Source of the DNA: Azonexus hydrophilus
Lineage (GTDB): Bacteria; Pseudomonadota; Gammaproteobacteria; Burkholderiales; Rhodocyclaceae
Assembly (NCBI RefSeq): GCF_001956855.1
Contig: NZ_MTHD01000001.1
Location: 558,001-622,000, forward strand
DNA length: 64,000 nt
Direction of reading: 5' to 3'
Positions within the stretch are counted from its first letter, which is position 1. Every line of letters starts with the position of its first letter. Positions 1-64,000 of this stretch are shown here, one piece after another. Below the pieces are notes generated by a model. It had not been told where the DNA came from. It was given only the letters and a program-made list of their open reading frames with translations, and made no database searches. A program made the translations under genes and the position numbers.

Positions 1-936
1 GCGACGCAGACGGAGCGTATCTGGAACTGGATCGGCGCCTGGCTGCACTGGCTGTATCCGCTGCGCGGCGGCTGGGTCGATGCCTGGTGGAGCGGCATCG
101 TCATTTACGGTTCGCTGGCGGCGACCCTGCTCGGGCTGACCGGCATCTGGGCCGGTTGCCTGCGCTGGCGCTGGCGCCCCTACGCCAACGGCAGCCACAG
201 TCCTTACCGGGCACCGTGGGCGCGTTGGCATCACTGGCTCGGGTTGGTATTCGGCGGGCTGATCGTCACCTGGATCGCCAGCGGCCTGTTTTCGATGAAC
301 CCGTGGAGGATCTTCGATGCCGGTGCAGCGCGTCCGCAGCGTCCGGCGTTCCTGGTGCCTGCTGACGGGATGACGCCGGGTGCGCTGCTCGCTTGTCTTC
401 GCCAGGCGGGGTTTGCCGCCAGCGAACTGGAGTGGACGCGCCTGGCCGACGCGCCCTTCATTCTTGCCCGCGATGCCGGGGGCGGCAGCCGCCTGCTGCC
501 GCCCGCCGAATGTGCGCCGTTCGCCGCTCTTGACCTGGCCGGCCTGCAGGCGGCCGGTGCGGCCATGCTGCCGACGGCGCGGGTGAGCGACGCCTTCGTC
601 CAGCAGGCCTACGACTGGCATTACTACGCCCGGGCGGCGCATACGATGGGCGGCAACCAGAACCGGCCGTTGCCGGTGCTGCGTCTGCAATTCGACGATG
701 CCGCACAGACCTGGCTCTACCTCGATCCGCGCAGTGGTGCCGTGGTCCTTCGCCTGGACAGCCATACCCGGGTCAAGCGCTGCTTGTTCGCCCTGCTGCA
801 CAGCTGGGACTGGCTGCCCTTGCTGGAACGTCGACCGCTATGGGATGTGCTGCTGGTCCTTGGCAGTCTCGGTGGTTTTGCCGTCAGTGTCAGTGGTGTG
901 GTGCTTGGCTGGCGCCGCCTGCGCCGCCAACGGTGA
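1..936 (+). CDS. PepSY-associated transmembrane protein, 5' truncated
   Basis: The reading frame is open from the first base, so the start lies upstream of the window; 311 codons are visible. The protein shows hydrophobic helices near visible residues 30-55 and 75-95, a periplasmic-looking middle with a PepSY-like segment (AQTWLYLDPRSGAVV, then HSWDWLPLLERRPLW), and a last helix at about 280-300 ending in an Arg-rich cytoplasmic tail. This is the layout of the PepSY-TM family, which often sits beside TonB-dependent siderophore receptors and is thought to help inner-membrane iron reduction or siderophore handling. The tonB-exbB-exbD genes just downstream fit an iron-uptake role. The exact substrate cannot be told. 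Confidence 0.8.
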   Translation, partial: ATQTERIWNWIGAWLHWLYPLRGGWVDAWWSGIVIYGSLAATLLGLTGIWAGCLRWRWRPYANGSHSPYRAPWARWHHWLGLVFGGLIVTWIASGLFSMNPWRIFDAGAARPQRPAFLVPADGMTPGALLACLRQAGFAASELEWTRLADAPFILARDAGGGSRLLPPAECAPFAALDLAGLQAAGAAMLPTARVSDAFVQQAYDWHYYARAAHTMGGNQNRPLPVLRLQFDDAAQTWLYLDPRSGAVVLRLDSHTRVKRCLFALLHSWDWLPLLERRPLWDVLLVLGSLGGFAVSVSGVVLGWRRLRRQR

Positions 937-1046
937 CAGCGCTGTACCTGCGACGATTTGCCGCAGCCCGGTGGGCGCCGGGCGGGTGCCAGCAGGGCGC
1001 TTCTTGCGTATCATCCGGTGGCTTCGAACATCGTTCCCTGTCCATC

Positions 1047-1706
1047 GTGTCGCCTCGGTCATTTTCCTCCGTTCCGCCCCAGGCATCAGCCACCCGCTGG
1101 CTGGGCATTGCCTTCGTGCTGGCGGTGCACGGGCTGGCCGTCTGGGCGCTGATGGCGCATCGCCTGTTGCCGACGCCGAACGAGGCGGTGACGCTGATGG
1201 TCAATTTCATCGCCCCGCCGGCACCGCAGCAGGCGGCTCCCAAGCCCGTCCCGAAACCGCCGGAACCGAAGCCGCTGCCGAAGCAGCCGCCCCGGCAACT
1301 GGTTGCCGAGGCGCCGGTGCTCAGTCCGGCCGAACCGGTGGCGCCGCCAGCTCCGCCGGTACCGCCGGTCGAAGTTGCGCCGCCGGCACCGGCGATGCCG
1401 CTGCCGGTCGGCCCGGTGGCGCTCGGTGGCGAGTTGTCGGTCGTCTGCCCGGCCCGGCAGCCGCCGGCCTATCCGGCGCTGTCGCGGCGTCTCGGCGAAA
1501 CCGGCAAGGTTGTCCTGCGGGTGACGCTGGATGAATCCGGAAAAGTCGCCAAAGCGACGGTCGACCGCAGCAGCGGCTTTGCCCGGCTCGACGAGGCGGC
1601 CCTGACGGCGGTGCGCAACTGGCGGTGTACGCCATCTTCGCGCAATGGCCGGCCGGTCGAGGCGACCGCGGTGCAACCCTTTAATTTCGTTCTGGAAGGA
1701 AACTGA
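1047..1706 (+). CDS. tonB: Energy transducer TonB
   Basis: This is the periplasm-spanning link that carries proton-motive energy from ExbB/ExbD to outer-membrane TonB-dependent receptors. One N-terminal membrane helix (about residues 15-37) is followed by a long Pro-rich spacer with repeated KP/EP and PAPP units (about 50-125). A C-terminal TonB domain follows, with the YPALSRR and GKVVLRVTLDESGKV motifs and an NWRC-type end. The frame is open further upstream, but no ATG occurs between 840 and the helix. GTG at 1047 places a short cytoplasmic tail before the helix; it has no strong ribosome site, so the start is tentative. exbB begins 3 bases after the stop. Confidence 0.85.
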   Translation: MSPRSFSSVPPQASATRWLGIAFVLAVHGLAVWALMAHRLLPTPNEAVTLMVNFIAPPAPQQAAPKPVPKPPEPKPLPKQPPRQLVAEAPVLSPAEPVAPPAPPVPPVEVAPPAPAMPLPVGPVALGGELSVVCPARQPPAYPALSRRLGETGKVVLRVTLDESGKVAKATVDRSSGFARLDEAALTAVRNWRCTPSSRNGRPVEATAVQPFNFVLEGN

Positions 1707-1709
1707 TTC

Positions 1710-2437
<728 letters not shown>

Positions 2438-2438
<1 letters not shown>

Positions 2439-2869
2439 TGGCTGGCGGGGGCGATTTCCGCCGCTACCGCGGCAAGGCCGGCGATGGCCCGAAAGCCGAG
2501 ATGAACGTGGTGCCGCTGGTTGACGTGATGCTGGTGCTGCTGGTCATTTTCATCGTCACCGCGCCGCTGCTGACGCACGCGGTCAAGATCGACCTGCCGA
2601 AGGCGTCGAGCGCGGTCAACCTGACCAAGCCCGAACACATCGAGTTCGGCCTGCGCGAGAACGGCGAGATGTTCTGGAACGGCGAGCCGGTGACGCTCGA
2701 TGAGCTGTCGCTACGCTGCGCCGCGGCTGCCCGTCAGGAAATGCCGCCGGAGCTGCACATCCGTGCCGACCGTCTGGTGCCTTACGAAAAGGTGGCACAG
2801 GTGATGGCGATTGCGGCCCGCAACGGCTTGGCCAAGATCGGGTTCATCAGCGATCCGGCAGGGCCCTAG
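2438..2869 (+). CDS. exbD: ExbD/TolR-type biopolymer transport protein
   Basis: This is the small partner of ExbB in the TonB motor. The 143-residue protein has a short cytoplasmic N-terminus ending in AEMNVVPLVDVMLVLLVIF; the Asp in the helix is the conserved proton-carrying residue of ExbD/TolR. A periplasmic domain follows, with the typical HIRADRLVPYEKVAQVM segment. The start chosen is the ATG that overlaps the exbB stop (TGATG). A longer open frame exists upstream but lies inside exbB. This start gives the family's usual length. Confidence 0.93.
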
Positions 2870-2942
2870 GGGATTCCCGCCATTGCGTCGCCGGCCGGTC
2901 GGTGCATAATCCCTTCAGCCGGATATAACGGGAGGGCTGGGG

Positions 2943-5573
2943 ATGAAGGGAGAGCGGCGACATATTGTTGCCCTGGTGCTGTTGCCGACGCTGTTGTCGC
3001 TGGCGCTGCTGCTCTTCTTCCTGCGCGGTTCGCTGCATGAATGGGCCGTCCAGCGCTGGGCCGAGGACAACAAGGCCTTTGTCGATTCGCTGGCGGCACG
3101 CCTCGACGCGGAAATCGAACAGCCGTTGCAGTTGTTGCGGCTGGCGGCGAAAAGCCGGGCTTTTCAGTCCTTGCCCGAACGTTCGTCGATCGACCTGGCG
3201 CTGAATGGCATCCCCGGTGAACTCGATCCGGAAAAGCACGAAATTCTCGAAGCTCTGCGCCAGGCTGGCGGTTTTTCAGTGCTGTTCGTGCTGACGCCGG
3301 AAGGCGATCACTATATTTCCCATCCGTTCAGCGTTCAGCGTGCGTTGCGCAAGTACAACCTGGCTGATCGTGCCTATTTCCAGCAAGCCGCCAGCACCGG
3401 GTTGCCGGTGGTTTCAGATGGCTTTACCGGGGCCGACGGGGTTCCCGCGGTGGCCATCGATATCCCGGTGCTGGATGCATCGGGCAAGGTCATTTTGCAC
3501 CTTGGCGGGGTTCTCCACCTGACCCGCCTGGCCGATCTGCTGCGTGCCGGGAAAATCGAGCCTTTCGAGCGTGCGGCGCTGTTCGACGGGGCAGGCCAGC
3601 GGGTTGCCGATTCGCGACTGGGCGTCATTGCCGGAGATGAAATGGCGGAAGCCTGGTCCCCGGGGGCGACGGCAATGACGCGTGTGGACGCCGATGGCGA
3701 ACCCTGGCTGCGTTTCGTTGCCCCGCTGCGCCACGGCTGGCATCTCAGCCTGATGCGCAGTGAGGCGGCGTTGAATGCTGCCATCACCCCGCAGGTGCAT
3801 CGGGTCATGCAACTGGTTTCGCTGATGGTGCTGGTGCCTTGCCTGATCGGGCTGTTGCTGGCTTTCCATTTCAGCCGTCGCTGGCGTCGCGCCGATCAGG
3901 CGCTGCTGGCAGCCAAAAATGAACTCGAATTGCGGGTCCAGGAGCGAACCCAGGCGTTGCAACTGTCCGAAGTGCGTTACCGGACGCTGTTCGAATCGAC
4001 GGCCGAAGCCGTCCTGATTCTCGACGGGCTGACCATCGTCGATTGCAATCCGACGGCAATGCAGATGTTTGGTGCCGAGTCGCAGGAACTACTGCTCGGC
4101 AACACGCCGGTGGACTTCTCGCCGACCGTGCAGCCGGATGGCGAGGCTTCGCTGCCGGCCGCCGAACGGCTGATCGCGGCCGCACTGCGCGGCGAACTGC
4201 CGCGTTTCGAATGGACGCACCGGCGGATCGACAACCGCCAGCTGTTCATCGCCGAACTGATCATCAGCCGGATCAGGCTGGGCGAGCGGACATTGATCCA
4301 GTGCAGCCTGCGCGACGTCACCCAGCACCGGCAGGCCGAGCGCGAACTGGCTGCGTACCGGGAGCACCTTGAGGAGCTGGTCGAGCTGCGCACCGGCGAA
4401 CTGGCACAAGCCAAGCAGTTTGCCGAAACTGCCAGCGTGGCGAAAAGCGCTTTCCTGGCCAACATGAGCCACGAAATCCGGACGCCGATGAATGCCATTC
4501 TCGGCATGGCCCGGCTGGTCCGCAAAGGGGGCTTGAGCGACGAGCAGATCGCGCAGATGGGCAAGCTGGAGACGGCCAGCGCGCATTTGCTGGAAATCAT
4601 CAATGCGGTGCTCGACCTGTCCAAGATCGAAGCCGGCCGTTTCTCGCTGGAGTCGGTGCCGGTGCAGATCGAAGCGCTGGTGGCCAATGTCCTGTCGATG
4701 GTGCATGAACGGGTGCAGGCGAAAGGCCTGGCGCTGCTCAGCGAGGTGCCGCATCTGGCGGGTGCTTTGCTGGGTGATCCGACGCGACTGCAGCAGGCCT
4801 TGCTCAACTACGTGACCAACGCGGTGAAGTTCACCGAGCGCGGCGGCATTGTCATCCGTCTCGTCGTCGAGGCGGAGGATGCGCAATCGATGACGCTGCG
4901 TTTTGAAGTCGAGGATAGCGGTATCGGCATTCCCGAAGAGGCGTTGCCACGGCTGTTCTCGGCATTCGAGCAGGCGGATGCATCGACGACCCGGCATTAC
5001 GGCGGCACCGGCCTTGGTCTGGCAATTACCCGCAAACTGGCGCGCCTGATGGGTGGCGATGCCGGCGTGCGCAGTCAGCCGGGCGTTGGCAGCACCTTCT
5101 GGTTCACGGTCTGCCTGGACAAGGATGATCAGGCCCCTGTCACCTTGCCGGCTGCCGGTGACAATCCCGGGGAGCGCCTGCGCAGTGATTTTGCCGGGCG
5201 CCGGGTGCTGCTGGTCGAAGACGAGCCGATCAACCGGGAGATCGCGGTGATCCTGCTGGAGGATCTCGGGCTGCAGGTCGATCAGGCGGAGGACGGTGAG
5301 CAGGCGGTGGCCATGGCGGCGGCGAGCAATTACGACCTGGTCCTGATGGACATGCAGATGCCGCGCATGGACGGTCTGCAGGCGACGCAGCACATCCGCC
5401 GCCTGCCGGCGCATGCGCGGACGCCGATCCTGGCGATGACGGCGAACGCCTTCGCCGAGGACAAGGCGCGTTGTCTGGAAGCCGGCATGGACGATTTCAT
5501 GGCCAAGCCGGTGGTGCCGGAACGCCTCAGCGCAATGTTGCTGCGCCACCTGTCCGGCATTGCCAAAGCTTAG
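2943..5573 (+). CDS. Hybrid sensor histidine kinase with Cache, PAS, HisKA, HATPase and receiver domains
   Basis: This is a membrane-bound two-component hybrid kinase of 876 residues. It has a helix at about 7-27, a periplasmic double-Cache-like sensor to about 275, and a second helix at about 282-305. A linker and PAS domain (about 340-460) follow. The HisKA motif SHEIRTPMN has the phospho-accepting His near 510. The ATPase domain has NAVKFTERG near 626 and EDSGIGIPEEA near 658, and a C-terminal receiver has phospho-Asp near 803 in LMDMQMPRMDG. A ribosome site GGGAGGG precedes the ATG. No output gene is adjacent; it converges with the methyltransferase gene, overlapping its end by 4 bases. 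The ligand and downstream partner are unknown. Confidence 0.9.
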   Translation: MKGERRHIVALVLLPTLLSLALLLFFLRGSLHEWAVQRWAEDNKAFVDSLAARLDAEIEQPLQLLRLAAKSRAFQSLPERSSIDLALNGIPGELDPEKHEILEALRQAGGFSVLFVLTPEGDHYISHPFSVQRALRKYNLADRAYFQQAASTGLPVVSDGFTGADGVPAVAIDIPVLDASGKVILHLGGVLHLTRLADLLRAGKIEPFERAALFDGAGQRVADSRLGVIAGDEMAEAWSPGATAMTRVDADGEPWLRFVAPLRHGWHLSLMRSEAALNAAITPQVHRVMQLVSLMVLVPCLIGLLLAFHFSRRWRRADQALLAAKNELELRVQERTQALQLSEVRYRTLFESTAEAVLILDGLTIVDCNPTAMQMFGAESQELLLGNTPVDFSPTVQPDGEASLPAAERLIAAALRGELPRFEWTHRRIDNRQLFIAELIISRIRLGERTLIQCSLRDVTQHRQAERELAAYREHLEELVELRTGELAQAKQFAETASVAKSAFLANMSHEIRTPMNAILGMARLVRKGGLSDEQIAQMGKLETASAHLLEIINAVLDLSKIEAGRFSLESVPVQIEALVANVLSMVHERVQAKGLALLSEVPHLAGALLGDPTRLQQALLNYVTNAVKFTERGGIVIRLVVEAEDAQSMTLRFEVEDSGIGIPEEALPRLFSAFEQADASTTRHYGGTGLGLAITRKLARLMGGDAGVRSQPGVGSTFWFTVCLDKDDQAPVTLPAAGDNPGERLRSDFAGRRVLLVEDEPINREIAVILLEDLGLQVDQAEDGEQAVAMAAASNYDLVLMDMQMPRMDGLQATQHIRRLPAHARTPILAMTANAFAEDKARCLEAGMDDFMAKPVVPERLSAMLLRHLSGIAKA

Positions 5574-6175
5574 CGCCGGCGCCAGACCTGCCAGCGTTCG
5601 CGGCCGGAAAATACCGGAATCGAGTCGTTGACCGCAGTATCCTCAATGCACTCGAACGCCGGTTGCAGCAGCGCCGCGAGTTGTTCGGGCAGGATGCCGA
5701 ACGGTGGTCCCTTGACCTGGTCGCAGACGAAGAAATAGCCGGCAAGCAGGCCGCCGCCTGGCAGCAGTTCGGCGACGCGGCGGCCCCAGTCGTCCCACAG
5801 CTTGCGCGGCAGCGCGCAGAGGAAGGCGCGTTCGTAGATCAGCGCCGGTGGCTGGGCTGGCTCAAAGGTGAAAAAGTCGGCGCAGACGAGGTCGACCGCA
5901 GCAGTGCCGAGTACGGCGCGTGCCTTGTCCACAGCGACCGGCGAGAAATCGAGCGCCGTCACCGGCCAGGCGTTTTCAGCCAGGCAGGCCGCCTCCCAGC
6001 CGCTGCCGCAGCCCGGGATCAGCGTGGTCAAGGGCGCCGGCTGGCGGGCGACGAAGGCGGCGAAATCGGCCGGCACCCGGCCGGCATCCCAAGGGGTGAT
6101 GCCCTCGCCGAAGCGCTGGCACCAGAAATCGGGGTGTTCCGGGCGCTGGCTCGGTGGCTTCTGCGTGTCGGTCAT
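5570..6175 (-). CDS. SAM-dependent methyltransferase, thiopurine S-methyltransferase (TPMT) family
   Basis: This is a 201-residue soluble methyltransferase. The family N-terminus DFWCQRFGEGITPWD is followed by the SAM-binding glycine motif PGCGSGWEAACLAE (about 52-65), and then by YERAFLCALPRKLWDDW and GYFFVCDQVKGPPF, all characteristic of TPMT-fold enzymes. Bacterial members methylate thiopurines, tellurite/selenite species or small thiols; which applies here is not shown. Its ATG overlaps the stop of the thioredoxin-like gene to its right, so the two are translationally coupled. The 3' end overlaps the convergent kinase stop by 4 bases. Confidence 0.85.
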   Translation of the reverse strand: MTDTQKPPSQRPEHPDFWCQRFGEGITPWDAGRVPADFAAFVARQPAPLTTLIPGCGSGWEAACLAENAWPVTALDFSPVAVDKARAVLGTAAVDLVCADFFTFEPAQPPALIYERAFLCALPRKLWDDWGRRVAELLPGGGLLAGYFFVCDQVKGPPFGILPEQLAALLQPAFECIEDTAVNDSIPVFSGRERWQVWRRR

Positions 6176-6660
6176 GGTTTTTTCAGCGCCTTCGCCGATT
6201 GCTCGATGGCATCCTCAAGGTAGCTCTGGTAGAAGTCGGGCAACCTGGCGCCAACGATCGATTCGTGCAGTTTCCGGCCGCCCGGCCCGTAAAAGGCCAC
6301 GACGGGCACCAGGCGGATTTTTTCGGTGGCGGCAAAACGGGCGTGCGTGGTCGGTCGACCGGAGAAATCAGTCAGCGGCGCCTCGGTGTCCTGACCAATC
6401 TCGCGGATCACGACGCGACCGGCGTAGCGCGGATCGGCGGCCAGCGGCTGCAGGTAGTCGCGCTTGATCGTCTGGCAAAAGCTGCAATCGGCCCGACTGA
6501 AGATGACGATCAGCGGCGCGCCAGCGCGCGCGGCCTGGCGCGCTTCGGCGTCGAGCTGGCTGGCCCGTGGCAATTCGGCCGCCGCCAGGGAGGCCAGGGG
6601 CAGGCATGCTAGAATCAGCCCCCCGAACAGCCCACGCCATGTCTTCCAGGATTGCCTCAT
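6172..6660 (-). CDS. Exported thioredoxin-fold protein (SoxW-like)
   Basis: The 162-residue product begins with a signal peptide ([14 protein letters not shown], then a hydrophobic core ending SLAAAEL). It continues with a thioredoxin fold containing a redox CxxC ([12 protein letters not shown], about residues 54-65) and a [11 protein letters not shown] segment with the cis-Pro. It probably works as a periplasmic thiol reductase or oxidase. The start is the ATG at 6660. A longer frame extends into hemC, but only this start gives a clean signal peptide. Notably this ATG and the hemC ATG overlap on opposite strands (CATG). The downstream TPMT-family gene overlaps by 4 bases. Confidence 0.8.
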
Positions 6661-7591
6661 GTCCGCTCCATCGAAAATTGTCATTGCCTCCCGCGAATCC
6701 CGTCTGGCCATGTGGCAGGCGGTGCATGTCAGAGAACGCTTATCGAGTTTAAATCCCGGGACGGAAGTTGTCATTCTCGGGATGACCACCAAGGGTGACC
6801 AGATTCTCGACCGGCCGCTCGCCGAGATTGGCGGCAAGGGCCTGTTCATCAAGGAACTCGAAGTGGCGATGCAGGAAGGCAAGGCGCATCTGGCCGTGCA
6901 TTCGATGAAGGATGTGCCGATGGTGATGCCGGACGGCTTCGTGCTGGCCGCCATCTCTGCCCGCGAGAATCCGCGCGATGCCTTCGTTTCGAACAACTAC
7001 GCCAGCCTTGACGAACTGCCGGCAGGCGCCGTCGTCGGCACCTCCAGCCTGCGCCGTGAAGCGATCCTGCGCGCAAAATATCCGCAACTGGTGATCAAGA
7101 GCCTGCGCGGCAACCTCGACACGCGGCTGAAGAAGCTCGATGCCGGCGACTACGACGCAATCATCCTCGCCGCCGCCGGCCTGATCCGCCTCGGCATGGA
7201 AAACCGCATCAAGGCGGTGTTGACCGCAGAACAGTCACTGCCGGCACCGGGACAGGGCGCGCTCGGCATCGAACTGATCGATGGCGCCGCCGCCATGGCT
7301 GATGTTGTTGCCCCGCTCAACGATCCGGAAACCGCCCATTGCGTCAAGGCTGAACGCGCCTTCTCGCGCGCCCTCGGCGGCAGTTGCCAGGTGCCGCTCG
7401 GCGGCTATGCGATCATCGACAACGGTCAGTTGTGGTTGCGCGGTTTCGTTGCCAGTGTCGATGGCAGCGAGATGGTGTCCGCCGAATTGCGCGGCAACCC
7501 GGCCGATGACGAAGCACTCGGCCGTCAGCTGGCCGACATGCTGCGGGCTCAGGGGGCGGAAGCCATCCTGGCCAGGCTGGCCTGCAAGTAA
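6659..7591 (+). CDS. hemC: Hydroxymethylbilane synthase (porphobilinogen deaminase)
   Basis: The enzyme joins four porphobilinogen units into hydroxymethylbilane in heme/siroheme synthesis. The 310-residue protein has the family start [16 protein letters not shown] and the motifs [17 protein letters not shown] and [15 protein letters not shown]. The dipyrromethane-cofactor Cys is near residue 243 ([15 protein letters not shown]). ATG at 6659 is the only start that fits the family N-terminus; the frame stays open upstream but has no family similarity there. It heads the hemC-hemD-hemX-hemY cluster. Confidence 0.96.
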
Positions 7592-7600
7592 GGTAGTGTG

Positions 7601-8380
7601 ATGACGACCGGCCCGCTTGCCGGCCGTACCATCGTGGTAACCCGGCCGCGCGCTCAGGCGGCGCCGCTGGCCAAGATGATTGCTGCCGGCGGCGGCAATG
7701 CACTGTTGTTCCCCCTGCTCGAAATTGCGCCCGCTGGCGATACGGCAGCGCTGACCAGCGCTGCCGGGCGGCTGGCTGATTATTCGCTGGCGGTATTCGT
7801 CAGTCCGAACGCGGTTGCCCATGCCTTGCCGCTGCTGCTTGCCGATCGTCCGTGGCCGGCGCATCTGCAGCCACTGGCGGTCGGTCCGGGAACCGTCAGG
7901 GCGCTTGCCGAAGAAGGGGTGCCAAACTGCCTGGCACCTGCCGAGCGCTTTGATTCCGAAGGCCTGCTGGCGCTGCCCGAACTCGTTGCCGAACGGCTTA
8001 CCGGTCGGCGGGTCGCGATCTTCCGCGGCGATGGCGGGCGCGAACTGCTGGCCGACACCTTGCGGGAACGCGGGGCTATCGTCGACTGCATCACCTGTTA
8101 CCGGCGCAGCGGCCCGGCTGCCGGTTTCGATCAACTGCTCGATGCCTGGCGTGACGCTCGCCTTGATGCAATCGTCGTTTCCAGCAGCGAAGGCCTGCGT
8201 TACCTGGTCGATGGCTTGTCGGCCGAAGGTCGCGACTTTCTCCGGCAAACCCCGCTGTTCGTACCGCACGAACGCATTGCCGGCATCGCCCGGGAACTCG
8301 GCCTGAATCGGGTCGAGTTGACGGAAGCCGCCGACAGCGGCCTGATTCAGGGATTACTTGCTTATAATTGGTCAGCATGA
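7601..8380 (+). CDS. hemD: Uroporphyrinogen-III synthase
   Basis: The enzyme closes hydroxymethylbilane with inversion of ring D to give uroporphyrinogen III. The 259-residue product has the weakly conserved two-domain HemD pattern: GRTIVVTRPRAQAAPLAKMI at the N-terminus, AVFVSPNAVAHAL, a DSEGLLALPEL segment, RVAIFRGDGGRELLADTLRERGA, and VVSSSEGLRYLVD near the C-terminus. ATG 7601 is preferred over the in-frame GTG 3 bases before it. The stop overlaps the hemX start. Confidence 0.93.
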   Translation: MTTGPLAGRTIVVTRPRAQAAPLAKMIAAGGGNALLFPLLEIAPAGDTAALTSAAGRLADYSLAVFVSPNAVAHALPLLLADRPWPAHLQPLAVGPGTVRALAEEGVPNCLAPAERFDSEGLLALPELVAERLTGRRVAIFRGDGGRELLADTLRERGAIVDCITCYRRSGPAAGFDQLLDAWRDARLDAIVVSSSEGLRYLVDGLSAEGRDFLRQTPLFVPHERIAGIARELGLNRVELTEAADSGLIQGLLAYNWSA

Positions 8381-9435
8381 ACGTCGAACAATCCTCCACC
8401 CCTCCCGCTGAACCGGTCACGGCACCTGTTGCCAAGGCCCGGCGCAACAACAAGGGCGGCGCCCTGTGGCTGCTGCCGGTTGCGATCCTGGGCGGCCTCC
8501 TGGCCTGGCAGTGGTACGACACACGCCAGCAAATGACCGAATTGCGCCAGGACGTCGCACGACGTCTGGCCGACGCGGCTGTCGTCGCCCGCAATGAGGC
8601 CCAGGCCGGCCAGCAGTTGCTGGAGCGCAGCACGGCCTTGGCCGGACGCCTTGACGCCATTGAAGCCACGCTGGCCGAGGGGCGGGATCAGGAAGAAGCC
8701 TTGCAGGCGCTCTACCAGGATGTCGCCAAGGGGCGGGAAGAAGCACAGCTGCTCGAAATCGAGCAGGCGATAACGCTTGCCGCGCAGCAGATCCAGCTTG
8801 CCGGCAATGTTCCGGTCGCGCTGCTCGCGCTGCGCTCGGCCGACGCCCAGCTGGCACGTCTGGACAAGGCCCGGCATCTGCCGCTGCGCAAGGCGCTGGC
8901 GGCCGATATCAGCCACCTCAACGAACTGCCGCTGGCCGACATTCCGGGCATCAGCCTGCGTCTGGAGCAGATCGTCAGCGGCGTCGAAAAGTTTCCGTTC
9001 ATCGTTCATGGCCGGCCGGTCGAGGAGGCCAGTGCCGCCGTCGAACCGGATGATGCACCGGCGCCCTGGTGGCGACTGGTGTTGTCTGATCTCTGGCAGG
9101 AAACGCGGACGCTGATCCGCATCCAGCGCTTCGACCGCGAGGAGCCGGCGCTGCTGGCGCCGGGGCAGGGATTTTTCCTGCGCGAGAACCTTAAATTGCG
9201 GCTGCTGAGTGCCCGGTTGGCGCTGTTCGCCCGCGATCAATGGACTTTCCGCAACGAGCTGAGCGTCGCACGCTCCTGGCTCGAACGCTATTTCTCCACC
9301 GAGGACCGGGCCGTACAAGCTGCCATCGAACAGCTCAAGGAGTTGTCGGCGGCGGAAATCATCATCGAGCTTCCCGACCTGCGGGCCAGCCAGCAGGCGC
9401 TGGTCGGTCTGCGTGAAGGCAGGGAAACGCGGTGA
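8377..9435 (+). CDS. hemX: HemX family membrane protein
   Basis: This 352-residue protein is always found with hemCD/hemY in Beta- and Gammaproteobacteria. It has a short cytoplasmic N-terminus, one membrane helix (about residues 28-45, GGALWLLPVAILGGLLAW), then a long helical, coiled-coil-prone periplasmic domain with Gln/Glu/Arg-rich heptads (about 50-130) and a conserved globular end. It is often annotated as a uroporphyrinogen methyltransferase because of historical fusion naming, but no methyltransferase motif is present. Its role in porphyrin metabolism is not established. ATG 8377 overlaps the hemD TGA. Confidence 0.88.
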   Translation: MNVEQSSTPPAEPVTAPVAKARRNNKGGALWLLPVAILGGLLAWQWYDTRQQMTELRQDVARRLADAAVVARNEAQAGQQLLERSTALAGRLDAIEATLAEGRDQEEALQALYQDVAKGREEAQLLEIEQAITLAAQQIQLAGNVPVALLALRSADAQLARLDKARHLPLRKALAADISHLNELPLADIPGISLRLEQIVSGVEKFPFIVHGRPVEEASAAVEPDDAPAPWWRLVLSDLWQETRTLIRIQRFDREEPALLAPGQGFFLRENLKLRLLSARLALFARDQWTFRNELSVARSWLERYFSTEDRAVQAAIEQLKELSAAEIIIELPDLRASQQALVGLREGRETR

Positions 9436-10622
9436 GAGGCTTGTTCTGGATCCTTGCGCTGTTCGCGCTGGCGGCTGCTGTCGCGCTCGGTGCCAGTTTG
9501 AACGATGGCTATGCGCTGATCGTGCTGCATCCGTGGCGGCTGGAAATTTCGCTGAATTTCCTGGTGCTTGCTCTGGTGCTGTTGTTCATTGCCTTCCATG
9601 TCATCCTGCGTGCCTGGTCGCTGACCATGGGCATGCCGCGGCGTGTCCAGGAATATCGCCGGCGGCGGCAGCGCGAGAAATCGGGCGTGGTGTTCCAGGA
9701 GGCTGTGCGTTTCCTGTTCGAAGGCCGTTACGGCCAGGCGCTGAAGCGTGCCGGTGAAGCCTATGCTGCCGGGCGTGCGCCCGGCCTGGCCGCATTGATC
9801 GCCGCCCGGGCGGCGCAGCGCCTGGGTGAGCCGTCGCGCCAGCAGGAATGGCTGGAAAAGGCCAAGCAGCAGGATGCCCGCAACGAGCCGGCAACGCTGA
9901 TGCTGGAAGCGGAGATGCTCAACGAGGAGCGGCGTTTCGCCGAGGCGCTGGCAGCGCTGGCGCGCCTGCAAGGCAAGCTGGGGCGTCATATCGCTGCGCT
10001 GCGCATCGAGTTGCGCGCACGCCAGGGTCTGGGTGACTGGGATGGCGTTCTCAAACTGTTGCGCCAACTGGCCAAGCGCGATGCCTTGCCGGCGGAGACG
10101 GTGCATACCCTGGCCGTCAAGGCGCATCTGGCCAACATCGTTCGTTGTGCGGATGACAGCACCGCGCTGACCGCCTACCTGCGGACAGTCCCTGCAGCGG
10201 AACGCAGTGCCGATGTCGTGCTGGCCGCCAGCCGTGGTCTGGCGCTTGCCGGGGCCGATGGGGAAGCGCAGAAACTGATCGAGGGGATGCTCGATCACGG
10301 TGATGATGAGGTGTGGCAGAGCGATCTGGCCGCGATCTACGGGCGCCTGAGCGGTGGCGACCAGATGTCGCGCATCGCCCGCGCCGAGGAATGGTTGCGC
10401 CAACGGCCGGATCACGCCGGCTTGCTGCTGGCGCTGGGCCGCATGTGCGCCCGGCAGCGCCTGTGGGGTAAGGCGCAAAGTTATCTGGAGGCTTCGCTAT
10501 CCGTTGAGGAGACGCAGGCGGGGCACCTTGAACTGGCACGTCTGGGCGATCAGCTCGAACGGGTCGACGACGCCAACCGGCATTACCGCGCTGCGGTCAT
10601 GCCGGCCAATGACGAAAAATAA
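9432..10622 (+). CDS. hemY: HemY family TPR membrane protein
   Basis: The 396-residue protein has two N-terminal membrane helices (about 4-22 and 38-60) and then a long alpha-helical TPR-like domain (Ala/Leu/Arg-rich repeats from about 90 to the end, for example LQGKLGRHIAALRIELRARQ). This matches proteobacterial HemY, linked to late heme synthesis and distinct from the Gram-positive protoporphyrinogen oxidase of the same name. The start is a GTG overlapping the hemX stop, giving translational coupling through hemC-D-X-Y. Confidence 0.9.
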   Translation: MRGLFWILALFALAAAVALGASLNDGYALIVLHPWRLEISLNFLVLALVLLFIAFHVILRAWSLTMGMPRRVQEYRRRRQREKSGVVFQEAVRFLFEGRYGQALKRAGEAYAAGRAPGLAALIAARAAQRLGEPSRQQEWLEKAKQQDARNEPATLMLEAEMLNEERRFAEALAALARLQGKLGRHIAALRIELRARQGLGDWDGVLKLLRQLAKRDALPAETVHTLAVKAHLANIVRCADDSTALTAYLRTVPAAERSADVVLAASRGLALAGADGEAQKLIEGMLDHGDDEVWQSDLAAIYGRLSGGDQMSRIARAEEWLRQRPDHAGLLLALGRMCARQRLWGKAQSYLEASLSVEETQAGHLELARLGDQLERVDDANRHYRAAVMPANDEK

Positions 10623-10639
10623 CCGCAGAGGAGCGGGCT

Positions 10640-10879
10640 GTGCTGAACATCGACATGCGCAAGATCTACAATTTCTACCCCATCGATCCGGCACCCGCAG
10701 CGGGCGCCTTGCCGACCGGGGGCGACATCTACTACGAATGCCTCGACTGTTCGGTCATCGTCAACTCCGTCCCGCATATCAAGGCCGCCTGCGCTTGCGG
10801 CAACCTTCAGGGGGGCGGCGGGAAGATGGAAATGAAGGACCCGGAACGCGTCCGGGCCGTCAGGGGCAAGCTGAAGTAA
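10640..10879 (+). CDS. Small Cys-rich protein, zinc-ribbon-like, unknown function
   Basis: I do not recognise this 79-residue protein. A GAGGAG ribosome site lies 7 bases before the GTG at 10640; an ATG (codon 6) is the alternative start. It contains YECLDCSVIVNS followed by KAACACGNL, four to five Cys in a CxxC...CxC arrangement that could bind a metal. The N-terminus MRKIYNFYPIDP and a Lys/Arg-rich tail are otherwise featureless. It sits 17 bases after hemY, is probably co-transcribed with it, and converges with hemF. A metal-sensing or heme-related role is only suggested by position. Confidence 0.7.
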   Translation: MLNIDMRKIYNFYPIDPAPAAGALPTGGDIYYECLDCSVIVNSVPHIKAACACGNLQGGGGKMEMKDPERVRAVRGKLK

Positions 10880-10882
10880 GGC

Positions 10883-11779
10883 TTACACCCAGTCCTGTGG
10901 CTGCAGGAAGACTTCGTAGAGTTCCGCTTCCGGCGTGCCGGCTTCCGGCTGCCAGTCGTAGCGCCATTTGACGATCGGCGGCAGCGACATCAGGATCGAT
11001 TCGGTGCGCCCGCCGGACTGCAGCCCGAACAGCGTACCGCGGTCCCAGACCAGGTTGAACTCGACGTAGCGGCCCCGGCGATACGCCTGGAAGTCGCGCT
11101 CGCGATCGCCGTAAGGCATGTCGCGGCGTTTCGCCAGTACCGGCAGATAGGCTTTGGTAAAGGCGTTGCCGACAGCCTGGGTCAGGCTGAAGCAGCGTTC
11201 GAAACCACCCTCGTTGAGGTCGTCGAAGAAGACGCCGCCGACACCGCGCGGTTCGTTGCGGTGCTTGAGGAAGAAATACTCGTCGCACCACTGCTTGTAC
11301 TTCGGGTAGACATCGTCGCCGAAGGGCGCCAGCGCATCCCGGCAGGTCCGGTGAAAATGCGCCACATCCTCGCGTTGACCGTAATAAGGCGTCATGTCCA
11401 TGCCGCCGCCAAACCACCAGACGTCCTCTTCACCCTCCTTGGTCGCAACGAAGCAGCGGACGTTCATGTGCGCCGTCGGGCAGTAGGGATTGCGCGGATG
11501 CAGCACCAGCGACACCCCCATCGCCTCCCAGGCCCGCCCGGCCAGTTGCGGGCGCACGGCTGTGGCCGAGGCCGGCAGCGATTTGCCAGTGACGTGCGAG
11601 AAATTGACCCCGCCACGCTCGAAGAAATCGCCTTCCTCGATCAGCCGCGAAATGCCGCCGCCACCTTCGGGACGTGTCCAGGAATCGGTGCGGAAGGCTT
11701 GGCCGTCGAAGGCTTCGAGCTCGGCGACGATACCTGCTTGGAGGGTGGTGAAGAAGGTTTTGAGTTGCTTGGTGTCCAT
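10883..11779 (-). CDS. hemF: Oxygen-dependent coproporphyrinogen III oxidase
   Basis: This enzyme performs the aerobic oxidative decarboxylation of coproporphyrinogen III to protoporphyrinogen IX. The 298-residue length is normal. Clear family motifs are [70 protein letters not shown] and [13 protein letters not shown]. The conserved His residues of the active site (in TAHMN, FHRTC and KHRNEPRG) are all present. It faces hemY and the small Cys-rich gene convergently and is separated from purD by a terminator. Confidence 0.97.
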
Positions 11780-11925
11780 GGGGGCGCTGTCTTTTTTGTG
11801 AGTTGGTTGGGCTGTGGTTTTGCTGTTGGGTTCCCCGCGTTACTCGGCACCTCCCAAGGGGCCCGGAAGAACGATCCGGTTTTTGAGGGTTTTCTCGGGT
11901 CGACCACAATAGTCGGTTCCATGGC

Positions 11926-11953
11926 GGGTTTTGGCGCTGCAAGCGCGAAACCC
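11926..11953. other. Imperfect hairpin in the hemF-purD intergenic region
   Basis: The 237-base gap between the hemF start and the purD stop carries two inverted repeats. This one pairs GGGTTTTGGCGCT (11926-11938) with AGCGCGAAACCC (11942-11953) around a 3-base loop, with one or two bulged bases. It has no T-run on either side, so it is not a classic terminator. On the hemF strand it would lie in the untranslated leader or just upstream of the promoter. The role is unknown. Confidence 0.45.
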
Positions 11954-11961
11954 CTGCTCAA

Positions 11962-12001
11962 GAAAACCAAAGCCGGCGTAACAGAATCCCGTCACGCCGG
12001 C
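11962..12001 (-). terminator. Rho-independent terminator after purD
   Basis: The arms GCCGGCGT (11972-11979) and ACGCCGGC (11994-12001) form a perfect 8-bp stem with a 14-base loop. Read on the minus strand the stem is followed at once by TTTGGTTTTCTT. It lies 16 bases past the purD stop and would end the amgK-to-purD leftward transcript before hemF. Confidence 0.75.
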
Positions 12002-12016
12002 TGGCAGAAAACCGGT

Positions 12017-13294
12017 TCAGCGGCTGATCGCCCGATAACCGATGTCTTTGCGGAACTGCATGCCATCCCAGCCGATCTGTACGGCCGCCTCGTAGGCTGC
12101 CTTCTGCGCCAGCTTGACGTTTTCGCCCAGCGCCGTGACGCAGAGCACGCGACCGCCGGCGGTGACGACCTGGCCGTCCTTGTCTGCCGTGCCGGCATGG
12201 AAGACATGGGCGTCTTCGCTGAAGCTGTTGCCGGCGGGCAGGCCGTGGATGGCGTCGCCCTTCTTCGGGGTGTCCGGATAGTTGGCGGCGGCCAGCACGA
12301 CGCCGAGGGCGACGCGGCGGTCCCATTCGGCTTCGACCTGGTCGAGTGTGCCATTGATGCCGTGTTCGAGCAGCTTGACGAAGTCGGACTTCATCCGCAT
12401 CAGGATCGGCTGGGTTTCCGGGTCGCCCATGCGGCAGTTGAATTCCAGCGTCTTGACGCTGCCGTCCTTGGCGATCATCAGGCCGGCGTAGAGGAAGCCG
12501 GTGAAGGGAATGCCGTCAGCGGCCATGCCGCGCACGGTCGGCAGGATGATTTCGCGCATCGCCTTGGCGTGGATTTCCGGCGTGACGCAGGGGGCCGGGG
12601 AGTAGGCGCCCATACCGCCGGTGTTCGGGCCGGTATCGCCGTCGCCGATGCGCTTGTGGTCCTGGCTGGAGGCCAGCGCGAGGACGTTCTTGCCGTCGAC
12701 CATGACGATGAAGCTGGCTTCCTCGCCGTCGAGGAAATCCTCGATGACGACGCGGGCGCCGGCATCGCCCAGCTTGTTGCCGGACAGCATGTCGTCGATG
12801 GCGGCGTGCGCTTCATCGAGGCTCATGGCAACGACGACGCCCTTGCCGGCGGCGAGGCCGTCAGCCTTGATGACGATCGGCGCGCCCTGCCTGTCGATGT
12901 AGGCGTGCGCCGCGGCAGCGTCGGAGAAAGTCTCGAAGCCGGCGGTCGGGATGTTGTGGCGGGCCATGAAGCGCTTGGCGAAATCCTTGGAGGATTCAAG
13001 CTGGGCAGCTTCCCTGGTCGGACCGAAGATCTTCAGGCCACGGTTACGGAAAACATTGACCACGCCAGCCGCCAGCGGCGCCTCGGGGCCGACGACGGTG
13101 AGATGAACATTGTTCTGCTCGGCAAAATCCGCCAGCGCTTCCGGGGCGGTGATATTGACGTTTTCCAGTTCATGCTCGCGCGCCGTGCCGGCGTTGCCGG
13201 GGGCGACAAAAACCTTCTGCAGGCCCGGCGTTTTTGCCAGGCGCCAGGCCATGGCGTGCTCGCGGCCGCCGGAACCGATGACGAGTAGTTTCAT
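12017..13294 (-). CDS. purD: Phosphoribosylamine-glycine ligase
   Basis: This enzyme is GAR synthetase, the second step of de novo purine synthesis (ATP-grasp enzyme). The 425-residue product has the N-terminal KLLVIGSGGREHAMAWRLA, PEAPLAAG, the ATP-grasp core (IVIKADGLAAGKGVVVA, EEASFIVMVDG, QDHKRIGDGDTGPNTGGMGA) and FTGFLYAGLM with EFNCRMGDPETQ. It starts 12 bases after purH and shares its transcript. Confidence 0.97.
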   Translation of the reverse strand: MKLLVIGSGGREHAMAWRLAKTPGLQKVFVAPGNAGTAREHELENVNITAPEALADFAEQNNVHLTVVGPEAPLAAGVVNVFRNRGLKIFGPTREAAQLESSKDFAKRFMARHNIPTAGFETFSDAAAAHAYIDRQGAPIVIKADGLAAGKGVVVAMSLDEAHAAIDDMLSGNKLGDAGARVVIEDFLDGEEASFIVMVDGKNVLALASSQDHKRIGDGDTGPNTGGMGAYSPAPCVTPEIHAKAMREIILPTVRGMAADGIPFTGFLYAGLMIAKDGSVKTLEFNCRMGDPETQPILMRMKSDFVKLLEHGINGTLDQVEAEWDRRVALGVVLAAANYPDTPKKGDAIHGLPAGNSFSEDAHVFHAGTADKDGQVVTAGGRVLCVTALGENVKLAQKAAYEAAVQIGWDGMQFRKDIGYRAISR

Positions 13295-13306
13295 GGTTTT
13301 TCCTTG

Positions 13307-14899
13307 TTAGTGCCTGAAGTGGCGCGCACCCGTAAACACCATCGCGATGCCGTGTTCGTCGGCAGCGGCGATGACTTCCTCGTCGCGCATCGAGCCACCC
13401 GGCTGGATGACGGCGGTGGCGCCGGCTTCGGCGAGGACGTCGAGGCCGTCGCGGAACGGGAAGAAGGCATCCGATGCGACGACCGAGCCCTTCAGCGGCA
13501 GGCCGGCGTTCTGCGCCTTGATGCTGGCGATCTTGGTCGAATCGACGCGGCTCATCTGGCCGGCGCCGACGCCGAGCGTCATGCCGCCGCCGCAGAAGAC
13601 GATGGCGTTGGATTTGACGAACTTGGCGACGCGCTCGGCGAAGAGCAGGTCTTCGATCTGTTGGGCGGTCGGCTGCACTTTGGTGACCACCTTCAGGCCG
13701 CTGGCTTGGGCGGTGAAGTCGTCAGCCGTCTGCACCAGCAGGCCGCCGCCGACGCGCTTGAGCTCCAGCTTGTTCAGGTCTTTACCGAGCGGCACGACCA
13801 GCACGCGCAGATTGGCTTTGGCCGCCAGCGCGGCCTTGGCTTCGGCGGTGAAGGACGGGGCGATCAGCACTTCGACGAAGTGCTTGCGCTGGTTCATGGC
13901 TTCAACGACGTCGATGCCGACTTCGCCGTTGAAGGCGATGATGCCGCCGAAGGCCGAGGTCGAATCGGTCTTGAAGGCCTTTTCGTAGGCGCCGAGCAGG
14001 CTGCCGTCGATGGCGACACCGCATGGATTGGCGTGCTTGATGATGACGCAGGCCGGGACATCGAAGGCCTTGACGCATTCCCAGGCGGCGTCGGAGTCGG
14101 CGATGTTGTTGTACGACAGTTCCTTGCCCTGCAACTGCGTGTAATTGGCGATGCTGCCCGGCAGCGCGGTGGTGTCGCGGTAGAAAGCGGCTTGCTGGTG
14201 CGAGTTTTCACCGTAGCGCAGGATTTCGCTGCGGTCGAAGGCCAGTTGCAGCCTGGCCGGGAAGATTGCCGGAACCGGTGCAGCTTCAGCCGGCTTGGCT
14301 TCAGCACCTTCGTCGAGGCCGGTCAGCCAGTTGGCGATCATGCTGTCGTAGCGGGCGGTGTGCGTGAACGCCTTCTTCGCCAGGTTGAAGCGGGTGGCGA
14401 GTTGCAAGGCGCCAGCGTTGGCTTTCATTTCCGCCAGCAGCGGTGCGTAGTCTTCCGGATCGGTGACGATGGCGACGCCGTTGTAGTTCTTGGCCGACGA
14501 GCGGACCATGGCCGGACCGCCGATGTCAATGTTCTCGATGGCGTCCTCCAGGGTCACGCCGGCCTTGGCGATGGTCGCGGCGAACGGGTAGAGGTTCACG
14601 CAGACCAGATCGATGGTCGGAATGCCGTGGGCTTCGATGGTGGCCAGGTGTTCCGGCAGGTCGCGACGGGCCAGGATGCCGCCATGAACTTTCGGGTGCA
14701 GCGTCTTGACGCGGCCGTCGAGCATTTCCGGGAAACCGGTGTAATCGCCGATCTCGGTGACGGTCAACCCGGCGTCACGCAGCATTTTGGCGGTGCCGCC
14801 GGTGGACAGCAGCTTGACGCCCTGGGCCGCCAGGCCCTGGGCGAATTCGAGTACACCCGTCTTGTCGGAGACGGAAATCAGTGCTTGCTTGATGGTCAT
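13307..14899 (-). CDS. purH: Bifunctional AICAR transformylase / IMP cyclohydrolase
   Basis: This enzyme performs the last two steps of IMP synthesis. The 530-residue protein has the N-terminal cyclohydrolase domain ([49 protein letters not shown]). The C-terminal transformylase follows, with [32 protein letters not shown], the catalytic [19 protein letters not shown], the long C-terminal [10 protein letters not shown] and [10 protein letters not shown]. Five bases separate it from fis, forming the dusB-fis-purH-purD set common in Betaproteobacteria. Confidence 0.98.
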
Positions 14900-14904
14900 G
14901 GCGA

Positions 14905-15138
14905 TTACAGTAGTTGATGTTCGGTAAGTTTCTTGCGCAGCGTATTGCGGTTGATGCCCAGCATCTCCGCCGCCAGCGTCTGGTTGGTGCCGGCCTTGGC
15001 CAGAACCACCTCCAGCATCGGTTTTTCGACGCTCTTCAGGACCATGTCATAAATCGCGGCCGGCTTTTCGCCATCCAGGTCCCGGAAATACTGCTCCAGT
15101 GCGTTGATCACGCACCGCCCCAAATCATGTTGGCTCAT
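14905..15138 (-). CDS. fis: Nucleoid-associated DNA-binding protein Fis
   Basis: This is a growth-phase nucleoid protein and regulator. The 77-residue product lacks the longer N-terminal beta-arm of the enterobacterial form, as is usual in Betaproteobacteria. It keeps the helix-turn-helix end ([18 protein letters not shown]). ATG 15138 overlaps the dusB stop, so the gene is coupled to dusB; the dusB-fis pairing is conserved across Proteobacteria. Confidence 0.95.
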
Positions 15139-16148
15139 GCTGCCAACGCCTCCTCTGCGTATTTTAGGTGTCGATGCTCTTCCGCCAGGCGGAGGAAGAA
15201 GTCGTTCACTGCCTGCATCTGTTGTTCGATGCTGGGCAGGACGTTCATTTCCTTGCGGAAGGCTGCCGAGCCAACCAATCCCTTGGTGTACCAGGAGATG
15301 TGCTTGCGGGCGACCTTGAACCCCGTTTCCGGGCCGTAGAAATCGTAGAGGTCAGCCAGATGCGCCTTGAGTATCTCGTGGATCTCGCTGACTTCGGCCG
15401 GCGGCAGGTGCTCGCCGGTCTTCAGATAATGTTCTATTTCGCGGAACAGCCAGGGCCGGCCCTGGGCGGCCCGGCCGATCATGATGCCATCGGCGCCGGT
15501 GACGTCGAGCACGTGCTTGGCTTTTTCCGGCGTCGTGATATCGCCGTTGGCGATCACCGGGATCCTGATCAGTGTTTTCACCAGCGCAATGGTGTCGTAC
15601 TCGGCCTCGCCGGTGTATTGCTGGCAGCGCGTCCGGCCATGGATGGCGACGGCGCGCACGCCGGCGGATTCGGCGATGCGGGCGATGGTCGGTGCGTTCT
15701 TGTTGGCGATGTTCCAGCCGGTGCGGAACTTCAGCGTCACCGGGGTGTTCGGGATGGCGCCGACGACGGCGTCGAGAATCTTGCCGACCAGTTCCTCGTC
15801 CTGCATCAGCGCCGAACCGGCCATGACGTTGCACACCTTCTTGGCTGGGCAACCCATGTTGATGTCGATGATCTGCGCGCCATTATCCACGTTGTGGCGG
15901 GCGGCTTCGGCCATCATCTTCGGGTCGGCACCGGCGATCTGCACCGAGATCGGCGCCACTTCGCCGACGTGGTTGGCGCGGCGCAGCGTCTTGGCGCTGC
16001 CGTAGAGCAGCGAGTTCGACGTGACCATTTCGGACACGGCCAGGCCGGCGCCCATCTTCTTGCACAACTGGCGAAACGGACGATCCGTGACGCCGGCCAT
16101 GGGGGCAACGAACAGGTTGTTGCGGAGCTGAAAACCAACGAATTCCAT
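15135..16148 (-). CDS. dusB: tRNA-dihydrouridine synthase B
   Basis: This is an FMN-dependent reductase that makes dihydrouridine in the tRNA D-loop. The 337-residue protein has NLFVAPMAGVTDRPFRQLC at the start, the INMGCPAKKVC motif with the catalytic Cys (about residues 97-107), KFRTGWN, AIHGRTRCQQYTG with the conserved His, PVIANGDITTPEKA and GADGIMIGRAAQGRPWLF. It is directly coupled to fis (4-base overlap). An 81-base gap separates it from menA upstream. Confidence 0.96.
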   Translation of the reverse strand: MEFVGFQLRNNLFVAPMAGVTDRPFRQLCKKMGAGLAVSEMVTSNSLLYGSAKTLRRANHVGEVAPISVQIAGADPKMMAEAARHNVDNGAQIIDINMGCPAKKVCNVMAGSALMQDEELVGKILDAVVGAIPNTPVTLKFRTGWNIANKNAPTIARIAESAGVRAVAIHGRTRCQQYTGEAEYDTIALVKTLIRIPVIANGDITTPEKAKHVLDVTGADGIMIGRAAQGRPWLFREIEHYLKTGEHLPPAEVSEIHEILKAHLADLYDFYGPETGFKVARKHISWYTKGLVGSAAFRKEMNVLPSIEQQMQAVNDFFLRLAEEHRHLKYAEEALAA

Positions 16149-16228
16149 GGGCGGCCGAGGGGTAAAAGCGGGTGCGGGATAAAGCGGGGAAGCCGCGCAT
16201 TTTACCCGAGTCGGCGCCTAAAAAATAG

Positions 16229-17092
16229 TCAAATCGTCAGGCTCAGGGTTAACAGCAGGGCAAACAGCAGTTGTAGGCCGGCTGTGGCGGCGAGCAGCCG
16301 GTTGAACGCTGGTCCCGGCGTTTCGCGGTGGAAACGCCGGATCAGCCACAGCGCCAGCGGCAGCGACAGCAGCGGTAGCCAGGTGGTGCCGTCGAGCAGC
16401 GGCAGCAGCGCGTAGGGGGTGAGGATTTCGCCGGTGTACAGCCAGCGCGTCGCTGGCCGGCCGAGCCGTACGGCCAGCGTGCGCTTGCCGCTGGCGGCGT
16501 CGCCGTCGAGATCGCGGTAGTTGTTGACGGTGATCACCGCCGCCGCGTGCAGGCCGAGCAGCGTGCCGGCGAGCAGCGCCGCCGGTGACAGGCTGAGGGT
16601 CTGCAGGTAATGGCTGCCGGCGACGGCAACCAGGCCGAAAAAGACGAGTACGAAAACCTCGCCCAGCGGCCCGTAGGCGATCGGCTTCGGGCCGCTGGTA
16701 TAGCTCCAGCCGGCGGCCAGCGAGGCCAGGCCGATGGCGATGATCGGCCAGCCGCCATGGGCGACCAGATAGATGCCGCAGACGAAGGCCAGTGCGAAGC
16801 TGGTCCACGCACCGGCCTTGACCGTGGCCGGCGTCAGCCAGCCTTCGGCGGTGGCGCGGCGCGGGCCGATGCGCCCGGGCTGGTCGGTGCCGCGCAGGAA
16901 ATCGCCGACGTCGTTGAACAGGTTGGTGCCGATCTGGATGAAGGCCGCACCGAAGGCCGCCGCCAGCAGCGGCAGCCAGAGCAACTGGCTGCTTTGCTGC
17001 CAGGCGATGGCGGTGCCGACGAGCACCGGCGACAGCGAGACGGTCAGTGTTTTCGGGCGACAGGCGAGGAACCAGGCGGTGCTTTTCTTCAT
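16229..17092 (-). CDS. menA: UbiA-family prenyltransferase, probable MenA
   Basis: This is an integral-membrane prenyltransferase of 287 residues with about eight helices. It has the two Asp-rich motifs expected of the superfamily: NLFNDVGDFLRGTD (about 58-71) and NNYRDLDGDAASGKRTLAVRLG (about 192-213). The N-terminal CRPKTLTVSLSPVLVG and RIGPRRA segments favour MenA (1,4-dihydroxy-2-naphthoate prenylation) over UbiA. This would give the organism menaquinone as well as the ubiquinone implied by the adjacent ubiH-type gene. Other men genes are not in the window. Confidence 0.82.
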   Translation of the reverse strand: MKKSTAWFLACRPKTLTVSLSPVLVGTAIAWQQSSQLLWLPLLAAAFGAAFIQIGTNLFNDVGDFLRGTDQPGRIGPRRATAEGWLTPATVKAGAWTSFALAFVCGIYLVAHGGWPIIAIGLASLAAGWSYTSGPKPIAYGPLGEVFVLVFFGLVAVAGSHYLQTLSLSPAALLAGTLLGLHAAAVITVNNYRDLDGDAASGKRTLAVRLGRPATRWLYTGEILTPYALLPLLDGTTWLPLLSLPLALWLIRRFHRETPGPAFNRLLAATAGLQLLFALLLTLSLTI

Positions 17093-17159
17093 GCGGCGGA
17101 AACCATGGGCGAATGGCGCGACTTTAGCGTGGGCATCGCGGATTCGCCCTTGGTATGGA

Positions 17160-18294
17160 TCAAGGCCAGGCGCGGGCGCCCCAGATCATCCGTTTGGCGA
17201 CGAAATGGCGGGCCGGCGGGAAGACGTCGAGGGCGAGCAGGCCGAGGCCGCGGACCAGTTTGAGCGGGCCGCAGTCGTTGGAGAAGGCCTTGACCACCTT
17301 GTCGGTGAAGAAGGCGCCGCCGTCGCGGTCGAGTCGGCGGCTGGCGGCGTAGGCGGCCAGATTGCTGCGGTCGACGCCGTCTTTCAGCAGAATTTCCGCC
17401 AGTTGCCAGGCGTCGCGCAGGCCGAGGTTGAAGCCTTGGCCGGAGACCGGGTGCAGCGTCTGCGCGGTGTTGCCGATCCACACTTCACGGCCGCGGTGCA
17501 GGCTGGTGCGCAGGCGCAAGGCGAGCGGAAAACGGCTGCGTTTGCCGGGCTTCGAGAAACGCATGCTGCGGCCGAACTGGCTGGCCAGTGCGGCGACGAA
17601 GGCATCGTCGTCGAGCGCCATCACGGCGTCGGCCTTGGCCGGCGGCAGCGTGAACACGATCGAGTATTCGTCGCCGAGCGGCAGCAAGGCCAGCGGGCCG
17701 TCCGGCGTGAACCGTTCCCAGGCGCGCCGGCCGTGTCCCGGTGTTGGCGTGACTTCGCAGATCACTGCGTGCTGGGCGTAGTCGCTGACCGTGACTTCAG
17801 GGTCGTCGGCTGGCGTGCCTTCGGCATGCACCAGCAGCTTGCAGCGGATGCGGCGTAGCGTGCCGGCGTGGCGCAGGGCGACGGTGACGCCGTTGTCATC
17901 CGGCGTGGTGTCAAGGATTTCGGTTTCGGCGAGCAGCGCGCCGTCGGTGAGCCGGGCGGCCAGTGCGGCGGCGAGGTCGCGGTAGCGGACGACGTAGCCG
18001 AGCGCCGGCAAGCGGTAGTCGGCGCGGTCGATCAGCGTCCGGCCGAAGCCTGTCTTTTGCGATACGTGGATGGTTTCGATCGGCGTTGCTGCCCGAGTCG
18101 GCCAGCCGTCAATCTGTTCGAGCAGTTCGCGGGCGCCGTGCGACAGCGCCAGCGCGCGCGGGTCGGCTTGCAGCGCCTGTTGCGGTCGACGGTCGATCAG
18201 CAGCGATTTCTGGCCACCGGCAGCGAGCGCCAGGTGCAGCGTCATGCCGACCGGGCCGGCGCCGACGATCAGGATGTCGGTCTGTTCAACAGCT

Positions 18295-18302
<8 letters not shown>
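17160..18302 (-). CDS. ubiH: UbiH/UbiF/COQ6-family FAD monooxygenase
   Basis: This is a flavoprotein hydroxylase for ring hydroxylation in ubiquinone synthesis. The 380-residue protein shows the Rossmann GAGPVGMTLHLALAAGG at residues 14-30 and the second FAD motif VWIGNTAQTLHPVSGQGFN followed by LGLRDAWQLAE. Family members (UbiH, UbiF, UbiI) differ in ring position and cannot be separated by eye; ubiH is the usual name in this gene order next to pepP. It overlaps the pepP stop by 8 bases. Confidence 0.85.
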
Positions 18303-20300
<1,998 letters not shown>

Positions 20301-21314
20301 TTAGCGGCGGTAGCCGATCTGCTCGGTATTGCCTTCGAGCTTGTCGAGCAGGTTGAGCAGCGGCTTGAGCGGGATGTAGCGACTGGCGGTCTTGCGCGCG
20401 TAGTTCATGAAGCGCGGCAGGTCTTCGCTGTATTTGTCCTTGCCGTCGCGGTACTTCAGGCGGCAGAAGATGCCGAGCACCTTGAGGTGGCGCTGCAGGC
20501 CCATCAGCTCGTAGTCGCGCCAGAAGTCGCCGAAGTCGGTGCGTACCGGCAGGCCGGCGGCACGGGCCTTTTCCCAGTAGCGGACGACCCAGTCGATTTC
20601 CTGTTCCTCTTCCCAGGAGATGAAGGCGTCGCGGAACAGCGAGACGACGTCGTAGGTGATCGGCCCGTAGACCGCGTCCTGGAAGTCGATGATGCCCGGC
20701 GTCAACGTTTCGGCGCTTTCGACGACCATCAGGTTGCGCGGCATGAAGTCGCGGTGGACGAAGACCTTGGGCTGGTTCAGCGCCGAGTTGATGAGGAACT
20801 TGAAGGTCCGGTCGAGCATCAGCAACTCGTTGGCGTCGAGCTGGACGCCGAGGTGGCGGCCGACGAACCATTCCGGGAAGAGGTCGAGCTCGCGGCGCAG
20901 CAGCGTTGCATCGTAGGGCGGCAGCGTGGCGGCGGTCGACGACAGCTGCCATTTGACCAGCACATCGAGCACCGGGCGGATCAGCGTATCGGCCAGCGAC
21001 AGGTCGGCGTTGAGCGCGTCGAGGTAACCGATGCGGCCGAGGTCGGTGAGTACCAGGAAACCGTTGTCGAGGTCCTGGTCGAGAATGCGCGGTGCGGCCA
21101 GGTCAGCCTTGGCCAGTAGCCCGGCGACCTTGATGAAGGGCTTGCAGTCTTCCTTGTCCGGTGGTGCGTCCATCAGGATGCGCGTGCTGCCGTCCGGCCA
21201 GGTCAGACGGAAATAGCGGCGGAAGCTGGCGTCGGCGGAAGCTGGCGCCAGGGTGACGGATTGGTTCGGGAAGCGACTGGCAACCCAGTCGGTAACAAGT
21301 TGATCGCGCGACAT
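20301..21314 (-). CDS. amgK: N-acetylmuramate/N-acetylglucosamine anomeric kinase
   Basis: This is an aminoglycoside-phosphotransferase-fold kinase that phosphorylates the anomeric position of MurNAc/GlcNAc in peptidoglycan recycling. The 337-residue protein has ADASFRRYFRLTW at the N-terminus, DAPPDKEDCKPFIKVA, and the catalytic loop VFVHRDFMPRNLMVVE (about 183-198) with IIDFQDAVYGPITYD supplying the metal-binding Asp. It stands first in the leftward run, 6 bases before murU, and is divergent from lptD across 87 bases. Confidence 0.9.
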   Translation of the reverse strand: MSRDQLVTDWVASRFPNQSVTLAPASADASFRRYFRLTWPDGSTRILMDAPPDKEDCKPFIKVAGLLAKADLAAPRILDQDLDNGFLVLTDLGRIGYLDALNADLSLADTLIRPVLDVLVKWQLSSTAATLPPYDATLLRRELDLFPEWFVGRHLGVQLDANELLMLDRTFKFLINSALNQPKVFVHRDFMPRNLMVVESAETLTPGIIDFQDAVYGPITYDVVSLFRDAFISWEEEQEIDWVVRYWEKARAAGLPVRTDFGDFWRDYELMGLQRHLKVLGIFCRLKYRDGKDKYSEDLPRFMNYARKTASRYIPLKPLLNLLDKLEGNTEQIGYRR

Positions 21315-21401
21315 CGAGTAGGGGAAGGTTCGTTGTAAAATGGCACGATTTTAACACCCGGGCACCGGCCTTTCCGGTCCCGTCCCGCCCAGAATGCTCC
21401 G

Positions 21402-23933
21402 ATGACAGGTTTCTCCCGACGTCCGATTGCCGCGCTGGTCTGCTGCCTTTTTGCCAGCGCGCAGGTCTCGCACGCAGCGCTGGGTGGTTTGCCAGCGGCC
21501 TCGCCGGCCCCTGTTGCCGGCACCGGCGGCGTGCAGTCTGCCGTGGAAAATTTGCCGGGGTTGCGCCTCGAGCGGCGCTTCAATGTACTGGAACGGCAGA
21601 AGGCAGCGCGCAAACTGGCATCTGCCGGCACCGTGCTGCCCGTGGTCAGCAGGCCTGATGATGCCTATCCGCTGTTCCTGACTGCCGACAATCTCGAAGG
21701 GCAGACCGACGAGCTGGCAGTGGCCGAAGGGAATGTCGAATTGCGCAAATCCGGCATGCTGCTGCAGTCGGATCGCCTGACTTACCGTCCGCTTGACGAC
21801 GAAGTCGATGCCTTGGGCAATGTCCGTCTTTTCGAGGATGGCGCCGAGATCAAGGCCGAGCATCTGCGCATGAAACTGTCCGAGCAGATTGGTTTCGCCG
21901 ATCAGGCCAGCTATTCGATCGCCAAGGAAGTCGACAGCAAGCTTTACGTGAAGAACCAGACGGTGGTCACCGTGGCTAGCGTCAATGGCGCAAACAGTGG
22001 CGCGCCAATGATGCTCAACGTGGCCAATGTTTATGGTCTGCCGACCGAGCTGCCGGAAAAACGCCAGACGACGGCCAGTGGTGAAGCGGCGCGTATCGAT
22101 TTCGAGGGCGAGAATCACATGCGCCTGACGGCCAGCACCTTCTCCACGTGCAAGCCGGCGAATCCCGACTGGTACATGCAGGCAGCCCAGATCAATCTGG
22201 ACTATGACGAGAACTACGGCACCGCTGACAATGCATCGCTGTGGTTCCAGGGCGTGCCACTCTTCTATACGCCCAAGGCCTGGTTTCCGCTCAACAACCA
22301 GCGCCGTTCGGGGCTCCTGACGCCTTCGTTCAAACAGTCCTCGAAGACCGGTTTCGATGTGACGATGCCTTACTACTGGAATATCGCGCCCAACTACGAC
22401 GCGACCTTCCATCCCCGCTACATGAGCAAGCGGGGAGTTCAGCTTGGCCTCGAGACCCGTTACCTGGGAACGTCATATAGCGGTGACTGGCGGACCGAAT
22501 ACATGCCCGATGACAAGGAGGAACGTCGTCGTCGCTATGCTTACGCGATCAAGCATCAGCAGAGTTTCGAGCACGGTTTTTCGGCGGCACTGAACTGGAA
22601 TGGTGTATCGGACGATCTTTACTGGGAAGACATGTCTTCCCAGTTGTTGCAGACCTCCCAGGTCCAGTTGCCGCGGCAGGCCTCGATCAGCTACGCGCCG
22701 AGTCCGTGGTTGCAAACCTCGATGCAGGTATTGCGTTACCAGACGCTGCAGCCGGATCCGGAAAACCCGATCGAGCGCCCCTATTTCCTCGAGCCACAAC
22801 TGAGTCTTGTCGGTTACCGGCCAAACGTGATGGGGCTTGATCTGAGCGTGATCGGCCAGTATTCCCGCTTCGTCCACGAGGACCGGCAGACGAAGGACCA
22901 GGGTGAGCGGCTGGTGTTGTACCCACAGGTCAGCTTGCCGATCATTTCGCCTGCCTTCCAGATCATACCCAAGCTCGGTTTGCACATGAGCAGTTATGCC
23001 ATCGATCGCTCCCGGCTCTCAGGCGCAGATACGGAGCGTATTTCCCGTGTCTTGCCGACGTTCACGTTCGATTCGACGATGATCTTCGAGCGCGAGAGCG
23101 AACTGTTGGGCAACGCCTTTGTGCAGACGCTGGAGCCGCGCCTGTACTACGTCAATATTCCTTACAAGGATCAGAGCCGGATTCCCGTTTTCGATAGCGG
23201 CCTGACCGATTTCAATTTTGCCCAGGTGTTTTCCGAGAACCGCTACAGCGGTTATGACCGGATCAATGATGCCCACCAGCTGACGGCTGCCCTGACAACG
23301 CGGATTCTCGACGGCACGACGGGGGCCGAGCGCTTCAAGGCAATGCTCGGCCAGCGCTATTATTTTTCCAAACAGCGCGTGGCATTGCCGGGGGAGACTT
23401 CGCGCGAGGATAATTTCTCCAACATCATTGCCTCGATCAATGGCCTGGTGGCGCCGAAAACCTATGCCGAGGCGACCTGGGAATACAACAACGAAGAGCG
23501 CATCAACGAGCGCTTTTCCACCGGTATCCGTTTCCAGCCGGATTACGGCAAGGTTCTGTCGGCCAGCTATCGCTACACGCGCGATCCGCTGACCAACAAG
23601 TCGGTGGTCGACCAGGTCGATTTTGCCGGCCAGTGGCCGATTGCGCCGCAGTGGTACGCTGTCGGCCGCTACAACTATTCGTTGCGCGACAGCAAGATGC
23701 TGGAAACCATCGGTGGTCTTGAATACAACGCTGGCTGCTGGGCCGTGCGCGGTGTCGTCCAGCGGCTTGCAGCGACCTCCGGCTCGCCGAATACCAGCTT
23801 CTTCCTGCAACTGGAATTGCAGGATTTCACCAGTATCGGTTCCAATCCGCTTGGCCTGCTGCGCCGCAGTATTCCCGGATATGGTAAAACCAACGAATTG
23901 CCGACTGACCGCAGCCTGATATCCAACCAATGA
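21402..23933 (+). CDS. lptD: LPS-assembly protein LptD
   Basis: This is the outer-membrane translocon that inserts lipopolysaccharide into the outer leaflet. The 843-residue protein has a signal peptide (cleavage near AQVSHA, about residue 26), a periplasmic LptA-like jelly-roll (about 80-230, [20 protein letters not shown]), then a large beta-barrel with alternating aromatic strands to the C-terminus. The mature part shows only two Cys, one in [15 protein letters not shown] (about 247) and one in [10 protein letters not shown] (about 777). That allows a single domain-to-barrel disulfide rather than the two of E. coli. It starts the lptD-surA-pdxA-rsmA operon. Confidence 0.96.
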
Positions 23934-25237
23934 CCCTCATGCAAAAGACCATTCGTACTCTGCTGTTATCCTTGTGTTGTCTGCTGATGCCAACTGTTTA
24001 CGCGGCACCGGCGGATGTGGTCGAAGCCGACTACATCGTCGCTGTAGTAGGCGATGGGGTGATCACCCGCAACGAATTGCGGGCACGTCTGGCGGTGGCA
24101 CTCAAGCAACTGGAAAAACAGGGAACGCCGTTGCCCCCGCAGGATGTCCTGGAGCGCCAGATGCTCGAACGCCTGATCATGGATCAGGCTCAGTTTGCCT
24201 ACGCCAAGGAAAATGGCCTGCGTATCGATGATCCCCAGCTTGACCAGGCAATCGGTCGCATTGCCGCCAACAACAAGCTGAACGTCGCGCAGTTCCGGGC
24301 AACGCTGGAAAAGGATGGTGTGGACTACGCCGAATTCCGCGAGGAAATCCGTGGCGAGATGATCATGGCCCGCCTGCGCGAGCGCGAAGTCGAGAGCCGG
24401 CTGGTGGTTTCCGACAGCGAAATCGACAATTACCTGGCCAACCAGGCCGCCAGCGGCGGTGGCGATGAATATCATCTGGCCCACATCCTGTTGCGGGCGC
24501 CCGAGTCGGTGACGCCGGAACAACTGCAGAAGCTGCGCCAGCGCGCCGAGCAGGCACTGGCCAAGGCGCGTGCCGGCGATAACTTTGCCGAACTGACGGC
24601 AACCTTTTCCGATGCGCCGGATGCCTTGCAGGGCGGTGACCTCGGCTGGCGCCCGCTGGACCGCCTGCCGACGCTCTATGCCGAAGCTGCAGCCAAGCTG
24701 CCGGATGGCGGCATCAGCGAGTTGTTGCGCTCGTCGGCCGGTTTTCACATCGTCAAACTGGTCGGCAAGCGCGGTGGCAATGCGCCGGCGTCGGTCATGC
24801 AGACCAATGCCCGGCACATCCTGATCCGCGTCAATGAAGTGGTTTCCGAAGCCGAAGCCCGGCATCGTCTGCAAACAGTCCGCGAGCGCATCGTCAACGG
24901 CATGGATTTCGCCGAACAGGCGCGGGTGTTCTCGCAGGATGGCTCGGCCGCCAAGGGCGGCGATCTCGGCTGGCTGAATCCCGGCGATACCGTGCCCGAT
25001 TTCGAGCGCGCGATGGACGCGCTGAAGCCGGGCGAACTCAGCCCGGTCATCCAGTCGCCGTTTGGCATGCACCTGATCCAGGTCATCGAACGCCGCGAGC
25101 GCGATGTTTCGGCCGAGCGCCAGCGTTCGGTCGCGCGTCAGGCCATCCGCGAACGCAAGCTCGACGACGCCTACCAGGACTGGCTGCGCCAGCTGCGCGA
25201 CCGCACCTACGTCGAGAATCGCCTGGAGCAGGAATGA
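23930..25237 (+). CDS. surA: Periplasmic chaperone/peptidyl-prolyl isomerase SurA
   Basis: This is a chaperone for outer-membrane proteins, including LptD. The 435-residue protein has a signal peptide ending near TVYAAP, the SurA N-domain ([21 protein letters not shown] onward) and two parvulin domains ([12 protein letters not shown] to about 285, then [12 protein letters not shown] to about 395). Each parvulin domain carries a GGDLGW motif. A C-terminal helix completes the chaperone core. ATG 23930 overlaps the lptD stop; an ATG at 23939 is an alternative. Confidence 0.95.
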
Positions 25238-26238
25238 ACCGTCCGCTGATCGCCGTCACCAGCGGCGAGCCGGCCGGCATCGGTCCCGAACTCTGCCTGA
25301 AGCTGGCCGGCTGGCCGGGTGAAGGGCGGCCGGTCGTGCTCGGCGACCGGCAACTGCTGCAACAACGTGCCGACCAGCTTGGTCTGGACGTCGAACTGCG
25401 CGATTTCGTTCCCGGATTTTTGCCAAATCCTGCGGTCGACCGCAATATTCTGGATGTTTTGCCCATTCCGCTGGCCGTGCCCGCGCAAGCCGGCGTACTC
25501 GACGCCGCCAACGGTGCCTACGTGCTGGCGCTGCTCGACCGCGCACTGGCCGGTTGCCAGTCCGGCGAATTCGCCGCGATGGCGACGGCGCCGGTGCACA
25601 AGGGCGTCATCAACGATGCCGGCGTTGCCTTCACCGGCCACACCGAATATCTCGCCGAAAAAACCGGCACGCCGCTGGTGGTCATGATGCTCGCCGGCGA
25701 CACCCCGGCCGGCCCGCTGCGCGTAGCGCTGGCGACCACGCACCTGCCGCTGAAGGACGTACCGGCGGCGATCACCGCCGACCTGCTCGAACGCACCTTG
25801 CGCATCCTGCACGCCGATCTGCGCAGCAAGTACGGCATCGCCGAACCGCGCATCCTGGTCGCCGGCCTCAACCCGCACGCCGGCGAAGGCGGTTATCTCG
25901 GCCGCGAGGAAATCGACATCATCGAACCGGTACTGGCCAGACTGCGCGGTGAAGGCATGCAGCTTTCCGGCCCACATCCGGCCGACACGATGTTCACCCC
26001 GCCGGTGCTCGCCGGTGGCGACGCGGTGCTGGCGATGTACCACGATCAGGGCCTGACCGCGCTCAAGTACGCCACCTTCGGCAACGGCATCAATGTCACG
26101 CTCGGCCTGCCGGTCATCCGCACTTCGGTCGACCACGGCACCGCGCTGGCGCTCGTCGGCAGCGGCAAGGCCGACGCCGGCAGCCTGTTTGCGGCAGTCA
26201 CGGAAGCGGCCCGGATGGCTGCAAGGAAAAAAACATGA
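25234..26238 (+). CDS. pdxA: 4-hydroxythreonine-4-phosphate dehydrogenase
   Basis: This is an NAD-dependent enzyme of pyridoxal-5-phosphate synthesis. The 334-residue protein has the family start [17 protein letters not shown] and metal-binding His motifs in [23 protein letters not shown] and [11 protein letters not shown]. It also has [16 protein letters not shown] and [12 protein letters not shown]. It overlaps surA and rsmA by 4 bases each, the standard order in Proteobacteria. A perfect TGCGGTCGACCGCA palindrome lies inside it. Confidence 0.97.
25431..25444. repeat. TGCGGTCGACCGCA palindrome, copy 2 (inside pdxA)
   Basis: Perfect 14-bp inverted repeat, preceded by TTTTTGCCAAATCC and followed by ATATTCTGG. 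It is translated as part of pdxA (CGGTCGACCGC covers the codons for AVDRN). Confidence 0.85.
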
Positions 26239-27005
26239 AGGGACACGTTGCCCGCAAACGCTTCGGCCAGAACTTTCTCGTCGATGGCGGCATCATCGGC
26301 GCCATCGTCTCGGCGATCAATCCGGCACGCACCGACACCGTCGTCGAAATCGGCCCCGGCCTCGGCGCGATTACCGTGCCGCTGCTCGAACGCGTTGATC
26401 ACCTGCACGTCGTCGAAATCGACCGCGACCTGATCGCCCGGCTGAAGAAACAGCATCCGCCGGCACGCATGACCATCCACGAAGGCGACGCACTGGCCTT
26501 CGACTTCGCCAGCATCGGCCGCGACCTGCGCCTGGTCGGCAACCTGCCGTACAACATCTCGACGCCGCTGCTGTTCCACCTGGCTGATTACGGCCCGCTG
26601 GTGCGCGACATGCATTTCATGCTGCAGAAGGAAGTCGTCGAGCGCATGGTCGCCGAACCCGGCTGCGCCGACTACGGCCGGCTGTCGGTGATGCTGCAGT
26701 ACCGCTTCTGGCTGGAATGGCTGATCGACGTGCCGCCGGAAAGCTTCGACCCGCCGCCCAAGGTCGAGTCCGCCGTCGTCCGGCTGATTCCCAAGGATCC
26801 GGCACTGTTGACCGCAAAAGACCCGGGCAAACTCTCGACCGTCGTCCAGTCAGCCTTCGCCCAGCGGCGCAAGATGCTGCGCAACAATCTCAAGGGCATC
26901 CTCGGCGACGCCGGCTTCGCCGCCCTCGACATCGCCCCGACGCTGCGTCCGGAAGACCTGCCGCTGGACGATTACGTGCGGATTGCCAACTATCTGACGA
27001 AGTAG
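26235..27005 (+). CDS. rsmA: 16S rRNA dimethyladenosine transferase
   Basis: RsmA (KsgA) dimethylates the two adjacent adenosines at the 3' end of 16S rRNA. The 256-residue protein has [15 protein letters not shown], the SAM motif [16 protein letters not shown], the base-flipping motif [14 protein letters not shown] (about 96-109), and [16 protein letters not shown]-terminal [14 protein letters not shown] helix completes it. It ends the lptD operon and converges with the diguanylate cyclase gene 25 bases away; no convincing terminator is visible between them. Confidence 0.97.
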
Positions 27006-27030
27006 TCCGGGCCGGGCGACGTTGGCTCGG

Positions 27031-27762
27031 CTAAGCCCGAAGCAGTTGGTCGGCGCGGATCACGCGGTTGCGGCCGGATCGCTTGGCCTCGTACATGGCC
27101 TCGTCGGCCTCGCTGTAGGCTGTTCCGAAGTCGGCACCGGCCGGCATCCAGCTGACGCCGAAGCTGGCTGTGATGCGACTCGCATCGGGTAGGGCAAAGT
27201 CGCGCTCAGCGATGGCTGCGCGCATGTGCTCCGCGATCTGCTGCGCCTGCAAGTAGTTTTGTTGCGGCAGTATCACCGTGAACTCTTCGCCGCCCACCCT
27301 GCCAATCTCGCCGGGTGTCTGCAGTGTTCGCTGCAGGCAATCGACTACCCCGCAGATGATGGTGTCCCCGACCGGGTGGCCGAAGCTGTCGTTGACCTGC
27401 TTGAAGTGATCGATGTCCAGCACGATCATGGCCATGTCGCTCCGAGCCAGGAAATGCTGGGCACGCTCGATCACCGCTGCGCGGTTCAGCGCACCGGAGA
27501 GCGAATCGTGGGTGGCTCTGTATTCCAGTTCATTGGCCAGATCGGCGAGGCGATGGTTGAGCTGGTTCATTTCGAACTCCTGGCGGTCGCTGCGGCGGAC
27601 CAGCCGGCGGGTTTGCCGCAGCAACTGATCGTAGCAACTGATGAGCTCGCCAAGGGCCGTACGGTACGTGTCGGCCGCGCCGGCTTCGATGTTGTAAACA
27701 GCTTGGGCGGCCAGTAGTGCGCAGTTCTCCTGGTCGAACAGATCCGGATTGGGCTGGGACAT
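27031..27762 (-). CDS. siaD: Diguanylate cyclase, SiaD-like
   Basis: This is a cytosolic GGDEF enzyme making cyclic-di-GMP. Of its 243 residues, the N-terminal 80 are helical and coiled-coil-like (TRRLVRRSDRQEFEMNQLNHR). The GGDEF domain then runs from about 84, with DIDHFKQVND, the active-site GGEEF at about 157-161, and a C-terminal YEAKRSGRNRV. The small soluble layout and its place after siaA-siaB-siaC match SiaD, whose activity in Pseudomonas needs unphosphorylated SiaC. That functional link is from the family, not visible here. Confidence 0.88.
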   Translation of the reverse strand: MSQPNPDLFDQENCALLAAQAVYNIEAGAADTYRTALGELISCYDQLLRQTRRLVRRSDRQEFEMNQLNHRLADLANELEYRATHDSLSGALNRAAVIERAQHFLARSDMAMIVLDIDHFKQVNDSFGHPVGDTIICGVVDCLQRTLQTPGEIGRVGGEEFTVILPQQNYLQAQQIAEHMRAAIAERDFALPDASRITASFGVSWMPAGADFGTAYSEADEAMYEAKRSGRNRVIRADQLLRA

Positions 27763-27771
27763 GAGGGGGGC

Positions 27772-28161
27772 CTAGGCGGTTTTTACCGGACGGTCGAAAA
27801 AGCTGATCTCCGGGAAGTCGACATGCAGTTCCTGGCCGAATTCAAGGATGGTGTCGTCCTCTTCGTAGTGATACCAGTTGAGTATGACCTCGTTGCCGGC
27901 ATCTACCGCGCTATTGAGTGCCTCGAAAATATTGAACAGCATTTTGGTGCTGGAGCTGTTGAAATAGGCCAGCGAGATGTCCACGTTGATGCGGGTTTTG
28001 GTGCAGTTGGCCAGATACTCACGCAGGCGTTTGATGATGTCGCCGTAAAAGGCCGCGGCATTCTCGGGGTAGGACTCGCCACGTATGCTCAGCTGGTGCT
28101 GGCCAAAATCGAAATTCACTTCCGGTGAACTCGGTGTGGCGGCGATATACAAGGTTTCCAT
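27772..28161 (-). CDS. siaC: SiaC family regulatory phosphoprotein (DUF1987)
   Basis: This is the 129-residue switch protein of the Sia pathway. The DUF1987 pattern is clear: METLYIAATPSSPEVNFDF at the start, RGESYPENAAAFY, then a beta-strand plus loop ISLAYFNSSSTKMLFNIFE (about 62-80) that resembles STAS-domain phospho-acceptor loops. Ser69-Thr72 are the candidate acceptor residues. Family knowledge: the SiaB kinase phosphorylates it, the SiaA phosphatase removes the group, and only the unmodified form activates SiaD. Nine bases separate it from siaD and 30 from siaB. Confidence 0.88.
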   Translation of the reverse strand: METLYIAATPSSPEVNFDFGQHQLSIRGESYPENAAAFYGDIIKRLREYLANCTKTRINVDISLAYFNSSSTKMLFNIFEALNSAVDAGNEVILNWYHYEEDDTILEFGQELHVDFPEISFFDRPVKTA

Positions 28162-28191
28162 ACATATTTCTCGCTATTGTCGTATCGGTGT

Positions 28192-28761
28192 TCAGATAGT
28201 GGCCTTGAGGTTAAACACCACCGTCTCCGGGTGATCCTGCAAAGGCTGGAAGTCGAATTCCAATGGTTCGCTCGAGTCGCGTGCCATCGTCAGGAAGCCC
28301 AGGCCGGCACCCTTGCTGCCCTCGGGCGTCTCGGCGCGCAGTGATTCCCGGCAGGCCTGCTTGATTTCCTCCAGCGTCATGCTGCGCAGTGATTGCAGTC
28401 GCTCACGCAGGTCTTCCGCGACTGTGGCATCAATGGGATTCGCACATTGCAGCAGGTATTGCCCTTCCTTCTCGCTGATGCAGACCGAACCGTGCCGCAT
28501 CTCGTGATTGTCCTGGTCGCCGGGGGTCAGCGAGTCTGCCGAGTAGTGAATGATGTTCTGTGCCATCTCGATGAAGGAAGAGAACAGCTTGCGGCGGGTC
28601 GGGCCGTTGACTCCGCTCATTTCCAGCTGCAGCCTGACCGCGTCGGCCATGGCCGCCACGACGTTCTGCGAGAAGTAGCCAACGTAGTAGAAAATCACCC
28701 GTTGCTGGCATGCGATTTCGAAGGAAGTGCTGAAGTCTTTCATGATGCGTGGTGTGTTCAT
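28192..28761 (-). CDS. siaB: SiaB family protein kinase
   Basis: This 189-residue kinase of the GHKL/HATPase type (DUF6272) is the antagonist of the SiaA phosphatase. Visible features are a helical start (DFSTSFEIACQQRVIFYYVGY), RRKLFSSFIEMAQNIIHYS with the N-box Asn (about 56-74), and SKGAGLGFLTMARDS as the glycine-rich ATP lid (about 152-166). It overlaps the siaA stop by 4 bases, and its product should act on SiaC. Confidence 0.85.
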   Translation of the reverse strand: MNTPRIMKDFSTSFEIACQQRVIFYYVGYFSQNVVAAMADAVRLQLEMSGVNGPTRRKLFSSFIEMAQNIIHYSADSLTPGDQDNHEMRHGSVCISEKEGQYLLQCANPIDATVAEDLRERLQSLRSMTLEEIKQACRESLRAETPEGSKGAGLGFLTMARDSSEPLEFDFQPLQDHPETVVFNLKATI

Positions 28762-30011
28762 TGGGGTTCCTGTACCCGGAAGCAGAAGAAGGTAACGTCG
28801 TCGCGGCGGTGGTTCGGACCCTGCCAGTCGCTCATCGCCGCCTGCATGGCGCGGTTGATCTCATGGGCCGGACGGTCGCGGTTGGCCAGGATCAGATCAC
28901 GGATACGGCGCTTGCCGAAGGCGATGGACTTGGGACCGCCGACCTGGTCAATCAGCCCGTCGGTGGTGACAAACACCAGACTGCCGGTCTGCATCTGCAC
29001 CACCCGCTGCTGCCAGGTGAAATCCAGGCCGCTGTCGACGTAGCCCACACACTTGCGGTCGCCGTCCACCATCTCCACGCCATCGGCGCCAGGATGCAGC
29101 ACGAACAGGCTCGATTTGGCGCCGGCGAACAGCAAGCGGCGCGTGCTGGCGTCGTACCAGAAGCAGGCGGCATCCATGCCGTCATCCGACTCGGGCGTTT
29201 CGTCCTGTCCGTTCACCTGACCAAGCATCTGCTTGATTCCCCGGTTGACACTGCCCAGCAATAGCGACGGGTCGGTGGGTCCGTGCTGGTCAATCGCCTG
29301 GCCCAGACAGCTGGAAGCAATCAGTGTCATGAACGCGCCGGGCACGCCGTGGCCGGTGCAATCGGCGACCGTGCCGAACCAGCCGTCGCTGCGCGCGACG
29401 AAATAGTAGAAGTCGCCACCCACCACGTCACGTGGTTCCCACACCAGATCGGCATCCTTCAGCGTGTGCAGCATGGTGTCACGCGAAGTGCGCAGCATGG
29501 AACGCTGAATCACGCTCGCGTATTCGATGCTGTGCATGATCTGGCGGTTGCGGGCTGCCTGCATGTCGGCCACCACGCGCATCAATTGCAGGCCGTGACC
29601 GATGCCTGCGAAACGCCCACCCTGGGTGATGATGAAGCCATCGCCCAGTGCCTTTTCACCGTATTCAACAGCCTTGAAGGTCAGCGCCTCGATGTCCATG
29701 CTGGCTTCAACCACCAGCGGCTCCTTGTCCATGAAGGCGATGGAACTCTTGCGGCTGTAAACCTCCTTGTGGAAGGGCTTGTTCATCTGCGACAGGAAAA
29801 TGCCGCGGTTGATCAGGCCGATCGGCTTGCCGCTGTCAATCACCGGCAGGCTGGTGAGGTCGCGGTATTTGGCGAATATCTCCATGACCAGTTCATTGCT
29901 GTCCTCGGCGGTGACCGAGGGGGCATGAACGCAAAGATCCTCTGCCGTCGGTTGTTGAAAGCGTGGGCGGCAATCGGGCGGGAGGGGGGATGATGTTTCC
30001 AAGATGGGCAT
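28758..30011 (-). CDS. siaA: SiaA-like PP2C/SpoIIE phosphatase with CBS-type input domain
   Basis: This is a 417-residue serine/threonine phosphatase. The C-terminal SpoIIE/PPM domain (about 185-415) has VGGDFYYF, VADCTGHGVPGAFMTL with metal-binding Asp, and NHRRDDVTFFCF. Instead of the membrane/HAMP sensor of Pseudomonas SiaA, residues about 25-150 look like a CBS pair or CBS-like module (VIDSGKPIGLINRG, then EPLVVEASMDIEALTFKAVE and FIITQGGRFAGIG). A linker helix follows. No membrane helix is seen. ATG 30011 is chosen; a TTG at 30077 is the longer alternative. It heads siaA-B-C-D. Confidence 0.83.
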   Translation of the reverse strand: MPILETSSPLPPDCRPRFQQPTAEDLCVHAPSVTAEDSNELVMEIFAKYRDLTSLPVIDSGKPIGLINRGIFLSQMNKPFHKEVYSRKSSIAFMDKEPLVVEASMDIEALTFKAVEYGEKALGDGFIITQGGRFAGIGHGLQLMRVVADMQAARNRQIMHSIEYASVIQRSMLRTSRDTMLHTLKDADLVWEPRDVVGGDFYYFVARSDGWFGTVADCTGHGVPGAFMTLIASSCLGQAIDQHGPTDPSLLLGSVNRGIKQMLGQVNGQDETPESDDGMDAACFWYDASTRRLLFAGAKSSLFVLHPGADGVEMVDGDRKCVGYVDSGLDFTWQQRVVQMQTGSLVFVTTDGLIDQVGGPKSIAFGKRRIRDLILANRDRPAHEINRAMQAAMSDWQGPNHRRDDVTFFCFRVQEPQ

Positions 30012-30131
30012 TCCGGGCGGGGTGATTTGCGTTACCTGACCGGAGTCTACGCAGTTCACATGTCCAATCAGTGACAAGCCGGTGGTTTGCTCACAATCGG
30101 ATCCCGGTCATTCTGCCCGCAGCCTTACCTC

Positions 30132-30155
30132 GAAAAAAAAACCCGCCGTAGCGGG
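30132..30155 (-). terminator. Rho-independent terminator after the DUF2892 gene
   Basis: The stem AACCCGC/GCGGGTT with a 4-base CGTA loop (30140-30157) is followed, on the minus strand, by a run of nine T. It lies 27 bases past the DUF2892 gene stop and insulates siaA from the upstream leftward operon. A weaker T-run (TTTCATT) follows on the plus strand. Confidence 0.85.
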
Positions 30156-30182
30156 TTTCATTATTGAGCGATGGCGCCTGCC

Positions 30183-30374
30183 TCAGTCCTTCTTCAGCGG
30201 ACAGGTGCTCAGGCCGATCAGCGGATACAGCGGGCACCAGCCCATCAGGCCGGTGGCCAGGGGAACGATGCCGATCCACGCCCAGACCGGGCCGCCGGTG
30301 AGTGCCCAGGCGATCAGGGCGATGCCGGCCACGATGCGAAGGATTTTGTCGATGCCGCCAACATTGCTTTTCAT
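30183..30374 (-). CDS. DUF2892 (YgaP-type) small membrane protein
   Basis: The 63-residue protein has two helices (about 12-28 and 32-50) and the family pattern MKSNVGGIDKILRIVAGIAL...GWCPLYPLIGLSTCPLKK. The two Cys in the second half are conserved in the family, which often follows rhodanese or Crp/Fnr-type regulator genes and is linked to sulfur or redox handling. Function is unproven. A 9-bp inverted repeat lies 47-78 bases before its start, just after the Crp/Fnr regulator gene. Confidence 0.85.
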   Translation of the reverse strand: MKSNVGGIDKILRIVAGIALIAWALTGGPVWAWIGIVPLATGLMGWCPLYPLIGLSTCPLKKD

Positions 30375-30420
30375 GATGTGTTCTCCGAGAGGTTTGTAGA
30401 CAGCGCCAATTTAACTGTCT

Positions 30421-30452
30421 TGTGTGACCGGGTATGTAACTTGGGTCACACA
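30421..30452. promoter_or_regulatory. Inverted repeat, candidate Crp/Fnr-family operator
   Basis: TGTGTGACC (30421-30429) and GGTCACACA (30444-30452) form a perfect 9-bp inverted repeat with a 14-base spacer. It overlaps the last codons of the Crp/Fnr gene and lies upstream of the DUF2892 gene. The TGTGA...TCACA halves look like Crp-family half sites, but the spacing is longer than the classic 6. No T-run follows on the minus strand, which argues against a terminator. Confidence 0.5.
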
Positions 30453-31117
30453 GAAACCAGCTTTTGCAGTCCGTCGCGGTCGATCACCGTTAATTGTTCA
30501 CGCCCGAGTGCCACCAGACCCTGCGCGGCGAAGCCCTTGAGCAGGCGGCTGACGATTTCGCGGACGCTGCCCAGTTCGTCGGCCAGTTGCTGGTGGGTGA
30601 CGGCCAGCGTGTCGCTCTGGCGGGCCAGGATCAGCTTGGCCAGGCGCTGGTCGAGGCGGGCGAAGGCGACTTCCTCGACCAGTTGCATCAGTTCGCCGAT
30701 ACGCTCGGCGAACAGGTGAAAGACAAAGTCGCGGAACGGTGCGTGGTCGACCAGCAGTCGCCCGAATTCAGCGACTGGCAGCGCGAGCAGCGTCAGCGGC
30801 GCTTCGGCGATGCCGCGCGCGTTGTAGTCGCTGCGGCCGAGCAGGCAGGACGACGAGATGATGCACGAACCGCCCGGGGTGACCCGGTAGAGCATCAGTT
30901 CGCGGCCGCTGGCAGCCTGCTTGACGACCTTGATGCTGCCGTCGAGGAGTAGCGGGAAGCCCGAGCAGGGCTGGTTTTCGGAGAAGACGCAGGTGCCTGC
31001 CGGCAACCGCATCAGCGATTGTGGCTGCAGCAATCGGTCGAGGCGTTCGTCGGCCACTCCGGCCAGGGCCGGATAGAGAAAAAGCAGTTTGTTGCGGTCG
31101 ACCGCAGAATTTTGCAC
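30446..31117 (-). CDS. Crp/Fnr family transcriptional regulator
   Basis: The 223-residue product has an N-terminal cyclic-nucleotide-binding-type sensor (GTCVFSENQPCSGFPLLLDGSIKVVK, about 41-66). A long dimer helix follows, then a C-terminal winged helix (LAVTHQQLADELGSVREIVSRLLKGF, about 171-196) with the recognition helix near 183. Cys residues at PCSGF and GGSCIISSSCLLG do not match the Fnr iron-sulfur spacing, so the signal is unclear. Start is a GTG 4 bases after the xthA stop. The initial codons contain a TGCGGTCGACCGCA palindrome. Confidence 0.88.
   Translation of the reverse strand: MQNSAVDRNKLLFLYPALAGVADERLDRLLQPQSLMRLPAGTCVFSENQPCSGFPLLLDGSIKVVKQAASGRELMLYRVTPGGSCIISSSCLLGRSDYNARGIAEAPLTLLALPVAEFGRLLVDHAPFRDFVFHLFAERIGELMQLVEEVAFARLDQRLAKLILARQSDTLAVTHQQLADELGSVREIVSRLLKGFAAQGLVALGREQLTVIDRDGLQKLVSV
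31093..31106. repeat. TGCGGTCGACCGCA palindrome, copy 3 (codons 4-8 of the Crp/Fnr gene)
   Basis: Perfect 14-bp inverted repeat flanked by GTT on the left and GAATTTTGCAC on the right. It lies at the very beginning of the regulator gene, 12-25 bases into the coding sequence. Confidence 0.85.
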
Positions 31118-31121
31118 TTTT

Positions 31122-31886
31122 TCAGCTCAGCGTCGCCCACACCGGGGCGTGGTCGGAAGGGCGCTCGCGCTTGCGCGGCGCGCGGTCGACGCCGGCGGCG
31201 GTGCATTTTTCGGTGAGCGGCGGCGACAGCAGGATATGGTCGATGCGCAGGCCGAGATTCTTCTGGAAGCCGAGCATGCGGTAATCCCACCACGAGAAGG
31301 TTTTTTCCGGCTGCTCGAACAGCCGGAAGCTGTCGCTCAGCCCGAGGTCGAGCAGGCGCTGGAAGGCGGCGCGCTCGGGGGGGGAAACCAGGATGCAGTC
31401 CCGCCAGCGCTTGGGGTCGTGCACGTCGCGGTCGTCGGGGGCGATGTTGTAGTCGCCGCACAGCGCCAGTTGCGGGTATTGCTTGAGTTCGCCGTCCAGC
31501 CATTCGGCCAGCGCGGCGAGCCAGCGCAGCTTGTAGTCGTACTTGTCGCAGCCGACTTCCTGGCCGTTCGGCATGTAGGCGCAGACGACGCGGACGCCGT
31601 CGACGGTGCCGGAGATCAGCCGCTTCTGCTCGTCGGGAAACAGCGGGTTGCCGCAGACGACATCGGCAATCGGCGACTTCGCCAGCAGTGCGACACCGTT
31701 GTAGGTCTTCTGCCCGGAGAAGGCGACCTGGTAGCCGGCGGACTCGATCTCGGCGCGCGGGAAGTTGTGGTCCTCGAGCTTCAGTTCCTGCAGGCAGACG
31801 ACGTCGGGCGCCGCTTCTGCCAGCCAGTCAAGCAGGTGTGGCAGGCGGACCTTCAGCGAGTTGACGTTCCAGGCGGCAATCTTCAA
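31122..31886 (-). CDS. xthA: Exodeoxyribonuclease III
   Basis: This is an AP endonuclease/3'-5' exonuclease of base-excision repair. The 254-residue protein has KIAAWNVNSLKVRLPHLLDW, the metal-binding Glu in CLQELKLED (about 34), GVALLAKSP, the catalytic CGDYNIAPDDRDVHDP (about 146-161), RIDHILLSP and the final RPSDHAPVWA. It overlaps the glutaredoxin-like gene by 4 bases. An eight-G tract (31377-31384) lies inside the gene, on the codons for SPPE. Confidence 0.96.
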   Translation of the reverse strand: MKIAAWNVNSLKVRLPHLLDWLAEAAPDVVCLQELKLEDHNFPRAEIESAGYQVAFSGQKTYNGVALLAKSPIADVVCGNPLFPDEQKRLISGTVDGVRVVCAYMPNGQEVGCDKYDYKLRWLAALAEWLDGELKQYPQLALCGDYNIAPDDRDVHDPKRWRDCILVSPPERAAFQRLLDLGLSDSFRLFEQPEKTFSWWDYRMLGFQKNLGLRIDHILLSPPLTEKCTAAGVDRAPRKRERPSDHAPVWATLS

Positions 31887-32347
31887 GGCTTGCCTCCCGC
31901 CGATTTCGGGTAGCCGGCCAGGTCGAGCAGGTTGTTGTAGGCAGCGGACTGAAAGCCGCGGAAGCGCTGGTTGCCGACCTTGATGGCAGGCACGAAGACT
32001 TCGCCGATCAGTTTCTTCAGCTCTTCATGCTCCTCCGCCGTCTGCACCATTTTCTCGGTAAAGGGGATGCCACGGCCGGACAGCAGTTCGCGCGCCTGCT
32101 TGCAGGTATCCACGCAATCGGCCGAGGTGTAGAGGATGACCGGGAAGGCCTCGGCAGCCTTTCTCGTCGCAAACGGCAGGCCGTCGTCGGCCTGTGCCTT
32201 GCCGCCGGCCTTGGCGACATTGCGTGCCTGACCGGGGGGCGGCGTGTCGGAAACCACGGTGCGGCCGTTGGCGTCGGTCCACCGGTAAGTCTGGGCCTGG
32301 ACCCCGGCGCAGCACAGCGCCAGGCAAAGGACGAGCAGTCGTTGCAT
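31883..32347 (-). CDS. Exported DUF4124/glutaredoxin-like protein
   Basis: The 154-residue protein has a signal peptide (MQRLLVLCLALCCAGVQAQ), a short DUF4124 motif (YRWTDANGRTVVSDTPPPG, about 21-39), and a C-terminal glutaredoxin fold with a CxxxC (SADCVDTCKQARELL) and the VPAI cis-Pro loop. The CxxxC rather than CxxC is typical of this exported subfamily. It probably works in periplasmic thiol handling. The ATG at 32347 is chosen because it begins the signal peptide; the open frame upstream is not coding. Confidence 0.85.
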   Translation of the reverse strand: MQRLLVLCLALCCAGVQAQTYRWTDANGRTVVSDTPPPGQARNVAKAGGKAQADDGLPFATRKAAEAFPVILYTSADCVDTCKQARELLSGRGIPFTEKMVQTAEEHEELKKLIGEVFVPAIKVGNQRFRGFQSAAYNNLLDLAGYPKSAGGKP

Positions 32348-32367
32348 GGTTTTCTCCCTGAGCGAAC

Positions 32368-34422
32368 TTAGGCCGCAATCATACCGCTGTGGCGCAACAA
32401 TGCATCCGGGCTGGGCTCGCGGCCGCGGAAAGCCTTGAAGTTCTCCAGCGCCGGGCGCTCGCCGCCGCGCGACAGGATTTCCTCGAGGAAACGCTTGCCG
32501 ACGACCGGGTCGAACGGGTCGCCCGCTTCCTCGAAAGCCGCGTAGCAATCGGCCGACAGTACTTCCGCCCACTTGTAGCTGTAGTAGCCGGCCGCGTAGC
32601 CGCCGCCGAAGATGTGCGAGAAGCTGTTCGGGAAACGGTGCCATTCCGGCGGGATCAGTACGGCGACTTCGCGGCGGACTTCGTCGATGACGTCCATCAC
32701 GGTCGACGTTCCCTTGGGGTCGAATTCATAGTGCAGGCGCATGTCGAAGATCGAGAATTCGATCTGGCGCACGGTCATCATGCCGCTCTGGAAATTCCTC
32801 GCCGCCAGCATCTTGTCGTAGAGCACGCGCGGCAGCGTTTCGCCAGTGTCGGCGTGGGCGGTCATTCCCTGCAGGACGTCCCATTCCCAGCAGTAGTTTT
32901 CCATGAACTGCGACGGCAGTTCGACCGCATCCCACTCGACGCCGTGGATGCCGGAAACGCCCATTTCCTCGCCGCGCGCCAGCAGGTGATGCAGGCCGTG
33001 GCCGGTTTCGTGGAACAGCGTGATCACTTCATCGTGGGTGAAGGTTGCCGGCTTGCCGGCGACCGGGCGGGCGAAATTGCAGTTCAGGTAGGCGATCGGC
33101 TTCTGGATGCCGGTAGCGGTGCGTTTGCGCGAACGTGCTTCGTCCATCCAGGCGCCACCGCGCTTGGTCTCGCGCGCGTAGAGGTCCATGTAGAACTGGC
33201 CGACCAGTTCGCCGGCCGGCGTTTCGATGCGGTAGAAGCGCACGTCCTCGTGCCACACCGGCGCCTTGTCCTCTTTCACCTTGACGGTGAACAGGCTCTC
33301 GATGACCTGGAACAGGCCGGCGATGACCTTCGGCTCGGTGAAGTACTGCTTCACTTCCTGCTCGGAGAAGGCGTAGCGCGCCTGCATCAGCTTTTCGGAG
33401 GCGTAGGCGGCGTCCCAGGGCTGGAAGTCGGTGATGCCGAGTTCGTCTTTCGCAAACGCTTTCAGTTCGGCGATGTCTTTTTCGGCGAAGGGCTTGGCTT
33501 TCTTTGCCATGTCGCGCAGGAAGTCGAGCACCTGTGCCGGCGTGTCGGCCATCTTGGTGTATAGCGAGACTTCGGCGAAATTGTTGAACCCGAGCATCTG
33601 CGCGTCTTCCGCCTTGAGTTCGAGGATGCGCTTGATCAGCGGGCCGTTGTCCCATTCCGGTTTCGAGTAGCCGTTGTCGATTTCGGCGGCGCGCGTTGCG
33701 TAGGCGCGGTACATGCGCGCGCGCAGGTCGCGGTTTTCGGCGTATTGCATCAGTGGACCGTAAGACGGTGCGTGCAGCGTGAATTTCCAGCCCTCCACAC
33801 CGGCTTTTTCAGCGGCTTCACGGGCGGCGTCCTTGGCGTAGTCGGGCAGGCCGGCGAGCAGGCTTTCGTCGCTGACGATCTCGGCGAAGGCGTTGGTCGC
33901 GTCGAGGATGTTTTCCGAGAACTTGGCGGAAAGCTGCGACAATTCTTCCATGATCGCCTGGAAGCGCGGTTTCTGGTCTTCCGGCAGTTCGGCACCGCCA
34001 AGACGGAAATCGCGGACTTCGTTGTCGACGATCTTCTGCTGTTCTGCGGTCAACGTCGAATATTCGGCACTTTTGCGCAGCGCGCGGTACTTGTCGAACA
34101 GCTTCAGGTTCTGGCCGAGTTCGGTGTAGAAGCGCGAGACTTCCGGCAGCATCTCGTTGTACGCCTCGCGCCAGGCCGGCACGTCGTTGACCGAATGCAG
34201 ATGGCCGACGACACCCCAGGCGCGGCCGAAGCCTTCGAGGCCGGCGGAGAGTGCGCCGGCAAAGTCGGCCCAGGTGGCCGGCGTGCTGTCATCGGTGAGT
34301 TTTTCGACCAGCGCGCGGCCGTCGGCCAGCAGTTGCGTGATGGCGGGTTTGACGTGTTCCGGCTGGATCAGGTCGAAGCGGGGCAGGTCGGAGAAATCGA
34401 GCAGCGGGTTGTTGGCGGTCAT
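32368..34422 (-). CDS. prlC: Oligopeptidase A (M3 family)
   Basis: This is a cytosolic zinc metallopeptidase that degrades signal peptides and short peptides. The 684-residue length fits. The zinc motif FHETGHGLHHLL is at about 466-477, followed by the M3-typical GIHGVEWDAVELPSQFMENYCWE. The N-terminal LLDFSDLPRFDLIQPEHVKPAI and C-terminal GGGYAAGYYSYKWAEVLSAD segments are also characteristic. It leads a leftward group prlC-glutaredoxin-xthA-regulator. Confidence 0.96.
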   Translation of the reverse strand: MTANNPLLDFSDLPRFDLIQPEHVKPAITQLLADGRALVEKLTDDSTPATWADFAGALSAGLEGFGRAWGVVGHLHSVNDVPAWREAYNEMLPEVSRFYTELGQNLKLFDKYRALRKSAEYSTLTAEQQKIVDNEVRDFRLGGAELPEDQKPRFQAIMEELSQLSAKFSENILDATNAFAEIVSDESLLAGLPDYAKDAAREAAEKAGVEGWKFTLHAPSYGPLMQYAENRDLRARMYRAYATRAAEIDNGYSKPEWDNGPLIKRILELKAEDAQMLGFNNFAEVSLYTKMADTPAQVLDFLRDMAKKAKPFAEKDIAELKAFAKDELGITDFQPWDAAYASEKLMQARYAFSEQEVKQYFTEPKVIAGLFQVIESLFTVKVKEDKAPVWHEDVRFYRIETPAGELVGQFYMDLYARETKRGGAWMDEARSRKRTATGIQKPIAYLNCNFARPVAGKPATFTHDEVITLFHETGHGLHHLLARGEEMGVSGIHGVEWDAVELPSQFMENYCWEWDVLQGMTAHADTGETLPRVLYDKMLAARNFQSGMMTVRQIEFSIFDMRLHYEFDPKGTSTVMDVIDEVRREVAVLIPPEWHRFPNSFSHIFGGGYAAGYYSYKWAEVLSADCYAAFEEAGDPFDPVVGKRFLEEILSRGGERPALENFKAFRGREPSPDALLRHSGMIAA

Positions 34423-34438
34423 GGTCTTTTCGGGGGCA

Positions 34439-34465
34439 AGAAAAAGGGGCGGTCGTAGCCGCCCC
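34439..34465 (-). terminator. Rho-independent terminator after the DUF2189 gene
   Basis: GGGGCGG (34446-34452) pairs with CCGCCCC (34459-34465) around TCGTAG. On the minus strand the stem is followed by TTTTTCTT. It lies 21 bases beyond the DUF2189 gene stop and upstream of prlC. Confidence 0.8.
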
Positions 34466-34485
34466 GGGTTTTGGCGTCAATCCCG

Positions 34486-35262
34486 CTATTCTACTAGCTC
34501 GCGGTAGGCATGCCACGATGCGTGGCCGAGCATGGGCATCAATACCACCAGGCCGAACAGCAGCGTGGCGAAACCGGTCAGCGTCAGCACCACGATCAGC
34601 ACCGCCCACAAGGCCAGCGGGCCGGGGTTGGCGGCAACGGCACGCAGGCTGCAGGCCATCGCGGTAACCGGGTCGCAATCGCGGTCGAGCATCATCGGTA
34701 CCGAGACGACGGCGAGGGTGAAGACGAAGGCCGCCAGCACGCTGCCCAGCAGCAGCCAGGTGGTGACGAAGGCCAGATGTTCGCCGCCGAGCAGGATTCC
34801 CGTCAGCAGGGCGTTGCTGGCAAAGGCGCCGCCGCCGCTGAGCATGGCAAAGGCAATCGCGGTGAAGCGTTCCCAGAGCAGGGCAGTCAGCGCCAGCAGC
34901 AGGCCGAACAGCGCCAGCGACTGGCCGTTGCGGCGAAAGGCGCGCAGCGAATCGATGAACATCAGCTTCTCGCCGTTTTCCCGGGCGCGGCTTAGTTCGT
35001 ACAGGCCGGCGGCGAGCAGGGGGGCAACGAGGAAGAAGCCGGAAATGGCGAAGGTCAGCAGATGCGGGTGGCTGACCAGGGAAAGCAGGATCAGGTCGCC
35101 GCCCAGCGCAAACAGCAGGCCGTAGGCGAGCGATGGCAGGGGGTTGGCCTTGATGTCCTGCCAGCCCGCTTCCAGCCAGCGGCTGGGGGCGCGGGCATCA
35201 ATCCGGCGGATGGCGACGCTGGCGCCATCCTGTCCGGCGCGAAGCGAGGAAACGGTGTGCAT
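34486..35262 (-). CDS. DUF2189 / BPSS1780-type membrane protein
   Basis: The 258-residue protein has six likely helices and a cytoplasmic N-terminus. The family pattern is visible: RWLEAGWQDIKANPLPSLAYGLLFALGGDL, PLLAAGLYELSRARE, then VSVPMMLDRDCDPVTAMACSLRAVAANPG and MPMLGHASWHAYRELV. This is a widespread Betaproteobacterial family without an assigned role, often near cytochrome c oxidase genes. Nothing nearby explains it here. Confidence 0.85.
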   Translation of the reverse strand: MHTVSSLRAGQDGASVAIRRIDARAPSRWLEAGWQDIKANPLPSLAYGLLFALGGDLILLSLVSHPHLLTFAISGFFLVAPLLAAGLYELSRARENGEKLMFIDSLRAFRRNGQSLALFGLLLALTALLWERFTAIAFAMLSGGGAFASNALLTGILLGGEHLAFVTTWLLLGSVLAAFVFTLAVVSVPMMLDRDCDPVTAMACSLRAVAANPGPLALWAVLIVVLTLTGFATLLFGLVVLMPMLGHASWHAYRELVE

Positions 35263-35333
35263 GGCTCGACTCCTTGGTCATAACAGACACACCGCTCAGA
35301 CCATCTCGCCGGGCTGGGGTTCCCGGCGCTTTG

Positions 35334-36266
35334 TTACAGTGTCTTGCCGGTCAGCTTCTCGTAGGCCTCGATGTACTTGGCACTGGTCCGGGCAATGACT
35401 TCGTCCGGCAGTTTCGGCCCGGGGGCGACCTTGCCCCAGTCGAGTGTTTCCAGGTAATCGCGGACGTACTGCTTGTCGTAGGACGGCGGGTTGCTGCCTT
35501 CGGCGTACTGGTCGGCTGGCCAGAAGCGCGAGGAATCAGGCGTCAGCGCCTCGTCGATCAGGTGCAGCGTGCCGGCGGCGTCGATGCCGAACTCGAACTT
35601 GGTATCGGCGATGATGATGCCCCGCGTTGCCGCATAGACCGCGGCTTCTTCATAGAGGCGGATGGCCGCGTCGCGGGCTTCGGCACACAGTTGCGCGCCG
35701 GTCTTGCCGGTGCCCTTGAGCGCGTCGGCCAACGTAGCGTTGCAGTTGGCAGCGGCCTGCTCGTAGGACACGTTCTCGTCGTGGTCGCCGACTTCGGCCT
35801 TGGTCGCCGGCGTGAAGATCGGTTGCGGCAGCTTCTGCGCCATCTTCAGACCGGCCGGCAGGGCGATGCCGCAGATGGCGCCGGTCTGCTGGTAATCCTT
35901 CCAGCCGGAACCGATGACGTAGCCACGGACGACGGCCTCGATCGGCAGCGGCTTCAGACGCTTGACGACGACGGCACGACCACGCACCTGCTCGCGCTCG
36001 TTGGCGGCGACGACCGACTCCGGGTCAATGCCGGTCAGCTGGTTGGGGACGATGTGGCCGAGCTTGTCGAACCAGAAGTTGGCCACGGCCTGCAGCACTT
36101 CGCCCTTGCGCGGAATCGGGTCCGGCAGGATGACGTCGAAGGCGGAGAGGCGGTCGGTGGTGACGATCAGCAGCTTGTCGGCGTCGACGGCGTAGATGTC
36201 GCGGACCTTGCCCTTGGACAGGAGCGGCAGGCTGGTGATGGAAGATTCGAAAAGCGGAGCGGTCAC
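35334..36266 (-). CDS. purC: Phosphoribosylaminoimidazole-succinocarboxamide synthase
   Basis: This is SAICAR synthetase, a mid-pathway step of purine synthesis. The 310-residue form (longer than the E. coli type) has [31 protein letters not shown] at the start, [30 protein letters not shown], and [19 protein letters not shown] near the C-terminus. It is divergent from the HD-GYP gene across 86 bases and is not linked to purHD here. Confidence 0.97.
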
Positions 36267-36352
36267 GGTCGTGTTCCCGAGAGATCAAAGGCGGGATTAT
36301 AAGGGAGCGCGCCCGCCAAGGCACCGTGCCGCGTTTGGTGCATAATCGCTGC

Positions 36353-37609
36353 ATGACCACAGGCCCAGCAAACAGCGCCCTGAGCGCGGATCTTCGTTAC
36401 GTCATCTACGCCCTGTCGGATGCTTTGGACCTCGTCGGCATCGACGATCTGGCCCATGGCAAGCGGGTCGGCATCATGGCGGCCGAATGTGCCCGCTGGC
36501 AGGGGCTGGATCCGGAAGAAGTACTCTTCCTGTTCGATTTCGGTTTGCTGCACGATATCGGCGTCTCCTCCACGGTCACCCACGGCCACCTGGTTTCCGA
36601 GTTCGATTGGGAAAGCTCGCAACTGCATTGCGAAACCGGCTACCTCTTGCTGCGCGATTTCGCACCGCTGGCCGACATGGCGCTGCCGGTCCGCTTCCAT
36701 CATACGCATTGGGACGCGCTGCTGGCGCAGGGTGTCGATGCACAGGTGGCGCGCCGGGCCAACCAGATCTACCTGGTCGATCGCGTCGACGCGCTGGCGG
36801 CGCCGCATTACGCCGACGGCAGTTTGCTCATGCAGACCGAGCGCATCCGCACTGAAATCGCTGCCCGTGCCGGAACGTATTTCTCGCCGGAACTGGTGAC
36901 GCTGTTCCTGGAAACCTCGCGCTCCGAATCGTTCTGGTTGAACCTGGAGCCGCGCAGCATCCAGTCCTATCTCAACGACATGCGGGCGCGCGGCCGGACG
37001 CAGCGCGTGACGCTGGCCGAGCTGAAGCAACTGGCGACGATCTTTTCCCGTATCGTCGATGCCAAGAGTCCGTTTACTGCCGAACATTCGCTCGGTGTCG
37101 CCAGGCTGGCGCGTTTCTTCGGCGAGCGCCTGGGTGTGCCACCGGCGCGTTGTGATCAGCTGGAAATTGCCGGCCTGCTGCACGATATCGGCAAGCTGCG
37201 CGTACCCGACGAAATCCTGGACAAGCCGGCGAAGCTCGACGAACGCGAGCGCAAGATGATGAACGCGCACAGTTTCGAGACCTACCAGATCCTGCGGCTG
37301 ATTCCGGGTTTCGAGGAAATCGCGCTATGGGCGGCCTATCACCATGAACAGCCCGGCGGCGACGGCTATCCCTTCCGTATCGATGGCGGGCGTCTTTGCC
37401 TGGAAGCACGCATCCTGCGGGTGGCCGACATTTTCCAGGCGATGGCCCAGGACCGGCCCTATCGTGCCGGTTTGCCGGCCGATGCCGTACGGAGTTTCAT
37501 GGAAGAGATGCGCAGTCAGGGTCGGGTCGATGGCGAAGTCCTCGCCGTTGCCCTGGCGGATATGCCGGCCGCGATGGCGGCCGCGCGCCCAGGAGTGGCC
37601 GCGCACTGA
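36353..37609 (+). CDS. Tandem HD / HD-GYP domain phosphodiesterase
   Basis: The 418-residue protein has two HD-type domains. The N-terminal one (about 20-150) has LLHDIG at about 65-70 and a later FHHTHWD. The C-terminal HD-GYP domain (about 225-400) has AEHSLGVARLARFFGERLG, LLHDIGKLRVPDEILDKP, and YHHEQPGGDGYPFRID, giving the full HD...GYP signature of c-di-GMP phosphodiesterases. No membrane segment is seen. ATG 36353 is preferred; a CATAAT promoter-like element lies 10 bases upstream. It could oppose the diguanylate cyclase gene at 27 kb, but that is inference. Confidence 0.88.
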   Translation: MTTGPANSALSADLRYVIYALSDALDLVGIDDLAHGKRVGIMAAECARWQGLDPEEVLFLFDFGLLHDIGVSSTVTHGHLVSEFDWESSQLHCETGYLLLRDFAPLADMALPVRFHHTHWDALLAQGVDAQVARRANQIYLVDRVDALAAPHYADGSLLMQTERIRTEIAARAGTYFSPELVTLFLETSRSESFWLNLEPRSIQSYLNDMRARGRTQRVTLAELKQLATIFSRIVDAKSPFTAEHSLGVARLARFFGERLGVPPARCDQLEIAGLLHDIGKLRVPDEILDKPAKLDERERKMMNAHSFETYQILRLIPGFEEIALWAAYHHEQPGGDGYPFRIDGGRLCLEARILRVADIFQAMAQDRPYRAGLPADAVRSFMEEMRSQGRVDGEVLAVALADMPAAMAAARPGVAAH

Positions 37610-37612
37610 ATC

Positions 37613-38926
37613 TCAGTGGGGCGCGGCTTCTTCGGCGGCCAGTTTCTTGCGCATGCGGCGGGTGCCCCAGGCGACGACGCCGGCGATCACCGGGATCGAA
37701 ATCGCCGTGATGATGTCAGGATTCAGGTGGTGCAGGTCCTTCGTGCCCTTGGCCAGGTACTGCACCAGTTGCGAGCCGTAATAGGTCAGCACGACGACGG
37801 ACAGGCCTTCCACCGTTTCCTGCAGGCGCAGTTGCAGCTTGGCGCGGCTGTTCATCTGCGTCAGCAGTTCCTGGTTCTGGCGTTCCAGTTCGATGTCGAC
37901 ACGTGTCCGCAGCAACTGGCTGTTGCGGGCGACGCGGGCTGACAGTTCTTCCTGGCGCCGACTGATCGCTTCGCAGGTATTCATCGCCGGCAGCAGTCGC
38001 CGTTGCATGAATTCATGCAGGGTCGGCAGTCCGGAAATGCGGACTTCGCGCAGTTCTTCGATGCGTTGCGTAACCAGCCCGTGGTAGGCGCGGGAAGCGC
38101 CGAAACGGAAGGTCGTGCGGGCGACCGAGTTCTCGACATCGGCAGCTAGTGCCGACAGCGAGGCAAGCACGCTGCGTTCGTCTTCCGGATTCCTGGCCTG
38201 GCCGATGCGCTCCATCAGTTCGGCCAGCTGTTTTTCGCCGGTGTACAGCTTGCGGCTGACTTCCTTGGCAATCGGCAGGCCGAGCAGGGCCATCATCCGG
38301 TAGGTTTCGATCTCGACCAGGCGCTGTACCGTGCGCCCGGCCTGGCGCTGGGTCATGCTGTCGTTGAGCACCAGGAAGCGCGAGAAACCGTTGTCGATCA
38401 TGAAGTCGGTGAACACCCAGGCGGCGTCGTCGGCGACACGCGCGCCGCCGAGCGTGCGCCCGTTCGGCGCGAGGCCGGCGAGAACCGATTCCGGGCTGAT
38501 TTCGCTGGTCGGCCGCAGCTCGACGTGGGTGGCGACCATCAGCTTGCCCGGGATGCCACGCAACCATTCCGGATGGACCGCATCGAAGGCGGTGGCGTCC
38601 GGGTTCAGCTTCTCGCCGCTGACCAGCGAACGGTAGAAGGTATAGGTCGAGAACTCGGTGTGCAGTTCCCAGCGCATGCGGAAAGCGCCGGTCTCGATCA
38701 TCAGGTGCGAATCGGAACTGTCGATGGCACTGCAGACGTGTCCCTGGCAAAGCTTGGACAGATTTTCCCGCTCTACTTCGCCGGTGCTCGCGCTGTGCTT
38801 GAAGACCAGGTGCGAGACCAGTACCGCTCCGGTCAACGCAGTCGACGGGCGGGCGTGGAATTCGTTGTTCAGGCGCTGGCGGAGCGGATGCTCTTCCAGT
38901 TCGGCAAGGGTCAGGCGAGGGTGCAT
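37613..38926 (-). CDS. DUF3422 family membrane-anchored protein
   Basis: The 437-residue protein has a cytoplasmic domain with the family start HPLRQRLNNEFHARPSTAL and FRMRWELHTEFSTYTFYR. The domain then turns into a long helical, coiled-coil segment (about 300-370, RQEELSARVARNSQLLRTRVDIELERQ). Two C-terminal membrane helices follow (about 373-390 and 405-425). Its role is unknown; the organisation resembles a C-tail-anchored sensor. It converges with the HD-GYP gene, 3 bases apart. Confidence 0.85.
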   Translation of the reverse strand: MHPRLTLAELEEHPLRQRLNNEFHARPSTALTGAVLVSHLVFKHSASTGEVERENLSKLCQGHVCSAIDSSDSHLMIETGAFRMRWELHTEFSTYTFYRSLVSGEKLNPDATAFDAVHPEWLRGIPGKLMVATHVELRPTSEISPESVLAGLAPNGRTLGGARVADDAAWVFTDFMIDNGFSRFLVLNDSMTQRQAGRTVQRLVEIETYRMMALLGLPIAKEVSRKLYTGEKQLAELMERIGQARNPEDERSVLASLSALAADVENSVARTTFRFGASRAYHGLVTQRIEELREVRISGLPTLHEFMQRRLLPAMNTCEAISRRQEELSARVARNSQLLRTRVDIELERQNQELLTQMNSRAKLQLRLQETVEGLSVVVLTYYGSQLVQYLAKGTKDLHHLNPDIITAISIPVIAGVVAWGTRRMRKKLAAEEAAPH

Positions 38927-39121
38927 GGTCGTTCTGGATCCATGGATGTTGCGCTGCAGCAGATTGTAGCACCGGCATCAAAGGGCTGTTCGGCCGTATC
39001 GTGAAAACCGGAATTCATGCGGAATGAATGCTTTTGTTCGATCTGTTCGCACTGCGGTGCGGGCAAGTCATAGAATACCGGGCGTGCTGCCTGACTCCGG
39101 TTGGCCCAACAGGAAACCTTC

Positions 39122-39973
39122 ATGAAAAAATTCTGCGCCGGCCTGGCGCTGCTTGTTTTGCTGCCTTGCTGGGCGCTGGCCCAGGGGCTCGCCATGCCCG
39201 ACGACGGCGGGGCGCCGCGCCTGGGCGTGGTGCAGGACCCGGGCGGCGATTTCGAGATGGCGCTGCGCTACTTTGCCGGCGAGGGCGTGCCACGCGACAA
39301 TGCCCGCGGCTTGACGTATTTGCGCCAGGCGGCGGAGGGCGGGCACGCGGAGGCGCAGTTCAATCTCGGCAACTATCACAACATGTTCGCGGCAGACTAC
39401 GCCGAGGCGGCGCGCTGGTGGCGCATGGCCGGCCAGCAGGATCATCCGGAGGCATTGTTCAACCTGGCCGAAATGCTCGCCGCCGGCCTGGTGCCGGCGC
39501 AGGCCGGGGAATCGGCGGCGGATTATTACCGGCAGGCGGCGGCGCTGGGTTTTGCCGCGCCGGCAGAAGCCTCTGCCGCGCCCGTTCCAACCGAGACGGT
39601 CACGCCCGCGGCGCCAAAGCCGCCGCCTGTCGCCGACAATGTTTCAACCGCAGTGAAGCCGAAGTCTGCGTGGCTCGATTCCCCGGACGATTCGGCAACG
39701 ATCCAGATTTTCGCGTCAAGCAGCCTGGCCGAGGCCCGGGCGGTGGCTGGCCGCCATCCCTACAAGCGTCCGCTTGCCCTGCTCGAGTTCGAGCGGGATG
39801 GCCGCACCTGGCATGTGCTGCTCTACGGGCAATTCGCGGATGTGGCGGCGGCGCGGCGGGCGATGGTCGAACTGCCGGCTGTCCTGCGCGCCGGCAAGCC
39901 CTGGTCGCGACGGATGGGTGATGTCCGGGCGCAGACCCGGATGACGATCCAGCCGCTACCGGAGAAGCGTTGA
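39122..39973 (+). CDS. Exported Sel1-repeat / SPOR-domain protein
   Basis: The 283-residue product begins with a signal peptide (MKKFCAGLALLVLLPCWALAQ). It has two or three Sel1/TPR-like repeats (ALRYFAGEGVPRDNARGLTYLRQAA, then EAQFNLGNYHNMFAADYAEAARWWRMAG), a Pro/Ala-rich linker, and a C-terminal SPOR domain (about 205-280, ATIQIFASSSLAEARAVAGRH). SPOR domains bind denuded peptidoglycan at the division site, so envelope/septum localisation is likely. AGGAAAC precedes the ATG. The addA gene starts one base after its stop. Confidence 0.82.
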   Translation: MKKFCAGLALLVLLPCWALAQGLAMPDDGGAPRLGVVQDPGGDFEMALRYFAGEGVPRDNARGLTYLRQAAEGGHAEAQFNLGNYHNMFAADYAEAARWWRMAGQQDHPEALFNLAEMLAAGLVPAQAGESAADYYRQAAALGFAAPAEASAAPVPTETVTPAAPKPPPVADNVSTAVKPKSAWLDSPDDSATIQIFASSSLAEARAVAGRHPYKRPLALLEFERDGRTWHVLLYGQFADVAAARRAMVELPAVLRAGKPWSRRMGDVRAQTRMTIQPLPEKR

Positions 39974-39974
39974 A

Positions 39975-42900
39975 ATGGCGGAGGTTTTTGCGGTCGACCG
40001 CCTGCAGGAAGACAAAACCAGCCGCCAGCGGGCGCTTGATCTTGCTTCCTTCATCGTCGAAGCGCCGGCCGGCGCCGGCAAGACGGAACTGCTGACGCAG
40101 CGCACGCTGCGCCTGCTGGCCACCGTCGATCACCCGGAAGAAGTGCTGGCGCTGACGTTCACCAACAAGGCGGCGACCGAGATGCGCGACCGCATCCTCG
40201 GCAGCCTCGAAGCGGCGACCGGTCCAGCCGGCGAGCTGCCGGAACACAAGCTGGAAACCCGCAAATGGGCGCTCGCCGTGCTGGCGCGCGATGCCGACAA
40301 GGGCTGGGGTCTGCTGGCGCATCCGGGCCGCCTGCGCATCACCACGCTGGATGCGCTGTGCGCCGGCCTGGCCCGGCAGATGCCCTTCCTGTCGCGCTTC
40401 GGCGCGCAGCCCGGGGTCACCGACGATGCCGAGGCGCACTACGCGACGGCCGCCCGGCACACGTTGGAAATGGTCGAGTCGGAGACGGCGGACGGCGAGG
40501 TCGTCGCCGCGGCGCTGGCCTTCATGGACAACGACGCCGGCCGGCTGGAACGCCTGCTGATCGCCATGCTCGGCCGGCGCGACCAGTGGCTGCAGCATGC
40601 CGCGCGGGTCGATGGCGGGGTCTTGCGCGACGAGGTCGAGGCCGGTTTCGCGGCGCTGGTCGAACGCGATCTGGCGCGTGTCGCCGGGCTGCTCGACGCC
40701 GGCTGGCAGGCGCGGCTGATGCCGCTGGTCCGCTTTGCTGCGGTCAACGTGCCCGGCAGCTTCGATTTGCTGCTCGATTGGTGCGAACCGCTGCACGGCG
40801 ACATCGCGGACATGGCGGCGTGGCGGCAACTGGCCCGGCTGCTGCTGACCGGCGAAGGGACTTTCCGCAAGGCGCTGAACAAGAACGTCGGCTTCCCGGC
40901 CGGCAAGGAGTTCGCCGAGCAGAAGAAGGCGATGACCGAACTGATCGCCGACCTGGCCAGCATTTCCGGGCTGGAAAGCGCGCTGGGCGAGCTGGCCGGC
41001 CTGCCGCCGCCAGCATTGAGCGATGCCGAGTGGTCGACCGTGGAAGACTTCTCGCGCCTGCTGCGGCTGGCCGCCGGGCAATTGTGGCTGGCCTTCCAGG
41101 AAGCCGGCGAGGTCGATTTCATCGAAATCGCCGCCCGCGCCGGGCTGGCGCTGGGCGACGATGAAGCGCCGACCGACCTGGCGCAGGCGCTCGATTACCG
41201 TATCCGTCACCTGCTGGTCGACGAATTCCAGGACACCAGCCCGAGCCAGGTGGCGCTGCTGCAGAAGCTGATGCGCGGGTGGATGCCGGACGACGGGCGG
41301 ACGCTGTTCGTCGTCGGCGATCCGATGCAGTCGATCTACCGTTTTCGCAAGGCCGACGTCGGTCTGTTCCTGAATGTGCGCGAGCGCGGCATCGGCGACC
41401 TGCGCCTCGAACACCTGCGCCTGTATCGCAACAACCGTTCGCATCCGGGCATCGTCGACTGGGTGAATACGGCCTTCCCGGCGATCTTCCCGGCGCGCGA
41501 CGAACCGGCTGCCGGCGCCGTGCGCTACGCCGAATCGGCGGCAACCAAGCCGCCGGTCGCCGACAGCGGCGTCAGCGTGCATCCGGTCATCGTCCGTGAC
41601 GGCAGCGACGGCGCCGCCGACGAAGCGCGCATCGCGCTCGACCTGATCCGCAACGCCCGGCGCACCGACCCGGAAGGCCGCATCGCCGTGCTGGTGCGCG
41701 CGCGCAAGCATCTTGACGCGCTGGTCGGCGAGATCCGCCGGCATGCGCCCGACCTGCGTTTCCAGGCGGTCGAAATCGAAGGCCTGGCCGAGCGCCAGCA
41801 TGTGCAGGACCTGCTGACGCTGTTTCGGGCCTTGCACCACCGCGCCGACCGCGTCTACTGGCTGGCGCTGCTGCGCGCGCCGTGGTGCGGCCTGTGCCTG
41901 GCCGATCTGCACGCGCTGGCAGCCGGCGACAAACAGCGCACCATCTGGCAACTGATGCACGACGAAAGCCGGCTGGCCGCGTTGAGCGCCGACGGCCGTC
42001 AGCGCCTGCTGCATGTGCGCGGCATTCTCGAACTCGCCTTCGCCGAGCGCGACCGCCAGCCGCCGCGGCGCTGGCTCGAAGGCATCTGGCTGATGCTCGG
42101 CGGCCCGCGCTGTCTCGAAGCGCCGAGCGCACTGGCCGATGTCGACGCCTTTTTTGCCCTGGTTGATGCGTTGACCGCAAGTCGCCGCCTTGATCCCGAC
42201 ACGCTCGCCGCCCAGGCCGCCGAACTCTACGCCCCGGCCGACCCGCTCGGCGACGCGGTGCAGATGATGACCATCCACAAGGCCAAGGGGCTGGAATTCG
42301 AGACGGTCATCGTGCCCGGCCTGCAACGCGACACCGGCGGCAACGACAGCGCGCTGCTGCTGTGGGACGAAGTGATCGGCGACGACGGCCGCGAGCGTCT
42401 GCTGGTTGCGCCGATGCGCGCCAAGGGCGACCAGGCCGACGAACCGAGCGTCTACGACTACCTGCGTCGCCTGGAAAACGCCCGCGCCGGCCACGAAACC
42501 GAGCGCCTGCTCTACGTCGCCGCCACCCGGGCGATCCGCCGGCTGCACCTGGTCGGCCTCGCCGAAGCCAGCGACAAAAGCGACGACTGCCTGAAACAGC
42601 CGCCATCCGGCAGCTTTCTGAAACTGCTGTGGCCCGCCGTCGCCCAGCCGGTATTCGCTGCGGCGCTGGCCAACGACGTCGCCGCGCCGGCCGATCTTCC
42701 GGCCATCGACCCCGCCACCTTCATCCCGCCGCTGGTCCGCCTCGCCGAACTGCGCGTGCCGGCGCCGCTGGATGCGCCGCCGCCCGGCCTGCGCACGGCC
42801 GGCAACCGGCCGGAGGATCTGGACGAAAACGAGGCAGCAAGCGCCGCCTCGCTGGAAGCCTCGATCGGCACACTGGTCCATCGCTGCCTGGAACTGATCG

Positions 42901-43346
42901 TCCGCCAGGGCTTGCCTGCCTGGCCGGCGCACCGGCTGGACAGCCTGACGCCCGGCTGGCGGCGCTGGCTGCAGGCGCAGGGCCACGACGAAACCCAGGC
43001 CGCGCAAGGCGCCAGCGAAGCCCTGGCTGCGCTGCGCACGACGCTCGACTCCACCACCGGCCGCTGGCTGCTCGCCGACCACGAATCCGGCGCCGCCGAG
43101 CAAGCCTGGAGCAGCCGCGACGGCGATGTTGCGGTCAACCACGTGATCGACCGGATTTTCATCGCCGAAGGTGTCCGCTGGATCATCGACTACAAGACCG
43201 TGCGCGTACCGCCGGAAGAACTACCCGCCCGCGCCGAAGGCTTCCGCCTGCAGCTTGAACGCTATGCCGGGTTGTTTGCCGGCGATCCGTTGCCGCTCAG
43301 GCTGGCGGTGTGGTTTCCGTTGCAGGGAAGGCTGGTCGAACTTTGA
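39975..43346 (+). CDS. addA: AddA/RecB-type UvrD-family helicase-nuclease
   Basis: This is an SF1A helicase with a C-terminal nuclease for double-strand-break end processing. The 1123-residue protein has Walker A EAPAGAGKTELLTQRTL near 29-45, ALTFTNKAATEMRDR, motif II DEFQDTSPSQ near 415, and VVGDPMQSIYRFRKAD. Motif V is HKAKGLEFETVIVPG near 767 and motif VI is YVAATRAIRRLHL near 845. A PD-(D/E)xK nuclease end has GTLVHRCLE and RWIIDYKT near 1068-1075. Length and the C-terminal nuclease fit AddA. An addB gene would be expected upstream, but the SPOR gene is there instead. Confidence 0.9.
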   Translation: MAEVFAVDRLQEDKTSRQRALDLASFIVEAPAGAGKTELLTQRTLRLLATVDHPEEVLALTFTNKAATEMRDRILGSLEAATGPAGELPEHKLETRKWALAVLARDADKGWGLLAHPGRLRITTLDALCAGLARQMPFLSRFGAQPGVTDDAEAHYATAARHTLEMVESETADGEVVAAALAFMDNDAGRLERLLIAMLGRRDQWLQHAARVDGGVLRDEVEAGFAALVERDLARVAGLLDAGWQARLMPLVRFAAVNVPGSFDLLLDWCEPLHGDIADMAAWRQLARLLLTGEGTFRKALNKNVGFPAGKEFAEQKKAMTELIADLASISGLESALGELAGLPPPALSDAEWSTVEDFSRLLRLAAGQLWLAFQEAGEVDFIEIAARAGLALGDDEAPTDLAQALDYRIRHLLVDEFQDTSPSQVALLQKLMRGWMPDDGRTLFVVGDPMQSIYRFRKADVGLFLNVRERGIGDLRLEHLRLYRNNRSHPGIVDWVNTAFPAIFPARDEPAAGAVRYAESAATKPPVADSGVSVHPVIVRDGSDGAADEARIALDLIRNARRTDPEGRIAVLVRARKHLDALVGEIRRHAPDLRFQAVEIEGLAERQHVQDLLTLFRALHHRADRVYWLALLRAPWCGLCLADLHALAAGDKQRTIWQLMHDESRLAALSADGRQRLLHVRGILELAFAERDRQPPRRWLEGIWLMLGGPRCLEAPSALADVDAFFALVDALTASRRLDPDTLAAQAAELYAPADPLGDAVQMMTIHKAKGLEFETVIVPGLQRDTGGNDSALLLWDEVIGDDGRERLLVAPMRAKGDQADEPSVYDYLRRLENARAGHETERLLYVAATRAIRRLHLVGLAEASDKSDDCLKQPPSGSFLKLLWPAVAQPVFAAALANDVAAPADLPAIDPATFIPPLVRLAELRVPAPLDAPPPGLRTAGNRPEDLDENEAASAASLEASIGTLVHRCLELIVRQGLPAWPAHRLDSLTPGWRRWLQAQGHDETQAAQGASEALAALRTTLDSTTGRWLLADHESGAAEQAWSSRDGDVAVNHVIDRIFIAEGVRWIIDYKTVRVPPEELPARAEGFRLQLERYAGLFAGDPLPLRLAVWFPLQGRLVEL
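39989..40002. repeat. TGCGGTCGACCGCC near-palindrome, copy 4 (codons 5-10 of addA)
   Basis: The 12-bp core GCGGTCGACCGC is perfect, with one mismatch in the outer pair. It is preceded by GGTTTT. Like copy 3 it lies within the first codons of a gene. Confidence 0.8.
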
Positions 43347-43439
43347 TTAAGGGTAGAAAGCACCCCGAAGCTGACGGCTAGCGATTCTCAGCGGCCGCGT
43401 AAAAGATAAGGCCGGCTAGCACCACGAGCCTGACTGGTG

Positions 43440-43813
43440 TTACCCCGCAGGCCACAACACACAAGCCCAGACCGCTGCTGCGTTGACCAGCGACAGCAGC
43501 ACTGCCGCGCTGCCCATGTCCTTGGCGCGCTTGGCGAGTTCGTGCTTCTCCGGCGAGGCCTTGTCGACGACGGCCTCGACGGCAGAGTTGAGGATTTCGA
43601 CGATCAGCACGAGCAGGATGCTGCCGACCATCAGTGCGCGGTCGACACCGGTTTCGCCGAGAAATAGCGCCAGCGGGATGGCGACGACGGCGAGCATGAC
43701 TTCCTCGCGGAAGGCGGCTTCGTTCGTCCATGCGGCACCGAGGCCGTCGCGGGAGTAGCCGAGGGCGTTCCACAGGCGGCGTAGCCCTTTCTTGCCCTTG
43801 AATTCTGCGGCGC

Positions 43814-43817
<4 letters not shown>
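43440..43817 (-). CDS. dgkA: Diacylglycerol kinase (prokaryotic type)
   Basis: This is a small integral-membrane kinase that recycles diacylglycerol to phosphatidate. The 125-residue protein has a cytoplasmic start ([30 protein letters not shown]), three helices, and the family signature [32 protein letters not shown] (split here across about residues 75-106). ATG 43817 overlaps the uvrA stop by 4 bases. A longer frame into uvrA is not used. The 93 bases between addA and this gene show no clear signal. Confidence 0.93.
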
Positions 43818-46639
<2,822 letters not shown>

Positions 46640-46707
46640 CGCCGTTCTGCCTGGGGTTGGGAGAAAGCGGAGACTATACGCAAAAGCGGCGCAGCTTGCA
46701 CGATAAG

Positions 46708-46723
46708 CTGTATGAATGTACAG
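46708..46723 (-). promoter_or_regulatory. LexA (SOS) box upstream of uvrA
   Basis: CTGTATGAATGTACAG matches the proteobacterial LexA consensus CTGT-N8-ACAG exactly. It sits in the 84-base gap before uvrA, 69-84 bases from its ATG, directly beside the stop codon of the lipoprotein gene. Confidence 0.8.
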
Positions 46724-47311
46724 CTATTTGCGTCGATTTGGCGTGAAGGTTTCCTGTTCGATCAGCCAGCGGCCATCCGTCCTGCGCAACTGCAGTTGCT
46801 TGATGCCTTCGTCGTTGAGGGCCTTCGAGCGGTAGCGCTGTGCGAACGTGAGCCAGGCGCGGTCGCTACCTTCCAGGCGTATTTCCGGCTGGCCGAGTTG
46901 CAATTCGATCTCGCCGGCGCGGCTGATGATGCGCTGGCGGGCGGCCCGCCATTGTTCGGGGCTGGCGGCCTGGCCCTTGAAATCCGGGTGGTAGTGCTGC
47001 AGGTAGGCGGCAATGTCGCGTTCGGCCCAGGCATTACGCCAGCCATCGAGGAATTCCCGCAAGCTGCGCTCGGCTTGCGGGGCCAGTGCTGCCTGTGCAG
47101 CGCTGGGTGCCGGCATCGGCATCGGCGCGCTCGGGGCGGGCGGTGGCGCGATTGCGACGGGCGGGGCGGGGGGCGCTTCCTGCTCCATCGGTGGCGGCTC
47201 AGGTGCATCGAATACCTCGGACATCGTGTGACTGCAACCCGTGCCACCCATCGCCAGGGCAACGAGACCGGCGGTAAGGCCTTGCCTCACCTTGTTTGCA
47301 TGCTGGACCAT
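46724..47311 (-). CDS. Lipoprotein with Pro-rich linker and NTF2-like domain
   Basis: The 195-residue protein starts with a lipoprotein signal (MVQHANKVRQGLTAGLVALAMGGTGCSH, lipobox GTGC with Cys about 26). A Pro/Ala-rich linker follows (about 37-75). A C-terminal SnoaL/NTF2-like fold (about 85-190, LREFLDGWRNAWAERDIAAYLQHYHPDFKG) then ends in RRTDGRWLIEQETF. Such domains occur in envelope proteins next to L,D-transpeptidases; here no partner is adjacent. ATG 47311 is chosen because of the lipobox; the open frame upstream enters the divergent promoter region. Confidence 0.8.
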   Translation of the reverse strand: MVQHANKVRQGLTAGLVALAMGGTGCSHTMSEVFDAPEPPPMEQEAPPAPPVAIAPPPAPSAPMPMPAPSAAQAALAPQAERSLREFLDGWRNAWAERDIAAYLQHYHPDFKGQAASPEQWRAARQRIISRAGEIELQLGQPEIRLEGSDRAWLTFAQRYRSKALNDEGIKQLQLRRTDGRWLIEQETFTPNRRK

Positions 47312-47469
47312 GTACGCTCCTTGTCGGATTTTTTCTGAACCGGAAATGACGCAAAGATATCGGCAACTATAACCGAAGGTGGCGGCGCCGGGTTCGCGCT
47401 GCGGACGCGGCAGCCAGGCAAACCTGCTAATATCGTCCCCCTCGCTGCAACGCAACAACTCCTATAAAA

Positions 47470-48681
47470 ATGTCTGTCCCCTCCGACCGCATGAGCCCCG
47501 AAGAACGCCGTGTCGGCGTTTCCCTGGCGTCCATCTTCGCCTTGCGCATGCTCGGCCTGTTCCTGATCCTGCCGGTGTTCTCCGTGCACGCGGCAACCAT
47601 TCCCGGCGGCGACAACCTGCTGCTGGTCGGGCTGGCGCTTGGCGCCTACGGCCTGACCCAGGCGCTGTTCCAGATTCCCTACGGCATCGCTTCCGATATC
47701 GTCGGGCGCAAGCCGGTGATCGTCGCTGGCCTGCTGATTTTTGCCGTTGGCAGCTTTGTTGCTGCGTGGGCGCCGGACATGCAATGGATGATCGTCGGCC
47801 GTGTGCTGCAGGGCATGGGCGCGATTTCGGCGGCGGTGACGGCGCTGGCCGCCGACCTGACGCGCGAGGAACACCGGACCAAGGTGATGGCGATGATCGG
47901 TTCGTCGATCGGTCTCGTTTTTGCGCTGTCGCTGGTCGGCGCGCCCTTGCTTTACGGCTGGGTCGGCATGGCCGGCCTGTTCTCGCTGACCGGAGTCCTG
48001 GCGCTGGCGGCGATCGCCTTGCTGCTGAAGGCTGTGCCGGCCGTGCCCAAGCCGCAGGGGCACGACAAGCTGCCGTTGCGGGCGGTGCTGGCCAATCGCG
48101 ACCTGCTCAAGCTCAACCTCGGCATCGGCACGCTGCACATGATCCAGATGGCGATGTTCGTCGTTCTGCCGCATGCGCTGCTCAACCGGGGCGGACTGGC
48201 GGCGGCCGAACACTGGAAGGTTTACCTGCCGGCGGTGCTGGTCTCGTTTGCCATCATGGTGCCGGCGATCATCGCGGCCGAGAAGAAGGACAAGATGCGG
48301 CCGATTTTTCTTGCGGCGATCGGGTTGACCGCAATCGTCCAGGTCGGTCTGTTCCTGTTCAGCGACGGCTTGTGGACGCTGGGACTGTGGTTGCTGTTGT
48401 TCTTCGTTGCCTTCAATATCCTCGAAGCGACGCTGCCTTCGCTGGTTTCGCGCACCGCGCCGCCGGCCGCCAAGGGCGCGGCGCTGGGTGTGTACAACAC
48501 GACGCAGGCGATCGGCCTGTTCATCGGGGGCGCAGTCGGCGGCTACATTGCGCAACATTTCGGCGATAATGCGGTGTTTTCCGCCTGCACCGTCCTCGCC
48601 CTGATCTGGCTGGTCGTTGCCGGCTCGATGAATTTCCCGCAGCGGCGCCCGGCGCCGGTGCCTGCGGATCAAGATATCTAG
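47470..48681 (+). CDS. MFS transporter
   Basis: The 403-residue protein has twelve helices in the major-facilitator pattern. The loop 2-3 signature appears as GIASDIVGRKPVIVAGLL (about 73-90) and helix 4 as RVLQGMGAISAAVTALAADL. The central loop is short. It resembles the YajR/drug-efflux branch but lacks the extra C-terminal domain of YajR. The substrate is unknown. A TAATAT -10-like element (near 47,429) lies in the 158-base divergent gap. The ribosome site before the ATG is weak. ssb follows 12 bases later. Confidence 0.88.
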   Translation: MSVPSDRMSPEERRVGVSLASIFALRMLGLFLILPVFSVHAATIPGGDNLLLVGLALGAYGLTQALFQIPYGIASDIVGRKPVIVAGLLIFAVGSFVAAWAPDMQWMIVGRVLQGMGAISAAVTALAADLTREEHRTKVMAMIGSSIGLVFALSLVGAPLLYGWVGMAGLFSLTGVLALAAIALLLKAVPAVPKPQGHDKLPLRAVLANRDLLKLNLGIGTLHMIQMAMFVVLPHALLNRGGLAAAEHWKVYLPAVLVSFAIMVPAIIAAEKKDKMRPIFLAAIGLTAIVQVGLFLFSDGLWTLGLWLLLFFVAFNILEATLPSLVSRTAPPAAKGAALGVYNTTQAIGLFIGGAVGGYIAQHFGDNAVFSACTVLALIWLVVAGSMNFPQRRPAPVPADQDI

Positions 48682-48693
48682 GAGATAAGTACG

Positions 48694-49161
48694 ATGGCAT
48701 CGGTCAACAAGGCAATCATCGTCGGTAATCTGGGCAAGGACCCGGAAGTCCGCTACACCGCCAGCGGCGAGGCAATGTGCAACATCACCGTGGCCACCAG
48801 CGAAAGCTGGAAGGACAAGGCAACCGGCGAAAAGAAGGAACTGACCGAATGGCACCGCATTTCGTTCTTCGGCAAGCTGGCTGAAATCTGCGGTCAGTAC
48901 CTGAAGAAGGGTTCGCAGGTTTATGTCGAGGGCAGCATCCGCACCCGCAAATGGACTGACAAGGACGGTCAGGAGCGCTACACCACCGAGATTCGTGGTG
49001 ACGAAATGAAGATGCTCGGCTCGCGCCAGGGCATGGGCTCGCCGGCTTCTTCCGGTGGTGGCGGTGGCGGCTATGACGAGCCGACCGATTACGCGCCGGC
49101 GCCGCCGAAGAATCGTCCGAAACCCTCCTTCGACGATCTGGGCGACGACATCCCGTTCTAG
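48694..49161 (+). CDS. ssb: Single-stranded DNA-binding protein
   Basis: This is an essential replication/repair protein. The 155-residue product has the OB-fold start [39 protein letters not shown] and [19 protein letters not shown] Gly-rich linker follows, then the acidic partner-binding tip [15 protein letters not shown] precedes the ATG. It is the last core gene before the base-composition change; its own terminator at 49,211 is intact. Confidence 0.98.
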
Positions 49162-49170
49162 GTCCGAGTT

Positions 49171-49267
49171 AAATTTAAAGGTAAAAAATAGAGTCAGACT
49201 TTTGTCTGCAAAGCCCCGTGAAAGCGGGGCTTTTCTTTTTTGAAGCTAAAATTTTTGGTAAAAAATA
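49171..49267. repeat. Pair of AT-rich direct repeats flanking the ssb terminator
   Basis: AAATTTAAAGGTAAAAAATA (49171-49190) and AAATTTTTGGTAAAAAATA (49249-49267) share an exact 11-bp GGTAAAAAATA and most of the preceding bases. They lie on either side of the ssb terminator, exactly where composition changes. They could be an attachment-site duplication, or AT-rich coincidence. Confidence 0.45.
49211..49241 (+). terminator. Rho-independent terminator after ssb
   Basis: AAGCCCCG (49211-49218) pairs perfectly with CGGGGCTT (49225-49232) around TGAAAG. TTCTTTTTT follows. It lies 49 bases past the ssb stop. Confidence 0.9.
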
Positions 49268-49273
49268 AATTCC

Positions 49274-49300
49274 TTGTGTTACGGTGTGGTGGTATATAAA
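49274..49300 (+). promoter_or_regulatory. Putative promoter of the recombinase operon
   Basis: TTGTGT (49274-49279) and TATAAA (49295-49300), spaced 15 bases, lie 18-44 bases before the first recombinase ATG. That ATG has an AAGGT ribosome site. The spacing is slightly short for a sigma-70 promoter. Confidence 0.4.
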
Positions 49301-49317
49301 AAAAGTAACATTAAGGT

Positions 49318-50640
49318 ATGCATTCATCTCCTCGAATTTCACAATTTTCTGACGGTGAGCGCTTCCCATACCTAGAGGATCAGGATGGGCTTATGAGTCT
49401 ATGGCCGACGCTGTTTACGATTGCTGAGTCAAGGAAAACCAAAGAAGCGAACACGATTCGCAATGAGTTGGCTGCAATTTCTCATCTTCGTATTTGGGAA
49501 TGCTTACACAAGCGAAACCTGCTTGATGAGATTGCTAATCAACAGTTTCCCACTGAAGGTGACATCTTAAGTCTGAGGGATCACTGCTATTCCGATGCTC
49601 GTGACCTAAAAAGCTACATGGACAGGGTCAAGTCGATGCCTAGCAACGCGATTGCGCTTATTGCGCCGATCCAAATGATTTCGTTGCAGACAGTTGAACA
49701 AAGCCATGCGTATAACCGCATCACGACCGTTGGGAAGTTTTTGTACTTCTGTGCATTGGCAATTTTTCGCGGGCGCCCAAATGTTGGAGAACTTAACGCG
49801 CGTGCCAAAGCAATGCGTGAAGCCGTGCTAGCGCAACGGCCAAAAGGAAAAACTAACAGATCTGGATTGGCAGTACATCCATTCCCACAACACTTCGATG
49901 AGTTCATGGCAGTCGTTGCTGAAGGTTCGCCTGATAACCCGTTCAAATCGGAAAAAATACGTCACCGAAATTTTACGATGCTCAGAATACTCTTTGAGAC
50001 GGGAATGAGGTCTGGGGAGTTGCTGTCTCTGTATGTTGGTGACGTGACCTATGATGACCACGGTGATCCGATCGTTCGGATCGTCGATAGACGTGATGAT
50101 CCAAATGATCCACGCATAAATCCGCCTCAGGTAAAAACCTTGGAGCGAGAATTGCCAATTAGCCATGAGCTATACGAAAAACTTCAGCACTACATCTCTG
50201 CTGTGCGGTTTTACACGCCCAATGCAAGGACTCACCCATTGCTGTTCGTCAATCATAGGGGTGGGGAGTATCAGGGTTCTCCAATGACTGACAAGAATTT
50301 TCAGCTTGAGGTGAAACGAGTTGTTGCTGTTCGTCCCGATCGATTCAAAGACATACGCCGACATGGATTTCGTCACAATTTCAATGTTCACCTCACTGAT
50401 AAGTTGGATATTTATTCAGCACAGGGAAAACCCCTCTCCGATAAGGAAAGGCTTGATATCCGGAAGACTCTGAACGGCCACAAAGGTGATGGCTCCGGGG
50501 ATGTCTACGAAAGAAATGCGACTCGTGCCAAGGCAATGAAGGCGATGTCGGGGTTCCAGGGTAAGCAGGCTGCTGTGCTGAAAGAGGCCCTGACACAAGC
50601 GAAACAAGGAAAGGGGATAGTGGACGATGACGACATTTAA
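49318..50640 (+). CDS. Tyrosine recombinase 1 of the trio
   Basis: The 440-residue integrase is AT-richer than the core genes. Catalytic-domain motifs are ETGMRSGELLSLYVGDV (box I Arg near 231), RRHGFRHNFNVHL (His/Arg box near 347-353), and NGHKGDGSGDVYERNA (His near 388, nucleophile Tyr near 397). The N-terminal 200 residues would be the arm/core-binding domain. A ribosome site AAGG precedes the ATG at 49318. It overlaps the next recombinase gene by 14 bases. It could correspond to the first integrase of gamma-mobile-trio-type islands; this is by architecture only. Confidence 0.88.
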   Translation: MHSSPRISQFSDGERFPYLEDQDGLMSLWPTLFTIAESRKTKEANTIRNELAAISHLRIWECLHKRNLLDEIANQQFPTEGDILSLRDHCYSDARDLKSYMDRVKSMPSNAIALIAPIQMISLQTVEQSHAYNRITTVGKFLYFCALAIFRGRPNVGELNARAKAMREAVLAQRPKGKTNRSGLAVHPFPQHFDEFMAVVAEGSPDNPFKSEKIRHRNFTMLRILFETGMRSGELLSLYVGDVTYDDHGDPIVRIVDRRDDPNDPRINPPQVKTLERELPISHELYEKLQHYISAVRFYTPNARTHPLLFVNHRGGEYQGSPMTDKNFQLEVKRVVAVRPDRFKDIRRHGFRHNFNVHLTDKLDIYSAQGKPLSDKERLDIRKTLNGHKGDGSGDVYERNATRAKAMKAMSGFQGKQAAVLKEALTQAKQGKGIVDDDDI

Positions 50641-52189
50641 ACTGGAGGGAGATTTAAATGCCAAATCGGTGCTGCGAAAATCAACAGCGGGTTACGAGTT
50701 TGATGAAACTAGTGATGAATGGAGGCTTGATGGGTCTATTCAGTTAAAGCTCAGTATCTTGTCGGAATTAGGGCTTGGGCAAAAGGCGTCCGCTGGGTTC
50801 CGAAAAACACTGTCTCGTTATGCGCAGGAACTATCCTCCTGCCATTGCCAAAATATCTATTATCGAATTCTGCACTTCTTCAGGACTACAGGCGTCAAAG
50901 AATTTTCTGCGGAAGCCTTATCCAGCTATCGCGCAAGTTTGGATGACGAGCACATTTGGTACTTGGGCGTTATAAGAGGTTTTCTGGACAGTTGGAGCGA
51001 GTATGGATTTCCAGGTGTTTCAAGGAAAACAATCAATTATCTCGACGGGCTGACAATAAAAGGAAACGTTAAGGGTGTTGCCGTACTGACTAGTTGCCCA
51101 TACTCCGGCCCCTACACTTCGCAAGAGCACCTCTCGCTATTGTGTGGCTTGGCGAATGCCTATGAATCAAGAGAGTTGTCCCAGGAGGGTTACAGTTTCC
51201 TGTTGGCTGTGAGCATGACCGGAAGACGGCCTGTGCAGATCCGTCATCTGAAATTGTGCGATCTTGGCTTTACGGACAATGACGGTTCGCGCTCCTGTTA
51301 CTTGGATATTCCAAGGGCCAAGCAGCGGGGGCAGAGTGTTTTCCGAAAAGAGTTTAAGCGCATCACGATTTGCAAGGATCTCTATGATGCGCTGAACGAC
51401 CAACGAAACGATGTCATTTCTTGGGTGAGGCGCACTTTCGAAAGCCAAAATGCTGACGTGGAGTCATTGCTTCCTCTTTTTCCTGAACATAGTCGACTAG
51501 GGGAATGCGCCCTCACCGAGATATCGTCCTATCTAAACACAGATTACCTGCACAAAACTTCGGCTTCTGTGCGTAGCCTGAGGATAAAACTCAATTCCGT
51601 AGTAAATGCACATAGCGAGCGTACGGGAGGGCCTTTGATCATCGGGTTCACTCGCTTGCGCAGAACCTTTGCGTCGAACTTGGCGGCTGAAGGATTTGGG
51701 CCGTTGGTTTTAGCTGAAGCGCTTGATCATAGCGATACGCAACAGGTTCCTGTGTATGCACGACCGGAAAATGAAACGGCGAAGGTGGTGGACGAGGTAA
51801 TGGCTCGGGTCTTGGCACCTCTGGCCATGGCCTTTGCCGGCAAATTGCTGGACTCTGAAAGAGACGCGGTGAGAGGGGGTGATCCTCACAGCAGAGTAAA
51901 GCTGAAAACTGAGATTGGCATTGGAAATTGTGGAAGTTTTCGGTTTTGTGCGGACGGTTGGAAAGGTTGTTACCTGTGCAAGAGCTTTCAGCCATGGCTC
52001 GACGGGCCTCATCAGAGTGCGTTGGATGAGTTGCTCAAGGAGAGGCAGATACAGAAAGACGCCAAGGTATCCCAAGTGATTATCGGTGCGTCGGACAGAG
52101 TTCTGTTGGCGATAACCCAGGTTATTCAAATGTGCGCAGCCAGGAAGGCTGAGTTGCAAGTGATTGAGGGGGTGAACTGTTATGAGTAA
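50627..52189 (+). CDS. Tyrosine recombinase 2 of the trio, Cys-containing tail
   Basis: The 520-residue integrase has box I AVSMTGRRPVQIRHLKL (Arg near 200), box II GFTRLRRTFASNLAAEG (about 339-355), and LAEALDHSDTQQVPVYARP with His near 369 and Tyr near 377. After the catalytic domain comes a roughly 140-residue tail with four Cys (IGNCGSFRFCADGWKGCYLCKSF, about 436-458) that could bind zinc. An AAGGAAAGGGG ribosome site lies inside the end of recombinase 1. It overlaps recombinase 3 by 8 bases. Confidence 0.86.
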   Translation: MTTFKLEGDLNAKSVLRKSTAGYEFDETSDEWRLDGSIQLKLSILSELGLGQKASAGFRKTLSRYAQELSSCHCQNIYYRILHFFRTTGVKEFSAEALSSYRASLDDEHIWYLGVIRGFLDSWSEYGFPGVSRKTINYLDGLTIKGNVKGVAVLTSCPYSGPYTSQEHLSLLCGLANAYESRELSQEGYSFLLAVSMTGRRPVQIRHLKLCDLGFTDNDGSRSCYLDIPRAKQRGQSVFRKEFKRITICKDLYDALNDQRNDVISWVRRTFESQNADVESLLPLFPEHSRLGECALTEISSYLNTDYLHKTSASVRSLRIKLNSVVNAHSERTGGPLIIGFTRLRRTFASNLAAEGFGPLVLAEALDHSDTQQVPVYARPENETAKVVDEVMARVLAPLAMAFAGKLLDSERDAVRGGDPHSRVKLKTEIGIGNCGSFRFCADGWKGCYLCKSFQPWLDGPHQSALDELLKERQIQKDAKVSQVIIGASDRVLLAITQVIQMCAARKAELQVIEGVNCYE

Positions 52190-54308
52190 TGTCGTCACCT
52201 TTATTCCAGCCACTGCTGATGATCCTGAGCGGAACCTCGCCGATTTCGTGGCTTACTGTCGAGATACGCTTGCGCTTTATGAAGATCAAGGGGGATTCGC
52301 TGTCGATCAATGGATATACACCGATAGCAATGGTAAAAAACATGCGATGCGGTTCGCGCAATATTCCGCGAAAACTGACACATACAATTACGTTCCCTTT
52401 TCCGAGCCTTATCTAAGCTTTGCCAAAGGTTACGTTAGGTTTCACCAAGAGCAGCAGCAGAAGACCTCAATCGGAAATAAGACATCTGTACTTGCGACAA
52501 TCTACGATGCATTGCGAGAACTTAGTCGCCCACTCGATATTCTCGACCTTGATGGGGTTGTGGTTGAAAGAAGCGCTGAGCTGATCCGTGAGCGTAACTC
52601 GGAGGCGAGGTGTTATCACATCGGGAATGAGCTGGAAATACTCTGTAATTTCTTGCGCGACAAATGCATTTGTCCTTCTTTGCCGGTTTGGAAAAATCCG
52701 TACTCTCGTCAGCCCTACAGGGCGCAAGGTACCAGCAAAGACGATAGGGAATGGCAGGAGGAGCGCTGCCCAAGCATTCATCAAATGCTCGCATTGGCGG
52801 ACATTTTCCGCTTGGCAGCGGAAGAAAAAGATCTTTATTGGTCTTCGGTCATCGTGCTGCTAATGTTTGCGCCGGGTCGTGGTAGCGAACCCAGTTCTCT
52901 TATGATTGATAGCTTGATCGAAGAGGATGGGCGACTTAAGGTACTTTGGTACGCCAAAAAGAAGGCGGAATGGACAAAAAAAATTGTTCCGATTCAGATG
53001 GAACCTGTGGTGCGTGAAGCGTTTGCACGGCTTACCAAAATAGGAGAACCTGCAAGGGAAGCAGCTAAGTTCGCGTTCGAGAATTCGGGTAAGTTTTTAC
53101 GCCATCCAGATTGTATTACGCCACCCGATTTCGATGAGGATGGCCCTCTAGATGTGCTGGAATTTACCTGCGCAATGAATTTTAATGAAGTTACTATTAA
53201 TAAACTTAAGCTCCGTGAAGACGAGGGAAAAAGTCTTTCCGACAATGGCGCTTGGTCCAAGATTAATGCGGATGCGACCAAGTGGATTACACATTTGCGT
53301 GCCTCGGGGCCGGTGACTTACCGGAAACTGGCTGAGCACACCTTGGCTAAGTACCGCACTATCAGTTGGCCGAACATACCTAAAACAAATCGACCTGTTA
53401 GCGATTCATTATTGCTTGTGCTCGATAGGCAGTTTTATACCGACCGTTTGCCGGTTAGATTTAGTTGGGTGATTCCTAACATCAACGCATTGAATGACGA
53501 ACTTGGCGGCAGAGATTTCAAGGAATCCAAAGATGGAAGCTGGGTTCGGAAGACGTCAATTTTTGAGCGGTTTGGCAAGCTGGACGAGGATGGCAAGACC
53601 CCAATTGAGCTTACCAGCCATCAGCTGAGGGTCTGGCTGTCAACTTGGGCTGAGCGTGGCGGCATGAGCGAGTGGCAAATCGCACAATGGGCCGGTAGGG
53701 CTCGAATCGATGACAATAAAGCCTATGACCTCAGAACGAGGGAGGAAAAGCACGAAGCTGCAAAGGCTGTTCTTCGGTTTAATAAGGCACCAACTGCCAT
53801 CGAAGCCGTTCGGCTAAATTTACCTGTGACCTATGAGTCCTTAGGCGTTGATCGTCCTGGTGTCGCCCACGCCACACTATATGGATACTGTGTCAAGGAT
53901 TGGGCAATGGCCCCCTGCATGAAAGGGGGGGGCGAAGCCTGCCCCGGCTGCGATGATCACAAATGTATTAAGGGGCTCGATGATAAGCTCGAAAATCTTG
54001 AGTCTCTAGAAGCTGGAATGACTAGAGAGCTATCTCGCGCAGCGCAGGAATTGGATGTTAAGACTTTCGGTGCAAATAATTGGTACCGCTTTCTAGGATT
54101 CCGTTTAGCAAAAATCAGAACCATAATCTCGCGATTAAAGGACTCGGATACACCGGTTGGAGCAATTATAGGGGTTCCTCCAGAGCTAGACCCCAGCCCA
54201 CTTCAGCGCGCAAGGTCAACGGTGATTCAGGGGGCTTCAGTGGCAGATCAACAATCCGTTCTAACCGCGTCGACAAAAAAATTCTTGGGATGGAGTCGCA
54301 ATGCCTAA
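52182..54308 (+). CDS. Large tyrosine recombinase 3 of the trio (VPA1269/GmtZ-like architecture)
   Basis: The 708-residue protein has integrase boxes FAPGRGSEPSSLMIDSL (Arg near 232), LTSHQLRVWLSTWAERGG (about 476-493), and IAQWAGRARIDDNKAYDLRT with Tyr near 515. An insert of over 200 residues separates box I and box II. The C-terminal tail has a Cys/His cluster (APCMKGG, then EACPGCDDHKC, about 576-593) followed by a helical segment. The preceding gene ends in a GAGGGGG ribosome site. The Cys codons come right after a run of eight G (53925-53932). Naming to the VPA1269/GmtZ group is inference from size and layout. Confidence 0.8.
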   Translation: MSNVVTFIPATADDPERNLADFVAYCRDTLALYEDQGGFAVDQWIYTDSNGKKHAMRFAQYSAKTDTYNYVPFSEPYLSFAKGYVRFHQEQQQKTSIGNKTSVLATIYDALRELSRPLDILDLDGVVVERSAELIRERNSEARCYHIGNELEILCNFLRDKCICPSLPVWKNPYSRQPYRAQGTSKDDREWQEERCPSIHQMLALADIFRLAAEEKDLYWSSVIVLLMFAPGRGSEPSSLMIDSLIEEDGRLKVLWYAKKKAEWTKKIVPIQMEPVVREAFARLTKIGEPAREAAKFAFENSGKFLRHPDCITPPDFDEDGPLDVLEFTCAMNFNEVTINKLKLREDEGKSLSDNGAWSKINADATKWITHLRASGPVTYRKLAEHTLAKYRTISWPNIPKTNRPVSDSLLLVLDRQFYTDRLPVRFSWVIPNINALNDELGGRDFKESKDGSWVRKTSIFERFGKLDEDGKTPIELTSHQLRVWLSTWAERGGMSEWQIAQWAGRARIDDNKAYDLRTREEKHEAAKAVLRFNKAPTAIEAVRLNLPVTYESLGVDRPGVAHATLYGYCVKDWAMAPCMKGGGEACPGCDDHKCIKGLDDKLENLESLEAGMTRELSRAAQELDVKTFGANNWYRFLGFRLAKIRTIISRLKDSDTPVGAIIGVPPELDPSPLQRARSTVIQGASVADQQSVLTASTKKFLGWSRNA

Positions 54309-54726
54309 GAAGATAGTCACGAAAGAAAGCATAGACCAGTTGCTGGCCATTTTGAACAACTGGCAAGGCGATCTTACTTGGGAGCTCTACTGCGAATGCG
54401 TCACCAGCAAGCTCGGCCTCGAAAGGGTAGTCACCAAGCAAACCTTTCTTCGTTACGAGATCATAAAGAAGGCGTTCGCCGATCGTAAAGCGTTTCTGCG
54501 TGAGGCAAAGTCTTCGACAGAATCAAGCGATCATACTATTGCTTCGTATCAAACACAGGTCAAAAATCTCGCTGAGCAGGTTAGGCGCTTATCGGAAGAA
54601 AACCGCGCTTACAAAGAAAAATTTGTACGCTGGCTAAGTGTTATTTATCAGAATGCCCCCTCGTTCGATCTGTCCAAATTGGATATTCCACTAACGGCGA
54701 AGCATAAGCACAGCCGGGAAATGTAG
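54301..54726 (+). CDS. Small coiled-coil accessory protein of the recombinase operon
   Basis: The 141-residue protein, of no family I can name with certainty, has a basic N-terminus (MPKKIVTKESIDQLLAILNNW). A helix-turn-helix-like middle (LGLERVVTKQTFLRYEIIKKAF, about 40-61) and a heptad coiled coil (YQTQVKNLAEQVRRLSEENRAYKEKF, about 82-107) follow. In position and form it recalls Tn554 TnpC or the X component of trio islands, small proteins that aid recombinase action. The ATG overlaps the recombinase 3 stop region by 8 bases. Confidence 0.72.
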   Translation: MPKKIVTKESIDQLLAILNNWQGDLTWELYCECVTSKLGLERVVTKQTFLRYEIIKKAFADRKAFLREAKSSTESSDHTIASYQTQVKNLAEQVRRLSEENRAYKEKFVRWLSVIYQNAPSFDLSKLDIPLTAKHKHSREM

Positions 54727-54728
54727 TG

Positions 54729-55214
54729 ATGGCCGGCAAGAAAAAAAAGCAGTTGCGGAATGAAAACTACGATGGCTTAAGTGGCGCACAGATCGGCCAG
54801 AAAAAGCTCGAAGAATTTGAAGCCTGGGTGGCTGAGATTGAACACGCAGAATCGATGGCTCACTGGAAAGGCAAATTCGCAGGTACGGCAAGCAGGGAAA
54901 AGATTGCTATCGAAGGACTCGGTTGGAAAAACAAAAACCCTTTTCATCAAAATGATCGGCTCAAAAAGGCCATGAGTCTGGTTGAGAAAAAGTGGTTTGG
55001 TGGGCCAAATTCGCGCAGAGTCGAAAGCGTCAATGCGGCGCTTGATCGTTCTCAGAAGGATGTCCAAGGCACATCAGCCGATGCCAATCGCTTGGCAAGC
55101 AAGGTCAGCGAATTAGAGGCCGAAGTTAGGATGTTGAGAAAGATTGTGCGTTCTTTTGAAGAACAGAGTCACCTTGTTGCCATGGGTTTGCCGGGATTCA
55201 TGCTGCCAAAATGA
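54729..55214 (+). CDS. Small basic, coiled-coil protein of the recombinase operon
   Basis: This 161-residue protein is unrecognised. It has a Lys-rich start (MAGKKKKQLRNENYDGL), a helical middle (GQKKLEEFEAWVAEIEHAESMAHWKGKF), a predicted globular segment with KWFGGPNSRRVESVNAAL, then a C-terminal coiled coil (SKVSELEAEVRMLRKIVRSFEEQ, about 122-144). The ATG at 54729 is preferred over the GTG 3 bases earlier. Its stop overlaps the helicase start (ATGA). It may be a DNA-binding or helicase-loading partner, which is inference. Confidence 0.7.
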   Translation: MAGKKKKQLRNENYDGLSGAQIGQKKLEEFEAWVAEIEHAESMAHWKGKFAGTASREKIAIEGLGWKNKNPFHQNDRLKKAMSLVEKKWFGGPNSRRVESVNAALDRSQKDVQGTSADANRLASKVSELEAEVRMLRKIVRSFEEQSHLVAMGLPGFMLPK

Positions 55215-57490
55215 ACGGCAATGCAACGTTGATGGCAAGGATCTACCACGTCGGTACTCAGGTGCAGGTAGGCAAGCGAATTCGTAAAGGCGGCCGTTAC
55301 GCATTGGTTTCGACCATCAATCGAGATGGTTCTATACGTCCTTCCCCTTCTCCTTTGCCACTGGTCGTAAGATTTCCCGAGTCTGACATGGGGCTTGTTG
55401 CACCAGGGACGGTTTGGCTGGTGGATGGGCCGGAAGTCATTAGCAGCTATGTGCATGCCGGTGACCGGCGTTATGAACGAACTATCGAGGCCACGACGGC
55501 GACATTCGTTAAACCGACAGGCCAGACCTTGGCTCGCTGGTTACAACAAAACGTTACGGGTATCGGCGATGTCCTCTCGAATAGGCTGGTCAGGAATAAA
55601 CATCTTGCGAAGTGGGTTGAGGCAGAGGATCGAGAATCGCTGCTGGGCATTCAGGGTATGTCTGATACGACAGTGGATGCGCTCTTGCAGAGCTGGCCGT
55701 CAACTGAGTTGTTTAAGGTGATTACGTTTCTTGACGAGCACTCGATCCCTCTTGGTATCGCTAAGTCGATCATAAACGCGTTGAATGAGGAAGCGCTCCC
55801 TCTACTCCAGGAGAATCCATTCATGCTGCTTGGACAAGGAGTGCCTTTTAAGAAGGTGGCCGAATTCGCCACGAAAATGGGCTTCAACATCAACGATCCG
55901 CAGTACGTAGGTGGCATTGCGGCACATGTGGCCTTTGTGCATTCGGAGGAAACTGGCTCTACGGTGATTGACTCAGCAACATTGCACCGGAATGCAGAGC
56001 TTCTGATGCAACGCTCGGTGCCTGATGGCCTCGGTGATACAGCGGTAAATCAGGGCCTTATGGTCAAGTGTGGTGAAGCTGCCTATCAAGTTTACGGATG
56101 TGCCTTGATGGAGCATGAAGTGGCGGATTTTATGCTCAAAGCATTGTTACGGGCGCCGGGGGAAGGTGCTGCTCAGGCAGCGTGGTGGGAAACCCAAATT
56201 GACCGCAGGAGCGTTGAGAGAGCACTGCAACGATACGAAGCTCACTTCCTCAACTTTCAACTTCTACCAGAGCAACGGGAAGCCGTTATTGGTTCGGTGC
56301 TGGCCCCGGTATGTGGCATTAGTGGTGGCGCCGGTACCGGGAAAACCACCATTCTTCGGGCCGTCTTGGGATGTTATCAGCAGCTAGCGTCGGAACTCCC
56401 TTCGTATCAAGTGGCGGTAGCTGGTCGGGCTGCACAGAGAATGGCCGAAAGTACCGGCAAACCTGCGCAGACGATCGCTAAGTTCATTGCAGAACACATG
56501 GGCGACGGAAAGCCTGAGCTGCCAGATCATTTGTTGCTGATCATTGATGAAGCGTCAATGTTGGATCTGCTGAGCATGTACAGGCTTGTTCGCTTCTTGC
56601 CACATGCAGCAAGAATTATCTTTGTCGGTGATTCTATGCAGATTCTTCCGGTAGGAAAGGGCTTAATCTTCCATGCGATCCAAGATTCAGGGGTGCCGTT
56701 CTTTGAACTGAAACAGGTCATGCGGCAAGATGAGCAAAGCGGTATTCACCGCTTAGCAACCGACCTGAGAAATGGGATTGTTACGCTTCCTCCGGCAGCG
56801 GCAACTCGCTTGTTGGACTGCGCTGATTGCTCATTGGATGAATCAACCGATCCGAATCGCTTGGCCGAGTTGTGGCGGGAGGCGGGAGGGATCGGTGCCG
56901 TGATGATTTTGTGTCCAGTTAAGTCGGGTCCGCTCGGGGTCGATAACATTAATGTCATATTGCAACGTACTGTTGGACTTGAGCGGCCGCAGTTGTATTA
57001 CCAAGATTCCGAACGGAGGCGTCAGCCGTGGGTCACAAATGACGGCTTGCGGTTGTTATTGGGTGACCCGGTGCTGGTTACCCAGAATAATTATGACGTT
57101 GACGCAGACGTTCGAAACGGAGACTTGGGCATTCTGGAGAACATCACAGACCCCCTGACGGATTCTGAATTCTTCGGAGTGCTAAGGATGGGCGACGGCA
57201 GAGCAATTGAAGTAAACCTCGACTTGCTTGGCAAGTTGAGTCTCGGCTACGCCGTAACTGTGCATAAGAGTCAAGGTAGCCAGTGGCCAACGTGTTTCAT
57301 AACCCTTCCGAGAAACGCATCAAGAATGATTGACCAGTCCCTACTGTATACCGCCGTTACACGGGCGCAGAAGCGCGCTCTGCTATTTGGTGATCCTCGG
57401 CTAATTGAAATTGGGATAGCTAGAGGGCCTGCGAGCCTTGAGCGGCTGACAACTTTAGCAAAGCGGATTCAGTACATGGCAAGCCTTTGA
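55211..57490 (+). CDS. RecD2-like SF1B helicase of the recombinase operon
   Basis: This 759-residue 5'-3' helicase has helix-hairpin-helix segments in the N-terminal third (GIGDVLSNRL, then GIQGMSDTTVDALLQSW, about 117-160), as in RecD2. Walker A is GGAGTGKTTILRAVL near 371-385 and motif II is LLIIDEASMLDLL near 441. It also has FVGDSMQILPVG, motif V-like VHKSQGSQWPT near 684, and YTAVTRAQKRALLFGD near 712. It probably helps process DNA during excision or replication of the element. It ends the six-gene unit and converges with the OLD-type gene 45 bases away. Confidence 0.87.
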   Translation: MNGNATLMARIYHVGTQVQVGKRIRKGGRYALVSTINRDGSIRPSPSPLPLVVRFPESDMGLVAPGTVWLVDGPEVISSYVHAGDRRYERTIEATTATFVKPTGQTLARWLQQNVTGIGDVLSNRLVRNKHLAKWVEAEDRESLLGIQGMSDTTVDALLQSWPSTELFKVITFLDEHSIPLGIAKSIINALNEEALPLLQENPFMLLGQGVPFKKVAEFATKMGFNINDPQYVGGIAAHVAFVHSEETGSTVIDSATLHRNAELLMQRSVPDGLGDTAVNQGLMVKCGEAAYQVYGCALMEHEVADFMLKALLRAPGEGAAQAAWWETQIDRRSVERALQRYEAHFLNFQLLPEQREAVIGSVLAPVCGISGGAGTGKTTILRAVLGCYQQLASELPSYQVAVAGRAAQRMAESTGKPAQTIAKFIAEHMGDGKPELPDHLLLIIDEASMLDLLSMYRLVRFLPHAARIIFVGDSMQILPVGKGLIFHAIQDSGVPFFELKQVMRQDEQSGIHRLATDLRNGIVTLPPAAATRLLDCADCSLDESTDPNRLAELWREAGGIGAVMILCPVKSGPLGVDNINVILQRTVGLERPQLYYQDSERRRQPWVTNDGLRLLLGDPVLVTQNNYDVDADVRNGDLGILENITDPLTDSEFFGVLRMGDGRAIEVNLDLLGKLSLGYAVTVHKSQGSQWPTCFITLPRNASRMIDQSLLYTAVTRAQKRALLFGDPRLIEIGIARGPASLERLTTLAKRIQYMASL

Positions 57491-57535
57491 GGCCATAACG
57501 TGACAACTCACGGCATGAGCGGCGACTAATGCTGT

Positions 57536-59563
57536 TTAGCCTGCGAATGGCCGTGTATCCCTTGTGACTTGCGTAAACAGGCGACCATTGATCACCCCAA
57601 ACAATGCCTCGAACTGCGCTAGGCTCTGTTCTGACAAGATATTCTCTGGCTCCGATGCCATCTTCTTGAGGAGCAAGCGAGTGGGCCGGGTCTTGTGGAA
57701 TGGAATGCCAATTTCGCCCAAAGCAATATCAATGCGCTTTGCAATTCGTGGAATATTTGCGTTAAGTGTCAGGGTTTTGCCCTTCAGTTCTGCCTTGTAG
57801 CTTTCGCGCACCAAAGCCTCATAAGCAGCAGGATCAAACAGGTCTTCGATGTCCGCCTCGTTCGGTTGAGACGAGAACGCCTCTGCCACGAAGACGACGT
57901 TCTGGTCCCGAATTAGTTTCGCCTTCAAAAGCTCATCTTTGGTGGCCTTTGAATCGCGCTCTGAGTCGAGAAGCACCAGTACGTTAAGTGACTCTGATGT
58001 CAGCAATGCAACCATATATGAAACTTTTTGAGCTCCACCTGCGGGCGTCATCGTTAGGTCGGCCCTGAGTGCAGTCCTTCCTTTTTCTGAAAGGTAAGCA
58101 CTCACAGCGCTCAATATCCAGAAATCTGTAACGCCCTCGATTACGAGATTGTTTGGCCCAATAAAAAGGCTCTGTGCGAGATCGTAGCCAAGTGCTGCTT
58201 GAAGTGGGAACAGCGTTCTCGCGTCGCCAGTCGGATCGTTGGTAACGGTTGTGCCAGTTTCTTCAGCGATGTTGACGGTACGTACCGAGTCTAGCGCGTG
58301 GGTCGGCACCATGAATGGCGAGTGTGTCGAGTAGAGAATCTGGTTGGTGTAATCGTTCTCAAAGTGATGAAGTAGATCCGTTTGGGACTTCGCGTGTAGA
58401 TATAAGCCGGGTTCATCTAACAGGATGACTGCGTTCTCTGCATGCCCACCATCGGTATCGGCAGAGAAAGTGATGTAGAAAGCAAAGAACCACTGGAATC
58501 CGCGACTTCTATCGTTGAGATTGACCTCGACGTCGTAAGTGCTGGTTGGATCAGAGATGATCGTGTCCAAATGGTGAGCATCAAGATTGAAGCGAATCTT
58601 AAGTGCTCTATCCTTCCACAACCGTTTTATTTCTGATGTAACTACTGCGCTGGCTCGGTTCGCTAGTTGATTGCGGGTCTCGTGTTCGTTCTGACCGAGC
58701 AACGTCTGGAGTTCGTCTGGTTTAAGCCCGGCTACCTTGCAGAGTTTTTCAAAGTTTTTGTCCCACTCGTTCCGCTGGTTCTGAGATTTCCGCTGAATGT
58801 AAGCAGCAATATCTTGATGACCACTGAGTTCTGGATATTCATCTACATAAATAAACTTGGGGATGGCACCTAAAGCCCAGATCCGTGCATTTTTCTGGGC
58901 TTCCTTGTCGCCTGAAATGCTTTCAGCTAACTCCTCAAGTTCCGAGAAAATCTCTTCCTGTTTCTCTGTTAACTCAGCATCTGCTCCGGCAAGGGCTGTC
59001 CGCAGGGCCTTAGCGGCCGGAGTGAACTGAGTTGCCCATGTGTCGCGTACCTTTGAGGCAGATGCGGCCGCTTCGAAAGCATCGGCTGCGGCATCTAGTA
59101 CAGCAGGAGTCTCGTGCTTCTGGGCTAAGGCGCGAACCGATGCCGCGACCTTCTTAACGGAGGTCTTGATTTCTCCATCCTCGAACGAAATCGGCTTCAG
59201 CTCAGGGAAGCCAACGGTTCTGGTTTCTCCCTGATAGCTCCGACTAACGGTTACTTTCGATACATCGGTTGCACGCGGAAGAATTTCGAGTAGATTTTCT
59301 TTGTCGTCGTCGTCCAGCACCCATGTCGTCGAAACAACAGGAGTGCCATCCGTACACTCTTCGAGACGCCTGTGCCGAGGGAAATCCTTGATTGGTTTCA
59401 GCGGCTCAAAGCCATCAATCGGGTTCAGGCTATGGAGAGCTCGCAATAGGTTTGACTTGCCGCTTTCGTTTCTGCCCAAGAGCGCAGTAATTCGAGATAC
59501 GGAAATTTCTCCACTGTCATTGATGGAGCGATAGTTTTGTACTTGAAATGACTCTAGCCTCAT
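57536..59563 (-). CDS. OLD-family ATPase with TOPRIM nuclease domain
   Basis: The 675-residue protein has an SMC/ABC-like ATPase (MRLESFQVQNYRSINDSGE, Walker A GRNESGKSNLL at 30-40, Walker B/D-loop ILLDEPGLYLHAK near 380). It includes an insertion with a helical coiled-coil segment (about 130-220). A TOPRIM domain follows, with the metal-binding Glu in NNLVIEGVTDFW near 474 and Asp/Glu in VLLDSERDSK near 531. OLD nucleases act in phage defence and exclusion. ATG 59563 is chosen; a TTG 18 bases upstream is possible. It stands alone, convergent to the RecD-like gene; no UvrD-type partner is present. Confidence 0.86.
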   Translation of the reverse strand: MRLESFQVQNYRSINDSGEISVSRITALLGRNESGKSNLLRALHSLNPIDGFEPLKPIKDFPRHRRLEECTDGTPVVSTTWVLDDDDKENLLEILPRATDVSKVTVSRSYQGETRTVGFPELKPISFEDGEIKTSVKKVAASVRALAQKHETPAVLDAAADAFEAAASASKVRDTWATQFTPAAKALRTALAGADAELTEKQEEIFSELEELAESISGDKEAQKNARIWALGAIPKFIYVDEYPELSGHQDIAAYIQRKSQNQRNEWDKNFEKLCKVAGLKPDELQTLLGQNEHETRNQLANRASAVVTSEIKRLWKDRALKIRFNLDAHHLDTIISDPTSTYDVEVNLNDRSRGFQWFFAFYITFSADTDGGHAENAVILLDEPGLYLHAKSQTDLLHHFENDYTNQILYSTHSPFMVPTHALDSVRTVNIAEETGTTVTNDPTGDARTLFPLQAALGYDLAQSLFIGPNNLVIEGVTDFWILSAVSAYLSEKGRTALRADLTMTPAGGAQKVSYMVALLTSESLNVLVLLDSERDSKATKDELLKAKLIRDQNVVFVAEAFSSQPNEADIEDLFDPAAYEALVRESYKAELKGKTLTLNANIPRIAKRIDIALGEIGIPFHKTRPTRLLLKKMASEPENILSEQSLAQFEALFGVINGRLFTQVTRDTRPFAG

Positions 59564-60123
59564 GGCTTCCCCATGTCCCAAAATTTAGCGATTAGTAATG
59601 CTATATGATTTGTAGGTGAACGAGTGCCGCAGTTGGTGCATCGAAGGCGCTTCAATAGATTTAACAACCGATTTTTGCTGTGAACTCAACCTAGCCCGGC
59701 TCGGCGAAGCCGAACGAGCCAGGAGGCAAGCGAGAGTAGCGGAGCGCGGCAGGTGCGATTGGTTTAAAGTACGTGTTTTCCGGTGCTTGGCACTAAACCA
59801 ATATGAAACCAGCCCATGGCAATCAAGAAATCCGAACTTTATTCATCCCTCTGTGTCTAGTAAAGCCGGGCCGATTCAGTGCAAGAGTTCTCTGATTGGA
59901 GAGGCACCATTTCTTTGGCCTGAGTTGCTTAAAGTATCTTGCCTCCTCCCACCTGTTTTGGTCGGCATCCTTGTGTTGCTAAAGTCCGCCTGATCAGAGG
60001 TGGCGGCGTCGTAATAATGCCCAAAGCGCTATTCCGAACCTGGATGTGTGTGCAAGAAGTCTTGACGTGTGATCTTTTGGCTTCCAAAATTCATTCAAGC
60101 GGACTGACAGCCGATTGTCCTTG
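59564..60123. other. Gene-poor stretch with two short hairpins
   Basis: About 560 bases contain no ORF I trust. A 125-codon plus-strand frame (59616-59993) has no recognisable domain. Two inverted repeats stand out: GGCTCGGC (59698-59705) facing GCCGAACGAGCC (59709-59720), and GGTTTA (59761-59766) facing TAAACC (59794-59799) with an inner GTGC-TTG-GCAC hairpin. The region may hold an upstream promoter of the OLD gene on the minus strand. Nothing else is supported. Confidence 0.4.
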
Positions 60124-60295
60124 AGGCATCGTGCCGGCAGTTACGGCGAGAGGGTGAGCCTTTTCGTGAGAAGAAGCAGCACCGCAAGGATGCCCAAAGC
60201 AGCTGCTCACCGCCATTCGTGGTCCCACCCGGAGTGGGAGAAGAGTACCTTGTGACGTAACGCCAAGAGGCCCCTTGTTTGGGGCCTCTTCTTTT
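60124..60295 (+). ncRNA. Candidate structured RNA with possible pseudoknot and terminator
   Basis: Several pairings can be read directly. GGTGAGC (60153-60159) pairs with GCTCACC (60205-60211), extended by GGC (60145-60147) with GCC (60212-60214). GGCATC (60125-60130) pairs with GATGCC (60189-60194) and crosses the first helix, as in an H-type pseudoknot. TCCCAC (60223-60228) pairs with GTGGGA (60234-60239) around CCGGA. The segment ends in a strong terminator. No convincing ORF spans it. This suggests a roughly 170-nt independent small RNA, or a 5'-leader attenuator for the ATPase gene 330 bases downstream. The class is not recognised. Confidence 0.5.
60265..60295 (+). terminator. Strong terminator closing the candidate RNA
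   Basis: AAGAGGCCCC (60265-60274) pairs perfectly over 10 bp with GGGGCCTCTT (60281-60290) around TTGTTT. CTTTT follows on the plus strand. There is no T-run on the minus strand. Confidence 0.8.
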
Positions 60296-60334
60296 GCTGC
60301 GAGCAAAATACTCCTGAGCCTCACAAATCGATAG

Positions 60335-60584
60335 GCCAGAGACGTTCCGTCAGACTCCTCTGTAGTTGCGAATACTAATTTGTACGTTGATCGGCGTGAC
60401 GAGATTCCGAATGGTTTAGGAGCTGCTACCGACAAAATGTATGCGGTTCATGTCCAACTGGTCGCCAAGTTAAACCAGCAGTTTGGCTCGCCAATGTGGC
60501 GCCTCAATCGGGGCCTGCCCGTAACCTGAGCTTCGAGGCAGAACTCATGCGGCGACTTGTCGAGGAAGGCATTGTTCATGATGT
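60335..60584 (+). pseudogene. Decayed coding fragment, unknown family
   Basis: From an in-frame stop at 60332-60334, a plus-strand frame without a start codon reads a protein-like segment (ANTNLYVDRRDEIPNGLG, AATDKMYAVHVQLVAKLNQQ, FGSPMWRLN) to a stop at 60527-60529. An adjacent frame continues with SFEAELMRRLVEEGIVHDV to a TGA at about 60585. Composition looks like coding sequence, broken by a frameshift and lacking its 5' end. I cannot assign a family. It may be the remnant of an older island gene. Confidence 0.35.
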
Positions 60585-60626
60585 ATGATTACGTGTTTAA
60601 TTCGGCAAGGCTTAGGGTTCCCGAAC

Positions 60627-62561
60627 ATGATCGCCGGAATATTCCTCAGATACATCAAGACCTATCGCGGCTACAACTACATCCCACTCGTCAGCGATGA
60701 CAGGTTCTGCGGACTTGTCGGGAACAACGGGATAGGCAAGAGTTCCATTCTCGAAGCCCTAGATGCCCTGTTCAACGACAAGCAACTGAACCTGAACATC
60801 GTCACCAAGCGGAGCGGATTCTCCGAGACCAATCCGCATGTGGTTCCGGTGTTCCTCGTGCGTCGGGAAGACTTTTCCGGAAACCTTGCCGCACTGGCGG
60901 ATACCCTGAATACGTTGGCGATGGGCATCGCCGAATCCGATGTTCCTATAGGGAGTCCCAAAAACCAAATCCGCAAGTTCATCCAGCACCGGACCATGCT
61001 GGCAGCGGCTTTCTCGATGGATGAGTATTATCTCCTCCCTCTCGGAATCGACCGGAACCATGTGGTCGCACTGAGCCTGTTCAATTGCAGGAAATTGGTG
61101 GAGCTTCGACTCGGAGCGGAAACGGAAGCGTCGGTAACAGCCCTCGATGAGTCTCAACTGAGGGAATTCACGCCGCTGCTCGATAAGATCAAGTCATCGA
61201 CCGACTACATCTATATCCCCAAAGAAATCGACTCGGATGCCTTCACCAAGCTTGAAACGAAGGAAATTCAGTCGCTGATGGGGGAGAGCCTGAACCAGAT
61301 CATCGAGAATCTGGTTTCCGGAGATGTGGTGCGAAACATCAACACCAGCCTGAACAGCTTCCTTGACAATCTTTCGACCGAACTTGTCGACTACTCCTAC
61401 CGGACACGGACCGACCGGCAGCAGAACCTGAAAAAGCAGGATGTTTACAACCTCATCGTCCAAGCGTTCTTTAACATCCGCATGCTGCACAAGCAGCAAT
61501 CCGGTGGCGCATGGCTTGAAATCAACTCCCTGAGTTCGGGAGAAAAGCAGAAGGCGATCATTGATGTCGCCCACAGCCTGATCAAGAACCATCGCACGAG
61601 CGGCGAAAACCTCATCCTCGCCGTTGATGAGCCCGAATCTTCTTTGCATATGTCGGCTTGCTTCGACCAGTTCGCGGCTCTGTACGAAATCAGTCGGTCC
61701 TGCCGCCAGTTGCTGTTCGCTACGCACTGGTACGGGTTCTTTCCGACCATCGAATCCGGCAGCGCAGCGGTCATCACCAATACAGGCGATGAACATGTCG
61801 TCGACCTAATCAATCTCGCCAACCACAGGGAGCAGGTCAGGCAATTGGCCAGGGGAACCAAGGGGACGCTGCCCTACGACGTCAGGCTCAAGAGCATCAA
61901 CGACTTCGTCCAGTCCATCATAACGAGCGCCATCGCCAGTGAACCCTACAACTGGCTCATCTGCGAGGGCAGTTCCGAAAAGGTGTACCTGTCCGCCTAT
62001 CTGAAGGACCTGATTGACGAAAAGCGTCTCCGTATCATTCCGGTGGGCGGAGCGAAGGAAGTGAAGCGTCTCTACCAGCATCTCTCGGTTTCCTACGAGG
62101 AATTCAAGGAGGAGGTGAAGGGGAAAATCTATCTCCTCTCCGACACCGATGCCGAGCTGGTCCAGTACGAAGTCAGGAGTTTCGACAACCTGCTTTGTCG
62201 CCGGATGGTGACCGATAAGGCGACAAGGTCCGTTTCGCTGGTCAATATCACTTCGAATCCGGTTTCGCCGAAGACCGAAATCGAGGATGTCCTCAACGGA
62301 AAGCTCTTCTACGACACCCTGAGGACGTTCCTTCCCGACAATCCGGGTCTCGAATTCCTGAACGATTATGAAGATGCGACCGAGGAGCCTACCTTCTTCG
62401 CACTCGACCTGAGGGATAGCGAGCGGACGGCGATCGAGCAGTTCTTCGATACGGGGAACAACAAGTTCATCTTCTCCGAAATATACATTTCAGGACTCAC
62501 GCCTGAACATGTGGTTCCGGGCTGGATTACAACGATAAGGGGGTGGCTTGTCGAGCCGTAG
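60627..62561 (+). CDS. AAA ATPase with C-terminal TOPRIM-like domain (OLD-like)
   Basis: The 644-residue protein has FLRYIKTYRGYNYIPL, Walker A GLVGNNGIGKSSILEALDAL near 32-51, a signature-like INSLSSGEKQKAIIDVAHSL near 296, and Walker B LILAVDEPESSLHMSA near 330. It also has the H-motif FATHWYG. A TOPRIM-like C-terminus follows, with Glu in LICEGSSEKVYLSAYL near 446 and Asp pair in YLLSDTDAELVQYE near 504. The ATG at 60627 matches the start of the ATPase fold; an ATG at 60585 is upstream. Its GC content is higher than the recombinase operon. Anti-phage function is likely by family but unproven. Confidence 0.82.
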   Translation: MIAGIFLRYIKTYRGYNYIPLVSDDRFCGLVGNNGIGKSSILEALDALFNDKQLNLNIVTKRSGFSETNPHVVPVFLVRREDFSGNLAALADTLNTLAMGIAESDVPIGSPKNQIRKFIQHRTMLAAAFSMDEYYLLPLGIDRNHVVALSLFNCRKLVELRLGAETEASVTALDESQLREFTPLLDKIKSSTDYIYIPKEIDSDAFTKLETKEIQSLMGESLNQIIENLVSGDVVRNINTSLNSFLDNLSTELVDYSYRTRTDRQQNLKKQDVYNLIVQAFFNIRMLHKQQSGGAWLEINSLSSGEKQKAIIDVAHSLIKNHRTSGENLILAVDEPESSLHMSACFDQFAALYEISRSCRQLLFATHWYGFFPTIESGSAAVITNTGDEHVVDLINLANHREQVRQLARGTKGTLPYDVRLKSINDFVQSIITSAIASEPYNWLICEGSSEKVYLSAYLKDLIDEKRLRIIPVGGAKEVKRLYQHLSVSYEEFKEEVKGKIYLLSDTDAELVQYEVRSFDNLLCRRMVTDKATRSVSLVNITSNPVSPKTEIEDVLNGKLFYDTLRTFLPDNPGLEFLNDYEDATEEPTFFALDLRDSERTAIEQFFDTGNNKFIFSEIYISGLTPEHVVPGWITTIRGWLVEP

Positions 62562-62574
62562 CCCGGATCAGGGG

Positions 62575-62796
62575 CTATCGCGTAAAACCCAGCAACTCGA
62601 AGTAATCATTACGGAATGACGGAACGTCTTCATTCCGTGACTCCATCTCAGTCGCTTCCAGGGGTAGGGAAGGCGAGAAATCCAATACGTTCCCAAGTCC
62701 CTTGGCCCTGGTCAAGGCAGCATCCTTGTCCGATGCTTCGACGCATGCGATGGGCTTTCCCCCTTGGGAGACGAGAAACGACCTGATTCCGTTCAT
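62575..62796 (-). CDS. 73-residue partner of the restriction endonuclease gene
   Basis: This small protein, of no recognised family, begins MNGIRSFLVSQGGKPIACVEA and ends FRNDYFELLGFTR, with an acidic middle. Its ATG overlaps the endonuclease stop (ATGA), so it is translated from the same message. It converges with the ATPase gene, whose stop is 13 bases away. Size and coupling would suit an accessory or regulatory subunit; that is only a guess. Confidence 0.6.
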   Translation of the reverse strand: MNGIRSFLVSQGGKPIACVEASDKDAALTRAKGLGNVLDFSPSLPLEATEMESRNEDVPSFRNDYFELLGFTR

Positions 62797-64000
62797 TGCC
62801 TTCCTTTTACGAGACCGATGAACTCGGTCAGATTCATTAGCCAGCCACGCTGCGCCGGAGTGTATGAAGAGTGTAGCGCCGTGGGAAGGACGAGCGACAG
62901 CTTCTTGTCCCTCATCTCGTCGGTCTGAGCCGTGGAGATGCTGGGTTCCATGGTCAGGAGGTGCTTCTCTTCTACCCTGTCTGCCTCCACCAGAACCTGA
63001 CGCCAACGATCCTTGCACGTCGATTTGACGCCGAGCATGGTCAGCCGCTCAGGAGGGAAAGCCGGATTCCGGTATTCATCGATGCTCGGGAAGATGAAGT
63101 CGGGCTTGGATTTGTTCTCCGTAACCTTGGTGCGGTCGTACCTGACGCCGAGCTTGAGGAAGACTTCTTCGAGATGGTTCTCGAACGCGCTCCCGACGCG
63201 GCTCTTTCTGCGATTCTGGACGGAAAGCGAGAAAGCGAGGAATCCATCCACGTCATGAGCGAAGCCCTCGACCAGACGGTCTCCGACGATGTGGCGTTCG
63301 AGGGTGCGGAAAAGAACTTCCTCCCTGTCCATCCATGCAAGAAGCACGGCATCCGGATCGTCGCGCGGGTCCAGGTCATCGATGGTGCTGCGGGCGAAGT
63401 CCGAGAAGATTCTCGTCGAAGGGAATCGCTTGCCGAACCTGTCGAGCATGATGTCGAGGAAGTTTGGCGCTTCCTCTTCCTGTGCGACCCCGATTTCATC
63501 AAGGATGAGCCGTGAGGCGAATTCGAGTTTGACCTGGTCGGATTCGGTTTCCGCCTTCACCGAGAAGCCCGGATGCACGAGGTCAGAGAATCCGAAAAGC
63601 CACCTGACCTGATTGGCGACCGTCGATTCCGCCTCGGCAACGACGACGAGAACGGAACCGTCCTGACGCCTGCCGATGAGCAGCAAATCACCTTCGGCGG
63701 CGCAATTGGAGACTTCTGTCGTCGGGAAGTATAGGCGATGCTCGGAGCGCGTCGGATGGGCTTCCCTAGCGTCGTACCACGTCAGGAAGCCCTCCGAAAT
63801 AACGGGTTCGTCGTCATGGTCCGTCAGGTAGATGAACTTCGCATCAAACTTCTGCTTTCCCACCGCCTGTCCGAAGAGCTTCTTCAAGCCATCGACACCG
63901 TTGAATTCGTGCTGATGCGATCTGACGAGGTCGGCTTCGACCGCGCTCAGCGTCTTCAACGCTACGCCGGAGAAGAACTCGGAGAGATAGCCGCTTTTCA
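62793..64000 (-). CDS. EcoRII-family type II restriction endonuclease, start at window edge
   Basis: The C-terminal EcoRII catalytic domain is clear: KPDFIFPSIDEYRNPAF with the catalytic Asp, then MLGVKSTCKDRWRQVLVEAD (PD-(D/E)xK variant), KHLLTMEPSISTAQTDEM, and TPAQRGWLMNLTEFI. The N-terminal part reads KSGYLSEFFSGVALKTLSAVEAD then SHQHEFNGVDGLKKLFG, as in EcoRII/PspGI-type enzymes. A TTG at 63959 is not needed: the frame stays open to the edge, where the codon at 63999-64001 ends in TG and is probably the start. About 402 residues are visible. EcoRII relatives cut CCWGG; specificity here is untested. Confidence 0.85.
   Translation of the reverse strand, partial: KSGYLSEFFSGVALKTLSAVEADLVRSHQHEFNGVDGLKKLFGQAVGKQKFDAKFIYLTDHDDEPVISEGFLTWYDAREAHPTRSEHRLYFPTTEVSNCAAEGDLLLIGRRQDGSVLVVVAEAESTVANQVRWLFGFSDLVHPGFSVKAETESDQVKLEFASRLILDEIGVAQEEEAPNFLDIMLDRFGKRFPSTRIFSDFARSTIDDLDPRDDPDAVLLAWMDREEVLFRTLERHIVGDRLVEGFAHDVDGFLAFSLSVQNRRKSRVGSAFENHLEEVFLKLGVRYDRTKVTENKSKPDFIFPSIDEYRNPAFPPERLTMLGVKSTCKDRWRQVLVEADRVEEKHLLTMEPSISTAQTDEMRDKKLSLVLPTALHSSYTPAQRGWLMNLTEFIGLVKGRQ

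What the first reader, a model, noticed from the sequence alone, without database searches (positions are those of the whole stretch)
49318..57490. Six-gene coupled unit: three unlike tyrosine recombinases, two small proteins and a RecD2-like helicase
Seen: three integrases of 440, 520 and 708 residues, each with its own Arg/His-Arg/Tyr catalytic boxes, overlapping by 14 and 8 bases. Two small proteins and a helicase follow with overlaps or 2-4 base spacing. Known: Tn554-type elements, RIT elements and gamma-mobile-trio islands use several tyrosine recombinases at once. Inference: this is the movement module of a large island in a Betaproteobacterium, with a dedicated helicase as a fixed sixth part. 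The helicase and second small protein inside the same translational unit make it a candidate for a distinct, little-described subtype.
Basis: partly seen in the sequence, partly recalled or inferred. Interest (0 to 1): 0.75.

Follow-up and report, generated by a model that had tools for sequence, protein, structure and literature searches.

The report
GInt island with a swappable helicase pair
This is the movement operon of a known kind of bacterial genomic island (a GInt, with three recombinases), here joined to a two-gene helper (a small protein and a RecD2-like helicase) that related islands share with an unrelated kind of mobile element, as if it were a plug-in part.

Summary
The six genes are real. 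Genes 1-4 are the ginABCD operon of a GInt (Genomic Island with three Integrases) at the 3' end of ssb, a common GInt site. Six empty relatives map the island to 49153-69418 in window coordinates (20.3 kb), so its right end lies outside the window. Genes 5-6 are not a fixed part: 6 of 29 GInts not chosen for them carry the pair. They are a divergent copy of the VPA1267-family/RecD2-like pair that is annotated behind gamma-mobile-trio (GMT) recombinases. In 79 loci found with the small protein as probe, the helicase follows in 73; upstream are GMT genes in 45 and GInt genes in 19. Helicases of GInts and GMTs interleave on a tree (at least 12 changes on 65 rows; one clade of GInt helicases rejected in a 31-row subset). 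In the closest GInt/GMT pairs DNA identity (up to 94%) begins at the small gene's start codon and ends about 25 bp past the helicase. So: a GInt plus a portable helper module shared by unrelated recombinase systems, probably acting on recombination or replication intermediates (inferred). The papers I could search do not describe this; the main GMT paper was not held.

The parts
49153..49159 (.). attL core CCGTTCT over the last codons of ssb; the partner copy (attR) is at 69419-69425 in window coordinates, outside the window (G000:C9:627419-627425)
   Evidence: DNA homology to six relatives stops at 49159-49160 and resumes at 69419-69462; five of the six empty sites read CCGTTCT, one CCGTTTT
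49318..50640 (+). ginA: tyrosine recombinase, 440 aa
   Evidence: Pfam Phage_integrase 50.8 bits; R231 K273 H349 R352 Y397 in 24 of 24
50627..52189 (+). ginB: tyrosine recombinase, 520 aa, with C-terminal Cys cluster
   Evidence: NCBIfam NF041502 524.7 bits, cut-off 350; R201 K232 R345 Y377 in 24 of 24
52182..54308 (+). ginC: long diverged tyrosine recombinase, 708 aa, with C570/C579/C587/C590 cluster
   Evidence: No Pfam hit; R233 K260 H480 R483 R506 Y515 conserved; profile matches XerA 4a8e, E 0.0065, Tyr to Tyr
54301..54726 (+). ginD: small protein with C-terminal coiled-coil-like region, 141 aa
   Evidence: 20-42% identity to ginD of other GInts, same place in operon
54726..55214 (+). gene E: divergent VPA1267-like small protein, 162 aa
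   Evidence: NF040697 21.3 bits, E 2.4e-4, nearly full length, below cut-off 90; E of five GInt relatives 122-196 bits, above cut-off
55211..57490 (+). gene F: RecD2-like SF1B helicase, 759 aa
   Evidence: TIGR01448 334 bits, cut-off 500; HHH_RecD2, AAA_30, UvrD_C_2 above cut-off; 31% to GMT helicases
57536..59581 (-). island cargo: OLD-like ATPase/TOPRIM nuclease
   Evidence: AAA_15 70 bits; PADLOC Old E 3.8e-23
60585..62561 (+). island cargo: second OLD-like ATPase
   Evidence: AAA_15 66 bits; PADLOC AriA/Old
62793..63959 (-). island cargo: EcoRII-type restriction endonuclease
   Evidence: EcoRII-C 236 bits; a C5 methylase and a Vsr gene follow in the island beyond the window

Best explanation
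A 20.3-kb GInt integrated at the 3' end of ssb. ginABCD carries out attL x attR recombination and integration (shown for another GInt in PMC5385486, inferred here). Genes E and F are an optional helper pair that can be joined to different recombinase suites (GInt, GMT, and at least one more multi-recombinase suite). E, a small protein with a coiled-coil-like end as in GinD, probably links the helicase to the recombinase-DNA complex. F, a RecD2-like helicase (expected from its family to move 5'-3'; recalled), probably unwinds the strand-exchange intermediate, so that the circular form is released or copied out and the donor restored. Shown here: island ends, gene families, conservation, module sharing and breakpoints. 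Inferred: the recruitment and unwinding steps.
For: GInt identity: gene order and 25-40% identity to four ginABCD operons lying behind ssb on plasmids; NF041502 above cut-off; empty/occupied comparison, 6 of 6 fetched relatives empty. Helper pair: E is followed by F in 73 of 79 loci, overlapping by 4 bp in 50 of those 73. Session HMMs find a GMT suite upstream in 45 (two of them, L072 and L101, with weak scores), GInt in 19, partial in 3, none in 12; of these last 15, 7 have Pfam integrases upstream, 1 has gmtYZX downstream, 2 have gmtX at the contig start. GInt-borne E proteins pass the VPA1267 cut-off in 5 of 5 tested. F tree: at least 12 GInt/GMT changes on 65 rows; on a 31-row careful tree 5 changes, one clade of GInt helicases rejected, p-AU 1.2e-74. 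GinC tree: E-F presence needs 9 changes on 43 rows. DNA identity in the closest GInt/GMT pairs starts at E's start codon and ends about 25 bp after F: L111 vs L100 94.1% over 2625 bp, L104 vs L115 89.5% over 2638 bp. Replication link: three of seven GInt strains gave circles but no empty site (PMC10214605 background; see also PMC5385486); B. subtilis YrrC, a RecD-type helicase, belongs to the SSB interactome (PMC3000357 passages).
Against: ginABCD alone sufficed for integration and excision of a synthetic GInt (PMC5385486), so E-F is not needed for recombination itself. E-F is absent from 23 of 29 unselected GInts, and VPA1267 is found in 47 plasmid records against 138 with gmtX. Four scan loci have E without F although 1.3-9.9 kb follow (L136, L145, L146, L148), and plasmid locus L069 has a short E and no F. 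E-F presence is clustered on the GinC tree (3 of 500 shuffles as low), so part of the pattern is plain inheritance. The window's own E and F are divergent (E below the family cut-off, F on a very long branch), so their function could have shifted. No functional data exist. F also matches defence-associated RecD models in PADLOC. VPaI-6, which carries this helicase (VPA1266; primer match), gave no circular form in a PCR test (PMC1464126).
Confidence: 0.68

Rival explanations
1. E-F is cargo, for example a defence or counter-defence pair, that happens to be inserted as the first cargo next to recombinase operons.
For: F matches PADLOC RecD_like, typeIV_RecD and PDC-S68 models; much of this island's other cargo is defence-like; GInt cargo is known to start directly at ginD (PMC5385486); E-F is optional.
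Against: It lies directly beside a recombinase suite in nearly all loci with enough flank, overlapping the gene before it in many, and is kept as one pair in many lineages. The genes that follow differ in the annotated examples seen. Only L083 (2 upstream ORFs run) and L088 (4 run) have flank and no recombinase found by Pfam. Defence contexts as such were not surveyed.
Confidence: 0.2
2. One reading: a distinct GInt subtype in which the helicase is a fixed sixth part.
For: Six-gene order in 19 other loci; on the GinC tree one supported clade of 8 rows all carries E-F, and presence is clustered, though these rows were found by having E.
Against: E-F presence changes at least 9 times on the GinC tree; close GinC relatives differ (L070 with, L026 without); the window's nearest GinC, L132, carries a GMT-type pair unlike the window's.
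Confidence: 0.08
3. The recombinases are decayed or paralogous leftovers and the arrangement is accidental.
For: Pfam misses C and scores B below its cut-off; one relative, L016, is broken up by frameshifts.
Against: Complete frames, catalytic residues conserved in 24 loci, precise island ends with target repeats.
Confidence: 0.04

Closest known systems
GInt (ginABCD islands; Bardaji et al. 2017, PMC5385486, parts 1-3 of 6 read)
   Same: Three tyrosine-recombinase-like proteins plus a small protein in one operon, insertion at the end of ssb, short imperfect flanking repeats, variable cargo.
   Different: Adds genes E and F behind ginD; neither 'helicase' nor 'recD' occurs in the paper's main text.
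Gamma-mobile-trio (GMT) elements, gmtY-gmtZ-gmtX then VPA1267 family protein and AAA family ATPase (annotation of AP029601.1 and NZ_CP036336.1; the gene there annotated 'integrase family protein', elsewhere 'VPA1269 family protein', is called gmtZ here from recall)
   Same: Genes E and F are the same families in the same order with the same tight spacing.
   Different: Recombinase suite is different; window ORFs fail the GmtY cut-off and show no GmtX hit. Primary paper (Mahata et al. 2024) not held, not read.
Strand-biased circularizing integrative elements (SE; PMC10214605 sections 3 part 1, 6, 12 and passages; PMC9345347 passages)
   Same: Several tyrosine recombinases plus a small coiled-coil protein; loci L093 and L142 with E-F have SE-like gene order and sizes.
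   Different: SE reference proteins were not held, so no direct comparison; PMC10214605 separates SE from GInt by sequence.
RecD2 helicase (TIGR01448)
   Same: HHH domain, SF1B motor, C-terminal UvrD-like domain.
   Different: 334 bits against a cut-off of 500; encoded in a mobile-element operon.

Membership tests
GInt | Operon of three integrase-like genes plus a small protein, in the order A-B-C-D | tested here: met
   No sequence of the original DSM 4166 element was available for direct comparison; transcription was not tested.
GInt | Integrated island with cargo at a specific site (ssb end is one of the known ones) | tested here: met
   Ends mapped against empty sites, 6 of 6 fetched relatives empty.
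GInt | Flanking imperfect direct repeats of 10-17 nt | tested here: inconclusive
   7-bp exact core CCGTTCT at both ends; no 10-mer with up to 2 mismatches spans the core.
GInt | Circular intermediate; all four gin genes essential | not testable with these tools
   Needs PCR and mutants.
GMT element | GmtY, GmtZ, GmtX | tested here: not met
   GmtY 39.6 bits against cut-off 340, no GmtX hit; against session HMMs of all three, the window ORFs score best with Gin models.
VPA1267 family (NF040697) | Curated cut-off 90 bits | tested here: not met
   Window E 21.3 bits; E of GInt loci L070, L104, L132, L077, L082 score 122-196.
RecD2 equivalog (TIGR01448) | Curated cut-off 500 bits | tested here: not met
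   334 bits; three other E-F helicases tested score 354-387, also below.
SE | intA-tfp-intB-srap homologues | not testable with these tools
   LC081338 and two guessed neighbouring accessions (AP024166, AP024168) are not held.
Tn554 / RIT | TnpABC or RIT recombinases | not tested
   No dedicated profile was run.

The most novel reading that the evidence does not exclude
E-F is a portable mobility adaptor that unrelated multi-recombinase elements (GInt, GMT, and probably SE-like and a further four-gene suite) acquire as a precise cassette of about 2.6 kb, and that turns cut-and-paste recombination into helicase-driven copy-out. The recombinase suite and the replication/unwinding helper would then be interchangeable parts of one modular class. 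In addition GinC would be a third catalytically competent recombinase, against the published view.
Probability: 0.35. Interest if true: 0.82.

Novelty: new variant of a known kind. Interest (0 to 1): 0.62.

Why it matters
GInts and GMTs carry defence, resistance and competition genes between bacteria, but how they move, and why they need several recombinases, is unresolved. A helicase pair shared by both makes one open question directly testable: is movement replicative, and does a dedicated helicase release or copy the element? It also links two element classes that are described separately, and gives a marker (VPA1267-type gene plus RecD2-like helicase) for finding more of them. The GinC residues question the published statements that it lacks the first arginine or the catalytic tyrosine.

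Tried and rejected
Searches with GinC and with F in viral contigs confirmed no relative. Window E as a tblastn query in plasmids gave nothing. The E profile in 369 class genomes hit only the window's own genome. The first genome-contig scan, with window E first, confirmed none of 134 stretches; the second, with a less divergent E first, confirmed 79 of 171. NF041502 in 399 order genomes rang in 222, nearly all at integrase-like scores under 45 bits; 2 (one the window's own) were over the cut-off. A possible conserved tail after F, as a cassette-end signal, was rejected: it occurs in only 13 of 87 loci scanned. L093's Tfp-like protein in plasmids: no match. hhalign of E against GinD gave probability 80 over 82 columns, much of it coiled coil, so common origin is not claimed. 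PHROGs gave only generic integrase and helicase families.

Rows dropped or labelled by hand: for the F tree I left out 13 truncated helicases, loci without F, L016 (frameshifted), three copies of one type (L095, L097, L098) and L027 (same as L070). I set L072 and L084 to GMT, and to 'other' twelve scan loci (L101 among them) and the plasmid loci L022, L062, L065. The 31 rows of the second tree were picked after seeing the first. In the prevalence count two loci cut off behind ginB/ginC (L201, L215) were set aside. Five of the 29 (L202, L205, L216, L217, L218) have weak GinC scores and no GinD hit, so they may not be GInts proper; L219, counted as carrying E-F, is also weak. Sample: 6 of 60 plasmid GinC records; all 5 same-genus matches; 4 of the 5 order matches with E under 1e-10 besides the window's own; 3 of 7 class matches; 13 of 15 family matches, G073 being already held and G1020 weak.
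Full report
OBSERVATION. The six + strand ORFs are present and coupled as described. Profiles give: A Phage_integrase; B NCBIfam NF041502 far above its cut-off, Pfam Phage_integrase just below its; C nothing in Pfam or NCBIfam, a weak integrase match in PHROGs (E 1.2e-4); D nothing specific; E a weak, nearly full-length match to the VPA1267 family (NF040697, 21.3 bits, cut-off 90); F RecD2-like. In 24 chosen GInt loci the catalytic residues are conserved: GinA R231, K273, H349, R352, Y397; GinB R201, K232, R345, Y377, with Thr in the window's B in place of the box II His; GinC R233, K260, H480 (23 of 24), R483, R506 (in the usual His/Trp place) and Y515. A GinC profile aligns its H-x-x-R and Tyr with those of XerA (4a8e, E 0.0065), and its box II to Tyr stretch with GinB. 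This disagrees with two papers: one says GinC lacks the first Arg (PMC5385486), the other that it lacks the catalytic residues or tyrosine (PMC10214605). No structure could be predicted.

ISLAND. Relatives' DNA homology stops at 49159-49160, in the last codons of ssb, and resumes at 69419-69462 in window coordinates. The ssb region was found in all 18 same-genus genomes searched besides the window's own; in the 6 that I fetched, ssb is followed directly by the gene that lies at 69.4 kb here. The core CCGTTCT stands at 49153-49159 and 69419-69425; the empty sites read CCGTTCT (five) or CCGTTTT (one). The element is therefore 20.3 kb, 51% G+C against 65% in the flanks, and only partly inside the window. 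Cargo: two OLD-like ATPases, an EcoRII-type endonuclease, a C5 methylase, Vsr and small genes.

GENES 1-4 ARE A GINT. The order, sizes, coupling and ssb site match GInts (PMC5385486; parts 1-3 of 6 read). Plasmid ginABCD operons behind ssb (L015, L017, L018, L019) are 25-40% identical gene by gene and have no E or F. An ssb gene lies upstream in 15 of 41 GInt loci tested: 6 of 22 with E-F, 9 of 19 without.

GENES 5-6 ARE A SHARED PAIR. In GMT operons the genes behind gmtY, an integrase gene and gmtX are annotated 'VPA1267 family protein' and 'AAA family ATPase', the latter 30% identical to F. A pattern scan of one genome each for 84,980 species with an E-family alignment gave 79 confirmed loci out of 171 stretches, a lower bound. 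E is followed by F in 73 of 79. Of the six misses two lie at contig ends (L144, L147); four have 1.3-9.9 kb of sequence and no F (L136, L145, L146, L148), three of these with a short E. Upstream, by session HMMs, are GMT genes in 45 (L072 and L101 weakly), GInt genes in 19, a partial suite in 3 and none in 12. Of those 15, seven have Pfam integrases upstream (L080, L093, L125, L128, L140, L142, L144); L136 has the same ORF sizes as L140 and was not run; L084 has gmtYZX downstream; L117 and L148 start at gmtX; L087 and L146 have under 1 kb upstream; L083 and L088 show no recombinase by Pfam in the ORFs run. E proteins of five GInt loci pass the VPA1267 cut-off.

SWAPPING. On a 65-row helicase tree GInt and GMT labels need at least 12 changes; starred branches alone force 9 for GInt and 10 for GMT. 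On a careful 31-row tree they need 5 (3 forced), and a single clade of the 8 GInt helicases is rejected (p-AU 1.2e-74). In the closest GInt/GMT pairs DNA identity runs from E's start codon to about 25-28 bp past F and not into the recombinases: L111 vs L100 94.1% over 2625 bp; L104 vs L115 89.5% over 2638 bp; L132 vs L113 77.3% over 2632 bp. L077 vs L076 (86.3%) begins 51 bp inside E and ends at the F stop. In the betaproteobacterial loci the edges are looser, from 74 bp before E (L071) to about 200 bp past F (L070, L079). Four of 20 GInt loci (L081, L082, L085, L086) gave no blastn match. In the GinC tree E-F presence needs 9 changes on 43 rows (8 forced) but is clustered (3 of 500 shuffles as low), one clade of 8 rows all carrying it; the E-F rows were mostly found by having E. 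The window's nearest GinC (L132) carries a GMT-type pair. The window's own F is on a long branch (3.6 changes per column), so its place is unsure.

HOW COMMON. Among 29 GInt loci not chosen for E-F, 6 carry it: 1 of 6 on plasmids, 1 of 5 in the genus, 0 of 3 in the order, 0 of 3 in the class, 4 of 12 in the family. In GMT it is optional too: gmtX is in 138 plasmid records (E 1e-5), VPA1267 in 47 (E 0.01) (non-independent records); L220 is an example without it.

MECHANISM. ginABCD alone performs recombination in a minimal GInt (PMC5385486), so E-F must add something else. Three of seven GInt strains gave circles without a detectable empty site (PMC10214605 background), and for the SE elements a copy-out from a single-strand bridge is thought most likely (PMC9345347 passages). 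A RecD2-like helicase is what such an intermediate would need, and B. subtilis YrrC, annotated as RecD and by my recall the RecD2 of that species, belongs to the SSB interactome (PMC3000357 passages). I therefore favour a helper that unwinds or loads replication on the strand-exchange intermediate, with E as adaptor. The helicase polarity and the adaptor role are inferred from the families, not tested.

LITERATURE. Searches for GInt, GMT, VPA1267, VPA1266 and helicase combinations (listings seen, not every paper opened) showed no account of this pair in GInts; 'VPA1267' occurs in no held paper. The primary GMT paper is cited in PMC12039261 (passages) but not held. VPA1266 of the old island VPaI-6 is very likely this helicase, since the published primer lies inside the F gene of L020 (PMC1464126 passages); circular forms were not detected there. 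PMC10121019 (passages) looks for GInts among E. coli mobile islands that carry defence systems; 'helicase' does not occur in its text.

Noticed in passing
L080, L125, L136, L140, L144; also L063 and L064 (Pseudomonas megaplasmids): A further multi-recombinase suite (about 660-790 aa, 640-709 aa integrase, about 320 aa, about 425 aa integrase; L144 starts inside it) also has E-F or an E-like gene beside it; no family name found.
   Followed up: partly
L093, L142: E-F behind a four-gene set whose order, sizes and domain pattern fit SE elements (integrase, about 740 aa without Pfam integrase, long integrase, small protein). Not compared with SE references.
   Followed up: partly
L084: E-F lies in front of gmtYZX instead of behind it.
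   Followed up: no
window 49159-49161: Insertion swaps the ssb stop codon: TGA at the empty sites of G002, G006, G009 and G017 (TAA in G003 and G018), TAG here with its last two bases from the island.
   Followed up: yes
window 57536-63959 and L028 1-5159: Cargo is defence-like: two OLD-like ATPases, EcoRII-type endonuclease, C5 methylase, Vsr.
   Followed up: partly
L067, L094, L097, L098: In Providencia a gene annotated as integron integrase (L067), or an ORF weakly matching the gmtY profile at the same spacing, lies directly behind the GMT E-F pair; P. rettgeri RB151 has three such loci on one chromosome.
   Followed up: no
window 52182-54308: GinC keeps the expected catalytic positions (Arg in the His/Trp place) and an invariant Cys cluster, against published descriptions.
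   Followed up: yes
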